Of a DNA stretch of 64,000 bases, positions 1-64,000 are shown piece after piece (within the stretch, counting starts at the first letter, position 1; every line of letters starts with the position of its first letter). Source of the DNA: an uncultured Clostridia bacterium (GTDB taxonomy: Bacteria; Bacillota; Clostridia; Oscillospirales; Oscillospiraceae); assembly GCA_946550725.1 (NCBI GenBank), contig CAMNQX010000005.1:1-64000 (forward strand), given 5' to 3'. The notes under the pieces were generated by a model. The model was not told the origin of the DNA and did not search any database. It was given only the letters and a program-made list of their open reading frames with translations. A program made the translations under genes and the position numbers.

Positions 1-1354
1 GGATGAAGCCGGTGGTCATGATGGTCATTTTCCGGTCCCGGTCCTGCTCGATGGTGCGGGAGGCCATGATGCCGGGCACGCCGCAGCCGGTGGCCACCAG
101 CATAGGGATAAAGCTCTTGCCGGAGAGACCGAAGCGGCGGAAGATGCGGTCCATGATGAAGGCGATCCGGGCCATATAGCCGCAGTCCTCCAGAATGGCC
201 AGCAGCAGGAACAACACCAGCATCTGGGGCACAAAGCCCAGCACGGCGCCCACGCCGCCCACGATGCCGTCGATGATAAGGCCATAGAGCCAGGTACCCT
301 CAGCCACCCCCAGGGCGGTCAACGCGCTTCCGAACCAGCCGGGAACCAGCTCACCGAACAAAACGTCGTTGGCCCAGTCGGTACCCCAGGTGCCGATACC
401 GACGCCCCAGGCCTCGCCGGAGCCGTCAAACAGGGCCGCCGGAGAGGTGCCCATGGCGATAGAGTAAATAAGGAACATCACCACCGCGAAGATAGGCAGT
501 GCCAGGATCCGGTTGGTGACGATCCGGTCGATCTTGTCAGAGACGGACAGGCTGTGCTTGGCGGCCTTCTTTTTCACCGACCTGGACACCGCGTTGTTGA
601 TGTAGGCGTACCGCTGGTTGGTGATAATGCTCTCGGCGTCGTCGTCCAGCTCTTTCTCGCAGTCGGCAATATGTTCCTCCAGATGGGCCTTCAGGTCGGG
701 AGAAAGCTTCAGTTCCTCCATGACCTTTTCGTCCCGCTCAAAAAGCTTGATGGCGTACCAGCGGAGGTAACCATCCTCCACCTTGCCCTGGACGGACTCC
801 TCGATGTGCGCCAGGGCGTGCTCCACGCTGCCGTTGAACACATGGGGCAGCTCCCCGCGGGCGCGGGACTGGGCCGCAGCCACTGCTTTTTCCGCCGCGG
901 CCATGCCGCCCTCCCCTTTGAGGGCGGACATCTCCACCACCTCGCAGCCCAGGGCCGCGCCCAGCTTCTTCAGGTCGATGGCGTCTCCGTTTTTCCGCAC
1001 CAGGTCGATCATGTTCACCGCCACCACCACGGGCAGGCCCAGCTCGATAAGCTGAGTGGTGAGGTAGAGATTGCGCTCAATGTTGGTGCCGTCCACGATG
1101 TTGAGGATGGCGTCAGGCTTTTCCTTGACCAAGTAGTTCCGAGCCACTACCTCCTCCAGAGTGTAGGGGGACAGGGAGTAGATGCCGGGCAAGTCCTGAA
1201 TGACCACGTCCTTGTGGTTTTTCAGTTTGCCTTCCTTCTTCTCCACCGTGACTCCCGGCCAGTTGCCTACATACTGGTTGGAGCCTGTCAGCGCGTTGAA
1301 CAATGTGGTTTTTCCACAGTTGGGGTTGCCCGCAAGGGCGATCTTATATTCCAT
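1..1354 (-). CDS. feoB: Ferrous iron transporter FeoB (partial, C-terminus beyond window edge)
   Basis: Reverse-strand translation from ATG at 1354: MEYKIALAGNPNCGKTTLFNALTGSNQYVGNWPGVTVEKKEG (G1/GTPase motif), then a membrane domain with typical FeoB Gate motifs (GTSPAALFDG, GCGVPGIMASRTI). Confidence 0.96.
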   Translation of the reverse strand, partial: MEYKIALAGNPNCGKTTLFNALTGSNQYVGNWPGVTVEKKEGKLKNHKDVVIQDLPGIYSLSPYTLEEVVARNYLVKEKPDAILNIVDGTNIERNLYLTTQLIELGLPVVVAVNMIDLVRKNGDAIDLKKLGAALGCEVVEMSALKGEGGMAAAEKAVAAAQSRARGELPHVFNGSVEHALAHIEESVQGKVEDGYLRWYAIKLFERDEKVMEELKLSPDLKAHLEEHIADCEKELDDDAESIITNQRYAYINNAVSRSVKKKAAKHSLSVSDKIDRIVTNRILALPIFAVVMFLIYSIAMGTSPAALFDGSGEAWGVGIGTWGTDWANDVLFGELVPGWFGSALTALGVAEGTWLYGLIIDGIVGGVGAVLGFVPQMLVLFLLLAILEDCGYMARIAFIMDRIFRRFGLSGKSFIPMLVATGCGVPGIMASRTIEQDRDRKMTIMTTGFI

Positions 1355-1373
1355 TTCCTTCTCTCCTTTCAAC

Positions 1374-1389
1374 GTTAGCTAATGCTAAC
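1374..1389. promoter_or_regulatory. Dyad GTTAGCTAATGCTAAC upstream of feoB (putative metalloregulator operator)
   Basis: Perfect 6+4+6 inverted repeat about 20 bp upstream of the feoB start; related 16-bp dyads occur upstream of the feoA genes. Confidence 0.55.
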
Positions 1390-1447
1390 CTGTGGCGTAA
1401 AGAATAGCGGCTCTCGCCGCCGTGTTCGGGTGTCACGCCTCGCCTGC

Positions 1448-1684
1448 TCACGTCGGCTCGGACGCTTCCACCTCAATCATTTCCGCATCGGCCTTGCGAA
1501 CGCTAAGCTCGTAGCCCCGGACGTTCAACTCCATGGGGTCTCCTAAGGGAGCCACCTTACGAACGAAAATCTCCACTCCTCTGGTGATGCCCATGTCCAT
1601 GATCCGCCGCTTCACAGGGCCTTCCCCTCGGAGCTTGGTCACCGTGACCGTCTCCCCTACCTTGACATCCTTCAGTGTTTTCAT
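1448..1684 (-). CDS. feoA: FeoA family protein
   Basis: 78 aa, MKTLKDVKVGETVTVTKLRGEGPVKRRIMDMGITRGVEIFVRKVAPLGDPMELNVRGYELSVRK; classic FeoA SH3-like core. Confidence 0.92.
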   Translation of the reverse strand: MKTLKDVKVGETVTVTKLRGEGPVKRRIMDMGITRGVEIFVRKVAPLGDPMELNVRGYELSVRKADAEMIEVEASEPT

Positions 1685-1815
1685 GCTGCTCTTCTCCTTT
1701 CATCTGCATTGTCACGCTCGCGTTGGGCATATATACGCCCTGGCTTCCCTCCGACTCAGGCTGGTCTCCGGGGCCGTCGGCCCCGTCACTCGCCTTCGCT
1801 CCAGTCCATCCAGGC

Positions 1816-2040
1816 CTATATGCCTACGCTCACGCTGATCCTGTTTGCCATGGTCTTGTCCAGCGCAATACGGCTGTCCTTCACCTGCACGATCAGATTC
1901 CCCGCGATCTCGCTCACCACCGTAACATCGGCATCCACCACGAAGCCCAGCTCTGCCAAATGCTGGCGCACTTCATCCTTTCCCGTGAGCTTGCGGATGG
2001 TCACCGTCTCTCCGGCCTTCGCCATTGTCAGCGGCATCAT
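1816..2040 (-). CDS. feoA: FeoA family protein (second copy)
   Basis: 74 aa, MMPLTMAKAGETVTIRKLTGKDEVRQHLAELGFVVDADVTVVSEIAGNLIVQVKDSRIALD. Confidence 0.9.
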   Translation of the reverse strand: MMPLTMAKAGETVTIRKLTGKDEVRQHLAELGFVVDADVTVVSEIAGNLIVQVKDSRIALDKTMANRISVSVGI

Positions 2041-2062
2041 TTTTTCGCCTCCCTGCGCCGTA

Positions 2063-2110
2063 GTTAGTATTGTCTAACCTCGAAGTCGCGTTTAGTTTAC
2101 TACCGCTAAC
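2063..2110. promoter_or_regulatory. Two tandem operator-like dyads upstream of feoA (GTTAGTATTGTCTAAC, GTTTACTACCGCTAAC)
   Basis: 16-bp sequences at 2063-2078 and 2095-2110 matching the arrangement of the dyad at 1374-1389. Confidence 0.5.
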
Positions 2111-2390
2111 TCGACTTGTCAAGCCCCCTGGAAGAAAAAATTTTCCTCCGGTCAGATACGCGGCCCCCACCCGGCAGGAGATGTTTTTGCAAATGGGCGC
2201 GGGGCTGTCAAAGACTGTCTCGAGCGTCTTTCCATGATCCATCAGGAGCGCGGCCTATTCTCTCCTTTTCTTTTTTAATGAAGTTTGACAAAATCACCAT
2301 TTCATGGTAAAATCTTATTAATTGTACCGTCCTGCCCAGGCTTTTTCCCAACGTCCTGGGAAAAACGGTCTCGCATGGGAGGCATTCGGA

Positions 2391-5300
2391 ATGTATCGTT
2401 GTCATGTCCAATTTTATCTGCTCTCCTGCCGGGAAAAGGATCTCGCGGTCATTCAGGGGATGCCCCCGCTGGATGCCTTTACCCACTCCTTTGTCTGTTC
2501 CGATCAGATCCGGCCTGAGTGTCTGGCCGAGGCAAACGTGATCCTGGCTGATCTGCGGGGGCGGAACGGCCAAGAGACTCTGGACGCGCTGGTCCAGGGC
2601 ATGCGCCCCGGCGCGGAGCTGATCCTGCTGGCGGAGAAAGCCCAGTTGGAGCCTCTGTTGGCCGCGCTGGACCCGGTCACGGACGTCTGGACCTTCCCCC
2701 TGTCCGAAGAGGAACTGCGCTTCCGCTTCCTGCGCTGGCAGCGGACCTTCAAGGAGAAAATGGACGCCTGGCAGACCCGCCAGTATCTGGACGCCACCAT
2801 CGACCACATCCCCAACCTGGTGTGGTACAAGACCAAGGACGGCATCCACGAAAAGGTCAACAACAGCTTCTGCAAAACCGTGAACAAGACCAAGGCCCAG
2901 GTTCAGGGCCGGGGGCATGCCTATATCTGGGACGTGGAGCAGGACGATCCGGCCTGCATTGAGTCCGAGCGGATCGTCATGTCCAAGCAGGAGACCTGCG
3001 TCTCGGAGGAGACGGTGATGACCGGCGACGGGACCAAGCTGCTCACTACCTATAAATCCCCCCTCTACGACCTGGACGGCAGCGTGATGGGCACCGTCGG
3101 CGTAGCCATTGACGTGACCCAGGAACGGGCCTACGAGCAAGAGATCATGAAGAAGAACGAGACCCTGGAGACCATCTTCACCACCCTGGACTGCGGCGTG
3201 ATGCGCCACACCCTGGACGGCTCCCGCATCCTCAGCATCAACCGGGCCGCTCTGAACCTGCTGGGCTACGCCTCCCAGGACGAGATGGAGGCCGACGGCT
3301 TCTGCATGGTGGCCCAGTCGGTGGTGGACGAGGACAAAGGCATCCTGCGTCAGGCCATTCAAAGCCTGCACAAGCCCAACGACACCGTCAACGTGGAGTA
3401 CCGGGTCTGCCACCCCAACGGCGACCTGCTGCACATCATGGGCAATATCAAGCTCCTGGAGGAAAACGGAGAGCTGATCTATCAGCGGTTCCTTCTGGAC
3501 TGCACCGAACAAAAGCTGAAGGTCAAGCGGGAGGAGCTGCACAATCTGGGCCTGATCCAGGCCCTGTCCATCGACTACAATCTGGTGTGCTACTTCGACC
3601 TGGACACCGGCAAGGGCAGCTGCCTCCGGGTCAACGGCTGCCCCCATCACGTGTTGGATCAGTTCTTTGGCGGGTCGCCCATGCTGGACGAGAGCATGGA
3701 GCATTACATCAACTCCTGCGTCCACGTGGAGGACCGGGAAATGTTCCGTCATGCTGTCTCCCGGGAGCATCTGAAGCAGGCGCTGGTCAAGGACAAGCTC
3801 TTCTACACCAACTACCGCGCCCATTGTGAGGGGGAGACGCGGTATTTCCAGTTAAAAGTCGTCCGCGCCGGCACCTGGGAGGAGCGCCGGGAGATCGTGC
3901 TGGGCTTCCGCAGCGTGGATCAGGAGACCCGGAGCGAAATGGAGAAAAAGAGCCTGCTGGAAAACGCGCTGGCCCAGGCCAACCGGGCCAACCAGGCCAA
4001 GAGCATCTTCCTTTCCAATATGTCCCACGATATCCGCACGCCTATGAACGCCATCATCGGCTTCACCACTCTGGCCGCCTCCCACCTCGACAACCGCGAT
4101 CAGGTGGAGGAATACCTGAAAAAGATCATGGCCTCGGGAAATCATCTGCTGAATCTGATCAACGACGTGCTGGACATGAGCCATATCGAGAGCGGCAAGA
4201 TCCACCTGAAGGAAAAGCTGCACAGCCTGCCCGAGCTTCTGCGGGGCCTGAAGGGGATCATCCAGGGCGACGCCCACGCCAAACAGCTGGAGCTGCACCT
4301 GGACACCGTGGACCTTTTCGATGAGGAGGTCTATTGCGACCAGCTCCGTCTCAACCAGATCCTTCTGAATCTATTGAGCAACGCCGTGAAATACACCAAC
4401 CCCGGCGGCTCCATCCACATTACCGTCATGGAGCGGCCCGGCGGCCCCTCCGGACACGCCAACTACGAATTTCAGGTGCGCGACTCCGGGATCGGCATGG
4501 CGCCGGAGTTCCTCTCCCACATTTTTGAGCCTTTTGAGCGGGAGCGGAATTCCACCATCAGCGGTATTCAGGGCACCGGTCTGGGCATGGCCATCACCAA
4601 AAACCTGGTGGACATGATGGGCGGCGTCATCCGGGTGGAGAGCCGGCAGGGCGCAGGCACCCTGGTCACCGTCGTCCTCCCCTTCCGGCTGGGGGAAAAC
4701 GCTTGGCAGCAGTCCTCCGACCAGCAGGAAAGGCGGAGGCTCCTGGTGGCCGGCACCCCCTCCGAAAGCTGCCTGCGCATTTTCCGCCGGATCGACCCCA
4801 CCGCGCAGGCCGCGCCGGTGCGGGCGGTTCCCGTTTTGATCCGGGAGGGCCTGGCCAACGGCCGCCCCTACGATGCCGTTTTCGTGGACTGGCCCCTGCC
4901 TGACGACGCCTCCCTCCAGGCGATCCGTTCCTTGGCGGGCGGCGATGTGCCCATCGTCGCGCTGTCCGAATACGACTGGCCTGACATAGAAGACGAGGCG
5001 CAGGCAGCCGGCATCACTGCCTATTGCGGCAAGCCCCTGTTCCTGTCCGAGCTGCTTCGGTGCCTGAACTCCGCCCTTCACGCACCGGACGCCGTCCCCG
5101 AACCGGCCCACCCCCGCCCCGTTCCCCTGCGTTCCGGCCGCATTTTGCTGGTGGAGGACAACGAGCTGAACCAAGAGATCGCCGTGGCCATTTTGGAAGA
5201 GGCGGGCTTTAACGTGGAGGTGGCCGACAACGGGCAGCTGGCGGTAGACGCGCTGCGGAGATCCACCCCGGGCTATTTCCAGCTTGTCCTGATGGATGTG

Positions 5301-5519
5301 CAGATGCCGGTGATGAACGGCTACGAGGCCTCCATGGCCATCCGGAGCCTGGACGACCCCAAGCTGGCCTCCATCCCCGTCATCGCCATGACCGCCAACG
5401 CCTTTGAAGAGGACAAGCAGAAGGCCCTGCGCCACGGGATGAACGGACACATCGCCAAGCCCATCGACGTGGACGTTCTGTTCAAGACCCTGGACAACAT
5501 CCTGGGCCGCAACCCCTGA
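2391..5519 (+). CDS. PAS-domain hybrid sensor histidine kinase with C-terminal receiver domain
   Basis: H-box NMSHDIRTPMNAIIGF, N/G boxes NQILLNLLSNAVKYT and GTGLGMAITKNLV, REC ILLVEDNELNQEIA...LVLMDVQMPVMNGYEA. The ORF is open from 2322; start at 2391 is favoured (MYRCHVQF). Confidence 0.92.
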   Translation: MYRCHVQFYLLSCREKDLAVIQGMPPLDAFTHSFVCSDQIRPECLAEANVILADLRGRNGQETLDALVQGMRPGAELILLAEKAQLEPLLAALDPVTDVWTFPLSEEELRFRFLRWQRTFKEKMDAWQTRQYLDATIDHIPNLVWYKTKDGIHEKVNNSFCKTVNKTKAQVQGRGHAYIWDVEQDDPACIESERIVMSKQETCVSEETVMTGDGTKLLTTYKSPLYDLDGSVMGTVGVAIDVTQERAYEQEIMKKNETLETIFTTLDCGVMRHTLDGSRILSINRAALNLLGYASQDEMEADGFCMVAQSVVDEDKGILRQAIQSLHKPNDTVNVEYRVCHPNGDLLHIMGNIKLLEENGELIYQRFLLDCTEQKLKVKREELHNLGLIQALSIDYNLVCYFDLDTGKGSCLRVNGCPHHVLDQFFGGSPMLDESMEHYINSCVHVEDREMFRHAVSREHLKQALVKDKLFYTNYRAHCEGETRYFQLKVVRAGTWEERREIVLGFRSVDQETRSEMEKKSLLENALAQANRANQAKSIFLSNMSHDIRTPMNAIIGFTTLAASHLDNRDQVEEYLKKIMASGNHLLNLINDVLDMSHIESGKIHLKEKLHSLPELLRGLKGIIQGDAHAKQLELHLDTVDLFDEEVYCDQLRLNQILLNLLSNAVKYTNPGGSIHITVMERPGGPSGHANYEFQVRDSGIGMAPEFLSHIFEPFERERNSTISGIQGTGLGMAITKNLVDMMGGVIRVESRQGAGTLVTVVLPFRLGENAWQQSSDQQERRRLLVAGTPSESCLRIFRRIDPTAQAAPVRAVPVLIREGLANGRPYDAVFVDWPLPDDASLQAIRSLAGGDVPIVALSEYDWPDIEDEAQAAGITAYCGKPLFLSELLRCLNSALHAPDAVPEPAHPRPVPLRSGRILLVEDNELNQEIAVAILEEAGFNVEVADNGQLAVDALRRSTPGYFQLVLMDVQMPVMNGYEASMAIRSLDDPKLASIPVIAMTANAFEEDKQKALRHGMNGHIAKPIDVDVLFKTLDNILGRNP

Positions 5520-5533
5520 CCCGGCATAAAGCA

Positions 5534-5567
5534 AAGCGGCTCCCGCCCAAAAGGCGGGAGCCGTTTC
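5534..5567. terminator. Bidirectional intrinsic terminator between convergent kinases
   Basis: CGGCTCCCGCC / GGCGGGAGCCG stem with A and T tracts on either side. Confidence 0.85.
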
Positions 5568-5598
5568 TTCTCTCTTTGACCTATCTTCGCCCGGGACC

Positions 5599-7665
5599 TT
5601 ACCTGTCCCGGTCCACAAACCGCTCCATCACTTCCATCAGCTGCTCCATCTGGATCGGCTTGGCCAGGTGGGCATTCATCCCGCTCTCCATGGAGCGCTT
5701 GCGGTCCTCCTCCAGGGCGTTGGCCGACAGGGCCACAATGGGGATGGACGCCAGCGCCGGGTCGGGCAAGGCCCGGATCATCCGGGCGGCGGTATTTCCG
5801 TCCATCACTGGCATCTGGATGTCCATGAGCACCAGGTCAAAGTCTCCGGGCCGGGAGGCGCGGATCCGTTCCAGCGCCTCCTGCCCATTTTCCACCGCTT
5901 CCACGGCGCAGCCGGTCCCCTCCAGCAGCTCCGCGTAAAGCTCCCGGTTGATCTCGTTGTCCTCAGCCAGCAGGATGCGCCACGGACTTCCGGCAACCTG
6001 ACGGGCAGATGCCCCTTGCGTACCGCCCTCCCCGTGGATCTTCAGGGTCAGCGTGACGGTAAAGCAGCTTCCCTTGTTCACCCGGCTTTCCGCCGTCAGG
6101 CTCCCGCCCAGCAGCTCCACCGTGCTCTTGACGATGGTCAGTCCCAGGCCCGCCCCCGCCACACCGCTGAGGGTGCTGTTGAGCTGACGCTCAAAGGGTT
6201 CAAACAGGCGGCTCATGCTCTCGGCGGGGATCCCGATTCCGTCGTCCTCCACCTTGAAGCGGTACACGGCGTAATCCCGGGTGGAAACGCCTTCCTCCAC
6301 TACCGACAGCCGCACCCAGCCCCCGTTCCTGGTGTACTTCACCGCGTTGGACGCCAGGTGGAACAGCGTTCGCTCCAGCTTTTCCCGGTCCGCGTAGACG
6401 GCGCTGTGCCTCACCGCTGACAGGTCCACCTCCACCCGGACCTTTCCGCCTTCCGTGGGAGGCGTCACCTGATCCTTTACGGTCTCCAGCAGCTCGCCCA
6501 GGTCGCAGGGGGCCATGATCACCTGAACCTGTCCTCCTTCCAGACGGGACAGCTCCAGCACATTCCCCATCAGCCCCAGCATCTGCTGACCTGCCGCCTC
6601 GATCTGGTCCAGACACTCGTTCAGCTTTCCCTTGTCCTTCCGTGCCAGAGCGGCGCAGGCCATGATGGTGTTCATGGGCGTAAGGGTGTCATGGGAGATG
6701 TTGGACAAAAAGGCGTTTTTCGCCTCCACGGCGGCGGACGCCCGGTGCAGCGCCTGCTCCAGCAGCTCCCGGCGCTCGGTCTCGTAGGCGATCTCCTCGT
6801 CCATGCTCCGGCAGCCCCAGACGCTCTGGGCGCCTCCGCTCTCCCCCACCGCCGCCATCCGCAGCTGCAGATACGCGGTCTTCCCCTGGTCGTCCACCAC
6901 CCGGTAGTTCACATGGCTGGCCTTGGCCTCGGCCAGCCTCCGGCGGAGGGTCTCGGGTTCGGTGGCCTGGAGCAGCAGCTCCCGGTCCTCAGGGTGGACG
7001 CACCGCTCTACATAGTCGTGGATCAGCTCGCCGTACAAGCACCCCTCCCCTGCCGGGATAATGGCCTGGACCCGTCCGCTGGCCTGGTAGGGCACCGCCA
7101 GGCCCTCGTCCAGATCCACGTAAAAAATGGATTCATACTCGCTGCGGAAGCCCTCAATGATGTTCAGCCGGCGGCGCAGCTCCCGGTTGGCCGTCTCCAG
7201 CGCCGCTGCCCGCTCCTCAACCTGCTTTTGCCGCTTTTCGGTGGCATCGGCCACAAACACGTAAAACAGGCCCCGTCCCGCCTCGTCCCGCACAAAGTGG
7301 CCGTAGTCCTCCACCCAGCGGACCGATCCGTCCTTCTGCACGATGCGGTACTCCACATAGTCCAGGTCGTATTGGCTGCCCTCGATCTGCTCCCGGATGC
7401 TTTCCTCCACGCTTTCCAGGTCCTCAGGGTGGACGATCCCCCGGAAGGTATTGCCGGTGAAGCGCCGAAGCTCCTCCACCGTGTCGCAGCCAAACAGCCG
7501 CGCCACAGCCTGGTTGGCGTAGAGAAGCTCCTCCTCGCCCTCCGCCCGGTAGATAAAAAATCCGCCAGGCATCTGGTCGATGAGCTTCTGGATCTGGAGC
7601 GCGGACTGGAGCAGAGCCACCGATTCCACGTCCCACATTTTGCATCCCGGTTTCTGTCTGTCCAC
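5599..7665 (-). CDS. PAS-domain hybrid sensor histidine kinase with receiver domain
   Basis: 688 aa; H-box SNISHDTLTPMNTIM, GAGLGLTIVKSTV, REC ILLAEDNEINRELYAELLEGTGCAVEAVENGQEALERI...DLVLMDIQMPVMDG. Confidence 0.93.
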   Translation of the reverse strand: MDRQKPGCKMWDVESVALLQSALQIQKLIDQMPGGFFIYRAEGEEELLYANQAVARLFGCDTVEELRRFTGNTFRGIVHPEDLESVEESIREQIEGSQYDLDYVEYRIVQKDGSVRWVEDYGHFVRDEAGRGLFYVFVADATEKRQKQVEERAAALETANRELRRRLNIIEGFRSEYESIFYVDLDEGLAVPYQASGRVQAIIPAGEGCLYGELIHDYVERCVHPEDRELLLQATEPETLRRRLAEAKASHVNYRVVDDQGKTAYLQLRMAAVGESGGAQSVWGCRSMDEEIAYETERRELLEQALHRASAAVEAKNAFLSNISHDTLTPMNTIMACAALARKDKGKLNECLDQIEAAGQQMLGLMGNVLELSRLEGGQVQVIMAPCDLGELLETVKDQVTPPTEGGKVRVEVDLSAVRHSAVYADREKLERTLFHLASNAVKYTRNGGWVRLSVVEEGVSTRDYAVYRFKVEDDGIGIPAESMSRLFEPFERQLNSTLSGVAGAGLGLTIVKSTVELLGGSLTAESRVNKGSCFTVTLTLKIHGEGGTQGASARQVAGSPWRILLAEDNEINRELYAELLEGTGCAVEAVENGQEALERIRASRPGDFDLVLMDIQMPVMDGNTAARMIRALPDPALASIPIVALSANALEEDRKRSMESGMNAHLAKPIQMEQLMEVMERFVDRDR

Positions 7666-7800
7666 TGTCTTCCCCTCTTTTCCTTCCTGACCTGCCTAAG
7701 TTGAATGAGATATTCTATTGTAACACGATTTGGCCCATCCGTCACTATTTTTTCTAATCGAAATATAAACGTCTCCTCGTCCGCCTGTCCCAAATGGCAA

Positions 7801-7834
7801 AAGGAGCTGAGACCGCAAGGGTTTCAGCTCCTTC
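7801..7834. terminator. Intrinsic terminator
   Basis: AAGGAGCTGAGACC-GCAA-GGGTTTCAGCTCCTT hairpin immediately downstream of the FNT gene. Confidence 0.7.
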
Positions 7835-7836
7835 TC

Positions 7837-8655
7837 TCACGTCTTTTGACGGCCGTGGCACCACCAGAACACGCAGCCCATCCCGGTCCCGCCGATGAGG
7901 TTTCCCAGGGTCACGGGCAGCAGATTCTTCAGCAAAAAGCTCCCCCAGGTCAGCCCGCTCAGGTCCACCCCGGCCTCTGCGGCCAGGGCGGCGTACTGCG
8001 GCACCAGCTTGGCAAACAGCCCCACGGGGATGTAAAACAGGTTGGCCACGCAGTGCTCAAACCCGCAGATCACAAAAAAGGCCACCGGGAGGTACGCCCC
8101 CACCACCCGGCCGGTCACGTCCTTGGCGCTGAGGGCCAGCAGCACCCCCGTGGTCACCAGAAGGTTGCAGAAAATGCCCAAAACCACAGCATTTCCAAAG
8201 GGCAGCGCACACTTCCCCGCCGCCAGCTTCATGGAGAACACCGCCAGCTGGCCCCCGGAGTAGTTGAGCTGCCCGAAGAAGGCGCAGCCCGCGGCGGTGA
8301 GGATGGCCCCCGCCGCGTTGCCCAGATAAACGATGACCCAGTTGCGCAGCACGCCCTTCATGGCGGTCCGACGGGCCAGCGCGGACATCACCATCAGGGT
8401 GTTGCCGGTGAACAGCTCCGCCCCGGTGAGCACCACCATGGCCAGCCCGAAGGGAAACAGCAGTCCGCTGACCACCCGTGCCAGGCCCACGTTGGAAATT
8501 GTGTGGACGGCGGTATTTGTCACCGCGCCGCCCATGGCGATGAAGAAGCCCGCCAGAACCGCCAGCAGAAACAGCTTGCCGACCGGCATCCGCGCCTTGT
8601 TGGCCCCCGCCGTCTCATAGTTGGCGGCACATTCCGCCGGGGTAAATAAGTTCAT
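7837..8655 (-). CDS. Formate/nitrite transporter (FNT) family protein
   Basis: MNLFTPAECAANYETAGANKARMPVGKLFLLAVLAGFFIAMGGAV..., GAELFTGNTLMV motif typical of FocA/NirC family. Confidence 0.88.
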   Translation of the reverse strand: MNLFTPAECAANYETAGANKARMPVGKLFLLAVLAGFFIAMGGAVTNTAVHTISNVGLARVVSGLLFPFGLAMVVLTGAELFTGNTLMVMSALARRTAMKGVLRNWVIVYLGNAAGAILTAAGCAFFGQLNYSGGQLAVFSMKLAAGKCALPFGNAVVLGIFCNLLVTTGVLLALSAKDVTGRVVGAYLPVAFFVICGFEHCVANLFYIPVGLFAKLVPQYAALAAEAGVDLSGLTWGSFLLKNLLPVTLGNLIGGTGMGCVFWWCHGRQKT

Positions 8656-8813
8656 GTCTCCGCTCCTCCCAAAAAAGCCGTCGATTTTTGTGTATGATGA
8701 GATTATACCGCCCTTTCCGACGGATTTCAATATCCGTCCTTGATTTTTCTGGACATTGTCCCCGAGACCTGTTATCCTATAGGATATCTTGTAACTGCAA
8801 GGAGGCTCCTCCT

Positions 8814-9383
8814 ATGTCCGCGAACACCCGCTTGTATGTGAAAAAGCTCACTCTGTCCGCCATGTTCCTTGCCCTGGGCCTGGTGCTCCCCCTCCTCACC
8901 GGGCAGCTCCACTCCCTGGGCAATATGCTCCTGCCCATGCACCTGCCCGTGCTGCTGTGCGGCCTGATCTGCGGCTGGCAGTACGGCGGACTGGTGGGCT
9001 TTATCCTCCCCATGCTGCGCTTTTCCATCTTTGGCATGCCCCGGATGCCGCTGGCCATTCCCATGGCCTTTGAGCTGGCGGCCTACGGCCTGATCGTGGG
9101 GAGCCTGTTCGCCCTCTCCAAAAGCAAGTCCGTCTGGGCCGTCTACCGCTCCTTGATTGCCGCCATGGTGGGCGGCCGCATCGTCTGGGCGGTGGGCCGG
9201 GTCATTCTGGCGGGGGTGTCCAACGTTCCCTTCGGCTGGCAGGTGTTCCTGACCGCCGGATTCGTGGAGGCCGTCCCCGGCATTCTCCTCCAGCTCGTCC
9301 TCATCCCCGTGATCATGGTCGCCCTGACCCGCGCCGGACTGGTACCCCTCACCGCCCGGGACGCCGTGGCCCACAAGGTATGA
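8814..9383 (+). CDS. ECF transporter S component
   Basis: MSANTRLYVKKLTLSAMFLALGLVLPLLTGQ..., small hydrophobic protein; RBS GGAGG upstream. Confidence 0.75.
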   Translation: MSANTRLYVKKLTLSAMFLALGLVLPLLTGQLHSLGNMLLPMHLPVLLCGLICGWQYGGLVGFILPMLRFSIFGMPRMPLAIPMAFELAAYGLIVGSLFALSKSKSVWAVYRSLIAAMVGGRIVWAVGRVILAGVSNVPFGWQVFLTAGFVEAVPGILLQLVLIPVIMVALTRAGLVPLTARDAVAHKV

Positions 9384-9385
9384 CC

Positions 9386-10228
9386 ATGGCTGACATCATC
9401 TCCGTCACCTCTCTGGACGACCCCCGGGTCGCCCCCTTCGCCCACCTCACCGAGCGGCAGCTTCGCTCCAAGGTGGAGCCGGCCATGGGCCTCTTCATCG
9501 CCGAAAGCCCCAAGGTCATCCACCGCGCCCTGGACGCGGGGTATGCGCCGCTGAGCCTGCTCATGGAGCGCCGCCACATCGACGGCCAGGGAGCGGAGGT
9601 CATCGCCCGCTGCCAGGCCCTGGCGGGAGAACATTTTCCGGTCTACACCGGCGAGGAAGCCGTACTGGCTCAGCTGGCGGGCTACCCCCTCACCCGGGGC
9701 GTTCTGTGCGCCATGCGCCGCCCCCCGCTTCCCGATGTGGACGAGCTGTGCCAAACCGCCCGGCGGGTGGCCGTGCTGGAGGACATTGTGGACCACACCA
9801 ACATCGGCGCCATCTTCCGCTCCGCCGCCGCTCTTGGGATGGACGCGGTGCTGCTCACCCCCTCCTGCTGCGACCCTCTCTACCGCCGCTCTGCCCGGGT
9901 GAGCATGGGCACGGTGTTTCAGGTGCCCTGGACCCGGCTGGGGGACGACCCGGCCGACTGGCCCCAGAAGGGGCTGGAGCGTCTCCACGCCCTGGGCTTT
10001 CTCACCGTGGCCATGGCCCTGCGCCACGACACCATCGACATCACCGATCCCCTGCTCACCGGGGCGGACAAGCTGGCTATCGTGCTGGGCACCGAGGGGG
10101 ACGGCCTCAAGGAGACCACCATCGCCCAGTGCCGCCACACGGTGAAGATCCCCATGGCCCGGGGGGTGGACTCCCTTAACGTGGCCGCCGCCAGCGCGGT
10201 GGCCTTCTGGGAGCTGCGGGCCAGGTAA
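9386..10228 (+). CDS. TrmH/SpoU-family RNA 2'-O-methyltransferase
   Basis: VAVLEDIVDHTNIGAIFRSAAALGMDAVLLTPSCCDPLYRRSARVSMG...GTEGDGLKETTIAQCRHTVKIPMARGVDSLNVAAASAVAFWELRAR: SPOUT motifs. Its stop codon lies inside the left att repeat. Confidence 0.92.
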   Translation: MADIISVTSLDDPRVAPFAHLTERQLRSKVEPAMGLFIAESPKVIHRALDAGYAPLSLLMERRHIDGQGAEVIARCQALAGEHFPVYTGEEAVLAQLAGYPLTRGVLCAMRRPPLPDVDELCQTARRVAVLEDIVDHTNIGAIFRSAAALGMDAVLLTPSCCDPLYRRSARVSMGTVFQVPWTRLGDDPADWPQKGLERLHALGFLTVAMALRHDTIDITDPLLTGADKLAIVLGTEGDGLKETTIAQCRHTVKIPMARGVDSLNVAAASAVAFWELRAR

Positions 10229-10238
10229 CCCCAGAGAC
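10222..10238 (+). repeat. Left attachment-site repeat CAGGTAACCCCAGAGAC
   Basis: Exact 17-bp direct repeat with 51860-51876; contains the TAA stop of the upstream methyltransferase. Confidence 0.9.
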
Positions 10239-10252
10239 TGAAAAGTCAAGAG

Positions 10253-10266
10253 TTAAATGCAGAAAA
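10253..10266 (+). repeat. Subterminal inverted repeat TTAAATGCAGAAAA (left end)
   Basis: Exact reverse complement at 51834-51847; 14 bp inside the left att core, versus 12 bp inside on the right. Confidence 0.75.
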
Positions 10267-10278
10267 TTATAAAAAATT

Positions 10279-11352
10279 TTAGAACAGGCTTTTATGGAGC
10301 GTAATCCCGGCGGTCGCAGCCCACTCCATGAGGGCCCGATCGGCGCACCGCCCGCCGAGGACTTCCCGCGGGTAGTTGTTGATCCACCGCTCCACCCATG
10401 CCACCCGCTCGTTTGAGATGGTGGAGAGGTTGGTCCCCTTTGGGATCCACCTTCGGATCAGGATGTTGGCGTTCTCGTTTGATCCCCGCTCCCAGGAGGA
10501 GTACGGGTGGCAGTAGTACACATGGGTCCGGCGCATTTTCGTCAAGCACGACCGCTCCATCCCTTCACAGTCCTGGAACTCTGAACCATTATCTACGGTT
10601 ATCGTCCGAAAGAGCCTCCGGAACATTCTGGAGCCCAGCTTGCGCTCCATCCGATCTATTGCTCCCACCACGCTTTCCGTGGTCCCGTCCGGTATCTTGA
10701 TGATGATTTCTTTCCGGAGCGCCCGTTCCGTGAACACCAACAGTCGGCTCACGTCTTTCTTCCCGCTCACAACGGTATCCATCTCCCAGTCCCCGAATTG
10801 TTTTCGCAGGTTGATCTCCTCCGGGCGGTCGTCAATGCTGTCTCCGTTTGGCAACCTGGCCGCCCGGACTTTTTTGTACTTCCTCTTCCGTTTACCGCGG
10901 CGCGGCAGGTCCTTGTTGGTCAGCCCCCAGAACACGCCCTTGTCGATGTAGGAGTATACTGTCCACTTTGAGAGCGTGACCGAGAACTCCAGACCGTCCT
11001 CCTCAATCTTCTCCAGCGCCGCCCTGGGCGAGTACCCCTCGTTTGCGATCTTGCTCTGTATGTACTCAGCCAGAGCGTAGTCACTCCCGATTTTCAGGGC
11101 TGGTCCCTTGGCGGCCAGCTCCGCTCGGTATTTGTCCTCCGCCACATCCGGGCAGTATACCTCCCGGTCTACCAGCTCCGTCGTTCTTTGGATGGCCTTC
11201 CCCCGCCGCAGTTCCCGGTATATGGTGCTGTTGTGGACGTGCAAAGCGTCTGCAATCTCCTGGACCGATTTGCGCTCCTTTCTCATTTTCTCAATCTTCA
11301 ATCTGTTTTTCCACGAAAGATGGCTGAACCGCCGCCCCTTTTCGCTTCCCAT
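10279..11352 (-). CDS. IS30-family DDE transposase, candidate phage integrase/recombinase
   Basis: 357 aa; N-terminal HTH (SVQEIADALHVHNSTIYRELRRG), DDE motifs FGDWEMDTV, ITVDNGSEF, YSSWERGSNENANILIRRWIPKG all present. Confidence 0.93.
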   Translation of the reverse strand: MGSEKGRRFSHLSWKNRLKIEKMRKERKSVQEIADALHVHNSTIYRELRRGKAIQRTTELVDREVYCPDVAEDKYRAELAAKGPALKIGSDYALAEYIQSKIANEGYSPRAALEKIEEDGLEFSVTLSKWTVYSYIDKGVFWGLTNKDLPRRGKRKRKYKKVRAARLPNGDSIDDRPEEINLRKQFGDWEMDTVVSGKKDVSRLLVFTERALRKEIIIKIPDGTTESVVGAIDRMERKLGSRMFRRLFRTITVDNGSEFQDCEGMERSCLTKMRRTHVYYCHPYSSWERGSNENANILIRRWIPKGTNLSTISNERVAWVERWINNYPREVLGGRCADRALMEWAATAGITLHKSLF

Positions 11353-11377
11353 GGGCCATACCCCCTTTTTCGAGGGG

Positions 11378-11407
11378 ATAATATCCCATAATATCGTAGA
11401 ATGTCAA
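11378..11407 (-). promoter_or_regulatory. Promoter of the IS30-type transposase: TTGACA-N18-TATTAT
   Basis: -35 complement at 11402-11407 (TGTCAA), -10 complement at 11378-11383 (ATAATA), 18-bp spacer; 26 bp upstream of the transposase start. Confidence 0.7.
11379..11401. promoter_or_regulatory. Operator-like repeat copy 1: TAATATCCCATAATATCGTAGAA
   Basis: 20/23 identical to 11788-11810; covers the -10/spacer of the transposase promoter. Confidence 0.6.
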
Positions 11408-11433
11408 GAGGCCACCCGGCTCAAAAGAGAAAA

Positions 11434-11458
11434 TGCCGTAGGCTTATAGCCTACGGCA
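11434..11458. terminator. Terminator downstream of repressor gene
   Basis: Perfect 11-bp stem TGCCGTAGGCT-TAT-AGCCTACGGCA. Confidence 0.75.
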
Positions 11459-11461
11459 TAA

Positions 11462-11746
11462 TTATTTTTTCTCGGCCTCCAGCAGCTCTCCCGTTGTCAC
11501 GCCCAGGACCTCCGCCATAGCCCACAGCTCGTAGTCCTGTACCATGCGCTCTCCGCTCTCGATCCGGCTGATAACATCCTGCTCCAGGATCACCCCCTGG
11601 GTCTGCACCTTGGCGGCCAGCGCAGACTGTGACAGCCGCTTTTTTGTTCGCAACTGGCGCACCCGTTCCCCGGAGATGTTCCGGCGGCCATTCATATCGA
11701 TCACTTTCACCGTCGCCTCTCCCTTCGAGATATGGGTCATTTCCAT
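11462..11746 (-). CDS. XRE-family HTH transcriptional regulator (probable prophage repressor)
   Basis: ISGERVRQLRTKKRLSQSALAAKVQTQGVILEQDVISRIESGERMVQDYELWAMAEVLGVTTGELLEAEKK; classic HTH_XRE. Confidence 0.85.
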   Translation of the reverse strand: MEMTHISKGEATVKVIDMNGRRNISGERVRQLRTKKRLSQSALAAKVQTQGVILEQDVISRIESGERMVQDYELWAMAEVLGVTTGELLEAEKK

Positions 11747-11787
11747 ATTTTATTTGACTTTACCATGAATTGCTGGTAGTCTTATGG

Positions 11788-11810
11788 TAATATCCCATAA
11801 AATCACAGAA
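11788..11810. promoter_or_regulatory. Operator-like repeat copy 2: TAATATCCCATAAAATCACAGAA
   Basis: In the divergent region between the XRE gene and the stalk-domain gene; 20/23 match to copy 1. Confidence 0.55.
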
Positions 11811-11856
11811 AAGGATAGAGTGCAAAGCACACGAACACAGAAAGGGGCCTGCAAAA

Positions 11857-12711
11857 ATGAAAAAAAACAACTTCCGCAGCTTTATCTCCGGCGTCCTGGT
11901 CACTCTGCTCTGCGTCAGCCTTATCAGTTCCGCCGCCGCCACGATCGGCCAGCGCACTCTAACGGCAAATTACAGAGATATTAAGATTGTGCTGGACGGC
12001 AAGCAGCTCGCCCCCAAAGACGCTACCGGCTCCGTTGTCGAGCCGTTCACCGTCAACGGAACCACATACCTGCCCGTCCGCGCCATAGGGGAGGCCCTTG
12101 GCCTCTCGGTTGACTGGGACGGCAGCACCAGCACCGTGTCCCTCACGTCCGCGTCGATGGAGCTGGAAACCTCGCAGCCCGCTCCGGCCGAGCCCACAGC
12201 GGACCAGGTGGCCCGCCGCGCCTCCGCCTATGCTTTCCTTCGGTCTTGGATCGACGCCAACCACAACACCACCTTGAATGGGAACCCCGCATACTCCGAG
12301 GACGCACACCAGGCCCGCGGAGATATTCAGTATTCACTTACCCTCGACAAGGCCGCCAACGATATTACTGCCAGGATCAGGTCCACGTCTTCCTTCGACG
12401 GCATAACCTCCTGCGTCTTTATTCGTCTCGCTCCGGACAGCCATGCCTTCCCGGTGTATCTCACTCTCTCCGCTCCCGGAGAGGAAGATCCGTTTTTTAT
12501 GGGCATGGGCGACGTGTCCGCTCCCGCCCTTTCTTCTGACAGCAGCTTTTCCTTCTCTGCCCACTCTGGTGACCAGGAGGCCGTCGCAGATCGGGAGGCG
12601 TTCACAAAAGACGCCCTTCTCGATCTTCTGTCCTTCACCAACAAAGTCTTTGAGGATCACGTCTACGGCGACTACACCCTGGCTGACTTCGGCTTCACTT
12701 CCCTTGACTGA
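11857..12711 (+). CDS. Secreted copper-amine-oxidase-N-like stalk domain protein (lysogenic cargo/moron)
   Basis: Signal peptide MKKNNFRSFISGVLVTLLCVSLISSAAA, then IKIVLDGKQLAPKDATGSVVEPFTVNGTTYLPVRAIGEALGLSVDWDGSTSTVSL; the only clear plus-strand gene inside the prophage. Confidence 0.85.
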   Translation: MKKNNFRSFISGVLVTLLCVSLISSAAATIGQRTLTANYRDIKIVLDGKQLAPKDATGSVVEPFTVNGTTYLPVRAIGEALGLSVDWDGSTSTVSLTSASMELETSQPAPAEPTADQVARRASAYAFLRSWIDANHNTTLNGNPAYSEDAHQARGDIQYSLTLDKAANDITARIRSTSSFDGITSCVFIRLAPDSHAFPVYLTLSAPGEEDPFFMGMGDVSAPALSSDSSFSFSAHSGDQEAVADREAFTKDALLDLLSFTNKVFEDHVYGDYTLADFGFTSLD

Positions 12712-12723
12712 CCCGCCCGCTCG

Positions 12724-12757
12724 AAAAGGCCCTGGAGGTGCGAACCTCCAGGGCCTT
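12724..12757. terminator. Bidirectional terminator between cargo gene and late operon
   Basis: AAAAGGCCCTGGAGGT-GCGA-ACCTCCAGGGCCTTTCTTTT. Confidence 0.85.
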
Positions 12758-12761
12758 TCTT

Positions 12762-15700
12762 TTAGTCGATTGTGGGCAGAGACAGCCCCAGCACGTCGTT
12801 CCAGTCGGTGTCGTCACCCTCCACCGATGGCAGGGACAGCCCCTCCAGCTCCTTCTCGTCCTCGGCGTTGAGGTCGTTGTAGACCTTGCGCCCCGTCTTT
12901 TTGCTGAACGGGTTGCTTTCCGGCTTCCAACTCTTGTTCTGGAGCTGCCACAAGATTGCCGCCTCCGTCTTGGTCAGCCCATCCATGGCCTTGATGGCCC
13001 TTTTCGCCTCGTCCTGGGTGGGGCTGGTGTCGTTGATGGCCTCCCGGCACTCCACATACATCTCCGGGGTAATGCCGTACCGGACGCCCACCTGGAGCCT
13101 TGCGTACTCGCTCTCTCCCATGACAGAGGACAAAGCCGCCATTTGCTGGTCTTGGCCCCTGGTTCCGTCGATGATTGCCCGGAACTTCTGGAGGTTGCTG
13201 ACCTGCTTTTTCCCTGCCTCCGGGGTCAGCTCCCCAATATCCTCCGCCAGAGACAGGGCGGCCTCGTTCCCCAGGCCCGCCTCTCTGAATTTGGAAAAGT
13301 TGGCCGAGTTGTCGCCGGATAGCACCTTCCATCCGATCCACTCCGCCACGTCCCCGGAGGCAGCGGCCTCTGCCACCCACTTGTCGGCAGCGTATCCCTC
13401 GAACAGCTCCGTCTTTGCCCGCTGGGCGGCGTAGTCGTAGAGCTTCTTGACCATCTTTGCGCGGGTCTCCTCGTCTGCCCGCTGGAAGGCCACGGAACCA
13501 ACCATGTCGTCCAACGCCCCCGCCACGCACTCTCTCCACACGCGGTCAAAGAACTGTTGCTGATATGCCCCCAGCTTCTTTTCTTCTCCGTTGACGCTGA
13601 CGCTGGACGGGGTATCGGTCGGAACCGCTCCGGTGTGGCCGTTCTCGTAGAGCTCCGCCAGGGTCTCCACCGTCTCGTCCTCGACCTTTCCCACGCGGTT
13701 GTCGAGGATGTCCCCAATGCGGGTCTCCAGGGCCCCGCCTTTGAGCCCTGACAGCTTCCCCTTGTTGGCGGTTGCCGTTGCGTCCTCGTATGCCGTGGCA
13801 AACTCCGGCGATACCCACGACAGCGCGCCCAGGGCGTAGGCCTTGATGTTGTTTGCGGGCACACCCCCAAGGTAGGTCGCCGCGGTCTCGCACACCTTCT
13901 CCAGCTCCCCCAGGTAGTCGCCCCCGTGCCTCCGGAGGTATTCGCCCAGGTCCCCACCCTTGGAGACCACATCGTAGCCCTCCTGCACGAGCTTCCCGAT
14001 GGCCGAGAAGGCGTCCTTTCCGTCCTCGAATAGGTCAACGATCTGGGTCACGCCCGGAGTTTCCACACCGTACCACTTGTCGCCCGTCACCACGCTCCCG
14101 ATGTACTCCGCCAGAATGTCTCCTCCGGCGATCATCCCGGCGTTGCTCTGGACGAAGTTCATGGTCGCCTGTGCCCCCGCCGATTTCCAGGTCAGCTCGT
14201 CCTCGTCGTCCCGGTATCTCTTGGCCTTGTTTTTCAGGAGCGCGTTAAGGAAGTTGATGGCCTCAATCCCCAGCCCAGCCAGGATCACGCCCACGACCGC
14301 CCGGCCTGCCTTGCCCCGCGCCCGCCGGAACTCGCCCTCCGATACCTTCCCGGCGGCGAAGTCCTGCTTGGCCCGCTGTGCCTCGGCCACCGTCTGCCGG
14401 AGCATATTGTACTGCTGGATCGGCACAGTTTTGAACAGCGTGAGCGCCCTGGTGATCTTGCTGTCCGAGCGCATGATCCCCGCTCGGTGCATAACGTCGT
14501 ACATAGGCTGGGACCTGGAAACGGCCTCCTCAAAGGCCTTTGCGACCTCCTTGTAGTAGGGGCTCTCCCCGGCGTCGATCTGCTCCTTGGTCCCCAGCTC
14601 CAGCTCCGGGTGCTCCCGGCTGACCATGTTTTCAGCCCAGCCCCAGATACTCTTGACGGTCCAGCCGTCCATGGCGGTGATGGCCCCACCGCCGAAGGTG
14701 AACTTCAAGACCTTGTTCTCGGACAGCTTGGATGGGTTGTTTTTGAGCTGGGCCGTCTCCGGCGTGGCGTAGCCCATGAGCCGGTATGCCAACTCGCTCG
14801 TGTAGGTGTTGATCAGGGCGTCCGGCGTTTTCAATGCCTTGGCGATGTTAGGAATGTTCTCCCAGCCCAGGTAGGTCCCCGCCAGCGGGAAGGACATGGC
14901 CTGCTTTAGGACGATGGAGGGATTGAACCCAAAGACCGAGGAGATGTACCGGGAGAGGGCGGTGTCCAGGATCCGCTCCGCGGTATCCCTTTTTCTCACT
15001 TTCCCGCCTTGCAGCTCGTTCAAAAGGTTGTCGATGTACTTCTTTCCCTCTTCCCCCCACTTGTGGGTGATGACGTCCCCGGTGCTGTTGTTCTTCTCTC
15101 TCCAGTTCAGGAGCGTCTGCCAGTTGCGGGCGGGGATCGCCATTCCCACGAAGCGGGCGGTCTGGTCCGAGTGCCGCTCAAAGGCGTCGAAGGCGCTGAT
15201 GTTGTAGCTCGGATTGACCGCGTACTGCCTCGACTTCATGTGGCCCACTCCCTCCGCCGTGGTGTCAAAGACGCCGATGGTGGTGGTCGTGTAGTTCTGG
15301 TTGGTGAAGATAGGGGCGTAGTTCTTGCTCTGGGCCTTGTCGTATCCGTAGAGGATGTTGGAGACCCGGTTGATCTCTCCTTTGGCGAACTGATTGTAGT
15401 ACCCCTCCAGCAGACGGGCCAGCTCCATCTCCTCCTCGGTGAGGTCGGAGACCAGCGCCTTCACCGTCTCCGGCGCCAGGCGGATCGTGGTGCCCTGGGC
15501 CAGGGCCTCCTGCCGTTGCCCTTTGGAATAGAGCTCCTTGTCTACAAAGGTACGGCCTCCGGTCATGTGCCGTAGGTTGTCGGTGTTCTTGCTCTCCAGG
15601 TAGAGCTGCACCTTTTGGGCCGGGGTCATATACACCTTGACGGTTTTCCCAAAGAGCGGCTTGTCGCCCTTTCCCAGCTCCAGCAGCTCCGGGACCTCCA

Positions 15701-18700
15701 CCTCGTACCAGATGGCATCCTTCCCTTGGCCGTCCGCCGTCTTCACCCAGTCGGCCCGCTCGGTCAGGAACTCCTCCAAAACCCTCTGGGAGCGCACTTT
15801 GTAGTTCCGGACAGCCCTTTCGCCCTGCTCCAGTTGCCGGGCCATGGACATCCACGTTCCGTCCTTGCGCCACCCAGCCATTCGCTCCAGGACGTTCATG
15901 GGCGTCAGGTGCTCCATGTTGAGGAAGGCGTCCAGCTTCTTCCCGGTAAAGTTGCCCTCCGCCGTCTCGATCTCCGTCTTCGCCTCTGCGTAGACCTCCG
16001 CAAAGAGGCGGCGGGCCTCGTCGTTGATCACGTTGTTCCGGTTATAGAACTCCGTCCGCAGACCGATCGCCGCCTTGTAGAGGTCCTGGAGAGCTCCGAT
16101 GTCCATGTCCGCGATCTTGTCCCCGTCCAGCCGGGCCACGATCCGCTCCAGCTCCGCCGACGGGAGGAAGTTGGGGTCGGAGGCCTTCGCCGCCTTATAC
16201 ATCTCGGCCAGGTCTTTCCAGGTGGCCCCGTGCTTCTTGCTCCAGTTGAGCTCGTTGGCGGCGCCCACGGCGTAGATGTCGATGTCTCCCAGCACCTCAT
16301 CCCAGGCTGCCCGCAGCTCCTCCGGCGCCCGGAAACGGTTTCTGGAGAGCCATTGGAGTTGTTTGAGGGTCCTTTGCTGGAGGTCTCGCAGTTGCTGGCG
16401 CTCCCGTTGCCGCGCCGCCATTTCCACCCGCTCGGCCCGCTCCTGGGCGATTTTTACCCCCGTGCGCTCCCGCAGCTTGATCTCCAGGTTGGCCTTTTCC
16501 GCAAAGGTCCGCAGGGCCCAGTCCATTTGTCGCTCCATGCCGTCCAGGAACTCGCTCTCCGGGATGAACTCCTGCTTCGCCAGGCGCGCGGTGTACTCCG
16601 CAAGGCTCATTTTCTCATCCTTGCCCTCCTCGGCAAGCTGCACGACCCGCTCCAGGATACTCTTGCTGTCCGTCTCCTCTCGGTCGAACACGCCGGGCAG
16701 GGTGTCCGCAAGCTCCATGTTCCACACGTCCACATGGTTGTCGCTTCGGTCGTTGGTCAGGTAGACCCCCGCGGCGAAGGCCCGCTTGCGGAAGTCGTTC
16801 CAGTCGTCCCCAAACTCCGCCTTCTCGCTCTCGGTGACGTAGACCCGTCCACCAACCACAGCCTGGCGTCCGTCCCGGTAGAACTCGTCCGCCTCTACCG
16901 TCATAACGCCCTCGCTATACATCCGGTCAAATAAGGCGTTGCGGTCCTCCTGGGTCAAGCTACCCTCCCGCAGGAGCCGGTCTGCGTATCCGTCGATGAT
17001 GGCTCCGATCTCCGCCTTGGCTCCCTCCGGGATCGAGAAGGTGGAGAGCATGGTCCGCCGCAGGTCGCTCTTGGCGATGATGGGCTTGCTGGGCGCCACC
17101 GCCTTCGGCTTCTTCCGTTTCTTGTCCTCCTCCGCCTCGGTCTCGTCCTCCACGGAGAACTTTGCGTTCTCCACGCTGTTGACCTTCTCCAGCCGGTCGG
17201 TGTCGTCCCCGGCCTGGTAGTCCACCACCCGGACCCCGGCCTCCTCCAGCTTGCTCCGCAACTCTGCTCCGGTGTCCTCCGGCACGATTGCGGCCAGCAC
17301 TTCATCGAAACGCACCGCCCGCTCCGGCTTCGCCTCGAAGATGTTCACGGGCATTTTGTTGATGTCACCAAAAAGGTCCACAGCCCGCCGGGCCATTTCC
17401 TCCGTGACCTGGTAGCCCGTCCCTTTGAACTCCCGGATCACGCTCTCGGGCGTAAACTCTCCGCCTCTGGCGGCCTCCACCAGAATTTCTCCGATGGTGT
17501 CCATGTCCATGAATTCGTTGCTGTACTGGCCGTGAGGCTTGCTCTTGTAGATGTCTCCCATGATGGCATAGAGCCGGTCGTGGAGTGCGTCCGTGTTCGC
17601 GTCCGCCTGCTCCTGGGTCATGTGTTGCAGTTTCCCCTCGGCCCGGTGCATATCTTCAATGCTTCCAAACCGCTCCGCCGTGACCGCCCGCAACGTTTTC
17701 ACGCCATAGAAACCGGCCACATTCCGGTTGTCGCCGCCTTCTCCCTCGGAGATCATCACCTTGGCGATGTTCTCCAGCGTTGCCGGGATGTGGGTCTGCC
17801 TAAAACTCTTGCGGTCTCCCGCCCTGGTGTACGGGTCAACCCCCGTGTTGATCCCGCTGCTCTTCTCGATCCCGCCAAACAGATCCTGGAGCCAGTTCTG
17901 GTAGTCCTTCGGATCCACCATCCCCCGGATGGCTTGCTCGGTTTTCCCGGTGTCCTCTCTGGTCGTCCTGGTCTCCGGTCCATTTTCGAGGTATTTTCTG
18001 GCGTTAAGTAGGATGGTCCGCAGTTCTACGTTGTCCAGCACATTCTCGATTTGCCCCTCGGAATAGCCTTTCTCCTGGAGGAAGGAGCTATAAGCGGCCT
18101 CCAGCTCCGTCCCATGTTCCGCGATCCACTCCTGCCACCATAGCCGTGTCGGCCTGCTGTCAGGTCGTGCGTTTCGCACCATGTCCTCGCCCATAGTAGA
18201 GATCAGGTGTTCACTAAGTTCGATGTTCCAGTCGTCCATCCTGGTCACGGTTTCCTCCATCACCGGATCCGGTAACTGCATACCGTTGTCCAAAAGGTAG
18301 ACCTTCATCATGTCCGGGTCGTCCTGATACTTTGCGAGGATCGCCGCCTCTCCGCCTTCCCGGTTGATCTGGTCCTCCGGGTAGTTGCCCCACGGGTAAA
18401 GCACGTCCACGTCCTGCCGCCCAAATTTTTTCTGGAGCTCGTAGAACTTCTTGTGCAGCCGCTCCGCAACGTCCTCGTTGACTTCATACTCCGTTGCCGG
18501 GAACGTAGGCGTCCAGGCGTCGGCGGAGTAGACCATGTTCCGCCGGTCAAATTTCGGGTCGATGGTGGTCTTATCCATCACCAGCGTAATGTCCCCGAAG
18601 TTGGTGTGTGGGATGTCCGCCTTGGTAACGGCAATACTGGGCATGGGAAAACCGCCCAAGGCTAGAGCTTTGAGCAGCTTATCAGCCGTCAAGTTGTGTA

Positions 18701-21700
18701 GGGCCACAAGGTTTTTGGTCTCCTCAACCGGTTCCTCTAGGGAGAACTTTTCTTTCGGCTCCCGCTCGGTCGGGTTTTCTGCGCCGTCTACGTCCTCGGC
18801 CTCCTCGCCTCGTCCCGCGATCTGGTCCTGCACTTCCTCCTGGAAAGTCCTGGGCAGTTTCCGCGCCTCCAACTCACCATGGCGCACCACGTCCCCAAAC
18901 GGCACTCCCTGGATGTTGACATTTTGGCCGTTGTAGGATATACTGCCCATAGAGCCACTCTGTTGCAGTTCGATGGGCCCATGCAAGCCCACCGTCCGAA
19001 GCAGCGGAATGGTTCTTTTTTTGTCTGCGTGAAGGATCTCTCCTCCCTTGATGTAGTTTAGGGCATTGTCGCGGGTGTAGGCGCTGTTCACCTTCTGCAT
19101 ATCAGCGACGACAAAGCCTCCGTCTACCGGACGCAGGTCAAGGACGGACATGATAGGCTGCCCATTCGTTGCTCTAAAGCTCCCAAATACCACCAGCCGC
19201 GTGTTTTGCCCGCGCCGATTGCTCCCCTGGCTTTTCATCACCAGCACCGGATCGTCCAGAATTTCCGGCACCCGCCTGATCTCTTCCAGGGTCATTTCCG
19301 GGTGATCTTCAAGGATGGTGGAGATTTTGTCTCCCTCCATGAAAATGTCGGCCTCTACGGCTCCCAGTCCTTGCAGAACGTCGCCGGTGCTTCCGAGGAT
19401 GAAACGCTCACCCTCCGGGCGCCCCGTATCATCCCACTCTTTCAGCTCTTGTCCAAAACTCTCGTTGACGGAGTATTGTGCCCCCGCGCTTTCCGCGGGC
19501 GGCCCCGTCCTCCGGTCGGTGGCGGCGGCGTTCTCCTGGCTTTGTCGGCCCACGCCCCGCTCTTCCATGACGGTCTCCATCGTCTCGTTGTACTGCTCCG
19601 CGTGGGCACCGAAGGCGTTGATCCCGGCGTAGGCGTCGGCAAAGATTTCTTCCATTATGGCGGCGTAGGCGGCGTCGATGGCCGCACCGTCGGCGTTGGC
19701 GGGAAGGTCGATCACGCCCCGCAGCTTTTCGATGTAAGTGTTGACGATCTTCCCGAACTCCTCCGGCGTGAAACGCTCCGTGATCCTCGCCTCGATCTCC
19801 CGCACCAGCCCCGGCGTCTGGAAGGCCTTGTCGTGGAAAATCTCATGGTCGGCAATCTGATCCGTGGTCAGCCGCATATGGTCCGCCTGGAGGATGATCC
19901 TGCCGTCCTGGGTATACACCCCCCGGACCCGTGTGGTTCCGCCGCTCCTGGTGCGAATAGGGACGGACCCCAGCACATAGGTCACGCTCCGCCCGGTTTC
20001 CCGTTGCACCCGCTCGGCGGTGGAGCGCATACCGGCGTCCCAGTCTCCCTCCTCCAGCACCGTCACAGAGGGAGTATCCGTACCCATAGTAAGGCCCAGG
20101 CCCTCCGCCGAGCTTACCCGCGCCCGCCGTAGAGCCTTTGCATAATTTTGCCTTTCAACTGCAATTCTGCCTTGTTCAGCGGCGCCGCCGGTTTGGACTG
20201 TGCCTCCTGCCAGTCTGCCGCTTTGCTCTCCGGCACCCGGACCATAAAGCCGTCCGGCGTCTCCATCATGTAGGTGGTCTCCTCCCTGGGTCGCTTGTTG
20301 TTGCTGTCCATCTTCCAGCACCGTCCTTTCCATAGTTTGCGGCGCGTCTTGCCGCCCCATATCCTCCTGCACCTGGGTCTCCGCGCCTCGGCGGGCCTCT
20401 TCCGTTCCGGCCCACTCTACGCCCTCCGTCTCGATCGGAGCTTGCACCCTCTGGCTCTCCGTGGTGATCTGGGCGCTTTGCGCCGTCTGCTGGTCGCTCT
20501 CGATCACGCCCGCAGGCTCCGGGCGCACCAAATCCACCGGCTGGTCGGTGTTTACCGTCTCGCCGGTGGGGTGTTCAGCGGTTTTAATGTTCGTCTCCGC
20601 CTCCTGTTGGGCGGCCTCGGCCTGTTCCTCCTGTTCAATGGTCAGGACGTTCTCCCGATAGAGCTTCCCCAGGTCTTGGGCGGTGATGGTCTCTCCGGCC
20701 TCCACCTTTGCCTGGAGCTGCTGGGCGATCTGAAAACTCTTTGTGGACTGGTCGCTCTCCAGCCCCGTCTCAATGATGGCCTGCACCACCTCCGGTCCCA
20801 TGCTCTGGAACTCCTTGCCCACCTTGCCGGTCTGGTAGTAGTTGATGGCGGAGCTGACCGCGACATTTCCGCCGGACAGCACACCGCCAGACAGAGCGCC
20901 GCCCAGGAAGTCCAGCCCCATAGTGAGGGCCTGGTCCTGGACCGCCCGCCAGAAGGCCTCGTTTTCACTTATGCCCTCCGCTTCGTAGGCGGCTACCGCC
21001 TGGGCCCATTGGCTCTTGTCCTTTGCGATCAGGATGTCAGCGAAGAGGTTGATGGCGTCGCTCCCTACCTCCTCCGTTCCCTCGGTAAAGGCGTTCTTGA
21101 TGATGTAGCGGATCGCTCCCTGTTCCCACTTGCCCTCCAGCAAGGCGTCCAGCGAGAACTTTTCCGTGACGACCTCCGCGATCCCCGCGATGGTCCCCAG
21201 AGCAAAGGCCTGGTCGTCGGAGAGCCCCCGGTCCTTTGCCTCGATGGTGGCGTCCGCCGCCGCCCCGGTGCCCATGATGGCGAGGGCCACCGTCTGGTTT
21301 CCTCCACTCACAGCGGTGGTAAATAGGAAGTCGCCCATGCTCATGCCCGTTTGGTATAGGAACGAGGCGGTTTTGCCCCCGAACTCATGGCCCCGGTCCA
21401 CCCAGTATTTCTCAATGTCCTGCACCACCTGGCCCCGGATGGCCGCCGGGACGTAGCTAAAGGAATTGTATGGCGCGTTCTGGTCGATCTTCCCGCTCCC
21501 CAGATATTCCCCCAGTTGCAGGGCATAAGAAATACCTTTTGTCGGCGCCATGAGGACGCTGAACACAGAGGCTCCCACCGGGTCCTCCTTTGCCCACTCT
21601 GCCCACTCCGCCTGTGTCGCCTCCCGCTGGCGGCGGTACAAGTCGCTTTTGATGAACTCATAAAACGCCCTCGCCTCCTCGGGAGACCGCGTGGCGTAGA

Positions 21701-22880
21701 TGTAGTTGTAGGTGGCGATCTCCTCCGGGCTCATGTGCTCCGCCTCTCGGTTCCCACCTACCACGCTGTCCACCATATGCCCCAGCGCGCCAGCACCCGC
21801 GCCGTAGGTGTTGTCCTGGAGTTTCAGGTAGGCCCCTGCGGCCTCTTGCCCGTTGACCCATGCGTAGAACGGGTCTTTCCAGCCGCTGTCCTTATATACC
21901 GGCGGGGCTTGCTCGTCTAGGAGGCTGGTCCAAAACGTGGCCCACTCGTCCAGGTCCTCCTCCCCCTTGGTCGTCAGCTCCTTGTTGGGCCTGCTCCCGT
22001 AATAGAACTCCTGGGCCAGATGGAGCTTTTGGGCATAAGCCTCCGCCTCCGCCTGGGTGTTGAACTTTCCCAGGTACTCGCCGGTGGCGTGATACTTTGC
22101 GATGGCCTGCTGGTCGGACATTCGGTACGGCGTCCCGCCGTCCCCGAATGCGATGGTGGGGATCACGATTTCCTTTCCGTCCTCGTTGATGGTGATACTC
22201 TGCACCGTAGAGATGGACCCGTCCGCGTTTTTGAGCTGCGGGCGGCTGTATAGGTCGATGTTGCCAGCGCCATACTGCCCCAGCTCTCGGTCGGCGGCTC
22301 CCAGCTCTGTGTAGCCCTTCAACTGCTGGTAGGTCTTGTACTCCTTCTCGTCTGCAAACTGCCCCCAGAACTCCCGATCGTTTTTGAGCCCTGCTCGGAC
22401 GTTTTTGAGATAGGAGATATTCTGCCGTACCCCCTGGAGGAATTTCCCCGTGGACCCAGCCCCGAAGGCCCCGTCGTAAAGCTCTCTGTTCGCCGCGAAG
22501 TGGTCCTGGATGGAGTATGCCCGCCCCAGCAGCTCGTCGATCTCCGCGTCCCTCGCCGTCTGGTACGCCGTATAGGTCTCCACCGGCTGGTAGGTCTTGT
22601 CCATCCTCTCCTTGTCCCCGGAGATCCGTTTAGAGAAAGCGTCGATGTCGTTGAGCCAGGGCTGCAGGTCCTCTCTGGGCGTCCTCGCCCCGCTCGTGAC
22701 CGTCCGCACCATCGGCTCCTGACCCCTGTGCTGTCTGCTCCACTCGGAGAAAGAGGGAGACCCCCCGCCCGTCTGAACGACGGACGTGGGGGTGATCCTC
22801 GTCTCTTGCTGTGTGACTTTCGGCTGGGCGATCTCTCCCGTCCTGCCCTTGTTTTTCTTGGTCCACTCAGCAAAGTTCAC
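12762..22880 (-). CDS. Giant polyvalent phage protein (3,372 aa): probable internal virion/ejection protein with metallopeptidase-like and MuF-C-like domains
   Basis: Single uninterrupted ORF; HEXXH (DHEIFHDK, codons at 19833-19847), MuF-C-like segment (ILDDPVLVMKSQGSNRRGQNTRLVVFGSFRATNGQPIMSVLDLRP), LPD-like segment (FSLEEPVEETKNLVALHNLTADKLLKALALGGFPMPSIAVTKADIPHTNFGDI). Confidence 0.85.
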   Translation of the reverse strand: MNFAEWTKKNKGRTGEIAQPKVTQQETRITPTSVVQTGGGSPSFSEWSRQHRGQEPMVRTVTSGARTPREDLQPWLNDIDAFSKRISGDKERMDKTYQPVETYTAYQTARDAEIDELLGRAYSIQDHFAANRELYDGAFGAGSTGKFLQGVRQNISYLKNVRAGLKNDREFWGQFADEKEYKTYQQLKGYTELGAADRELGQYGAGNIDLYSRPQLKNADGSISTVQSITINEDGKEIVIPTIAFGDGGTPYRMSDQQAIAKYHATGEYLGKFNTQAEAEAYAQKLHLAQEFYYGSRPNKELTTKGEEDLDEWATFWTSLLDEQAPPVYKDSGWKDPFYAWVNGQEAAGAYLKLQDNTYGAGAGALGHMVDSVVGGNREAEHMSPEEIATYNYIYATRSPEEARAFYEFIKSDLYRRQREATQAEWAEWAKEDPVGASVFSVLMAPTKGISYALQLGEYLGSGKIDQNAPYNSFSYVPAAIRGQVVQDIEKYWVDRGHEFGGKTASFLYQTGMSMGDFLFTTAVSGGNQTVALAIMGTGAAADATIEAKDRGLSDDQAFALGTIAGIAEVVTEKFSLDALLEGKWEQGAIRYIIKNAFTEGTEEVGSDAINLFADILIAKDKSQWAQAVAAYEAEGISENEAFWRAVQDQALTMGLDFLGGALSGGVLSGGNVAVSSAINYYQTGKVGKEFQSMGPEVVQAIIETGLESDQSTKSFQIAQQLQAKVEAGETITAQDLGKLYRENVLTIEQEEQAEAAQQEAETNIKTAEHPTGETVNTDQPVDLVRPEPAGVIESDQQTAQSAQITTESQRVQAPIETEGVEWAGTEEARRGAETQVQEDMGRQDAPQTMERTVLEDGQQQQATQGGDHLHDGDAGRLYGPGAGEQSGRLAGGTVQTGGAAEQGRIAVERQNYAKALRRARVSSAEGLGLTMGTDTPSVTVLEEGDWDAGMRSTAERVQRETGRSVTYVLGSVPIRTRSGGTTRVRGVYTQDGRIILQADHMRLTTDQIADHEIFHDKAFQTPGLVREIEARITERFTPEEFGKIVNTYIEKLRGVIDLPANADGAAIDAAYAAIMEEIFADAYAGINAFGAHAEQYNETMETVMEERGVGRQSQENAAATDRRTGPPAESAGAQYSVNESFGQELKEWDDTGRPEGERFILGSTGDVLQGLGAVEADIFMEGDKISTILEDHPEMTLEEIRRVPEILDDPVLVMKSQGSNRRGQNTRLVVFGSFRATNGQPIMSVLDLRPVDGGFVVADMQKVNSAYTRDNALNYIKGGEILHADKKRTIPLLRTVGLHGPIELQQSGSMGSISYNGQNVNIQGVPFGDVVRHGELEARKLPRTFQEEVQDQIAGRGEEAEDVDGAENPTEREPKEKFSLEEPVEETKNLVALHNLTADKLLKALALGGFPMPSIAVTKADIPHTNFGDITLVMDKTTIDPKFDRRNMVYSADAWTPTFPATEYEVNEDVAERLHKKFYELQKKFGRQDVDVLYPWGNYPEDQINREGGEAAILAKYQDDPDMMKVYLLDNGMQLPDPVMEETVTRMDDWNIELSEHLISTMGEDMVRNARPDSRPTRLWWQEWIAEHGTELEAAYSSFLQEKGYSEGQIENVLDNVELRTILLNARKYLENGPETRTTREDTGKTEQAIRGMVDPKDYQNWLQDLFGGIEKSSGINTGVDPYTRAGDRKSFRQTHIPATLENIAKVMISEGEGGDNRNVAGFYGVKTLRAVTAERFGSIEDMHRAEGKLQHMTQEQADANTDALHDRLYAIMGDIYKSKPHGQYSNEFMDMDTIGEILVEAARGGEFTPESVIREFKGTGYQVTEEMARRAVDLFGDINKMPVNIFEAKPERAVRFDEVLAAIVPEDTGAELRSKLEEAGVRVVDYQAGDDTDRLEKVNSVENAKFSVEDETEAEEDKKRKKPKAVAPSKPIIAKSDLRRTMLSTFSIPEGAKAEIGAIIDGYADRLLREGSLTQEDRNALFDRMYSEGVMTVEADEFYRDGRQAVVGGRVYVTESEKAEFGDDWNDFRKRAFAAGVYLTNDRSDNHVDVWNMELADTLPGVFDREETDSKSILERVVQLAEEGKDEKMSLAEYTARLAKQEFIPESEFLDGMERQMDWALRTFAEKANLEIKLRERTGVKIAQERAERVEMAARQRERQQLRDLQQRTLKQLQWLSRNRFRAPEELRAAWDEVLGDIDIYAVGAANELNWSKKHGATWKDLAEMYKAAKASDPNFLPSAELERIVARLDGDKIADMDIGALQDLYKAAIGLRTEFYNRNNVINDEARRLFAEVYAEAKTEIETAEGNFTGKKLDAFLNMEHLTPMNVLERMAGWRKDGTWMSMARQLEQGERAVRNYKVRSQRVLEEFLTERADWVKTADGQGKDAIWYEVEVPELLELGKGDKPLFGKTVKVYMTPAQKVQLYLESKNTDNLRHMTGGRTFVDKELYSKGQRQEALAQGTTIRLAPETVKALVSDLTEEEMELARLLEGYYNQFAKGEINRVSNILYGYDKAQSKNYAPIFTNQNYTTTTIGVFDTTAEGVGHMKSRQYAVNPSYNISAFDAFERHSDQTARFVGMAIPARNWQTLLNWREKNNSTGDVITHKWGEEGKKYIDNLLNELQGGKVRKRDTAERILDTALSRYISSVFGFNPSIVLKQAMSFPLAGTYLGWENIPNIAKALKTPDALINTYTSELAYRLMGYATPETAQLKNNPSKLSENKVLKFTFGGGAITAMDGWTVKSIWGWAENMVSREHPELELGTKEQIDAGESPYYKEVAKAFEEAVSRSQPMYDVMHRAGIMRSDSKITRALTLFKTVPIQQYNMLRQTVAEAQRAKQDFAAGKVSEGEFRRARGKAGRAVVGVILAGLGIEAINFLNALLKNKAKRYRDDEDELTWKSAGAQATMNFVQSNAGMIAGGDILAEYIGSVVTGDKWYGVETPGVTQIVDLFEDGKDAFSAIGKLVQEGYDVVSKGGDLGEYLRRHGGDYLGELEKVCETAATYLGGVPANNIKAYALGALSWVSPEFATAYEDATATANKGKLSGLKGGALETRIGDILDNRVGKVEDETVETLAELYENGHTGAVPTDTPSSVSVNGEEKKLGAYQQQFFDRVWRECVAGALDDMVGSVAFQRADEETRAKMVKKLYDYAAQRAKTELFEGYAADKWVAEAAASGDVAEWIGWKVLSGDNSANFSKFREAGLGNEAALSLAEDIGELTPEAGKKQVSNLQKFRAIIDGTRGQDQQMAALSSVMGESEYARLQVGVRYGITPEMYVECREAINDTSPTQDEAKRAIKAMDGLTKTEAAILWQLQNKSWKPESNPFSKKTGRKVYNDLNAEDEKELEGLSLPSVEGDDTDWNDVLGLSLPTID

Positions 22881-22895
22881 GGTGCTTTTCCTCCC

Positions 22896-24572
22896 TTACT
22901 TCGCCTTGGTCTCCAGGCAATACTGGACGTAGGCGGTGATGTAGTCGGCGTAGGTTTCGTATTCGCCCAGAATTGGGTCTCCCTTCCCGGTTCTCTTGTA
23001 GGCGGAGCGGCGGGAGCTCCATTCCCCGCTGGTGTACGGCGTTCCTGGATCCACGCCCTGTTGCCGCAGGAAGTGGATGGCGCTGTCGTAGGAGCTGAAC
23101 TTCCTGGGCGTGTCGTCTACCTTGGGCCCTCCCAGGTCCCCCTCGTCCTCGCTCTCCTCCTCCCACGTCTGGTAGTCGTCCCACAGTCCAGAGGAGGAGT
23201 TAAACCCGTACCGCTTGTAGTTGTCCACCTGGGCCAAAAAGCTCTTTGGCCGCCCACTCGCCTTAGCCGCAGCGAAGAGGCCGTCGTAGTCCATCTTGCC
23301 CCCCAGCAGGTTCTGCTGGGTGTTGTTTCCGTTTGCGATCCTCTTGGCCTCTGCTTTCTCCTGCTCTTGCCGCTTAAAGGCGGCCACCAGAGCGGAGACG
23401 TACTCGTTGGAGTACCCCGCGGCGTCGATCATCGCCTGGCTGGGTGTGCCTCCAGCCTGGATGATGGCGTCCACCTGGGCCCGCATAAGATCCCTCTGTT
23501 CATCCGCTTCCTCCCGCTGGAACTTTCCATGGACACCCTGGGCATACTCGTCTGTGAGCCCCGCCGCGGCCAACAGCTCTTGGCTGGGTAATCCCCCCGC
23601 CTGGAGGATAGCCGCCACCTGCTCCACGGCGTTGTCCCGGTTCCACCCGGCATTGACCCCCTGGGCGTATTCTCCGGTGAGCCCCGCCGCGGCCAACAGC
23701 TCCTGGCTGGGTAATCCCCCCGCCTGGAGGATAGCCGCCACCTGGTTCACGGCGGTCTGCCGCACCGTCTCGCCCCGCTGGTAGTCTCGCTCTTCCAGCC
23801 GGTCCGTCCGGGCCAGCTCCTCCAGGTAGCGGCCATAGTCCACCGCGTCCTGGCCCTGGAGGGCGGAAAGCTGACCCTCCAGCACCCCCAACTCGTCCTT
23901 CCAGCCCTGCCGCCAGATACCTTGTTGCTCATTGATGGCCTGGAGATCCTGGAGGCTCATGTCGTGATCCTTGATGTACTTGCTGTACGCCTGCTGGTAG
24001 AGCGTTGGGATGATGTCGTTGAGCTGGGTGGCGTAGTAGTCGCCCGCTTGGGTGGCCGCGCCTACGGCGAAGGAGGAGGGCCGCCCGCCGGTGGCGGCGG
24101 AAGCCTGGCCGAGAGCGTTGGCGGTGGCCCGTTCGCCCTCCCGGAGATACTGCTTTTTATAGACCGGCCACAGCGGGTCCGTTTCCTTGCTCCAGGAGAA
24201 CTCCCCCCGGTTCAGGATGGCGTCGAGTTGCTTCTGCCTGGCGGCGGCGGTGGGATCCTCCGGAATGACGAAAGACCCGATCTGGTCCAGCTTGGCGTCG
24301 ATTTGGCCGGGGATCTTCCCGCCAGAGATGAAGTCCGACCCGTCCGCTCCGCCGGAGTAGTTGGCATAGCTGCCCCGGAGCTGGTTTGCCGTCTGGTTGA
24401 TCAGCAGACGCGCCTCGTCCGTAAGAGCCTTCCCATAGTCCTTTTTCAGGGACAGGATGGAGTAGCCGAACTCCGGATATTTCTTTGCCGTCTCCAGGTC
24501 CGCCTGGGAAAATTGCGATAGGAGGCCGCTGTTTTGCGCCTCCTTCAAAAACCCGTCATAAGTGAAAGCCAT
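22896..24572 (-). CDS. Phage structural/internal virion protein with internal tandem repeats
   Basis: 558 aa next to the giant protein; ~42-aa repeats (QVAAILQAGGLPSQELLAAAGLTGEYAQGVNAGWNRDNAVE...). Confidence 0.6.
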   Translation of the reverse strand: MAFTYDGFLKEAQNSGLLSQFSQADLETAKKYPEFGYSILSLKKDYGKALTDEARLLINQTANQLRGSYANYSGGADGSDFISGGKIPGQIDAKLDQIGSFVIPEDPTAAARQKQLDAILNRGEFSWSKETDPLWPVYKKQYLREGERATANALGQASAATGGRPSSFAVGAATQAGDYYATQLNDIIPTLYQQAYSKYIKDHDMSLQDLQAINEQQGIWRQGWKDELGVLEGQLSALQGQDAVDYGRYLEELARTDRLEERDYQRGETVRQTAVNQVAAILQAGGLPSQELLAAAGLTGEYAQGVNAGWNRDNAVEQVAAILQAGGLPSQELLAAAGLTDEYAQGVHGKFQREEADEQRDLMRAQVDAIIQAGGTPSQAMIDAAGYSNEYVSALVAAFKRQEQEKAEAKRIANGNNTQQNLLGGKMDYDGLFAAAKASGRPKSFLAQVDNYKRYGFNSSSGLWDDYQTWEEESEDEGDLGGPKVDDTPRKFSSYDSAIHFLRQQGVDPGTPYTSGEWSSRRSAYKRTGKGDPILGEYETYADYITAYVQYCLETKAK

Positions 24573-24585
24573 GTCTTTTTCCTCC

Positions 24586-26217
24586 TTACTGTCTCCCAGG
24601 TTTAGATTTGAGCTCCGATCCAGCGTAGAACTCCCGGACCAGAGAATAGACCCTGCACCCTCCGGTGCCTTCCAGCTTCATCCGGTAGTGGTCACCTCGG
24701 CGTGGGATGATGGGCAGGTAGTAGGACCGCTTCGCCCCCTCCCCCAGAGCCGAGCTGACCTTCTGCCACTCACCGTCCGTGTCGAACTGGAGCCACACCT
24801 GGACCTCCGCGCCCTCGTCCAGCTCCAGCCTGATCTGGATTTTGGAGACCCCCTTCTTGTTGGGGCTCCCCTCGGTGAAGTCTCCAAACTCCGCCTTCCA
24901 GGAGAAGGAGCCCTCCCAGCCCTCGGCGTCCGGCTCGATCCCCTGCGGCCTCCCCACGGCCCAGATGTCTCCTTCGCCGGAGAGGAGGTATAGGTTTCCG
25001 CCCCACCTGGCGAAATGGGTGGCGTGGGTCTCGTCCTCGGTGTTCCACATCCCCGTCTGGGTGTCGTAGACGTGGAGCCCCCAGCCCCCGTTCTCGTCCT
25101 GCATACTCACGAAGTATTTGAGCCCGTCAGACCCGGCCACGGCGTTTTTCTTCCGCTCCAGCCCGAAGGCCTGCCCGACCGGCTGCGGGATCCCGCCGGA
25201 GTATGCTACGATCCCGGCGCGGGAGAGATAGAACAACGTCTCCCCGGCGATGGCGAGGCTCCCGGCGCTCCCGTCCGCCACCCCCAGGGTGGCGCTCCCC
25301 ATCACCTCGAAGTTGGAGGGCATGGATCCATAGACCTTGTAGATGTGGTCCTCCTTGAAAAAGACCGGGTAGCCCAAAAAGGAGATACAGCCGGTGAACT
25401 CCCCGGCGCTCCCCGTGTCCACGGCAAAGCTGTCCGTCTCCACGCCGTCGTAGACGTTCCAGTTGAAGATGTCCCCCAGCTTGGAGGCGTAGATGGTGTT
25501 CCCGTCGCAGCCCCACAGCCGGTTCTCGTTTTCGCAGATAAAGCGGAGGTCCGGGACCGTCCGCTTGATGGATAACGTCCCGTTCTCGGTGTAGGGCGTG
25601 TCCGCGTCCTTGCCGTCCAGCTTGAACACATACTCGTAGAAATAGAGCTTGTCCCCGTCGATCTCCCGGATGATAGGTGTCTTGTTGTTCTCCGGGTGCT
25701 TTGTGCAGCCGGAGATGGTCACGGCGTCGCCCGGCTTGAAGTAGTCCGCCCAGTTCACCCCCGGCGCGTGGATGGTGTTGGCCTCCGCGTCCTCCTCGAA
25801 CAGCTTGCCGTCCTTGAATGTCAGCACATTCCCGGTCCACTCCGCCTCCAGGCTCCCAAATTCCCCGTTGACGGTGTTGAACCAGGCCTTGTCCGGCAGG
25901 ATCACGATGTAGGCGCCCAGGGCCGCAAAGGTCTTTTTCCCCGGCTTCACGGTGCCCTTGCGTTCCCCGTTGTAGAAAAAGCCGTCTCCATCCACCCAGG
26001 CCGGTCCGTCCCAGGAGAAGATACCCCCCGGCTCGTCCAGGGCCTTGTACTTGAACCTGGGCGACCGCGTGGCAAGCAGGGGCGCGTAGTCGCTGGTTAG
26101 GTTTCGCATATCCCACAGCTCTCCGTCCCCCGCGCCCTGGTTGTGGTTGAGACCTCCGAACTTCACCTGGCCGCCCTTGGTGATACCGTCGGCGTAGCGC
26201 ATGGCAGGCAGTTTCAT
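24586..26217 (-). CDS. Tail nozzle/stabilisation-like beta-propeller protein (P22 gp10-like by position and character)
   Basis: 543 aa; ENRLWGCDGNTIYASKLGDIFNWNVYDG...ETDSFAVDTGSAGEFTGCISFLGYPVFFKEDHIYKVYG pattern. Confidence 0.65.
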   Translation of the reverse strand: MKLPAMRYADGITKGGQVKFGGLNHNQGAGDGELWDMRNLTSDYAPLLATRSPRFKYKALDEPGGIFSWDGPAWVDGDGFFYNGERKGTVKPGKKTFAALGAYIVILPDKAWFNTVNGEFGSLEAEWTGNVLTFKDGKLFEEDAEANTIHAPGVNWADYFKPGDAVTISGCTKHPENNKTPIIREIDGDKLYFYEYVFKLDGKDADTPYTENGTLSIKRTVPDLRFICENENRLWGCDGNTIYASKLGDIFNWNVYDGVETDSFAVDTGSAGEFTGCISFLGYPVFFKEDHIYKVYGSMPSNFEVMGSATLGVADGSAGSLAIAGETLFYLSRAGIVAYSGGIPQPVGQAFGLERKKNAVAGSDGLKYFVSMQDENGGWGLHVYDTQTGMWNTEDETHATHFARWGGNLYLLSGEGDIWAVGRPQGIEPDAEGWEGSFSWKAEFGDFTEGSPNKKGVSKIQIRLELDEGAEVQVWLQFDTDGEWQKVSSALGEGAKRSYYLPIIPRRGDHYRMKLEGTGGCRVYSLVREFYAGSELKSKPGRQ

Positions 26218-26603
26218 GTTTCGTCACCCTCCCGCTCGTCCCGGAAGTCCATGACCTCCAGCAGCAGCTCCAGAGCCTTCCCGGAGATACGCTCCGGCGG
26301 GGTGGATACCTTTACCTTCTCCACCTCCACCTCAACGGCGTCAAGCTCCTGCTTTTCCGCGAAGAACTTTTTCGCCTCCTCCGGCTTCACATTGAATTTT
26401 CCGTCCGGTCCCACAATGTCGCCGTCTTCGCCCGGCACGGCGTACTTTCGGATCATCTTCATTTCCTTCTCCGCGAAGAACTGAACATGGGGATCCAGCC
26501 TTGCCTTTGCCATACAGAGCGCATGGGCGAAAGAAAAGCCCGCCTCCGTCTCCATCGTCTCGCACAGAACCCGGTGTACCTCCACCGCCTTCAACAGCTT
26601 CAT
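26214..26603 (-). CDS. Small phage structural protein of unknown function
   Basis: MKLLKAVEVHRVLCETMETEAGFSFAHALCMAKARLDPHVQFF...; 4-bp overlap with the next gene. Confidence 0.6.
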   Translation of the reverse strand: MKLLKAVEVHRVLCETMETEAGFSFAHALCMAKARLDPHVQFFAEKEMKMIRKYAVPGEDGDIVGPDGKFNVKPEEAKKFFAEKQELDAVEVEVEKVKVSTPPERISGKALELLLEVMDFRDEREGDET

Positions 26604-26617
26604 ATCGTTTCCTCCTT

Positions 26618-28429
26618 TTAGACAAGCCCGTATGCTTTCAGGGCGGTTACAAGATTGCTTACCACGCTCTCCACGCTCCCGGAAGAGGAGACCGTCTTTT
26701 TCGCCACAGGGCTTTTCCCAAAAAAGCCCAGCTTTTCGGTTGCGCTCAAAATGGTCAACCCGGAGGTGTTGGTGTGCAAGGCCTTGAAGTATCCGCCACC
26801 CCAACAATGGGTGGTGTCCCCCAGGTTTGGCACCGTTGAGCTGTTCGTGACCGGCGTGATACTCGGCCCTTCAATCTTGATCCCGTATGCACTTCCTCCG
26901 ATCGTGAGGGATGTCGCCTGGATCTTCATGGTCCCGACGATATTTCCGCTCACAGATCCGATATACAGTTGCCCCGCGGTCGTCGCGTCGATCACCTTAT
27001 TCCCGCTTCTGTCGTAGATCGACTTGACCTTTAGGCTGTCCACGTCGATCCGCTCCGCCTGGATGGTTCCGGTGGTGATCCGCCCACCGTCGATTACGGT
27101 TTTGCCGCCGGAGGCTAGGTCCTTGCTCCTGATGATGTCGGCGTCGATGTACTTGGCGGCGATGGTTCCCGTCTGGATGTTGGCTCCGCTGATAATGGTC
27201 GTTCCGTCTTTCAGGTTTCCCGTGCGGACCACATCGGCGTCGATGTACTTGGCGGCCACGGTGCCCGTTTTAATGCAGGCCCCGTCGATGGTGGTCGTTC
27301 CTCCAGACAAACCCGTAAAGGTCACAAACCCCGTCATTTTGATCTCCTGGCTGCTGATGGACGTGCTCCCGGATTTCAGCTTGATCGTAGAGGTGGTGGA
27401 CCCGTTCGTGACCTCCAGCGTAAACCCATCCACCTTTTGCGTCAGCTTGGAGATTTCCCCCGCGGCGTTCTTGATCTCCGTGGAGAGGGTCGTCGCCGTC
27501 TGCTGGAGGGTAGACACGCTCTTCTCCGTGTTGGTGACCCGCGAGGTCAGAGATGTTGCCGTCTGTTTAAGGGTCGAAATACTGCCCTCCGCGCCGCTCA
27601 CCCTGGAGGATAGCGAGGCCGCCGTCTGCTGGAGCACGGATACATCCCCCTGGGTGGAGACGATCGTGGCCGTGATGTCCTTGGCCGTCTGCTTGATCTC
27701 CGAGGAGTTGGCCTGCACCTTTCCTTCCAGGTCCGTCTTGACCTCCTCCACCCGGCTCGTGATGGCCTCGGCTGTCTGCTTGATCTCCGAGGTGTTGGCG
27801 CTGATCCGCCCCGCAAGGTCAGTCTCCACGCTGGTCACGCGGGAGGTGATGTCCGTGGCCGTCTGCCTGATCTCCGAGGTGTTGGCCTGGATCTTTCCGT
27901 CCAGGTCTTTCCGCACCTGCTCCACCCGGCTCGTAATGGCCGTGGCGGTCTGCTGGAGGGTGGAGATGTCCCCCTGGGCGTTTTGCACCTGGGTTGTCAG
28001 GGAGGTGGCCGTCTGCTGGAGCGCGGAGATGTCTCCCTGGGCGTTTTTGACCATCGCCGTGATGGAGGTCGCCGTCTGTTGGAGCACGGAAATATCCCCC
28101 TGCGCGTTGGCGACCATCGCCGTGATAGAGGTCGCCGTCTGCTGGAGGAGGGAGATATTGCCCTCGTTGTCTTCCACCCGTCCCAGGATACCATCCGCCC
28201 GGCTGTTCATGTCTCCGATCTGGACGTAGATGGGGTCCGTCAGACCCTTGCTGTATTCCTCCAAGGCTTTCAAATTCATGTTGGCCGTGTCCAGATTGTG
28301 CAGAGTATACCGCAGTTGCTCCACCAGCATGAAAAGATAGTTCTGGATGGTGTCGATCTTATCGTTCGGGCTCTCCTGGCCCGTAAAGGTAGGGAAGTTG
28401 GTGTCAACGTAAAGCCAGTTGGACGGCAT
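26618..28429 (-). CDS. Tail fibre/appendage protein with tandem coiled-coil-like repeats
   Basis: 603 aa; repeated GDISxLQQTATSITxxV units, then KTGTVAAKYIDADVVRTGNLKDGTTIISGANIQTGTI typical of phage tail proteins. Confidence 0.8.
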   Translation of the reverse strand: MPSNWLYVDTNFPTFTGQESPNDKIDTIQNYLFMLVEQLRYTLHNLDTANMNLKALEEYSKGLTDPIYVQIGDMNSRADGILGRVEDNEGNISLLQQTATSITAMVANAQGDISVLQQTATSITAMVKNAQGDISALQQTATSLTTQVQNAQGDISTLQQTATAITSRVEQVRKDLDGKIQANTSEIRQTATDITSRVTSVETDLAGRISANTSEIKQTAEAITSRVEEVKTDLEGKVQANSSEIKQTAKDITATIVSTQGDVSVLQQTAASLSSRVSGAEGSISTLKQTATSLTSRVTNTEKSVSTLQQTATTLSTEIKNAAGEISKLTQKVDGFTLEVTNGSTTSTIKLKSGSTSISSQEIKMTGFVTFTGLSGGTTTIDGACIKTGTVAAKYIDADVVRTGNLKDGTTIISGANIQTGTIAAKYIDADIIRSKDLASGGKTVIDGGRITTGTIQAERIDVDSLKVKSIYDRSGNKVIDATTAGQLYIGSVSGNIVGTMKIQATSLTIGGSAYGIKIEGPSITPVTNSSTVPNLGDTTHCWGGGYFKALHTNTSGLTILSATEKLGFFGKSPVAKKTVSSSGSVESVVSNLVTALKAYGLV

Positions 28430-28491
28430 GGTTTCACCGCCTTTCTAAAACGGGGATGGGGCCCGGCTGTTCGCCGGACCCCGCTGGGTAC

Positions 28492-29340
28492 TTATTTGTC
28501 GTAGAGGCCCGCTCGGTCGTTGATGGTGAACTCCCGGATCATGTCCACCGTCAGGTTCAGGTCGGCGGGGTAGCCCGCCTCGTCCTTCTTTCCGCTGGAG
28601 CCCCGGAGATACCCCTTGCCGATCATCTTGTAGATGGTGGCCGCCGCCCAGGGCAGCTCCTTCTCGATCTCCGCCACGGTGTTGTACCGCTTGGGCGCGA
28701 CCGCCTCCAGGATCTCCTTTTTGGCCTCCTCGATCATCCTTTTCACTTCGTCCATGTCGATGTCCTCCTTGGTGTTGTTGTCTGGCGCGGTGGGCACGGT
28801 GGCGTTGTGAGCTCTTGCGTCCACCCACCAGTAGTAGTTGACCTGGGAGAAGAAGGTCTTGGGGTCTCCGTTCTCCCGTGCCGTCCTGGCGCTTGCCGGG
28901 TCGTTGATCCGGATTTTCCCGTCCATCCACCACACCACCACAAAGTGGCCGCTGGTTGTCCAGGTCCCAGGCCCCATGAGCGCGATGATGTAGTAGCCCT
29001 GTTTCAGCAGCTCCAGCACCCTCTGGTGGTTCTGGTGGTCCGGCTTTCCGTAGGTCTTTTGCCAGTTGAGCATATCGCACTCGATTCCAAATGCGGCGAA
29101 CTGCGGCTTGAAATAGGCGTAGGCGGTCCCGTGCTTCAATGCCTTGTACCCGTGGGCAACGCTCCAGGCACAGGCGTCCTCCGGGGTGTACTTCTTCCCG
29201 GTGATGGTCTCAATGAGCATGGTCGCCGAGGTCGGCCCGCAGCCCGCACTCTTGATGGTGGAGTTTTCTCCCGGCACCCGGTAGGGTTTCGAGCCCCACC
29301 GGGCGTCATACTGCTTGTAGCTGACCGGTTTCTTGTTCAC
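28492..29340 (-). CDS. Endolysin (C39-like cysteine peptidase N-terminal domain)
   Basis: SYKQYDARWGSKPYRVPGENSTIKSAGCGPTSATMLIETITGKKYTPEDACAWSVAHGYKA...HFVVVWWMDGKIRINDP. Confidence 0.82.
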   Translation of the reverse strand: MNKKPVSYKQYDARWGSKPYRVPGENSTIKSAGCGPTSATMLIETITGKKYTPEDACAWSVAHGYKALKHGTAYAYFKPQFAAFGIECDMLNWQKTYGKPDHQNHQRVLELLKQGYYIIALMGPGTWTTSGHFVVVWWMDGKIRINDPASARTARENGDPKTFFSQVNYYWWVDARAHNATVPTAPDNNTKEDIDMDEVKRMIEEAKKEILEAVAPKRYNTVAEIEKELPWAAATIYKMIGKGYLRGSSGKKDEAGYPADLNLTVDMIREFTINDRAGLYDK

Positions 29341-29786
29341 GCCCGCTTGCCCTCCTCGCCCTTGTCACCCTGCTCACGCAGCACGTCCAGCATATTTTTG
29401 ATGAAGGCAGGGAACGGGACCCCCATGATCCCCAGATTTTCCACTAAAGAAAGGCCCTCGTTGCCCACAAAGAAGAGGATGATAGCCATGCGGATGTAGG
29501 TGGTCCCCAGGGTCACGTCCAGTCGCACTCCCAGCGCCACCAGGCAGAAGATAATGACCTTCTTGCAAAGGCCCTTGAAGTTCGCCTTGCTGTCCATGGC
29601 CCCCGTGGCGCTCTTCGGGCTCTTTTTCCAGATGGCGGCGACCATCCAGCCGGTCAGCAGGTCCAGCACCACAAACGTGATCAGCAGGGCCAGGGCGTTG
29701 TCCCAGCCGCCCATGGCCTCCGAGATCAGCGTCCCCACAGCGGCCAGCGCCGCCAGGATCCCGTTTTTCAGCGTAAAGATTTTCAT
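29337..29786 (-). CDS. Phage holin family protein
   Basis: MKIFTLKNGILAALAAVGTLISEAMGGWDNALALLITFVVLDLLTGWMVAAIWKKSPKSATGAMDSKANFKGLCKKVIIFCLVALGVRLD. Confidence 0.88.
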   Translation of the reverse strand: MKIFTLKNGILAALAAVGTLISEAMGGWDNALALLITFVVLDLLTGWMVAAIWKKSPKSATGAMDSKANFKGLCKKVIIFCLVALGVRLDVTLGTTYIRMAIILFFVGNEGLSLVENLGIMGVPFPAFIKNMLDVLREQGDKGEEGKRA

Positions 29787-29791
29787 TTGAC

Positions 29792-30976
29792 TTACCTCCA
29801 TTCGTTGCTTCGGTTTCTCACGATCGTTTTGAGTTGCCGGATGTCCACCGGCTGAATGTACTTTTCCTGGATCTTGTAGCTGTCACAATGCCGGAGCTGT
29901 CCCGCCCGGCTCAAAAATCCCGCCGCCTGGTGGAAGGATATGTTCCTGCCCGTGGCCTGCTTCTTCTGGATCTTTCTGCTCTGCCTGGTCAGCCGCAGGA
30001 AGTTCCTGCCTCGCAGGGTGACGTGCTCGTGGTCAAAGCGGTATCCCACCGCCGCTACCCTCCGCGGGCGGCGCAGGCTCCGTTGCCGAGGCGGCAATAG
30101 GCGGTGTCTCTTTTCCGCCGCTCCCGTAAATCCGGTTCGGTATACCTGCCAGTTTCCCTTCATCTTCACGCCCAGGTCCGCCTCGAAGTGCCGCTCCAGG
30201 GCCTCGCGGGCCCGGTGCAGCTTGCGCTTGTTTGGGCCGAACAGGGTGAAGTTGTCCATGTGCCGGACCTCGTATTTCACGCCCGGATCCCGCTCCATCA
30301 GGTGGTCGGCCCGCTCCAGGTAGAAGTTCGCCAGCCATTGGTCCAGGTAAAACCCGATCTCGATACCCACCTTTCCACGGGCCAGGTCTCGGGCGGTCAG
30401 CCCCTTCTCCATGGCCCCGCCCAGTCCGCCGGGGTAGCACGTCACCTCCACCATCACCAGCAGCAGGAAGGTCTTGTCCTTGATCTTCCGCTCCAGAGCG
30501 TCCAGCAGACCCTCCAGCGGGATCGAGGGGTAGTAGTGCTTGATGTCCGCCTCCATGGCGTACTTGGTGCCCTTTGGGTCCTTCTGGAGCACCTGCATGA
30601 TCCGCTTCCGTACCCTCGCCCCGCCCCGGCCCGGAACAGAGGCGCAGGACCACGGGCTCATACCCCGCATGAGAACGTCCTGCATGGCCGTCACCGTGAG
30701 CTGGTGCATGATTGCGTCAGGGAAGAAGGGGATGGAGGATATTTCCCTCCACTTCTCGCAGTTCGGGTCGTAGATCGTTCTGTGGGTCGGCTGGCGCGGG
30801 GTGAAGTCGTGGTTCCTCACGATCTCCACCATCCGCGCCGTGTAACCCTCCACGTCCTCCAGGACCTGCCGCACACCCCGTCGGCGGCGTTTCCCTTTGG
30901 CGGCCTTGACGATACACCGCCTCACGAAGTCCGTGTCCTTCATTCGTTCATACAGAAAACCCACTCGTTTCGGCAT
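29792..30976 (-). CDS. Reverse transcriptase of a diversity-generating retroelement
   Basis: RT motif A MEADIKHYYPSIP, motif B GIEIGFYLDQWLANFYL, motif C YEVRHMDNFTLFGPNK; RBS AAGGAGG upstream of ATG at 30976; adjacent TR/VR pair. Confidence 0.93.
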   Translation of the reverse strand: MPKRVGFLYERMKDTDFVRRCIVKAAKGKRRRRGVRQVLEDVEGYTARMVEIVRNHDFTPRQPTHRTIYDPNCEKWREISSIPFFPDAIMHQLTVTAMQDVLMRGMSPWSCASVPGRGGARVRKRIMQVLQKDPKGTKYAMEADIKHYYPSIPLEGLLDALERKIKDKTFLLLVMVEVTCYPGGLGGAMEKGLTARDLARGKVGIEIGFYLDQWLANFYLERADHLMERDPGVKYEVRHMDNFTLFGPNKRKLHRAREALERHFEADLGVKMKGNWQVYRTGFTGAAEKRHRLLPPRQRSLRRPRRVAAVGYRFDHEHVTLRGRNFLRLTRQSRKIQKKQATGRNISFHQAAGFLSRAGQLRHCDSYKIQEKYIQPVDIRQLKTIVRNRSNEWR

Positions 30977-31108
30977 TTTCAAATGCCTCCTTGTTTGCCT
31001 TCGGTGCCGTTCAAATCCTCGCGGCTTACTAGGCCCCGTCCTGTGCGGCAAAATTTTCACCTAGGGGTGAGGAAAAGTCTACGCATTGGTGTCGTGGGTG
31101 AACAAGAA

Positions 31109-31242
31109 GCCGCGCCCCCACCGTCGCGTTGGAGTTCGTCGCCGTTTGGTTGCCGTTGAAGTACCACATCCCAGCGTTGGTGGTGTTCGTCCGGGAGCCA
31201 CCAGCGTAGAGAGCCCGCCAAGTGGTGTTCGAGTTCACGCGG
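31109..31242 (-). repeat. DGR template repeat (TR)
   Basis: 134 bp, aligned without gaps to VR 31412-31545. All 10 mismatches are at TR adenines (coding strand): 10 of 29 A positions, 0 of 105 non-A positions. Confidence 0.96.
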
Positions 31243-31359
31243 GACCGGCAAAAAATCCGGGGCGCAGCGTAGACAGTCCCTTTTTCGGCCGCCTGGCGGC
31301 GGCCCGTTGTGTCGGCCGGATGGTCTCTTGGCCCCGGCCTTCTTCTTTCCTTTTGGCTC

Positions 31360-31383
31360 CCAGGGGGGTTGCGACCCCCCTGG
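31360..31383. repeat. Hairpin/cruciform just downstream of VR
   Basis: CCAGGGGGGT-TGCG-ACCCCCCTGG, 10-bp perfect stem, 4-nt loop, starting 5 bp past the target gene stop codon; no U-tract follows. Confidence 0.8.
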
Positions 31384-31388
31384 ACCCC

Positions 31389-34140
<2,752 letters not shown>

Positions 34141-34154
<14 letters not shown>

Positions 34155-34527
34155 GTGCTCTTGCCTCCTCGCTGATGTACCCCTCCGCCGGGTCGTAGGT
34201 CGTGCCGAACCAGCGGAGGAAGTTGGCGTAGTGTTCGTTGTAGGTCTGCATGGTGTTCTGGTACTTGTTGTACTCCCCGTTGGCCTCGTCGATCTTGGCG
34301 CACAGCCAAAGGGTGTAGATGTCGTCGTGGGGCGGGGCCACCAGCAGCTCCGTCTCCATGTCCCGCTCGGCGGTGTAGGCGAAGTCCGCGATCTCCAGCG
34401 TCGCCAGAAGGAACACGTCGGCGGCCAGCCTGCCCTCCAGCTCCGCCAGCCACCGCACCTTCACGGCAGAGGAGAAGGCGTTGGGCTTCACCTCGTCCAC
34501 ATAGGCGATGGCGTCCTTGACCTTCAC
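34141..34527 (-). CDS. Phage protein of unknown function (head-tail/virion-associated)
   Basis: GTG start overlapping the upstream glycosyltransferase stop; [45 protein letters not shown]. Confidence 0.6.
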
Positions 34528-35600
34528 AGTTCCGCCGCCTCCTTCCCGTTTTCCCGCCGGAGGAGGGCCAGATTGTCCCGAACCCGCTCGTTGCCCGGAT
34601 CCAGCCGCAGGGCCCTTTCGGCCCATTCCTCCGCCTCCCTGGGACAGCCAATGTGCCACATGGCGACGGAAAGGATGTCCTCCACGCCGCCGCCCCAGGC
34701 TCCGCCGTCGTTGATGTACTCGTCGCTCTTGGTCTTGATGTCGGCAGCTTTATGGCCGTAGTAGGCGCAGGTCTCCCACGCCTCCTTGAAGTAGTAGACC
34801 CGCTCGGCCTCGTACCAGCTCTCCCGGATGTCCGGGGCCGTTCCAATGCCGCGCAGGGCCCAAAGCTCCGCCTTCTCCAGGTCGCCCAGGCCCAGGTAGC
34901 ACTCCGCCAGGTAGCGCATGGTGGCGGCTCGTTCTGCCCGCCAGGCGTTCCTCGTGCCCAGGTGCCGCACGAACTCCCGGATCGCGTCCTCCCAGCGGCC
35001 ATAGTAGAAATACTCTCGGCCCAGGTAGTGGGCGCAGCGGGGATCATCCTGGTTTTCCTTGGCGGCCAGCTTCAGCAGGGGAAGGTACTGCCCCCGGCTC
35101 TTGCCGTTGTCCGGGTGGTGGACCGTCTGCATGGCGGGCACTTCCACCAGGCACGGGCACTCCCTTTCATAGACCAGAACCTCGTGGACGGGGTAATGCC
35201 AATGCCACCCCCGCCTCGCGTGGGCCTTGCCCTGGAGGAAGGTGGTGTTGCCCCTGACGCAGGTGAACCTCGCCATGTCCGCCGCCGGGTGCCAGGCCTC
35301 CTCCAGCTTCTCCCGCCAGCCAGGGGACAGCTCCTCGTCCAGGTCCACGCACACGCAGATGTCCGTGTCCTCCGGGATCAGCCGCATGGACCGGTTGCGG
35401 GCCACGTCGAACCGCCAGGGCTCGATCCTCTCCTGACAGACGATAACGCCCATGTCCGCCAGCAGCTCCACGGTCTTGTCGGTGCTCCCGGTGTCCAGGA
35501 CGGCGATGTAGTCAGCCGGTGCAGCGGAACGGACGAACCGCTCCACGTTGGCCTCCTCGTTCTTTGCGATGGCGTAGACGCAGATTTTCAGCTTTTCCAT
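34524..35600 (-). CDS. Family 2-like glycosyltransferase with TPR-like C-terminus (phage-encoded)
   Basis: MEKLKICVYAIAKNEEANVERFVRSAAPADYIAVLDTGSTDKTVELLADMGVIV...ICVCVDLDEELSPGW (GT-A DxD-like), C-terminal repeats of TPR type. Confidence 0.85.
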   Translation of the reverse strand: MEKLKICVYAIAKNEEANVERFVRSAAPADYIAVLDTGSTDKTVELLADMGVIVCQERIEPWRFDVARNRSMRLIPEDTDICVCVDLDEELSPGWREKLEEAWHPAADMARFTCVRGNTTFLQGKAHARRGWHWHYPVHEVLVYERECPCLVEVPAMQTVHHPDNGKSRGQYLPLLKLAAKENQDDPRCAHYLGREYFYYGRWEDAIREFVRHLGTRNAWRAERAATMRYLAECYLGLGDLEKAELWALRGIGTAPDIRESWYEAERVYYFKEAWETCAYYGHKAADIKTKSDEYINDGGAWGGGVEDILSVAMWHIGCPREAEEWAERALRLDPGNERVRDNLALLRRENGKEAAEL

Positions 35601-35677
35601 TGAGCTGCCTCCTTGATAGAAAAGGAGGGGCGGGCGTAACCCCCGCCCCTCCTCTGTGCTTGTTGGTTGCCGATGTA

Positions 35678-36682
35678 TCAGCCCTTCAAGGTGTCCCCTC
35701 CGGTCACACCGCCGATGGCGGCAAAGCGGAAGTCGTTGAAGGTGGCGTTGAACCGGCTGCGGCCCTTCCACACATTGGCGTCGGTGTTCTCGTCGATGAA
35801 GGACTTGACCGCAAGCTGCACCCGGTCGTTCCACACCGCGCCGCCGTAGGTCTGGTTGTAGCTCTGGTCCATCAGGATCCAGGGCTTGGTCTCGGCGGTG
35901 ATGAACTGATTGAGGTAGCTCCAGACGATCACGGTCCAGCGACCGAACTGGAAGTTGAACCCGTTGTTGGCCGTGGCGGGATCCTTGTCCGCGCCGATTG
36001 CGGCGAACACGTCCTTCTTCAAGGAGGCGATGTCCGGGATCAGGATGGTGGTGGGAGCCACGTCCAGGATCTCGTCGTTGTCGCCCCGGAAGAGGTGCAT
36101 GGTGGTCTCCATCTTGCTCAAAGCGTCCACGGAGAAGGCGTCGGAGAACAGATTGCTCTGCTTCTTGCCGGAGACCTTGCCCACATGGTTCTTGCTGAAC
36201 AGGGGCACACCGTCGGCGGTGGTGATGTCAAACTCCTTGCCCTTGAACTTCACCTTGCCGCTCCCGGTGATAGCCCCGCCGTAGAGGGCGGCGCCAAACA
36301 TCTCGCGGGTCCGCTTGTAGCTTGTCATAAAGGCCGCCGGGGCCTTTTTCAGGTCCATCAGCTTGCCGTCCTCCACCATCTCCTGGGAGACCCGGAAACG
36401 GTCCTTCCAGGTGTCGTAGACCAGCATTTTCTTGTAGCCCTCCTGCATCCCATCCTCGGGATAGGCGCCGTTCTCGCCCACGGGCTCGAAGCCGCTCATG
36501 GCCGTCATGGTGGTGTAGAGGTCACCGAAGTTCTCGCTGGTCCCCATCAGGAACAGCTCTTTCAGCACGCTCTCCTGCTCGAACTGCTCCCCGCGGCTTT
36601 CGAGGAACATACGGATCGGGGCCTGGACGTTGCCGTATACGCTGTCGGCAAGGCCGGAGCCCTCGGAAAAAATGATCTTCAT
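35678..36682 (-). CDS. Major capsid protein
   Basis: 334 aa between scaffold/decoration genes and tail genes; MKIIFSEGSGLADSVYGNVQAPIRMFLESRGEQFEQESVLKELF... Confidence 0.78.
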   Translation of the reverse strand: MKIIFSEGSGLADSVYGNVQAPIRMFLESRGEQFEQESVLKELFLMGTSENFGDLYTTMTAMSGFEPVGENGAYPEDGMQEGYKKMLVYDTWKDRFRVSQEMVEDGKLMDLKKAPAAFMTSYKRTREMFGAALYGGAITGSGKVKFKGKEFDITTADGVPLFSKNHVGKVSGKKQSNLFSDAFSVDALSKMETTMHLFRGDNDEILDVAPTTILIPDIASLKKDVFAAIGADKDPATANNGFNFQFGRWTVIVWSYLNQFITAETKPWILMDQSYNQTYGGAVWNDRVQLAVKSFIDENTDANVWKGRSRFNATFNDFRFAAIGGVTGGDTLKG

Positions 36683-36700
36683 GGCGTTCGTCTCCTTTCT

Positions 36701-37126
36701 TTAGCCGTTGCCGCCCGCAGGCGCAGCCGCGGCGGCGGTGGTGAAGCGGCCCCGCACAAGGTCTCCCTTGGCGATGCCCTCGGCGTAGGTGATCTCGAAG
36801 GTGCCCGCCCCCGTGGTGGCCTCCAGGCCACCGGCGGCAACCTTGATCTTGCCGCCCACCTTGGCGTCGGTGGCGGCGGCGGCCAGGGTGGTCTCGTAGA
36901 TCTCGTCGTCGCCCACCCGAACCACGGGCAGGCTCTCGCCGTCCGCGACGGTGCCCTCTTTCATGCACACATAGGGCGGCGTGGTGGCGCTGGCGGCGCT
37001 GATGGCAGCCAGCTTGCCGTTGGTGACGGTGAGGAGCTGCCCCACCTGGTAGGTGCCCGCCGCGGCGGGCAGATACTCCCAGGGAGTGGCGGCCCCGGTG
37101 TCGCTCTTAACAGGCAGAAAAGACAT
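36701..37126 (-). CDS. Capsid decoration/stabilising protein
   Basis: 141 aa, MSFLPVKSDTGAATPWEYLPAAAGTYQVGQLLTVTNGKLAAISAASATTPPYVCMKEGTVADGESLPVVRV. Confidence 0.65.
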   Translation of the reverse strand: MSFLPVKSDTGAATPWEYLPAAAGTYQVGQLLTVTNGKLAAISAASATTPPYVCMKEGTVADGESLPVVRVGDDEIYETTLAAAATDAKVGGKIKVAAGGLEATTGAGTFEITYAEGIAKGDLVRGRFTTAAAAAPAGGNG

Positions 37127-37157
37127 GATTTCCTCCTATTCCAGGGCCTCTCGGCCC

Positions 37158-38153
37158 TTACGGTTTCTTGTGTTTGTTGTAATACTCCTGGATCTGTGCC
37201 TCGGTGGCGTCGGGGTTCATCAGCCGGAACATCCGCATTTCCTCCGGCGGCACGGTGGCCGCCCCCGCCCCCTGGGGCTTGGTGGTGGTCAGGTGCTCCT
37301 TGCCCCGGATGTTGGTGGCCGTCTGCTGCCTGGCCGCCTCGGCGGTCTGCTGCTCCAGCCGTTCCCGATTCGCCAGCTTGAAGGCGTCCAGATAGGAGAG
37401 GTGGTTCTTGGTCACATAGTCGTAGAACTGCTTGGCCGTAGGCATTTTCAGAAGGTCCGCCACGTCCTTGATGGACGGGTCCAGCTTCTGGATCTCCACC
37501 ATCTCGGCGGCGATCCTCCGCTGGGCGGCGGCCTTCTCCTGCTCCTCCTTTGCCTGGTCGGCCTGCTGGGCGATCTCCTGGGCCCGCTTCACGGCTGGGT
37601 GCTCGGAGATCACCTGGTCCAGGTCCTCCTGGGTCAGCTTGCCAGCTTTCAGGTCCTTCTGGAGCTTCGCGGCGTCGAACGCCTTCTTCCATTCCCAGAA
37701 CTCCTCCATGCTGGTGATGGGCTCCCCGGTGAAGGTGTTTTTGAGCTGGGCGGACTTGAAAAAGCCCTCCAGCTCACCCTGGCTCTTCTCCCGCTCGGCC
37801 TGGATCGCCTTTTCCACGGCGTCGTCAATGGCGGCCTGCTGTTCCTGCCGCCGCCTCTGTGCCGCCGCCTCCCGGCGCTCCTCCTCGCTCATGGGAGGTT
37901 TCCCGCTCGGCTGCTCCTCCTGACCCCCTTTCGGGGCGGCGGGCTGATCGGCGGGGTCGCCCTCCTCGGTGGCAGGGGCGGCGGGCTCCTGCTCTTGTTC
38001 GCCTAGGGCGCCGTCCGCGGGCGCTCCGTCCTCGGTGGGCTGCTTTCCCTGGTCCGCAGGGGCGGCGGTCTCCCGCTCTTTCGCGCCTTCCGCCGGAGTG
38101 TCCGGCGTGATCCCCAGGGCTTCGTAAACCTTCTGTTCAGTAAGCTCGGCCAT
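37158..38153 (-). CDS. Scaffold protein
   Basis: 331 aa acidic, Q/E/A-rich, helical, directly upstream of decoration and capsid genes. Confidence 0.7.
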   Translation of the reverse strand: MAELTEQKVYEALGITPDTPAEGAKERETAAPADQGKQPTEDGAPADGALGEQEQEPAAPATEEGDPADQPAAPKGGQEEQPSGKPPMSEEERREAAAQRRRQEQQAAIDDAVEKAIQAEREKSQGELEGFFKSAQLKNTFTGEPITSMEEFWEWKKAFDAAKLQKDLKAGKLTQEDLDQVISEHPAVKRAQEIAQQADQAKEEQEKAAAQRRIAAEMVEIQKLDPSIKDVADLLKMPTAKQFYDYVTKNHLSYLDAFKLANRERLEQQTAEAARQQTATNIRGKEHLTTTKPQGAGAATVPPEEMRMFRLMNPDATEAQIQEYYNKHKKP

Positions 38154-38246
38154 AATGCCTCCTGTCCGGCCTATGGCCGGGTGCCATTTTCCCGCTTTTG
38201 GCTTGCGTAGTTGTCGGCCCCGTGCCGACGTTGGTGGCGATGTCGG

Positions 38247-38375
38247 TTACTTCTTCCGACCGGCGCGGAGGTCGCTGCCCGTCTTAACGGTGCCCTTCTT
38301 GGCGTCCGTGGTCTGCTTCGGAGCCTTGACGACCTGCGTACCGCCGTTCTTGATCCGTCCGGCGTAGCCTTCCAT
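38247..38375 (-). CDS. Small basic phage protein
   Basis: 42 aa MEGYAGRIKNGGTQVVKAPKQTTDAKKGTVKTGSDLRAGRKK between portal and scaffold. Confidence 0.5.
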   Translation of the reverse strand: MEGYAGRIKNGGTQVVKAPKQTTDAKKGTVKTGSDLRAGRKK

Positions 38376-38433
38376 ATGGCGGTGTCCTCCTTTCTGGTGG
38401 ATTTGGCATTTTCCCGCGTTGCCGTGCGTATGG

Positions 38434-40599
38434 TTACATGAGGGCTTGCCCCATGAGACCGTCTTGCTGTGTCGCTCCCGCTTGGCCGCCCGGCTTGGCC
38501 ATGCCCATCGGGAGGCCGCCCTGGGCCTGCTGGAGCTGTTGCTGGGCCAGCATTTGCGCCTGGGCCGCCGCCTGTTCCTGCTCCAGCCGTTTCTCCAGGA
38601 ACGTCTTGGTGCTGTTCGCGCCAGGGTAGTGCAGCTCCTCCATCTTCGCCCAAAAGAGGATCAGGGTCTCTGTCTTGGTGGGATCCCCAAACGCCCCCGT
38701 CTGGAGGTTCATGCGCGTCTCCTGCCACATGGCCTCCCGGTTGGAGGCCAGCGGGGCGGAGGTGTCGCAGGAAAAGAGGAAGTCGGTGTTCCAGTAGTAG
38801 TTGCCGTCCGCGTCCTGTTTCAGAAAGTCGTAGCGGCTGAACTCCTCGTACTGGGTCTCGCCCTTGAAGTTCTTGAAGGTCACCGGCCTGGGCTCGTCAC
38901 CGTAGGCCAGGGCGAATTTGAAGATCAGCTCGAACAGCTCCGCGTAGGCGGCGTTCTTCATCACCCGCTTGCTCTCCAGCCGTCCGGCGGCCTGGGCGGC
39001 GGAGAACTCCTTGGCCTTGCCTGAGGTAGCCGTGGCGTCCCGGCGTCCCTGGAAGCTGTCTGTAATGCCCAAAATCTGCCGCGCCTCCTCGTAGACCTGG
39101 GAGAGGTACAGCAGCTCGTACTGGAGATCGCCAGAGAAGTTGTAAACGCCAATAACCGCCTTGTCGGCGGGGTTTCCGATGTACCATCTCTCCCCGTCGT
39201 CTGGGTCGGTACGCAGGTTCGCCCGGTCGGGCAGGGTGATCCTAGTCCCCGCTTTAATGAGCCGGTCGATGATCTTCTGCTCCATGCGGTTCACCGTGTT
39301 CTGCTGGTCTGCGATCACGTCCACGTCCGAGTTGCCCAGCAGCTTGCCGTATACGCTCACGCTCCGCTGGAGAATGATGGGGAAGATGTCGGGCCGGTAG
39401 AAAGGGATAAGCGTGGGGACCATGCCCGGCGTTCCGTCCTCTCCCATGCCGGGGTGCATACCGGGGACCACCAGCCCGGAGGCGTTGGTGATGGGCACCA
39501 TGACCTGCTCGTACTCCTGCTCCTGGTCCACAAACTCCTCGCCGCCGCACCAGGGGCATGGGCCGCCGTCATATCGCTCCGGCTCCTCCGGCGCGGTCTC
39601 GCTCTGGAGAGGGATGGCCTCCAGCCCCGGCTCCACGCCCTCCATCTCCTGCTGGGCCATGCCCCGCGCTACCATCTGCCCGGCCATGGCCCGCTCGGTC
39701 ATATCCTCCGGGACAAGCCCTCCGGCAAATCCCCGCGCCGGGTCAGGCAGGAGGTTTCCCATGCCGTGGTCCCTGTCGTTGTTGATGATCTGGCCGGGGA
39801 GAGGGCGTACCCGCCCGCACTTCTTACAAACCGGCTGGCGGCGGCCCTGGTAGTTCTCCAGGTCCTCCAGCTCCACGTCGTTCACCCAACAGTACCGGTC
39901 GATCCCGCCCTGTTCGTTTCGCTCAAAGCCGATGTAGAGCGTCAGGGCGTCCTCGTTTCGGTCCTCGTCCCCGGCGGCTCGCACCTCCGGCTCACTTTCA
40001 CCCTCGTCCCGCACGTCCACGCCATACTTGCGCTTGATGGCCGCCTTCGTCGTGGGGCACTTGATGATGAACCAATCCATGTCCTGGATCCCGGTGTAGA
40101 CCCCCGGCTGTGGGGCGAACTGCTTGGGGTGGATCACGCTCACCACCTCCTCGCCCACGGTGGAGTGCGTGTGCTTGCTGTTGTCCCACTCCACCAAAAA
40201 GCCGACGCCCCCCTGGATGGGGACCGTCCGCTCCGCCATGTCGTTCATGCGCTCGAAGGGGAGACGGTCGAGCTCGTTGCGGATCAGGTGCTCGATCACC
40301 TCCGCCAGGCGCTCGTCCTCCTTGTGCTTGGCCGTCACCTTGGGCTGTGGAATGGCAGAGGAGACCTGACTTTCGATGTTCTCAAAGACGATGTTGCGGA
40401 CGTGGCTGGTTTTCTTCTTTCCGCCGGACTTCGTGGCGTCGCCCGGAACCAGAGGTTGCAGGGTCCTATCCCCGTTGTAGATCCGCTCCCGCTCGTCCAT
40501 GCGCTCGACTTCCGAGCCAAAGGCGGCGTCGCTTTGCGCCAGCCGCTCCTGCCAGACCCGCAGCTTCTCCGGCTTTTTCGCGGTTTTCTTTTTCGCCAT
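38434..40599 (-). CDS. Portal protein (P22-like)
   Basis: 721 aa; SHVRNIVFENIESQVSSAIPQPKVTAKHKEDERLAEVIEHLIRNELDRLPFERMNDMAERTVPIQGGVGFLVEWD; follows the terminase large subunit. Confidence 0.88.
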   Translation of the reverse strand: MAKKKTAKKPEKLRVWQERLAQSDAAFGSEVERMDERERIYNGDRTLQPLVPGDATKSGGKKKTSHVRNIVFENIESQVSSAIPQPKVTAKHKEDERLAEVIEHLIRNELDRLPFERMNDMAERTVPIQGGVGFLVEWDNSKHTHSTVGEEVVSVIHPKQFAPQPGVYTGIQDMDWFIIKCPTTKAAIKRKYGVDVRDEGESEPEVRAAGDEDRNEDALTLYIGFERNEQGGIDRYCWVNDVELEDLENYQGRRQPVCKKCGRVRPLPGQIINNDRDHGMGNLLPDPARGFAGGLVPEDMTERAMAGQMVARGMAQQEMEGVEPGLEAIPLQSETAPEEPERYDGGPCPWCGGEEFVDQEQEYEQVMVPITNASGLVVPGMHPGMGEDGTPGMVPTLIPFYRPDIFPIILQRSVSVYGKLLGNSDVDVIADQQNTVNRMEQKIIDRLIKAGTRITLPDRANLRTDPDDGERWYIGNPADKAVIGVYNFSGDLQYELLYLSQVYEEARQILGITDSFQGRRDATATSGKAKEFSAAQAAGRLESKRVMKNAAYAELFELIFKFALAYGDEPRPVTFKNFKGETQYEEFSRYDFLKQDADGNYYWNTDFLFSCDTSAPLASNREAMWQETRMNLQTGAFGDPTKTETLILFWAKMEELHYPGANSTKTFLEKRLEQEQAAAQAQMLAQQQLQQAQGGLPMGMAKPGGQAGATQQDGLMGQALM

Positions 40600-40611
40600 G
40601 GTGTCTCACTC

Positions 40612-42126
40612 CTATCTCTCCGGCTCCCCCCACATCCTCAGGAGCAGTTCCCGCTCGGACGCGGTGGCCTTGTTGTAGTCCTCCCACATATCCTCGGACC
40701 ACTTCCGCCCGCCGGTCTTCTTTTCGCCTTTGACCTCCATGCTCTGCTGGGGCCTAATGAAGTGGGCGATGGCGAGGGCCATAACGCAGTCGTCGTGTGC
40801 TCCAGGCTCGGCCTCCGGGCGCAGCTTCTCGTTGCGGACGAAGGTGAGCATTTCCAGCAGGGTCGTCTCGTCGTTGAACAGTTCCATGTGATCCCGCGCC
40901 ACCCGGATCAGCTCGGCCAGGATCACCGGCCTGGTCTTGGCGTTGGTCTCAAAGCCAAAGGCGTGTCGGAGAGCCCCCCCGTAGTTGTCCGGCAGCTCCC
41001 GGACGTAGAGGTTTTGGTAGCCCATGAGGTCCAGCATTTTCACCGGGAAGGTGGAGTAGTTTGTCTCCGGGCCCAGCATGGCCTCGTTATAGTACATCCC
41101 CAGGGCGTAGACCTGCTTGGCGTAGGTGTCCTCGTCGTACTGATGGCGGACAATGCACACCTGCTCTCCGGTGATGTTGTCCAGCGTCTGGGCCACAAAC
41201 CAATCCGAGCCGTCCCCGGCGGTGTCTCCGCCGACCACATAGGGCCGCCCGGCCTCCGGCTCCCGGTAGATTTTCACCGGCCCGCTCGGATCGTCCACCC
41301 ACCGGATGTTGGAAATGTGGATCCCGTCCGCCGCCTCGTCATACTCGAAAAGGCCCGTCCGCAGCGGCGCTTGCAGGAGCTCCAGCCGTGCGGAGATGGC
41401 CTTGGCGTTGAATACCGTCTTGCCCGTCACGCCCCATTGTCCCAGGGCGTAGACCATGTAGTAATACGGGTCCGTGTCCTTGAAGGCCTCCAGCGTCTCC
41501 CGTGCCTCCTGGATCAAAAAGCGGTTGTCCTTGTAGGTGCTCTCGTGGGTGGTGGCCCGCGGATCCTTGCGATCGAAAAACCGCCGTTTCAGCCAATGGG
41601 TGATGGCGATGGGGTTGAAGGTCAGGATGATCTGGAGGTAGTAGGGGAAGTCCGTCCGGAGACGGATGTCGAGCTGGTCAAAGTCGCTTTCCTCCAGCTC
41701 GGAGGCCTCCTCGATCCAGATACCCGTGATGTTGTAGATGGATTTGAGCTTTTCCACGTCGTCCAGACCGGCGAAGAGGATCACGCTCCCGTTGGCGAAG
41801 GTGATGGTCATGTCGCTCTTGTTGACCTTCGCCCCTGCGTCCGGGTAGAACTCCGCGATCTGGTCCCGGAGCTGGTCAAAGCAGCTTGCCCGCAGCGTCC
41901 GGGCTACCTTCCGGCAGACCAGCCAGCGGTGGCCCGGCTCCGACGTGACCCTCTCCAGCACCTTCCGCCCGGCGAAGATGGACTTGCCCGAGCCGCCGCC
42001 GCCTTTCAAGACCAGGTAGCGGTGTTCGTCGAAGAACAGCGGCAGGAAGGCCTTGTTGTTGGTCTGCTTGATGTTCTTCCACCACAAGGCGGTGTCCAGC
42101 AGGCGGTCCAGCCGCTTTTCATCCAT
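40612..42126 (-). CDS. Terminase large subunit (PBSX-like)
   Basis: Walker A VLKGGGGSGKSIFAGRKVLERV, Walker B GIWIEEASELEESDFDQL, ITHWLKRRFFDRKDPRATTHESTYKDN. Confidence 0.95.
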   Translation of the reverse strand: MDEKRLDRLLDTALWWKNIKQTNNKAFLPLFFDEHRYLVLKGGGGSGKSIFAGRKVLERVTSEPGHRWLVCRKVARTLRASCFDQLRDQIAEFYPDAGAKVNKSDMTITFANGSVILFAGLDDVEKLKSIYNITGIWIEEASELEESDFDQLDIRLRTDFPYYLQIILTFNPIAITHWLKRRFFDRKDPRATTHESTYKDNRFLIQEARETLEAFKDTDPYYYMVYALGQWGVTGKTVFNAKAISARLELLQAPLRTGLFEYDEAADGIHISNIRWVDDPSGPVKIYREPEAGRPYVVGGDTAGDGSDWFVAQTLDNITGEQVCIVRHQYDEDTYAKQVYALGMYYNEAMLGPETNYSTFPVKMLDLMGYQNLYVRELPDNYGGALRHAFGFETNAKTRPVILAELIRVARDHMELFNDETTLLEMLTFVRNEKLRPEAEPGAHDDCVMALAIAHFIRPQQSMEVKGEKKTGGRKWSEDMWEDYNKATASERELLLRMWGEPER

Positions 42127-42673
42127 CGCTCTCGTCGCCCTCTCTGAACTCCTCCATCAGCTCCCGGAGGAGGGCCGCCCGCTCGGAGGCCGGGATGGTG
42201 GCGACCGTCATGGCCTTCCGGGCCCCCGGCCCCATCTCCACCTCCCGCCGCTCGGCGTAGCCGTAGTGGTTTTGGAGATACTGGATGATCCCTTTCAGGT
42301 TGCTCCCGCTCCTGGTCAGCAGCTCCATCTCCAGGTAGGCCAAAAGCTGCTCGTTTACCCACTCGGTCGCTTCCGCCAGATCCGGATTGAGGCTTGCGTC
42401 GCAGTAGTTGTCCCAGGTGGAGCGGTGGATCCCCAGATAGTCGCACATCGCCCCAATGCTGGGCGGGACTTCAAAGATCCTCCGCCTGATCGGCTCCCTG
42501 GCGTCGTTGCAGATGTCCACCGTCTTTTTAACTTCGTGGCCCCACTCGTCCGTCGTCCCCGTCGGAACCCGCTCAGTGAGGGTGATTGTCCGGGAGATCG
42601 AGGCAAAGTATCCTTCCAGCGCCTTTCGGAGGCTCCTGGCCCCGTATTTTCGTTTCGCTCCCACGGATTTCAC
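42119..42673 (-). CDS. Terminase small subunit
   Basis: 184 aa, IGAMCDYLGIHRSTWDNYC HTH; translationally coupled to the large subunit. Confidence 0.8.
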   Translation of the reverse strand: MKSVGAKRKYGARSLRKALEGYFASISRTITLTERVPTGTTDEWGHEVKKTVDICNDAREPIRRRIFEVPPSIGAMCDYLGIHRSTWDNYCDASLNPDLAEATEWVNEQLLAYLEMELLTRSGSNLKGIIQYLQNHYGYAERREVEMGPGARKAMTVATIPASERAALLRELMEEFREGDESDG

Positions 42674-42868
42674 CCTCCTTTCCAGTTGACAATAACACGG
42701 AAAACGTGCGTCGAACCGTCAACTTTTCAGAATTGCGTCAGGGCGCAAAAATATCCCCGAGCCCTTGCGGTGTCGAGGTTGTGACTGTCCCTATGTGGTT
42801 TTGCTATCCTATCGCGCGCCCGCGTGTGCGCCCCCGCCCCCCGGTGTGCGCGTTGGGTTCTGAAAAAT

Positions 42869-43669
42869 CTAACAGTTCTTTCGCTCGGCCCGGCGTTTCT
42901 TTCCCTCCGGCAGAACGTAGCGTATGTACTGCGGGCGGCCCGGCTTGAACTCGCTCCGGTGGAGGAGCTTTGCCCCGGCTGGCACCCGCAGCTCCCCGGC
43001 GGTGAGGGCCGCTCTGTCCTTGGGCACCGGGCGGATCATGTTGCGGGTTGAGCCGTACTTCTTGGCGTCTGGCACCTTGCGAACCTGTCGGGCGAAGTAT
43101 TCCGCGATCGGGGTGTAGTCGTCTTGGCTTGATAGCGGCTCCCAGTTCACACCGCCCCAGCCCAGCTCCTGCCACTTGCGGATGAACGCCTCCCGGCAGC
43201 CCTTTGGTACGACCAGGTGGTGGTGGACCCGGACCACCTCCCCAGTCTCTCCGTCCATGTCCGATGTGATCCAAAGGGCCCGCAGCTCCACCCCCTCCGG
43301 TAGGTCTCGCTTGACCCGCCGGAGGAAGTTCCGTATTGCGTGTTCCGCGGCGGCCCTCTGAATGTCCAGCAGCTCCGTCTCGTCAGCGTGGTCTGGGTCC
43401 ATCCCTTGGCCCCTGGCCCAGTCCATGATCCGCCCCAGGCCCTCCTCCGAGTAGTCCAGGCCCATCAGATCATCCCCCGGCCCGTAGTTTGCATTCAGGG
43501 TCCTGGCCATGCGCTTCTCCGCCGAGTGCTCGTTCTGCTCCTGCTTCTTTGCCTCCGACCGGAGCTTCCTTTCCGACCTGGACGGCCTCGCTCCTGGGAC
43601 CCAGTATTTGGTTTTTTCCCCGACGTTCCCCGCCTCGTATGTGCGGATCATCCAGTAGCCCTCCGCCAT
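42869..43669 (-). CDS. HUH-type replication initiator (rolling-circle Rep-like)
   Basis: LNANYGPGDDLMGLDYSEEG...VKRDLPEGVELRALWITSDMDGETGEVVRVHHHLVVPKGC (HUH motif) and downstream Tyr segment DYTPIAEYFARQ. Confidence 0.75.
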   Translation of the reverse strand: MAEGYWMIRTYEAGNVGEKTKYWVPGARPSRSERKLRSEAKKQEQNEHSAEKRMARTLNANYGPGDDLMGLDYSEEGLGRIMDWARGQGMDPDHADETELLDIQRAAAEHAIRNFLRRVKRDLPEGVELRALWITSDMDGETGEVVRVHHHLVVPKGCREAFIRKWQELGWGGVNWEPLSSQDDYTPIAEYFARQVRKVPDAKKYGSTRNMIRPVPKDRAALTAGELRVPAGAKLLHRSEFKPGRPQYIRYVLPEGKKRRAERKNC

Positions 43670-43851
43670 GATCTGCTACCTCCTATCCCTTGGTCATAAA
43701 GTTAGGCTCCTACCGAGCCCAAAAAATAAAGGGGTCCATATTTAATTGTATGGGGAGCTTGTCCCACCCTCTGGCGTTCTCTCCGCGGCGCCGGAAACGG
43801 TGTCGTGGAGAGAGGGCCAGAGGGGCGGCCCGGCTGATTGCCGGTCCGCCC

Positions 43852-44133
43852 TTATGCCCCGATGGGGAAAGATTTGTAGTATTTTCGGACGATCCGCTCC
43901 AGCGTCGAGCGGGAAAGGTGGTGCTTTAGGCAAATCTCCGTCGCCCCCGCGTCGGTGGTCACGAACTCGAACAAGGCCTGGTAGTAGTCTCCCCCGGCGG
44001 CCTCCATGCACAGATCGACCACGGCCTTCTGCTTGTCCGGCGGCAGCTCGTTATAGATCCTTGACGTGAAGTAGATGTAGCCCTGCTCGTTGTAGCCTAC
44101 CGGTACGGAGTTTTTATAGCGAAACACATTCAT
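43852..44133 (-). CDS. Phage hypothetical protein with HTH-like C-terminus
   Basis: MNVFRYKNSVPVGYNEQGYIYFTSRIYNELPPDKQKAVVDLCMEAAGGDYYQALFEFVTTDAGATEICLKHHLSRSTLERIVRKYY. Confidence 0.65.
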   Translation of the reverse strand: MNVFRYKNSVPVGYNEQGYIYFTSRIYNELPPDKQKAVVDLCMEAAGGDYYQALFEFVTTDAGATEICLKHHLSRSTLERIVRKYYKSFPIGA

Positions 44134-44164
44134 CCGACCGCCTCCTTTCCCGCTCGTGTTTGGT

Positions 44165-44371
44165 TTACGCCTCGTCCTTGCCCTTGGCCTCCCGCCGCCT
44201 AGCGCGGTGGGCCTTGCCCAGTCTCGCCAGGGCCCGCATGATCCCCAGGCCGCTCCGCCCGGTGTAGAGCCCCAGCCGCCGGGGCGCGGACCCCTTCATG
44301 TGGGCCGCCGCCTGCATATGGCCCTTGTGGCTCCGATGGGACCGCTTCTTGTGGTTGATTGCGCTTGCCAT
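44165..44371 (-). CDS. Small basic phage protein
   Basis: 68 aa, MASAINHKKRSHRSHKGHMQAAAHMKGS...; within the operon. Confidence 0.5.
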   Translation of the reverse strand: MASAINHKKRSHRSHKGHMQAAAHMKGSAPRRLGLYTGRSGLGIMRALARLGKAHRARRREAKGKDEA

Positions 44372-44372
44372 G

Positions 44373-44582
44373 TTACGCTTCCTCCTTTTTCTTTCTCCGC
44401 CGCTTGGCGGACGGTGCCTTCTCCGCGGCCCGCTTGGCCGCCTCCAGACGTTTCTTGTCCTTGTGCTCCCGGTATTCGTTCCGGATTTGGTACAGCTCTC
44501 CCGGTTTCAGGTGGGAGACCAGCTCCCCATAAGATATGTGCCGCCTCCCAGCCTCCCAAGCCAGGGCGTCCAGATCGTTCAT
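44373..44582 (-). CDS. Small phage protein
   Basis: MNDLDALAWEAGRRHISYGELVSHLKPGELYQIRNEYREHKDKKRLEAAKRAAEKAPSAKRRRKKKEEA. Confidence 0.6.
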   Translation of the reverse strand: MNDLDALAWEAGRRHISYGELVSHLKPGELYQIRNEYREHKDKKRLEAAKRAAEKAPSAKRRRKKKEEA

Positions 44583-44863
44583 CTTTTCACCTCCACAAAC
44601 GCCAGGATTTGTAGCACCCAGCACGTCTCCTCCGGGTTTCCTCCCCACTCCGGCTTGGCTCCTTTTCTCCGCTTCGGCACTACCTCGGCCAGTATTGCAG
44701 GGCTGTCCAGTCGGTAGCCGTTCCGCAGTATAATCCCCACAGGCTCACCCTCGTACTTGCGGAACCGGGCCGCGTAGTAGGGCGTGTTCGCTCGGTATTC
44801 CTCCAACTTCTTCCCGGCCCGGATCATGTCGTACCACTTTTTCTTGATCGGCAGCGTCAGCAT
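44579..44863 (-). CDS. ASCH-domain protein
   Basis: MLTLPIKKKWYDMIRAGKKLEEYRANTPYYAARFRKYEGEPVGIILRNGY: ASCH pattern. Confidence 0.75.
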   Translation of the reverse strand: MLTLPIKKKWYDMIRAGKKLEEYRANTPYYAARFRKYEGEPVGIILRNGYRLDSPAILAEVVPKRRKGAKPEWGGNPEETCWVLQILAFVEVKR

Positions 44864-44874
44864 ATCCGCGCCTC

Positions 44875-45081
44875 CTATTCCGCCCAGCCGTCCAGGACCA
44901 CCACAGGGCGGCCCGGACGGTCTTCCTGCTCCTCTGCGGTCCTGATCGTGAAGTCCAGGTCGATCAAGCCAGGGTCGTCCGGCACTTTCTTGCACTCGTC
45001 CCTTGTCGCCAGGCGACGGAAAACCACCTCCGCCCCGGCGGGCATGATCGCCAGCTCTGCCATGAGCTCGTAAACCTTCAC
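44875..45081 (-). CDS. Small phage hypothetical protein
   Basis: GTG start; VKVYELMAELAIMPAGAEVVFRRLATRDECKKVPDDPGLIDLDFTIRTAEEQEDRPGRPVVVLDGWAE. Confidence 0.6.
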   Translation of the reverse strand: MKVYELMAELAIMPAGAEVVFRRLATRDECKKVPDDPGLIDLDFTIRTAEEQEDRPGRPVVVLDGWAE

Positions 45082-45794
45082 TTCGCCGCCTCCATTTCCT
45101 TCCGCAGGCTGTCCTTGATGTAGTAGTCCAGCCCCCTCTGGCAGCACAGCAGCTCCGCCTCATGCCCAAATGCCGCCCAGTTGACCCCAGGCAGAGGATG
45201 GTAGTTCAGCTTGCCAATCTTCACCTTGTCGAAGATGAACTTGCTGGCGTCCAGCGTCCGCAACACCAGCGCAGGGTCCAGCACCGGCTCAAAGGAGGCC
45301 CAGGTTTTGATCCCCGCCTCCTTGGCGCGGGCGGCGATCTCCACCCGCTCGGACGGCAAGACCGCCCCCGGCTCCGCCTCATGGGCCATACCATCCCAAC
45401 ACGAGATGGTCACGCCGTACCAATCCTCGCCGTCCAACAGGTCAAAGTCCCGGCTCCCGTCGCCCTTGGTCAAGATCTGGACGTGGTTTCCGGCAGCCTT
45501 GACGGCCTTGATAATCTCCCTTGTGGCGTTGGTGTCGTGCCCCCCAGGGTAGGGATCGCAGGTAAAGCACAGGTGGATGGTCTTGCCCGTGATGGCCTCC
45601 CGGTCAAGCTGTCGTTTGACCTCCTCCACAATGTTCTCCCTGGGCTCCACACAGCCGTGGAACTTCTCCACCTCCCGGCGCAGAACGCCAGGAGCGAAGC
45701 AGTAGTAACAGCGGTGCGGGCAGCCGGTGTAGATGTTGATGGCGTAGTCGCCGTACTCCTTCGCCTTTCCCTTCGGTATGTAGATCGGTTTCAT
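45078..45794 (-). CDS. Radical SAM protein (SplB/DUF5131-like)
   Basis: MKPIYIPKGKAKEYGDYAINIYTGCPHRCYYCFAPG (CxxxCxxC), TIHLCFTCDPYPGGHDTNATREIIKAVKAAGNHVQILTKG. Confidence 0.88.
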   Translation of the reverse strand: MKPIYIPKGKAKEYGDYAINIYTGCPHRCYYCFAPGVLRREVEKFHGCVEPRENIVEEVKRQLDREAITGKTIHLCFTCDPYPGGHDTNATREIIKAVKAAGNHVQILTKGDGSRDFDLLDGEDWYGVTISCWDGMAHEAEPGAVLPSERVEIAARAKEAGIKTWASFEPVLDPALVLRTLDASKFIFDKVKIGKLNYHPLPGVNWAAFGHEAELLCCQRGLDYYIKDSLRKEMEAAK

Positions 45795-46439
45795 CTTTGG
45801 CCTCCTTCTAGAAGTCCTCCCCATTGTTGCGCCATAGCGCGGGCAACGCCTGGTGGCGTTTTAGCTCTGTTGATGGCGTCCTGGCCGCGCCTCGCGGCTC
45901 CGTAGGTCCTCTTGTCCTTTCGCCCCGTCCCTGACGGGACGTATGGGCCTACCGGCTTACGGTCTGGCGTGGTCGGGACGAGAGGAGGTAGTCCTTTGAT
46001 CCACAGCCTGGTCTTTTTTGTGTACGGCCAGGTCCCGTCGTCGTCGAACAGATAGGGCTGTATCTCTTGGGTGTGGGGCGGCATTTCAAATATCCTGGAA
46101 GAGACAGGATTTTCTACCGCGATCCTTGGACAGTCCGCCTCCCAAAACCGCAAGAAGAAGGCCTTGGCCTCCAGCCCTTTCTGGAACCGCTCCGTGTCCA
46201 GTTTCCCCTTGGTCGGGTATAGGTGGCAGGCTCCGGCGTTGGACAGGTAGGTGCATGGCGGGAACGCCAGGATCATGTCCCACCGGATTTTCAGCAGCTC
46301 CAGCGCGTCCACCTGCAAATGGTATTCAGGGTGCCCCCCCCCCGCATGGTAACAGGTCGCAGCTATAAGCCTCATGGCCCAACTCTCGAAAAGCGGTCGC
46401 CACCGCCTGGCTCTCTTCACAGGCGACAAGAACTCTCAT
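45791..46439 (-). CDS. Phage DNA-cytosine-methyltransferase-like protein; reading frame interrupted by a G10 tract (full frame needs G9)
   Basis: N-term from ATG at 46439: MRVLVACEESQAVATAFRELGHEAYSCDLLPC, then G-tract, then other frame HPEYHLQVDALELLKIRWDMILAFPPCTYLSNAGACHLYP. G9 would give a continuous 215-aa protein. Confidence 0.7.
46334..46343 (-). repeat. Poly-G tract (G10 on coding strand)
   Basis: cccccccccc on + strand; context ATGC(G)10CACCC. Confidence 0.95.
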
Positions 46440-46448
46440 AACTCCTCC

Positions 46449-47455
46449 TTAAAACATCCTGATCTGAAATTCTCCGTCCAACATCTCCCAGCGAAAACGC
46501 CTGTCACCTGGAATTAGCAGGCCCTCGTCCTCCATCTGGAAACGTCGATCATAGTCGTGGACGGTGCTGGAAGTCGGTTTCCCTGATTTGTCCGGCTTGC
46601 CTGGCTTGAAGTATACCGGGCTGTCGGTGTCCCACTTTAGCAAGAGTGCCCACAGTTCCGGGTATTCTTTTCGGAGGAGACGGAGCTGGTTGACGCCCTG
46701 ATTGTGACAAAACCAGCAACCGTCCCGGCAGCCGGTCTCATAGACAGGAGCCAGGATGCCCTCATACTGACAGTAGAGACCGCACAGCCCCTCCTCGATG
46801 CCGAACTCCACCAGAGGAGCCCGCTTGCGATCCGAGAGCTGGCCGAACCGTTTAGGCTCGTCCGCCGCTATGCCGAGGTACTCCACGATATTTGTACCGC
46901 CCCTCGGGGTGGGGCCCTCCAAAAACTCGGTCTTGAGCTTCTGGCACCATTGTCCCCTTCGGTTGATGGATACCGGGAACCCATATATGCTTGAGCTTTT
47001 GGCACCAAGGCCCTCTTTGCAGAGGAAACCCCGTCGGAAGCCCTTGGTACTTTGAGTGATTTCTGGCACCAAGGCCCCCACAAGGTCGGGAAGCCTAGGA
47101 TCGTTCCCTGCTGTTTGCAGCACCCCCCCCCGCATTTTTCGGCCCTGCGCTCTGGGACACGGTAAAACATCTGCTCGTATGTTACTTTCTTTCCATCCCG
47201 CATGGCACACAGATGTTCAACCTCAATGCGGTACTTTCGCCAAACAAACTCGTCAAAGCGAGGCTCGAACTCCACCATCTTTGGGTGTTCTCCTCGTATG
47301 GTGTCGGTTGCCCACACAGTTGTCGAGGTGATCCGATCCAGCGGGAGGCCGCGGGAAACAATCACCTCCAGCATTTTCGTGCTGTCTTTTCCGCCAACGC
47401 TTACGCGGGCTATGTACTGTGTGTCTCGGCTCTGGATCGTCAGTTCTGTTCCCAC
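46449..47455 (-). CDS. Phosphoadenosine-phosphosulfate-reductase-family protein, frame-disrupted at a G9 tract (G10 would be continuous)
   Basis: N-term frame (GTG 47455): ELTIQSRDTQYIARVSVGGKDSTKMLEVIVSRGLPLDRITSTTVW...; C-term frame: NIVEYLGIAADEPKRFGQLSDRKRAPLVEFG...GCRDGCWFCHNQGVNQLRLLRKEYPELWALLLKWD. Confidence 0.75.
47123..47131 (-). repeat. Poly-G tract (G9 on coding strand)
   Basis: ccccccccc on + strand; context ATGC(G)9TGC. Confidence 0.95.
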
Positions 47456-47466
47456 GTCTCCACCAC

Positions 47467-48378
47467 CTAGAACAAAGTCTCTTGCACTCCAGCCTGCTCT
47501 GCCTGGAATATCCGCCACTCTGCCATATCGCAGTAGTCCCGGTTGATCTCGCATCCCAAGAACTTCCGCCCTAGCCGTGTGGCCACCACGCCGACGGTCC
47601 CGCTCCCGGTAAACGGGTCTAGAACCGTGCCTCCCGCCGGGCTTCCCGCCAGTATGCACGGCTCTACCAGCTTCTCCGGGAACATAGCGATGTGGTCACA
47701 CGGCGCTTTTGTCGTGGCGACGCTCCACACATCCCGCTTGTTGCGGGTCAGCCCGTCCCCGACGGCCTTCATCGGTTTATCCTTGCCCTGTTGCCTGGTA
47801 GACCCCGCCTGACTTCCAACGTCCTGTCTCATGCGGACCACCGTACTCTCCGCCGAAAGTTCCCGGATCGCGTCCGCGTCGAAGTAGTAGCGCGGCGATT
47901 TTGTCAGGAGGAAGATGTACTCATGGCTCTTGGTGCAACGGTCCCTCACGCTCTCCGGGAGGCAGTTTGTTTTATTCCAGATGATGTCCTGGCGCAAATA
48001 CCACCCATCCGCCCGGAGGGCAAAGGCCAGCATCCAAGGGATGCCGATCAGGTCCTTGTACTTATAGCCCTTTGGGACGTGCTTTTCGGTATGACCAGCT
48101 TTGTTCCTTGTGTTCCCTGGCGGGTTTCTTCCCGACCTGGTGGCATAACTGTCTCCGATATTGACCCACAGGGTCCCGTCCTCCCGCAGGACCCGCCGGA
48201 CTTCACGGAACACATCCACCAGGCGCTCGATGTACTCCTCCGGGGTGGCCTCCATTCCGATCTGGCCGTCCGCACCATAGTCTCGGAGGTTGAAGTATGG
48301 CGGCGATGTCACGCAGGTGTGGACGCTTTCCGCTTTTATCTTTTTCAGCCCCACCTTTGCGTCCCCACAGAGGATCAC
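47467..48378 (-). CDS. Site-specific DNA methyltransferase (N6-adenine/N4-cytosine class)
   Basis: TSPPYFNLRDYG catalytic motif, VLDPFTGSGTVGVVATRLGRKFLGCEINRDYCDMAEWRI SAM motif. Confidence 0.93.
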   Translation of the reverse strand: MILCGDAKVGLKKIKAESVHTCVTSPPYFNLRDYGADGQIGMEATPEEYIERLVDVFREVRRVLREDGTLWVNIGDSYATRSGRNPPGNTRNKAGHTEKHVPKGYKYKDLIGIPWMLAFALRADGWYLRQDIIWNKTNCLPESVRDRCTKSHEYIFLLTKSPRYYFDADAIRELSAESTVVRMRQDVGSQAGSTRQQGKDKPMKAVGDGLTRNKRDVWSVATTKAPCDHIAMFPEKLVEPCILAGSPAGGTVLDPFTGSGTVGVVATRLGRKFLGCEINRDYCDMAEWRIFQAEQAGVQETLF

Positions 48379-48390
48379 ACCGCCGCCCCC

Positions 48391-48939
48391 TTAAACCTCA
48401 TCTCCCCAGGCGTCCCAGCCCGGCGCCCGCTCACGGGCGAAAAGCTCAATGCGTGGCACGTCGCCCAGCAACTCCACGATCCGCCCCCGCACCTCCGGCG
48501 GCTTTCGGCTGTGGCCTGCAAACGGGGCCTCCACGATCTGATGTACCCGGTGGCTCTTGACCCGCTCGGAGGCCTTGAACTCCTTGGAGACGCCCAGCAG
48601 GCACACCTCGGCGTTGGCCCGTGTGTAGTGCCCCATGCCCCAGTAGTTCGTCCCGCTCTTCGGATTTTTCTTGACCCACACAAACGCCGCGCCGACGTAC
48701 CTAAATCCCCACGCCTCCATAACTTGGAGCGCATCCTGGATCTTTGGGAAAGTTGCCCAAAGGAAGAGGCAAGCCCCCCCCCCAGCAACTTCGGCCACTG
48801 GCAAATTGCATATATCCTCCGTGTTCATGGTCTCGTAGTGTTGCCGCGCAATCCCTCTAGCGTTTTTCAGACCCCCAGGGTAGCTCCACGGAGGGTCTGC
48901 GTAGATGATCTGGTATTTCTTTGAAGGGAACGGGATCAT
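48391..48939 (-). CDS. MT-A70 family methyltransferase (in frame at G10)
   Basis: YQIIYADPPWSYPGGL (DPPW), LFLWATFPKIQDALQVMEAWGFRYVGAAFVWVKKN. Confidence 0.92.
   Translation of the reverse strand: MIPFPSKKYQIIYADPPWSYPGGLKNARGIARQHYETMNTEDICNLPVAEVAGGGACLFLWATFPKIQDALQVMEAWGFRYVGAAFVWVKKNPKSGTNYWGMGHYTRANAEVCLLGVSKEFKASERVKSHRVHQIVEAPFAGHSRKPPEVRGRIVELLGDVPRIELFARERAPGWDAWGDEV
48774..48783 (-). repeat. Poly-G tract (G10) inside the MT-A70 gene
   Basis: cccccccccc on + strand, encoding A-GGG-A within AEVAGGGACLFLW. Confidence 0.95.
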
Positions 48940-49331
48940 GCGTGCTCCTCCTCCCCAAGGCAAGAACCAAGCCTTATATACCCTCTCAACGGCACGTTCA
49001 GGTACAGCGCAGCGGCCTTACCCTCTACCACGAACATCCTAGCCCGCACCAGCAAGGCGTTTTGGATTGGATCCTCTGTTGCCTCTAAAAGCACTTCATC
49101 GGAGCTCAAAAGTTCTTTTGCCAGCGCCTCGCACAGACGGTTCTTGCCGTACCACACCAACTCCGGCACCTGCATTTTGGTTCTCTCCCAGTCGTCCAGT
49201 CGGCAGGTGGCTTGTAATATGCGATACGAAATATCCGCCTTTACAGGGTGAATGGTCTGGCTGTATTCCACGGTGTACCCGCCCAGCTTGCGGATCAGCC
49301 AAAGGCGCAGCCGTTCAAGCAGCTTTCTCAC
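48936..49331 (-). CDS. Phage hypothetical protein
   Basis: 131 aa, GTG start overlapping the previous stop (GTGA); MRKLLERLRLWLIRKLGGYTVEYSQTIHPVKADISYRILQATCRLDDWERTKMQ. Confidence 0.6.
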   Translation of the reverse strand: MRKLLERLRLWLIRKLGGYTVEYSQTIHPVKADISYRILQATCRLDDWERTKMQVPELVWYGKNRLCEALAKELLSSDEVLLEATEDPIQNALLVRARMFVVEGKAAALYLNVPLRGYIRLGSCLGEEEHA

Positions 49332-49807
49332 GGGTCAATACCCCCCCCCCGCATCACACGCCCCAGCAGGGACGTGTAGAGCTCCTTGTAGGTGTCCCGC
49401 TCGGCGGTGACTTTCACCAGGTCCTCCGCCCGGTTGCCCGGCATGATCTTCACCTGGCGCACACCGCCCAGCTTGTCGCAGACCTCCCGGCGGATAGCCT
49501 CCAGCTCCTCCGACGGCAGGGAAGTGATGTAGTGGAGCAGCCTGGACTTGTCCACGGTGTAGAGCTGCCCGCACACGGCCCAGCTCTTCCTGTTCAGCCC
49601 GGACACCGGGACGCAGTTTGCCCGGCCCTCATGGTCGGAGGCGGAACACATCACCACCCACACCACGCCGTTGTTGTCGTTGAAGTTCTCGTCGCTCACG
49701 ATTACAGCAGGGCGGTCTTTCAGCATTTCGTGTCCGGTGCCGTGTGGAATGGAGCACAGATAAACCTCCCCAGGCCGAGGCAATTCGCGCAAATCATAGG
49801 TGTTCAT
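49328..49807 (-). CDS. PemK/MazF-like protein
   Basis: ELPRPGEVYLCSIPHGTGHEMLKDRPAVIVSDENFNDNNGVVWVVMCSASDHEGRANCVPVSGLNRKSWAVCGQLYTVDKSRL: MazF/PemK-like pattern. Confidence 0.65.
   Translation of the reverse strand: MNTYDLRELPRPGEVYLCSIPHGTGHEMLKDRPAVIVSDENFNDNNGVVWVVMCSASDHEGRANCVPVSGLNRKSWAVCGQLYTVDKSRLLHYITSLPSEELEAIRREVCDKLGGVRQVKIMPGNRAEDLVKVTAERDTYKELYTSLLGRVMRGGGIDP
49341..49350 (-). repeat. Poly-G tract (G10) at the 3' end of the PemK-like gene
   Basis: cccccccccc on + strand; context ATGC(G)10TATTGA. Confidence 0.95.
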
Positions 49808-50013
49808 CCCTCCACCTCCAGCTTCAACCACCAAAGCGGGTCGTTGCGCTCCTCGTTGTGCGGGCAGTTCTCGGCGTCGCAGTTCTCCGACGGGCACTTA
49901 TCGCAGAACTCCCGATGGAAACGCTCGTCCCACGGCCCCTCCGCGATAGGCAGAGACCCCAGGAAATCTCCCAGGGTCTCCGGCGAGGCGGTGATCTTCT
50001 CGAAGTTCGTCAC
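49804..50013 (-). CDS. Small Cys-rich phage protein (possible zinc binding)
   Basis: MTNFEKITASPETLGDFLGSLPIAEGPWDERFHREFCDKCPSENCDAENCPHNEERNDPLWWLKLEVEG. Confidence 0.6.
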   Translation of the reverse strand: MTNFEKITASPETLGDFLGSLPIAEGPWDERFHREFCDKCPSENCDAENCPHNEERNDPLWWLKLEVEG

Positions 50014-50234
50014 GCCTTCACACCTCCGCCCACCTTGCCAGCCCCCGGCGGCGTGTGCCCTTCGTAGAAGGCAAGGGCGGTCTCCATGTGCTTGAACAGC
50101 CCCATCATCACCGTGTTCTCCAGCATATACTCGATGGTGACACCGTAGCGGGCGGCTTGCGTCTCGGCGCGCTTGTAAAGGTCGCTCTCCTTGTCAACGG
50201 TCAACGTGATGTTCTGGTAATGAAAATCAGCCAT
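50010..50234 (-). CDS. Small phage protein
   Basis: MADFHYQNITLTVDKESDLYKRAETQAARYGVTIEYMLENTVMMGLFKHMETALAFYEGH. Confidence 0.6.
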   Translation of the reverse strand: MADFHYQNITLTVDKESDLYKRAETQAARYGVTIEYMLENTVMMGLFKHMETALAFYEGHTPPGAGKVGGGVKA

Positions 50235-50237
50235 GAT

Positions 50238-50909
50238 TTAGTCCTCCTGTTCCACCGGCGCCACGTCCGCGGCGTCGAACAGCGTAATGTTGGTGATGGG
50301 GTCGCCCTGCTCGATCTGGTTTTCCCAGTCCATAGAGGCGATGTGCTGGATCTTCTCCAGGTCAGCCCCGGAGAACCGCCCCGGCGCGATGTAAACCGTC
50401 CAGTCCCGCCAGGCGAAGATCCCCAGCACCCCCCCAGCGGCCATGTTGGTCGTAAACTCGTCGCTCTTGCCCACGGTCTTGAAGTCGATGATCTTCAAGA
50501 GCTCCACGTCGAAGGCGTATACCTCGCCCTTCTCGGTCTGGTAGAGCTGCCAGCGGTCCCGGTAGATCACCGGGATCTTCTTCATGGGAATCGCACCCTT
50601 GTGGGCGTCCGGCAGGAGGCCGTTGTGCTTCTCGGCCATTTCCGGCAGCATGGCCTGGGTGGAGCCGTTCTTGTTCACCATCATGGGCTCCATCGGGAGA
50701 TAGCCCACATCCTTGACCACCTGAACAGCCGCCTCCCTGGGCAGCATATTGGTCTCACACCGAATGGCCCAGGCCGCGCCGTTGATGATGATGGTGTGGC
50801 GCTTCCACGGCCCCGCCTCGATCGTGCCAGGGATGATCTCGTACCCGCCACTCTTATATGCCGCGGTCAGCACCTTGCAAAGGCTCTTTTCATGGAGCAT
50901 ACCTTCCAT
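50238..50909 (-). CDS. Phage hypothetical protein (223 aa)
   Basis: Long ORF with good operon spacing; MEGMLHEKSLCKVLTAAYKSGGYEIIPGTIEAGPWKRHTIIINGAAWAIRCETN. Confidence 0.65.
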   Translation of the reverse strand: MEGMLHEKSLCKVLTAAYKSGGYEIIPGTIEAGPWKRHTIIINGAAWAIRCETNMLPREAAVQVVKDVGYLPMEPMMVNKNGSTQAMLPEMAEKHNGLLPDAHKGAIPMKKIPVIYRDRWQLYQTEKGEVYAFDVELLKIIDFKTVGKSDEFTTNMAAGGVLGIFAWRDWTVYIAPGRFSGADLEKIQHIASMDWENQIEQGDPITNITLFDAADVAPVEQED

Positions 50910-50921
50910 TTTCTTCTCCTT

Positions 50922-51107
50922 TCAAATCATGTGGCACAGAGCCACGGTCACAAGGACCAGGACCCCGGCGGCCACCACAACAAACATCCCCGTCAGGAAC
51001 TTGTCCAGCCGCTCCATCCGCTCCCGGTGGCGGCGCTCCACTCGGCTCTCCGGCCTGGTGAAGGTAACGGTGACGTAGTAGGGCTTGTCCCACACTCCCT
51101 TGCTCAC
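50922..51107 (-). CDS. Small single-pass membrane phage protein
   Basis: 61 aa, FLTGMFVVVAAGVLVLVTVALCHMI at the C-terminus. Confidence 0.55.
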   Translation of the reverse strand: MSKGVWDKPYYVTVTFTRPESRVERRHRERMERLDKFLTGMFVVVAAGVLVLVTVALCHMI

Positions 51108-51484
51108 GCCTCCACCCCCTCGGTCCGCCCGACCTGGATGGTGGGAGCAATCAGCGCCACGGTCAGCATGGACAGCACATTCGTCACCGGAGCCCCCAGC
51201 ATAACCGCAAGCTCCCGGATCAGGACGGCCACACCGTTCAGCGCCGCCGAAGTGCTGGAGGCCTCAATGTTCCGCGCGAAGGTCATAGACCCCGGCGTTT
51301 TCTCCAGAGTGATCTTGCAAGCCGCGGCGATGGCCGCCTGGATAGCGGCAGCGTCGTCCTCGGTCGCCTTGTCTCCCGGCGCGCCAGCCGCCACGGCGGC
51401 CTCTCCGTCCTTCTTACAGTCGCAGATTTCACCAGGATCCAGGCTTGCCCCGCAGTCTGGGCACTCTCTCGGAGCGTATCCCAT
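51104..51484 (-). CDS. Zinc-ribbon-containing phage hypothetical protein
   Basis: MGYAPRECPDCGASLDPGEICDCKKDGEAAV... Confidence 0.6.
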   Translation of the reverse strand: MGYAPRECPDCGASLDPGEICDCKKDGEAAVAAGAPGDKATEDDAAAIQAAIAAACKITLEKTPGSMTFARNIEASSTSAALNGVAVLIRELAVMLGAPVTNVLSMLTVALIAPTIQVGRTEGVEA

Positions 51485-51500
51485 ATCGCTGTCCTCCTTT

Positions 51501-51803
51501 TTAGGCTTCAGCAGGGCGGCGGCCCTGGTTGCGCCGGTTCTGTTGGTACACGGTCTCGCCCTGCTCTGCGCTATACTTCCGGCGGAAGTTCTTGTCCAGA
51601 ACCTCTCGACCCGCCTCGTCGTAGACCTGGCCCCTCCGCAGCTCGGTATATACCGTGGCCTGGCTGATCCCCAGCTCGGCGGCGATTTCCACCGGCGCGG
51701 CGTTGTCGTCTTCCCACATCCTCTCGATCTTCTTTCGGTCGTCCAGCGTCAGGTTTTTCACTTCATTCACCTCGTTTTTATTCGCTTCCGCCATATCCGG
51801 CAA
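51501..51803 (-). CDS. Stand-alone IS30-like N-terminal HTH domain protein
   Basis: LTLDDRKKIERMWEDDNAAPVEIAAELGISQATVYTELRRGQVYDEAGREVLDKNFRRKYSAEQGE; parallels the transposase N-terminus LSWKNRLKIEKMRKERKSVQEIADALHVHNSTIYRELRRG. No DDE domain. Confidence 0.8.
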   Translation of the reverse strand: MPDMAEANKNEVNEVKNLTLDDRKKIERMWEDDNAAPVEIAAELGISQATVYTELRRGQVYDEAGREVLDKNFRRKYSAEQGETVYQQNRRNQGRRPAEA

Positions 51804-51811
51804 AAAAATAA

Positions 51812-51842
51812 TGCAGAAAAAGGTCTAAAAACCTTTTCTGCA
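51812..51842. terminator. Hairpin at the right phage end (terminator-like leftward, overlaps the inverted repeat)
   Basis: TGCAGAAAAAGGT-CTAAAA-ACCTTTTCTGCA; read leftward it is followed by ATTATTTTTTT. Confidence 0.6.
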
Positions 51843-51847
51843 TTTAA
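51834..51847 (-). repeat. Subterminal inverted repeat (right end), reverse complement of TTAAATGCAGAAAA
   Basis: TTTTCTGCATTTAA; exact inverted match to 10253-10266. Confidence 0.75.
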
Positions 51848-51859
51848 TGTACTACTTCA

Positions 51860-51876
51860 CAGGTAACCCCAGAGAC
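51860..51876 (+). repeat. Right attachment-site repeat CAGGTAACCCCAGAGAC
   Basis: Exact 17-bp match to 10222-10238. Confidence 0.9.
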
Positions 51877-51943
51877 GCTTTCTCCCCTTGCCTTTCTTTT
51901 TTATCTTTGCTATAATAAGGTATTCTGGAATTGCTGTCGGGAG

Positions 51944-52648
51944 GTGGACAAGCTGAGTTCCCTGCAAAATTTCCTTCAGAGCTTTGACCTGCACGCCTTT
52001 CTCATAACGGTCTTTTCCGCTGCGGCCGCTCTGTTCTGCCTCACCGTCCACGAGCTGTCCCACGGCGCGGTGGCCTACGCCCTGGGCGACCCCACCGCCA
52101 AAGACGAAGGGCGGCTCACCCTCAACCCCATCAAGCACATCGACCCCCTGGGCCTGGTGCTGATGATCACCGCCCATGTGGGTTGGGCCAAGCCCGTGCC
52201 GGTGGATATGCGCTACTTTAAGCATCCCAAGCGGGGCATGGCCCTCACCGCCCTGGCGGGTCCGGCCTCCAACTTCCTGCTGGCGTGGGTGTTTTTGCTG
52301 CTGGCCAGTCTGCTGCTCCGGGTGCTCTCCCTCTCCGCCCCGTGGCAGCTCTATGTGCTCATCTTTCTAGTCAATGCCGCGCTGCTGTCCATCGGCCTGG
52401 GGGTGTTCAACCTGTTCCCCATCCCACCCCTGGACGGCTCCAAGATCCTGTTTTCCTTCCTCCCCGACAAAATTTACTACACCATCCTCCGCTACGAGCG
52501 TTATATCATGCTCCTGCTGCTGGCGCTGGTGTGGTTCGGGGTGTTCAGCGGGCCGCTTTCCACGCTGATCCTCTGGGCGCTTCGCGGCCTCTGTTTCCTC
52601 AGCGGCCTGCCCTTTGATTCCGCTTTGCTCCTGTTGGCCATGGCGTAG
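51944..52648 (+). CDS. Site-2 protease family (M50) membrane metallopeptidase
   Basis: TVHELSHGAVAYALGD (HExxH), FNLFPIPPLDGSKI. Confidence 0.88.
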   Translation: MDKLSSLQNFLQSFDLHAFLITVFSAAAALFCLTVHELSHGAVAYALGDPTAKDEGRLTLNPIKHIDPLGLVLMITAHVGWAKPVPVDMRYFKHPKRGMALTALAGPASNFLLAWVFLLLASLLLRVLSLSAPWQLYVLIFLVNAALLSIGLGVFNLFPIPPLDGSKILFSFLPDKIYYTILRYERYIMLLLLALVWFGVFSGPLSTLILWALRGLCFLSGLPFDSALLLLAMA

Positions 52649-52672
52649 CGTTTTGATTTTTCTGCCGGAAAG

Positions 52673-53485
52673 GTGGTGAGGGCCGTGGAGGAATTGACCT
52701 TCCATCTGGAAAAGGTGGTCAAGGCGAAGGCCGACGATCTGGAGGACTTTAACGGCCCTCTGGATCTGATCCTCAGCCTGCTCTCCAAAAACAAAATGGA
52801 GATCAAGGACATTCAGATCTCCCTGATCCTGGAACAGTATCTGGCCTGGATGGAGCGGCGCAAGGCCCTGGACCTGGACGTGGCCAGCGAGTTCGTCACC
52901 ATGGCCGCCCACCTGGTGTATATCAAGACCCGAATGCTCCTGTCCATCAACGACGAGGAGGCCATGAGCGAGATGGAACAGCTCATCGCCTCCCTGGAGG
53001 AGCATCAGCGGGCGGAAAGTTATTTGAAGATCAAGGCTGTAGCGCCTCAACTTGGGGAACGCTATCTCTATGGCCGGGACTACATCACCAAAGGTCCCGA
53101 GCACCTGCCCGTGAATCGGATCTACCGCTACCAGCACCAGCCAAACGACCTCTTCCGCGCCATTTCCAACGTGTTGGAGCGGGTGGACAACCACCTACCG
53201 CCGCCCCTGGCGGCCTTTGAGGGCATCGTGGGCCGGGAGCCGTACCCGGTGAGCGACAAGGCCAGCGAGGTCATCGCCCGCCTGCGCACCTTCGGCGTGG
53301 CCCGGTTCCTCTCCCTCTTTCAGGGGAGCCGCTCCCGCAGCGAGATCGTGGCCACCTTTTTGGCCGTTTTGGAGCTGTGCAAGGCCTGCCGGGTGATGCT
53401 GGCGGGCACCGCCGAGGACTGCACCGTCACCTGTATCGACGACACGGACGAAGAGCTGACCGACATCTCGGTAGACGCATATTAA
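52673..53485 (+). CDS. scpA: Segregation and condensation protein A
   Basis: EDFNGPLDLILSLLSKNKMEIKDIQISLILEQYLAWME...ASEFVTMAAHLVYIKTRMLL. Confidence 0.94.
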   Translation: MVRAVEELTFHLEKVVKAKADDLEDFNGPLDLILSLLSKNKMEIKDIQISLILEQYLAWMERRKALDLDVASEFVTMAAHLVYIKTRMLLSINDEEAMSEMEQLIASLEEHQRAESYLKIKAVAPQLGERYLYGRDYITKGPEHLPVNRIYRYQHQPNDLFRAISNVLERVDNHLPPPLAAFEGIVGREPYPVSDKASEVIARLRTFGVARFLSLFQGSRSRSEIVATFLAVLELCKACRVMLAGTAEDCTVTCIDDTDEELTDISVDAY

Positions 53486-53499
53486 AGGAGGCGAACGCC

Positions 53500-54294
53500 A
53501 TGGAACTGAAGGACACCCAAGCCGCTCTGGAGGCCATTTTGTTCGCCGCCGGGGAGCCTGTGGGGGTGGAACGGCTGTGCCTCACCCTGGAGCTGGACCG
53601 GGAGACAGTGGACGAGCTGTGCTCCCACCTGGCCGACCAATACAGCTACGAGCGCCGGGGGCTGCGGGTCCTCAAGCTGGACAACGCCTGGCAGATGGCC
53701 TCCGCCCCGGAATACGCCGATATCATCCGCCAGACCTTTGAGAGCCGCAAGCCCGCCAAGCTCTCTCAGCCCGCTTTGGAGGTCCTCTCCATCATCGCCT
53801 ACTTCCAGCCCACCACCCGGGCCTATGTGGACCAGGTCCGTGGGGTGGACAGCTCGTACACCGTGGGTCTGCTGCTGGAGCGGGAGCTGATCGAGGAGTG
53901 TGGGCGGCTGGCTGTGCCGGGACGGCCCATCCTCTACCGCACCACCAGAAACTTCCTGCGCTCCTTCAGCCTGTCCTCCCTGGACGAGCTGCCCGAGCTG
54001 CCAAACTCCACCGCCGAGGACGGCCAGCTCACTCTGGAGCTGCAGGCCAACATTGAAAAGCTCCGCGCCCAGGAGGAGATGGCCAACGTCTCCGACGACG
54101 AGCTGTTGGAGGCCGCGGCGAAGCTGGCTGCGGAGGAGGCCGCCCAGGCCCTCTCTCCGGACGAGTTCCCGCCCCAGGACGACCCGGAGCCGTCTGAGGC
54201 ACCACCGGAGGACGACCCGGCAGAGGTCGATGCGCCTCCCGCCGATGAGCCTGACGCGCCGCCCTCTGACCCCGAAGGACGGGACGGCCTATGA
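53500..54294 (+). CDS. scpB: Segregation and condensation protein B
   Basis: MELKDTQAALEAILFAAGEPVGVERLCLTLELD...LSQPALEVLSIIAYFQPTTRAYVDQVRGVDSSYTVGLLLERELIEECGRL. Confidence 0.94.
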   Translation: MELKDTQAALEAILFAAGEPVGVERLCLTLELDRETVDELCSHLADQYSYERRGLRVLKLDNAWQMASAPEYADIIRQTFESRKPAKLSQPALEVLSIIAYFQPTTRAYVDQVRGVDSSYTVGLLLERELIEECGRLAVPGRPILYRTTRNFLRSFSLSSLDELPELPNSTAEDGQLTLELQANIEKLRAQEEMANVSDDELLEAAAKLAAEEAAQALSPDEFPPQDDPEPSEAPPEDDPAEVDAPPADEPDAPPSDPEGRDGL

Positions 54295-54896
54295 TCCCTC
54301 TCCTCATCGTCCTTCTGGCGCTGCTGCTGATCGCCCTGCTGCCCCTGGGTGGGCGGGTGCGGTACAACGAGGATGGTCTTTTCGCCGCCTTGCAGGTCGG
54401 CCCCGTTTCCATCCCTCTGTTCCCTCCTAAGGAGGAAAAGCCCCCCAAGGAGAAAAAGCCCAAACAGGACAAGCCCAAGCAGGCGGACGACCACCCCAAG
54501 CGGGGCGGACCGCTGGCGCTGGTGAAGAGCTGTCTCCCCCTGGTCAAGCCCACGCTGGAGGGCGTCCGCAGGCGGCTGACCATCGACCGGCTGGAGCTGC
54601 ACGTGGTCTGGGCCGCTCCCGACCCTGCCGACGCGGCCATGGGCTACGGCGCGGCCAACGCCGCTCTGGGCGTGATCTGGCCTATCCTGTGGCAGAGCTT
54701 CAAAATTCGCAAGCACTCTGTGGGCATCGACGTGGACTTTGACGCCAACCAGCCGACCCTCTATGCCGAAGCTCTGCTGACCATGACGGTGTTCCAGGTC
54801 CTGACTCTGGCCCTCCCCCTGCTGTTCAAATTTTTGAAGATATACCGCGCTGTCAACGCCGCTCCCGAAGGCGAAACTGTGAAGAAAGAGGCGTAA
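54291..54896 (+). CDS. DUF2953-like membrane protein
   Basis: N-terminal TM, RVRYNEDGLFAALQVGPVSIPLFPPKEEK; between scpB and ytfJ. Confidence 0.7.
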   Translation: MIPLLIVLLALLLIALLPLGGRVRYNEDGLFAALQVGPVSIPLFPPKEEKPPKEKKPKQDKPKQADDHPKRGGPLALVKSCLPLVKPTLEGVRRRLTIDRLELHVVWAAPDPADAAMGYGAANAALGVIWPILWQSFKIRKHSVGIDVDFDANQPTLYAEALLTMTVFQVLTLALPLLFKFLKIYRAVNAAPEGETVKKEA

Positions 54897-54900
54897 CATC

Positions 54901-55320
54901 ATGGCTGAACAAGAAAAAGCTCCCAATTCCACCCCCATCGACTCCCTGATGACCACCACTCTGGCAAAGCTGAAGGACATGGTGGACGTGGACGTGATCG
55001 TGGGCAAGCCCATTGAGACCCCCGACGGCACCACGCTGATCCCCGTTTCCCGCCTGTCCATGGGCTTCGGCTCCGGCGGCAGCGACTTCGCCGGGAAGAA
55101 TCACAAGGACAACACCCCTTACCACTTCGGCGGCGGCTCCGGCGCCGGGGTGAAGGTGGACCCGGTGGCCTTTCTCATCATCAAGGACGGCTCGGTGCGC
55201 CTTCTGCCCATCGGCATCCCCGCCATCTCCCCCGCCGGACGCGCCGTGGAGATGGTGCCCCAGCTGGTGGACAAGATCACCGACTATTTGGACCGCCAAA
55301 AGGATAAAACCGGCCTCTAA
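54901..55320 (+). CDS. ytfJ: GerW/YtfJ family sporulation protein
   Basis: DVDVIVGKPIETPDGTTLIPVSRLSMGFGSGGSDF...GGGSGAGVKVDPVAFLIIKDGSVRLLPI. Confidence 0.92.
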   Translation: MAEQEKAPNSTPIDSLMTTTLAKLKDMVDVDVIVGKPIETPDGTTLIPVSRLSMGFGSGGSDFAGKNHKDNTPYHFGGGSGAGVKVDPVAFLIIKDGSVRLLPIGIPAISPAGRAVEMVPQLVDKITDYLDRQKDKTGL

Positions 55321-55361
55321 GCCCATACTAAGGTCACTCTGTTCCCGCGAGGTGACCTTAT

Positions 55362-56540
55362 ATGCGCCCCTTTCCCCGCAAATTTACCGCTTTTTCCTGT
55401 GTTTGTGCCCTTTTATGCCTGCTGTCCGCCCCGGCCCGCGCCCTTGAGACCTCCGCCGCCAGCGCGGTGGTGATGGACGCCGGGTCGGGTCGTGTCATCT
55501 ATTCCCACAATCCCAACGAGGAACGCTCCATCGCCTCCATCACCAAGCTGATGACCGCTCTGGTGGCGGTGGAGCACACCGACGACCTGGACGAGACCGT
55601 CACCGTCTCCCCTCTGGCCGCCGGGACCGAGGGGTCATCCATGTATCTGGCCGCCAACGAACAGCTTCCCCTGCGCCACCTTCTTTACGGTCTTTTGCTC
55701 CGCTCGGGCAACGACGCCGCGGTGGCCATCGCCATCCACTGCGCCGGGGACGTGGAGACCTTCGCGGGGTGGATGAACGACAAGGCCGCTGAGCTGGGCC
55801 TTCAGCACTCCCACTTCGCCAACCCCAACGGGCTGGAGGCGGAGGGGCACTACTCCTCCGCCTACGACATGGCCCTTATCGCCAAGGCCGTGCTGGAACA
55901 GCCCACCCTGGCGGAGATCGTGGCAACCAAGTCTATCACCCTGGGAGAGCGGTACATGGAGAACCACAACAAGCTCCTGAGCCGCTACGAGGGCTGCATC
56001 GGCCTCAAGACCGGCTACACCAAGGCGGCGGGCCGCACTCTGGTGTCTGCCGCCCAGCGTATGGGCACCACCTTCATCGCCGTCACCCTCTGCGACCCCA
56101 ACGACTGGGACGACCATGTGGCCCTGCTGGACGACGCCTTTTCCAAGTACCACTCCCACCTTCTGGCCCGGAGCGGCAAGGCGCTGGCCACCGTGGCGGT
56201 GGAGGGGAGCCTTGCCCATTCCGTCAGCGTGGTCACCGCTTCTGAGGTGCGCTATCCCCTGTCTGACGGCGAGACCCCCTCTGTCCGCATCCGCCTACCC
56301 GCCCGCCTCAAGGCCCCGGTCCGCCAGGGGGAGGTGGTGGGCGCGCTGGTCTACTTTCTCAACGGGGAGGAGATCGGCCGCACCGACCTGATCGCCGCCG
56401 CCTCCGCCCCCCGCAACGCCCCCGCCGTCTTGGAGGGCCGCTTCGGCCTCTTCCGCCCCGCAGGGGTGGATACCCTGTCCGCCGGCCTTCCCTACTGGCG
56501 GGGGCCTCTGTCCCGCCAGAGCATATTTTTGGCCGTATAA
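55362..56540 (+). CDS. D-alanyl-D-alanine carboxypeptidase (serine-type)
   Basis: EERSIASITKLMTALVAVEH (SxxK), RSGNDAAVAIA (SGN-type), GLKTGYTKAAGRTLVSAAQR (KTG). Confidence 0.93.
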   Translation: MRPFPRKFTAFSCVCALLCLLSAPARALETSAASAVVMDAGSGRVIYSHNPNEERSIASITKLMTALVAVEHTDDLDETVTVSPLAAGTEGSSMYLAANEQLPLRHLLYGLLLRSGNDAAVAIAIHCAGDVETFAGWMNDKAAELGLQHSHFANPNGLEAEGHYSSAYDMALIAKAVLEQPTLAEIVATKSITLGERYMENHNKLLSRYEGCIGLKTGYTKAAGRTLVSAAQRMGTTFIAVTLCDPNDWDDHVALLDDAFSKYHSHLLARSGKALATVAVEGSLAHSVSVVTASEVRYPLSDGETPSVRIRLPARLKAPVRQGEVVGALVYFLNGEEIGRTDLIAAASAPRNAPAVLEGRFGLFRPAGVDTLSAGLPYWRGPLSRQSIFLAV

Positions 56541-56562
56541 CCCCACCAAGGAGATGACCCCT

Positions 56563-57261
56563 ATGGAAGAACGCCTTCAAAAGCTCCTCTCCGCCGCCGG
56601 CGTCTGCTCCCGGCGGCAGGGGGAGGAATACCTCTCCGCCGGGCGGGTCACGGTCAACGGCCAAGTCGCCCGCCTGGGGGACAAGGCCGACCGGTCGCGG
56701 GATATCGTGGCCCTGGACGGCGTCCCCCTGCGCCCCGTGGCGCGGCATACATACTTGATGCTCCACAAGCCCGCGGGCTATGTCACCACCCTCTCCGACG
56801 AGAAGGGGCGCAGGACCGTGGCCGATCTGGTGGCGGACTGCGGCGTTCGCGTTTGGCCGGTGGGACGGCTGGACTACGACTCCGAGGGACTTCTCCTGCT
56901 CACCGACGACGGCGACCTCACCCATCTCCTCACCCACCCCAGCCATGAGATCGAAAAGGAGTACCACGTCACCGTGGCCGGGGACGTGGAACAGGCGCTG
57001 CCCATCCTCCGCGGTCCCATGGAGCTGGACGGCCAACCCCTTGCCCCCGCCCAGGTGGAGGTTTTGGGTCCCCACCGCCTGCAGGTCGTCATCCACCAGG
57101 GGAAGAACCGCCAGGTGCGGCGGATGTGCGCCCTGGCCGGACTGGAGGTCAAGCGCCTGGTGCGGGTGCGGGAGGGAGACCTTCTGCTGGGCAGCCTTCC
57201 CGCCGGGAAGTGGCGGCGGCTCACTGTGGAAGAAGTAACCAATTTGCGCCTTGCAAGATAG
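56563..57261 (+). CDS. rRNA pseudouridine synthase (RsuA/RluB family)
   Basis: S4 domain MEERLQKLLSAAGVCSRRQGEEYLSAGRVTVNG; VGRLDYDSEGLLLLTDDGDL. Confidence 0.93.
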   Translation: MEERLQKLLSAAGVCSRRQGEEYLSAGRVTVNGQVARLGDKADRSRDIVALDGVPLRPVARHTYLMLHKPAGYVTTLSDEKGRRTVADLVADCGVRVWPVGRLDYDSEGLLLLTDDGDLTHLLTHPSHEIEKEYHVTVAGDVEQALPILRGPMELDGQPLAPAQVEVLGPHRLQVVIHQGKNRQVRRMCALAGLEVKRLVRVREGDLLLGSLPAGKWRRLTVEEVTNLRLAR

Positions 57262-57363
57262 TGCATTTTTTCTTGCAAAAACACTTGTCTTTTCCCCAGC
57301 GTTGGGGTATGATTAGGAGCGACGATTTTTTTCGGCCTTCGGGCCGTTACGGAGGTTTTACCC

Positions 57364-58236
57364 ATGAACCGTGATATTTTATCCAATATCCAGGCACAAA
57401 TGCCCACCTTTTCTAAGGGGCAGAAGCTCATCGCCAACTTTATTTTAAGCTCCTACGACAAGGCCGCCTTCATGACCGCCAGCCGCCTGGGCAAAACGGT
57501 GAAGGTCAGCGAATCCACCGTGGTCCGCTTCGCCGCGGAGCTGGGCTATGACGGCTACCCCGCCATGCAGCGCACCCTGCAGGAGATGATCCGCAACAAG
57601 CTCACCTCGGTGCAGCGCATCGAGGTCTCCGACGATCGCATCGGCAACCACGACATCCTCTCCATGGTCATGCAGTCGGATATGGACAAGGTCCGATCGA
57701 CATTGGAGCAGATCGACCGGGAGGCCTTTGACGGCGCGGTGAGCGATATTGTCGCCGCCAAGCGCATTTATATTCTTGGGGTGCGCTCCGCGCGGGCGAT
57801 CTCCACCTTCCTGGCCTTCTACTTCAACCTGATCTTTGAAAACGTCACCCATGTGGCCGCCTCCTCCGCCAGCGAAGTCTTTGAGCAGCTGCTGCGGGTG
57901 GGACCGGACGACGTGGTCATCGGGGTCAGCTTCCCCCGGTACTCCAAGCGCACAGTGGCGGCCATGTCCTTTGCCCACGACCGGGGGGCGCGGGTCATCG
58001 CCATCACCGACTCGGAGACCTCCCCCCTGGCGGAGACCGCCGACCGGATACTCATGGCAAAGAGCGACATGGTCTCCTTCGTGGATTCTCTGGTGGCGCC
58101 GCTGAGTTTGGTCAACGCCCTCATCGTGGCCATCAGCCGGGTGAAAAAGCAGGATATCTCCAAGTCTCTGGGTGAGCTGGAGCATATCTGGGCGGAGTAT
58201 GAGGTCTACGAGACCGTGGAGGATCAAAACGCTTGA
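57364..58236 (+). CDS. MurR/RpiR family transcriptional regulator
   Basis: N-terminal HTH (ASRLGKTVKVSESTVVRFAAELGYDGYPAMQRTLQEMIR), SIS domain. Confidence 0.9.
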   Translation: MNRDILSNIQAQMPTFSKGQKLIANFILSSYDKAAFMTASRLGKTVKVSESTVVRFAAELGYDGYPAMQRTLQEMIRNKLTSVQRIEVSDDRIGNHDILSMVMQSDMDKVRSTLEQIDREAFDGAVSDIVAAKRIYILGVRSARAISTFLAFYFNLIFENVTHVAASSASEVFEQLLRVGPDDVVIGVSFPRYSKRTVAAMSFAHDRGARVIAITDSETSPLAETADRILMAKSDMVSFVDSLVAPLSLVNALIVAISRVKKQDISKSLGELEHIWAEYEVYETVEDQNA

Positions 58237-59486
58237 AAACCGGCAGCGTAGTGGTGGTGGGCGGCGGCGCGGCGGGGATGCTGGCGGCATTGACTGCGCG
58301 GCAGGCCGGGTGTGACGTTACCCTGCTGGAGCGCAACCCCAAGCTGGGCCGTAAGCTTTACATCACCGGAAAGGGCCGCTGCAACCTCACCAACCACTGC
58401 ACCGTAGAGGAGGCCCTGGCCCACATCCCCCGCAACGGCAAATTCCTGTTCAGCGCCATGTCCGCCTTCCCCCCCTCCGCCACCGAGGCGCTGTTTGAGG
58501 GGCTGGGCGTTCCCTTAAAGGTGGAGCGGGGCAACCGGGTGTTTCCCGTGTCCGACAAATCCAGCGATATCATCGACGCGCTGTTTACCGCCCTGCGCCG
58601 GGCGGGTGTGTCCATCGTGGAGGGCCGTGCCGCCGCCTTGGAATACAAAGGCGGGCGGGTGGCGGCGGTCAAGGCCGACGTGGGCCGCTTCCCCGCCGAG
58701 GCGGTCATCTTAGCCACCGGCGGCCTGTCCTACCCCGCCACCGGCTCCACCGGGGACGGCTACGCCCTGGCCCAAAGTGCGGGGCACACCATCGTGGAGC
58801 CTTGCAGCTCCCTGATCCCGCTGGTGGCGGAGGGCTGCGCCCCTTTGCAGGGGCTGTCCCTGAAAAACGTCACCCTGTCCGTCACAGGGAAAAAGCCAAA
58901 GCCCTTATATAAGGAGCAGGGAGAGCTTCTCTTCACCCACTTCGGCCTCTCCGGGCCGCTGGTGCTGTCCGCCTCCACCCATCTGCGTCACTATGACCGC
59001 GAGGCGTACACCGCCCACATCGACCTGAAACCCGCTTTGACCTGCGAGCAGCTGGAGGCCCGGATGGTGCGGGACTTGGAGGAATACGCCAACCGTGACC
59101 TGTCCAATTACATCCTCACCCTGGTCCCTCACCTGCTCGGCCCGGTGATCTTAGAGCGGGCCGGAGTGGATGGTGGCACCAAGCTCCACTCCCTCACCCG
59201 GGAGGCGCGGCGTGCAATCACCCTGACGCTGAAGGACCTGTCCTTCCTCATTACAGGCCCCCGTCCGGTGGAGGAGGCCATTGTCACCACCGGCGGAGTG
59301 AACGTGAAGGAGATCGACCCCAAGACCATGGCCTCCAAGCTGTGTCCGGGGCTGTACCTGGCCGGAGAGCTGCTGGACGTGGACGGCTACACCGGGGGGT
59401 TCAATCTGCAGATCGCCTGGTGCACAGGCAGGGCGGCGGGAGTTGCCGCCGCGCAATATGCGTCCGAAGGAGGAAACGACCTATGA
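58233..59486 (+). CDS. NAD(P)/FAD-dependent oxidoreductase (BaiN/HI0933-like)
   Basis: VVVVGGGAAGMLAALTARQAGCDVTLLERNPKLGRKLYITGKGRCNLTN. Confidence 0.92.
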   Translation: MKTGSVVVVGGGAAGMLAALTARQAGCDVTLLERNPKLGRKLYITGKGRCNLTNHCTVEEALAHIPRNGKFLFSAMSAFPPSATEALFEGLGVPLKVERGNRVFPVSDKSSDIIDALFTALRRAGVSIVEGRAAALEYKGGRVAAVKADVGRFPAEAVILATGGLSYPATGSTGDGYALAQSAGHTIVEPCSSLIPLVAEGCAPLQGLSLKNVTLSVTGKKPKPLYKEQGELLFTHFGLSGPLVLSASTHLRHYDREAYTAHIDLKPALTCEQLEARMVRDLEEYANRDLSNYILTLVPHLLGPVILERAGVDGGTKLHSLTREARRAITLTLKDLSFLITGPRPVEEAIVTTGGVNVKEIDPKTMASKLCPGLYLAGELLDVDGYTGGFNLQIAWCTGRAAGVAAAQYASEGGNDL

Positions 59487-60163
59487 CCCACTGCGCCATC
59501 GCCATCGACGGCCCCTCCGGAGCCGGAAAATCCACTCTGGCAAAAGCCGCCGCCAAAGAGCTGGGCTTTCTCTATGTGGACACGGGAGCCATCTACCGCA
59601 CCGTGGGCCTGGCGGCCCTCCGCCGGGACCTCTCCCCCTCCGACGAGACCGCCGTTCCCGCCATGCTCCCGGAGCTGGTCATCACCGCCGGGTATGGCCC
59701 GGACGGCCTGCAGCATATGTATCTCCAGGGGGAGGACGTGACCGAGGCCATCCGCCAGCACGCCGTCTCCGACGCCGCCAGCCGGGTGTCCGCCATTCCC
59801 GCCGTGCGGGACTATCTCCTGGAAATGCAGCGCCGCTTTGCCGCAGAGCACGACGTGGTCATGGACGGCCGGGATATCGGCACGGTGGTGCTGCCCGACG
59901 CCCAGGTGAAGATCTTCCTCACCGCCGCGCCGGAGGCCCGCGCCCGCCGCCGCTATGATGAGCTGCTGGCCCGGGGCCAGGAGGCGGACTTTGAGACTAT
60001 CTTGGCGGATGTGAAGGCCCGGGATCACCGGGATACCCACCGCGCCGCCGCCCCGCTTCGTCAGGCCCCCGACGCCGTGCTGCTGGACACCACCCAGCTT
60101 GACCTGGAGGGCAGTCTGGCACGGCTACTATCCATTATCAAGGAGCAGCTGCCCCATGAATAA
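59483..60163 (+). CDS. cmk: (d)CMP kinase
   Basis: MTHCAIAIDGPSGAGKSTLAKAAAKELGFLYVDTGAIYRTV...DVVMDGRDIGTVVLPDAQVKIFLTAAPEARARRRY. Confidence 0.95.
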   Translation: MTHCAIAIDGPSGAGKSTLAKAAAKELGFLYVDTGAIYRTVGLAALRRDLSPSDETAVPAMLPELVITAGYGPDGLQHMYLQGEDVTEAIRQHAVSDAASRVSAIPAVRDYLLEMQRRFAAEHDVVMDGRDIGTVVLPDAQVKIFLTAAPEARARRRYDELLARGQEADFETILADVKARDHRDTHRAAAPLRQAPDAVLLDTTQLDLEGSLARLLSIIKEQLPHE

Positions 60164-60761
60164 ATTCTGGTTCCACTTTTTTTACATTGTTGTCTGGCCT
60201 ATTTTCCACCTGCTCTTTCCCTCCAAGGTCGTGGGACGGGAGAAGGTCCCTGCCGCTCCCGTCCTCCTGTGCTCCAACCACACCCACTTCACCGACCCCA
60301 TCTACATCCTCTACGCCATGAGGCGCAAGGAGGCCCCCGCCATTATGGCCAAGGCGGAGCTGCTGCGCATCCCCGTGCTGGGGTGGATCCTGAAGCAGAT
60401 GGGCGTCTTTGGAGTGGACCGGGGAAAGTCCGACGTAAAAGCGGTGAAAACCGCCATCAAGTCCCTGAAAGACGGCAAAAACCTTCTGGTGTTCCCCGAG
60501 GGCACCCGGGTGAAGGAGGAGGACAGCGCCGAGGCCAAGACCGGCGCGGCCATGCTGGCCCTGCGCACGGGCGTGCCCCTCGTCCCCATCTGGATGCCGG
60601 CGAAAAAGAAGCTGTTCCGCCGCACCCCCGTGGTGTTCGGGGAGGCGTACTACCCAGAGGGTGCAGAAGGCACACGTCCTACTCCGGAGGACTACCGCCG
60701 GGTGGCGGACGATCTGATGGCGCGCGTCAAGGCCCTGGGGGAGCAGTACCATGGAAATTAA
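60156..60761 (+). CDS. plsC: 1-acyl-sn-glycerol-3-phosphate acyltransferase
   Basis: LLCSNHTHFTDPIYI (NHxxxxD), LLVFPEGTRVKEE. Confidence 0.92.
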   Translation: MNKFWFHFFYIVVWPIFHLLFPSKVVGREKVPAAPVLLCSNHTHFTDPIYILYAMRRKEAPAIMAKAELLRIPVLGWILKQMGVFGVDRGKSDVKAVKTAIKSLKDGKNLLVFPEGTRVKEEDSAEAKTGAAMLALRTGVPLVPIWMPAKKKLFRRTPVVFGEAYYPEGAEGTRPTPEDYRRVADDLMARVKALGEQYHGN

Positions 60762-62829
60762 GCTGGCGAAAACCGCCGGGTTCTGCTACGGCGTGCGCCG
60801 GGCGGTGGAGTTGGCGGAGCGGCTGGCGGGCAGCGGCAAGCCCTGCGCCATGCTGGGCAGCATCATCCACAACGACCATGTGATCCAGCGCCTGAAGGCT
60901 CAGGGGATGGCGGTCTGCGCCTCCATGGACGAGCTGCCCCCCAGCTGCGCCGTCCTGCTCCGCTCCCACGGCGAGCCAAAGGCCGTCCACGACGCGCTGA
61001 AAGCAGGCGGCTGGGAGGTGGTGGATGCCGCCTGTCCCAACGTCACGCGCATCCACGACCTGGTGCGCCAGGCGGAGGAGGAGGGGCGCATCCCCCTTAT
61101 CGTGGGCGATCCGGGCCATCCCGAGGTCCAGGCCATCGCCGGTTGGTGTCAAGCCCCCGTGGTGGCGGACGGCCTAAACGGTCTGAAACAATGGCTTTTG
61201 GCGGACGAAAACCGCCGGGAGCTGCCCCTCACCATGGTCTCTCAGACCACCGCCCACTCGCTGACTTGGAAATCCTGCGTGGAATTTGCAAAAAAAGTGT
61301 GTACAAACTTGAAAATCTTTGATACAATATGTAATGCTACCTATGCCCGACAGGAGGAAGCTCTGGCCCTGGCGGAGGAGTGCGGCGCCATGATCGTCAT
61401 CGGCGACCCCAAAAGCTCCAACACCGCAAGGCTGGCGGAACTTTGCAGGGCGCGGTGCGTCAAAGTGGTATGTATTACCGGCGCATCGGAATTGGACAAG
61501 GCTCAATTCACAGAGCTTGCCAAGGTCGGCATCACCGCGGGCGCCTCAACGCCCGGGTGGATAATAAAGGAGGTCTATGACATCATGAGCGACGAAAACA
61601 ACTTTGAGATCGAGGAATCCTTTGCTGAAATGCTGGAGAAGTCGATCAAAACTTTGCATACAGGAGAGAAGGTCACCGGTATCGTAACTGGGCTAACCCC
61701 CACCGAAGTCCAGGTAGACCTGGGCACCAAGCACGCGTGCTACATTCCCCTGAATGAGCTGACCGACGACCCCAACGCCAAGGTGGAGGACCTGGTAAAG
61801 GTCAACGACGAGATCGAGTGCTTTGTGGTCCGGGTCAACGACCAGGAGGGCGTTGTCACCCTGTCCAAGAAGCGTCTGGACAGCGTGAAGAGCTGGGACG
61901 ACATCGAGGCCGCCGAGGAGGATCACTCCATCCTTGAGGGCGTCATCACTGAGGAGAACAAGGGCGGCATCGTGGCCAGCGTCCGCGGCGTGCGCGTCTT
62001 TATCCCCGCCTCCCAGTCCGGCCTGCCCCGGGGCGCCGACCTGGCTTCCATGCTCAAGCAGAAGGTCCGCCTCCGCATCACCGAGGTCAACCGTTCCCGC
62101 CGCCGCGTGGTGGGTTCCATCCGCGCCGTGGAGCGCGAGGAGCGCGACGCCAAGGCCGCTGAGGTCTGGGAGTCCATCGAGGTGGGCAAGGTCTACCAGG
62201 GCACCGTCAAGTCTCTGGTGAGCTACGGCGCGTTTGTGGACATCGGCGGCGTGGACGGCATGGTCCATATCTCCGAGCTGAGCTGGTCCCGCATCAAGCA
62301 TCCCTCCGAGGTCGTCAACGTGGGTGACCCCGTCACCGTTTACGTCCTCTCCTTCGACAAGGAGAAGCACAAGATCTCCCTGGGCATGAAGGACCGCAGC
62401 CAGGATCCCTGGGCGCTGTTCAACGAGAAGTATGCCGTAGGCAGCGTCCTCACCGCCAAGGTGGTCAAGCTCATGACCTTCGGCGCCTTCGCCGAGGTCC
62501 TGCCCGGCGTGGACGGCCTGATCCATATTTCCCAGCTCTCCGACCACCGGGTGGAGAAGCCCGAGGACGTGGTGAAGGAGGGCCAGGAGGTCACCGTCAT
62601 GATCACCGCCATCGATCAGGAGAACAAGAAGATTTCCCTGTCCATCCGCGCGCTCATGGAGGAGGCCCAGGCCGCCAAGGCTGCGGAGGCCGCCGAGCCT
62701 GACGAGGTGGTCGCCACCAGCGACAGCGAAGCCACCACCGTGGCCCCCGCTTTTGTGGAGGAGGCCGAGGCGCCCGCCGCTGAGGAGGCTCCTACCGAGG
62801 AGGCCGCTCCCGCGCCCGAGGCGGAGTAA
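60751..62829 (+). CDS. ispH: IspH (HMBPP reductase) fused to S1 RNA-binding domains (RpsA-like)
   Basis: N-term [26 protein letters not shown]...[15 protein letters not shown]-term repeated S1 domains [39 protein letters not shown]. Confidence 0.94.
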
Positions 62830-62854
62830 TTCCCCATTTACCAAAGCTCGTTTG

Positions 62855-62893
62855 AGAATGGGCACGCCCGTGCCGGGCGTGCCCATTCTTTTC
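62855..62893. terminator. Intrinsic terminator
   Basis: AGAATGGGCACGCCCG-TGCC-GGGCGTGCCCATTCTTTT. Confidence 0.85.
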
Positions 62894-62914
62894 GCGTAAA
62901 GGAGGCCGCGTCCC

Positions 62915-64000
62915 ATGCTCACCGGCAACAACGTTCCTGAATTTTGCCGCCTGCGCCGTCAGGCCATCGCACTGGACTACCCCACCCTCAATCCCCAGCA
63001 GCTGGAGGGCGCCCTGACGACCCAAGGGCCGCTTTTGCTACTGGCGGGCGCGGGCAGCGGCAAGACCACCGTGCTCATCCAGCGCATCGCAAATCTCATC
63101 ACCTACGGCTGCGGCTCGGACAGCGGCCAGTGCCCTTCGTGGGTCACCCCCGACGACGTACAGTTTTTGCGGGACTATGTGGCCTCCAAGGGCCAGGGGG
63201 ACCGGCTGCGGATGCGTCAGCTCTGCAGCCTGGACCCTGCCCCGCCCTGGTCCATCCTGGCCATCACCTTCACCAACAAGGCCGCGGGAGAGCTGAAGGA
63301 GCGTCTGGCCGCCAAGCTGGGGGACGCCGCCCAGGATATCTGGGCCGCTACCTTCCACTCCGCCTGCCTGCGTATCCTCCGCCGGGACATTGACAAGCTG
63401 GGCTTTGACAAGTCCTTCTCCATCTATGACACCGACGACTCCCTCCGGGTCATCAAGGAGATCCTGAAGGCCAAGAACATGGACGACAAGATCTTCGCCC
63501 CCCGGACCATCCTGGGTCAGATCTCCAAGGCCAAGGACCAGGAGCTGCTGGCCAAGGAGTATATGGCCCGCCAGAAGGCCACTGGCGACGTGTATCTGCT
63601 CAAGGTGGCGGAGGTCTACACCGAGTACCAAAAGCGGCTGTGGGATGCGGGAGCGCTGGACTTCGATGACCTCATCCTCCACACCGTCCGGCTGTTGGAG
63701 GAGCATGAGGACGTGCGGGCCTTTTATCAAAACAAGTTCCGCTATGTGCTCATCGACGAGTATCAGGACACCAACGCCCTGCAATACCGCCTGTCCTCCC
63801 TGCTGGCGGGGGGACGGGGCAACATCTGCGTGGTGGGGGACGACGACCAGTCCATCTACCGCTTCCGGGGGGCCACCATCCAGAACATCCTGTCCTTCGA
63901 GGACCAGTACAAGGGGGCTAAGGTCATCCGTCTGGAGGAAAACTACCGCTCCACCGGCCACATCCTGGACGCCTCCAACGCCGTCATCGCCAACAACCAG
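62915..64000 (+). CDS. UvrD/PcrA-type ATP-dependent helicase (partial, runs off window)
   Basis: LNPQQLEGALTTQGPLLLLAGAGSGKTTVLIQRIANLI; ITFTNKAAGELKERL; LIDEYQDTNALQYRL; VVGDDDQSIYRFRGA. Confidence 0.95.
   Translation, partial: MLTGNNVPEFCRLRRQAIALDYPTLNPQQLEGALTTQGPLLLLAGAGSGKTTVLIQRIANLITYGCGSDSGQCPSWVTPDDVQFLRDYVASKGQGDRLRMRQLCSLDPAPPWSILAITFTNKAAGELKERLAAKLGDAAQDIWAATFHSACLRILRRDIDKLGFDKSFSIYDTDDSLRVIKEILKAKNMDDKIFAPRTILGQISKAKDQELLAKEYMARQKATGDVYLLKVAEVYTEYQKRLWDAGALDFDDLILHTVRLLEEHEDVRAFYQNKFRYVLIDEYQDTNALQYRLSSLLAGGRGNICVVGDDDQSIYRFRGATIQNILSFEDQYKGAKVIRLEENYRSTGHILDASNAVIANNQ

Follow-up and report, generated by a model that had tools for sequence, protein, structure and literature searches.

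Inverted repeats just inside both ends of a prophage raise the question of how such an element enters and leaves the chromosome, and what its ends do to the expression of its genes while it is resident. The window analysed here, a stretch of 64,000 nt (positions 1 to 64,000) of contig CAMNQX010000005.1 from an uncultured Clostridia bacterium (assembly 1.76 Mb), carries a prophage of 41,623 bp (10239-51861) that is identified as such by matches to a major head protein, portal and terminase between its ends; tail, reverse-transcriptase and methyltransferase matches also lie in its interior. The explanation that we favour, to which we assign as a whole a probability of roughly 80%, is that of a temperate phage with a split early promoter and its own IS30-family transposase, which moves by copy-out/paste-in transposition and inserts at host promoters. 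Set against the open-access literature, the split promoter at the phage ends, the terminator built from an inverted-repeat arm and the targeting of host promoters are new, whereas IS30 junction promoters, the IS30 integrase of phage Lagaffe and the promoter targeting of TnGBS are known parts. Coordinates are collected in Table 1.

Table 1. Features of the prophage ends, adjoining phage genes and host flanks (window coordinates)
Feature	Position	Strand	Remarks
Left copy of target-site duplication, GGTAACCCCAGAGAC	10224-10238	.	Overlaps stop codon of host SpoU-type methylase gene; identical to 51862-51876
Left (transposase-side) tip, inward TGAAAAGTCAAGAG	10239-10252	-	Tips of relatives end at same place, with host DNA beyond
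Predicted -35 half, TTGACT	10244-10249	-	Points out of prophage; left ends of relatives have TTGAC[AT] here
Left inverted-repeat arm, TTAAATGCAGAAAA	10253-10266	+	14 nt from tip; own-pair covariation
IS30-family DDE transposase, putative integrase	10279-11352	-	357 aa; HTH_38, rve, phrog_4646
HTH_3 regulator, repressor candidate	11462-11746	-	Adjoins transposase gene
Stand-alone HTH_38 protein	51501-51794	-	Homologue of transposase N-terminus; first gene behind predicted joined promoter
Terminator-like hairpin and T-tract	51802-51846	-	5' arm is the right inverted-repeat arm; overlaps predicted start site
Right inverted-repeat arm, TTAAATGCAGAAAA	51834-51847	-	14 nt from tip
Predicted -10 half, TACATT	51846-51851	-	17 bp from -35 when joined with 2 bp; aligns with CATAAT of G001C5
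Right (HTH-side) tip, inward TGTGAAGTAGTACA	51848-51861	-	Homologous to TGTGAGATAGCATAAT in G001C5
Right copy of target-site duplication, GGTAACCCCAGAGAC	51862-51876	.	Matches left copy; placed by homologous ends
Predicted host promoter -35, TTGCCT	51888-51893	+	Exactly 11 bp outside duplication
Predicted host promoter -10, TATAAT	51911-51916	+	17 bp from -35; reads away from phage into M50-peptidase gene
Host Peptidase_M50 gene	51944-52648	+	Behind targeted promoter

The transposase gene lies at the left end of the prophage and the stand-alone HTH gene at the right. As expected of an IS30-family enzyme, the transposase combines an N-terminal HTH domain (HTH_38, above cut-off) with a DDE domain: the match to phrog_4646 has an E-value of 6e-129, residues D192, D254 and E293 are invariant across five relatives, and the rve match reaches E 3.5e-6 but stays under the gathering score. 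Several other genes of the prophage merit mention in their own right. A 3372-aa phage protein (12765-22880, minus strand) with MuF C-terminal and PBECR5 nuclease-like domains (Pfam) is possibly a giant ejected or polyvalent protein; a reverse-transcriptase gene (29795-31060, minus strand; phrog_1423, weak RVT_1) possibly belongs to a diversity-generating retroelement; and a match to a phage beta-1,4-glycosyltransferase family (34527-35834, minus strand) sits amid structural genes. The early region holds a PemK/MazF-like toxin gene (49331-49897, minus strand), and Lagaffe has a MazF-like gene at a comparable position.

A preliminary description of this DNA had reported an exact 14-mer inverted repeat, TTAAATGCAGAAAA, and both copies are indeed present, at 10253-10266 on the plus strand and 51834-51847 on the minus strand. 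These are the only matches in the window at up to two mismatches (0.13 expected), no further internal copies being found there, and no third exact copy occurs anywhere in the 1.76-Mb assembly. The 2-nt offset between the arms reported in the same description vanishes once the right tip is corrected; this tip starts TGTGAAGTAG rather than TGAAGTAG as formerly read, and both arms then lie exactly 14 nt from the ends. Among related phages the exact 14-mer is not conserved, but its position is, as is the match between left and right ends within each phage: own arms agree at 11.3 of 14 positions vs 9.7 of 14 for swapped partners, and none of 10,000 permutations scored as high. Exact 14-bp arms at 14 nt from the tips, paired in relatives, are what the terminal inverted repeats of IS30-family elements would lead one to expect, and the earlier suggestion of transposon-like ends fitting the IS30 transposase is supported by arms that are conserved in position and covary between both ends of related phages. 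Outside the shared arms, the ends are asymmetric. The arms are, as far as these comparisons indicate, part of the ends used by the phage-encoded IS30-family transposase, and because the stand-alone HTH protein and the N-terminus of the transposase are homologues (both HTH_38), it is plausible that the two proteins share binding to the arms.

The prophage is flanked by a direct repeat, which in its raw form measures 17 bp and which homologous ends set at 15 bp: because the closest relative known from both ends, G001C5, has the tip TGTGAGATAGCATAAT, the window duplication is GGTAACCCCAGAGAC and the tip falls at 51861. Both ends were fetched for 20 elements including that of the window, and a flanking repeat was present in 18; a second set of 11 prophages brings the total to 29. 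This second set includes G154, which was read by eye and is one of nine validation elements without a flanking repeat in the first script; in the remaining no-repeat validation elements the ends lie on different contigs or come from different copies. For five prophages the second end gave no match. Raw repeat lengths, which can be inflated by chance matches at the edges, were 15 bp in 19 of the 29, 16 bp in four, 17 bp in three, 18 bp in two and 14 bp in one.

The preliminary description took this repeat for an att core, a reading under which the prophage would have integrated by site-specific recombination and the inverted repeats would be arm-type binding sites. While a direct repeat of 15-17 bp flanking a prophage is what tyrosine-integrase systems display, related prophages inserted elsewhere carry repeats that agree in length and not in sequence, with weak base preference inside the duplication, and three loci (L035, L036 and L037) represent one phage family at different sites, with left ends that diverge at the same base. 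Additionally, the contig of the window has no match to PF00589 or PF00239 (tyrosine and serine recombinases), which leaves the phage outside the class that uses such integrases, and the tips of circular relatives are only 2 bp apart. A core shared between attP and host was not found in these comparisons, and we reject the att-core reading as having almost no chance of being correct. The repeat is instead a 15-bp target-site duplication with a different sequence at every site, which also departs from the 2-bp target duplication of IS30 itself. A clean empty counterpart of the window site was sought in five genomes of the same genus and not found; the methylase gene is conserved there and the intergenic sequence is not, and the M50 gene is kept nearby only in L291, with ~470 bp more between.

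Circular forms of related phages define the ends from the other side. Scans of genome and viral contigs yielded 178 loci with a transposase match, and in 27 of these the HTH gene lies beside the transposase gene, as it does in circular relatives; the others reach varying flanks or contig ends past the conserved left tip. A search with an HTH alignment found right ends in 37 genomes. The transposase gene adjoins the HTH gene in phages Lagaffe, nd12, nd4 and Dulem virus 34, and the short DNA between the two genes therefore represents the joined ends. Just 2 bp separate the tips in circular relatives, and near-identical circles differ only in this 2-nt spacer (GG in nd12 vs GC in L019; CT in L113 vs AT in L115). 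One assembly, G154, contains both states: along its scaffold an integrated right end is followed by a run of N and then by a junction of joined ends, and the integrated left end lies ~45 kb off. With a slash between flank and phage end, its right flank reads ...CAAATTCCTCAAAAA/CGCCCCC and its left end ...CTTGACAAACGGC/CAAATTCCTCAAAAA, so that CAAATTCCTCAAAAA is the target-site duplication, and its junction reads ...CTTGACAAACGGC-AA-CGCCCCC, though in this one assembly the adjoining run of N makes a misjoin or scaffolding artefact possible. The spacer AA is identical to the two nucleotides that close the right flank, whereas the left flank opens with CA. Such a match would result from an attack of the left 3' end on a position two bases beyond the right tip, which is how the IS30 route has been described (PMC9333248). 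Circles abutted at 2 bp are thus seen in G154 and in related phages, and a circle of the window phage is predicted. A near-identical prophage of Lagaffe was sought in IMG/VR and not found, the best match having 80% protein identity.

Joining the ends would also assemble a promoter. The predicted joined promoter of the window is TTGACT-N17-TACATT, of which the -10 matches only 4/6. Throughout the 18 prophages with flanking repeats, a -35 (mean 5.7/6) lies on the left end and a -10 on the right, and a 2-bp junction between the ends would set these boxes 17 bp apart in 13 prophages, 18 bp apart in four and 16 bp apart in one. In the integrated state, host DNA takes the place of the -35 beside the right end and matches at 1.9/6, vs 5.7/6 in the joined state. 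The same arrangement was scored in circular loci picked by gene order alone (HTH gene after transposase), 23 of the 27 being non-duplicate. Their best -35/-10 pairs average 10.1/12 vs 8.25 in dinucleotide shuffles, and a score of at least 10 is reached in 19 of the 23, which share ancestry, vs 0.9 expected; four loci (L011, L114, L124 and L166) are not significant individually, and the pair in L177 does not fall in a recognisable junction and probably matches by chance. Best-pair spacing is 17 bp in 22 loci and 18 bp in one, and the joined boxes point at the stand-alone HTH gene. Judged by sequence only, the ends have the junction promoter of IS30-family elements: integration splits a predicted phage promoter whose halves stand ~17 bp apart only when the ends are joined.

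Two other accounts of these boxes were weighed. According to the first, the phage transposes replicatively in the manner of Mu, its ends are sites for the transposase and nothing more, and the promoter-like boxes belong to the sequence that this enzyme recognises and form no promoter, an account consistent with transposase-encoded mobility, with terminal repeats and with the location of TTGAC inside the conserved left end. However, the two ends share symmetric arms but carry different boxes (-35 left, -10 right), spacing holds near 17 bp despite differing spacer bases, circles exist, and the duplication measures 15 bp vs the 5-6 bp of Mu-like phages. Moreover, the relative Lagaffe packages from cos, whereas Mushu, from the same strain, has the host-DNA ends of Mu-type phages (PMC5883640). 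A Mu-like reading is not supported by these features and we consider it improbable.

The second account, which appears to us rather unlikely, accepts the joined promoter as such and has it serve mainly transposition, via an HTH protein that regulates the transposase, with lytic genes under a conventional repressor. The junction promoter of IS30 does drive its transposase (PMC9333248), homology links the HTH protein to the N-terminus of the phage transposase, and an HTH_3 regulator gene adjoins the transposase gene. Yet the same-strand genes behind the HTH gene include those for methyltransferase, replication initiation and terminase, and in the 18 prophages no phage promoter of at least 10/12 occurs in the first ~150 bp from the right tip, although the region further in may hold some. 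In preference to this account, we infer that the joined promoter is active and controls the early genes. The data would also be compatible with another early promoter lying downstream of the HTH gene, and the candidate repressor (11462-11746) could silence the prophage without a split promoter.

The right end carries a second predicted signal, in which the inverted-repeat arm pairs with a second inverted copy that precedes a T-tract. When folded at full length, the hairpin of the window reaches -17.0 kcal/mol with a stem-to-U gap of 2 nt, vs -7.7 kcal/mol and 9 nt when folding begins at the predicted start of the joined promoter. Across 39 right ends, six of which (including that of the window) were refolded with a corrected T-tract position, the means are -16.7 kcal/mol and 1.4 nt for the full fold and -8.7 kcal/mol and 6.7 nt from the predicted start. 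It follows from the folds that the complete terminator would be present in a transcript arriving from outside but not in a joined-promoter transcript, and the terminator is accordingly predicted to act on outside transcripts only.

On the host side, insertions are marked by promoters. When a match of at least 9/12 to TTGACA-N16..18-TATAAT is counted as a host promoter, 13 of the 18 prophages have a sigma70-type promoter that reads away from the phage and begins at a distance of exactly 11 bp from the outer edge of the duplication, ten times on the HTH side and three times on the transposase side; the background of 0.025 per offset over the 18 sequences leads to an expectation of 0.05, or 0.2 with four offsets per side. 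For validation, 11 prophages outside the set used to find the rule were scored, and eight have the 11-bp offset when ambiguous duplication edges are allowed (0.03 expected; 0.12 with four offsets per side), while one is off by one base. The targeted promoter of G154, scored by hand, is TTGATT-N17-TATGAT at 11 bp out. Among left flanks available from one side only, a promoter stands at the matching distance in 24 of 98 vs 0.37 expected. Promoter proximity might in principle be a by-product of intergenic insertion or of survival, insofar as insertions in essential genes would be lost, but the promoters occupy one exact offset, 11 bp, and not an intergenic spread, with adjacent offsets near background, and we regard such an origin as exceedingly improbable. 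The insertion site is, on these alignments, set by the host promoter, with the fixed-distance insertion upstream of promoters known from TnGBS-type elements; this targeting and the architecture of the ends are both established at the level of DNA sequence.

In the mechanism that we propose, the phage would integrate via copy-out/paste-in transposition by its own IS30-family transposase, each insertion generating a 15-bp duplication whose outer edge would usually fall exactly 11 bp upstream of a host promoter -35. The transposase, and perhaps the HTH protein also, would bind the arms, and the transposase would recognise its target either by the promoter DNA itself or by the RNA polymerase that occupies it. 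Transcription from the joined promoter would cover the HTH gene together with the early genes that follow; integration itself would silence these genes by parting -35 and -10, and they would be switched on once a circle forms or a phage with an intact junction infects. The right-end hairpin would stop transcripts entering from outside, and joined-promoter transcripts, devoid of the outer 5' stem, would escape termination. Promoter activity, termination and HTH binding are the steps that we infer. A more far-reaching formulation, in which integration is the lysogeny switch, an IS circle-junction promoter has been taken over as early lytic promoter, the terminator is obeyed by foreign transcripts only, and landing upstream of host promoters, at one set distance, is possibly guided by RNA polymerase, has in our estimation even odds of being right.

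Several described systems share parts of this design. IS30 forms a circle with 2-bp spacing in which the -35 and -10 halves of the joined ends build a junction promoter (PMC9333248, PMC7780238), and several IS families build fusion promoters at joined ends (PMC7780238). The phage resembles IS30 in its IS30-type DDE transposase, inverted terminal repeats, 2-bp circle spacing and predicted joined-end promoter; it differs in that this promoter points at the HTH and early genes where that of IS30 drives the transposase, and in having ~40 kb between its ends, a 15-bp rather than 2-bp duplication, host-promoter targeting and an added terminator hairpin. TnGBS and related Mutator-superfamily elements (p-MULT) insert 15-17 bp upstream of sigmaA promoters (PMC3942029). 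Like the phage, TnGBS is a large element with a DDE transposase, circles with short flank-derived spacers and a fixed distance upstream of promoters. However, its transposase family is unrelated, it is conjugative and not viral, and its spacer measures 6-10 bp, while the phage has 26 bp from tip to -35 and a 15-bp duplication; with its IS30-type transposase, the phage does not belong to the TnGBS type. The phage combines an IS30-like mechanism with TnGBS-like target choice and is a full member of neither group, because its duplication exceeds the 2 bp of IS30 and its transposase falls outside the Mutator superfamily. Long target duplications are also known for IS1630 of Mycoplasma fermentans, an IS30-type element whose duplications measure 16, 23, 25 and 26 bp in strain M64 (PMC3317919); these vary in length, whereas those of the phage are fixed near 15 bp.

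The closest described phage is FP_Lagaffe (Lagaffevirus, Faecalibacterium), which uses an IS30-type transposase, 52% identical to that of the window, as integrase and has the HTH gene beside the transposase gene in its joined genome. As far as the available portion of that study extends, it reports direct repeats at the prophage ends, which its authors found surprising, and contains no analysis of target sites, a junction promoter or promoter targeting (PMC5883640). The present reading offers an explanation for these repeats. It also describes a physical, sequence-readable route by which a phage could tie expression to integration state without a repressor, and it suggests a second origin, in a phage lineage of IS30 type, for the fixed-distance promoter targeting known from Mutator-type elements. 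Among 297 genomes sampled from the host order, 46 contain transposases of the phage's family, ordinary insertion sequences counted in, and the arrangement may therefore be common in gut bacteria.

Free-standing and filamentous relatives display related ends. Contig C1 of genome G286 carries six copies (L308-L313) of a complete-looking 1278-bp IS30-family IS, whose tip, GGTTGATTGTAAAAT, is homologous to that of the phage and whose ends would join to TTGCAA-N17-TAAAAT; it differs from the phage in its 13-bp duplication (14 bp once) and in having the transposase directly behind the joined promoter, and it is possibly close to the ancestral element. None of the six copies has a host promoter at the 11-bp offset, and because this IS shares the joined-end geometry without promoter targeting, the targeting appears, on six IS copies, to be specific to the phage lineage. 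In bajarodino virus 13 (L018), an inovirus, a gene for a 45%-identical transposase is followed by TTGCAA-N17-TAAATT in the same junction geometry, and the end-joining system may therefore span filamentous as well as tailed phages.
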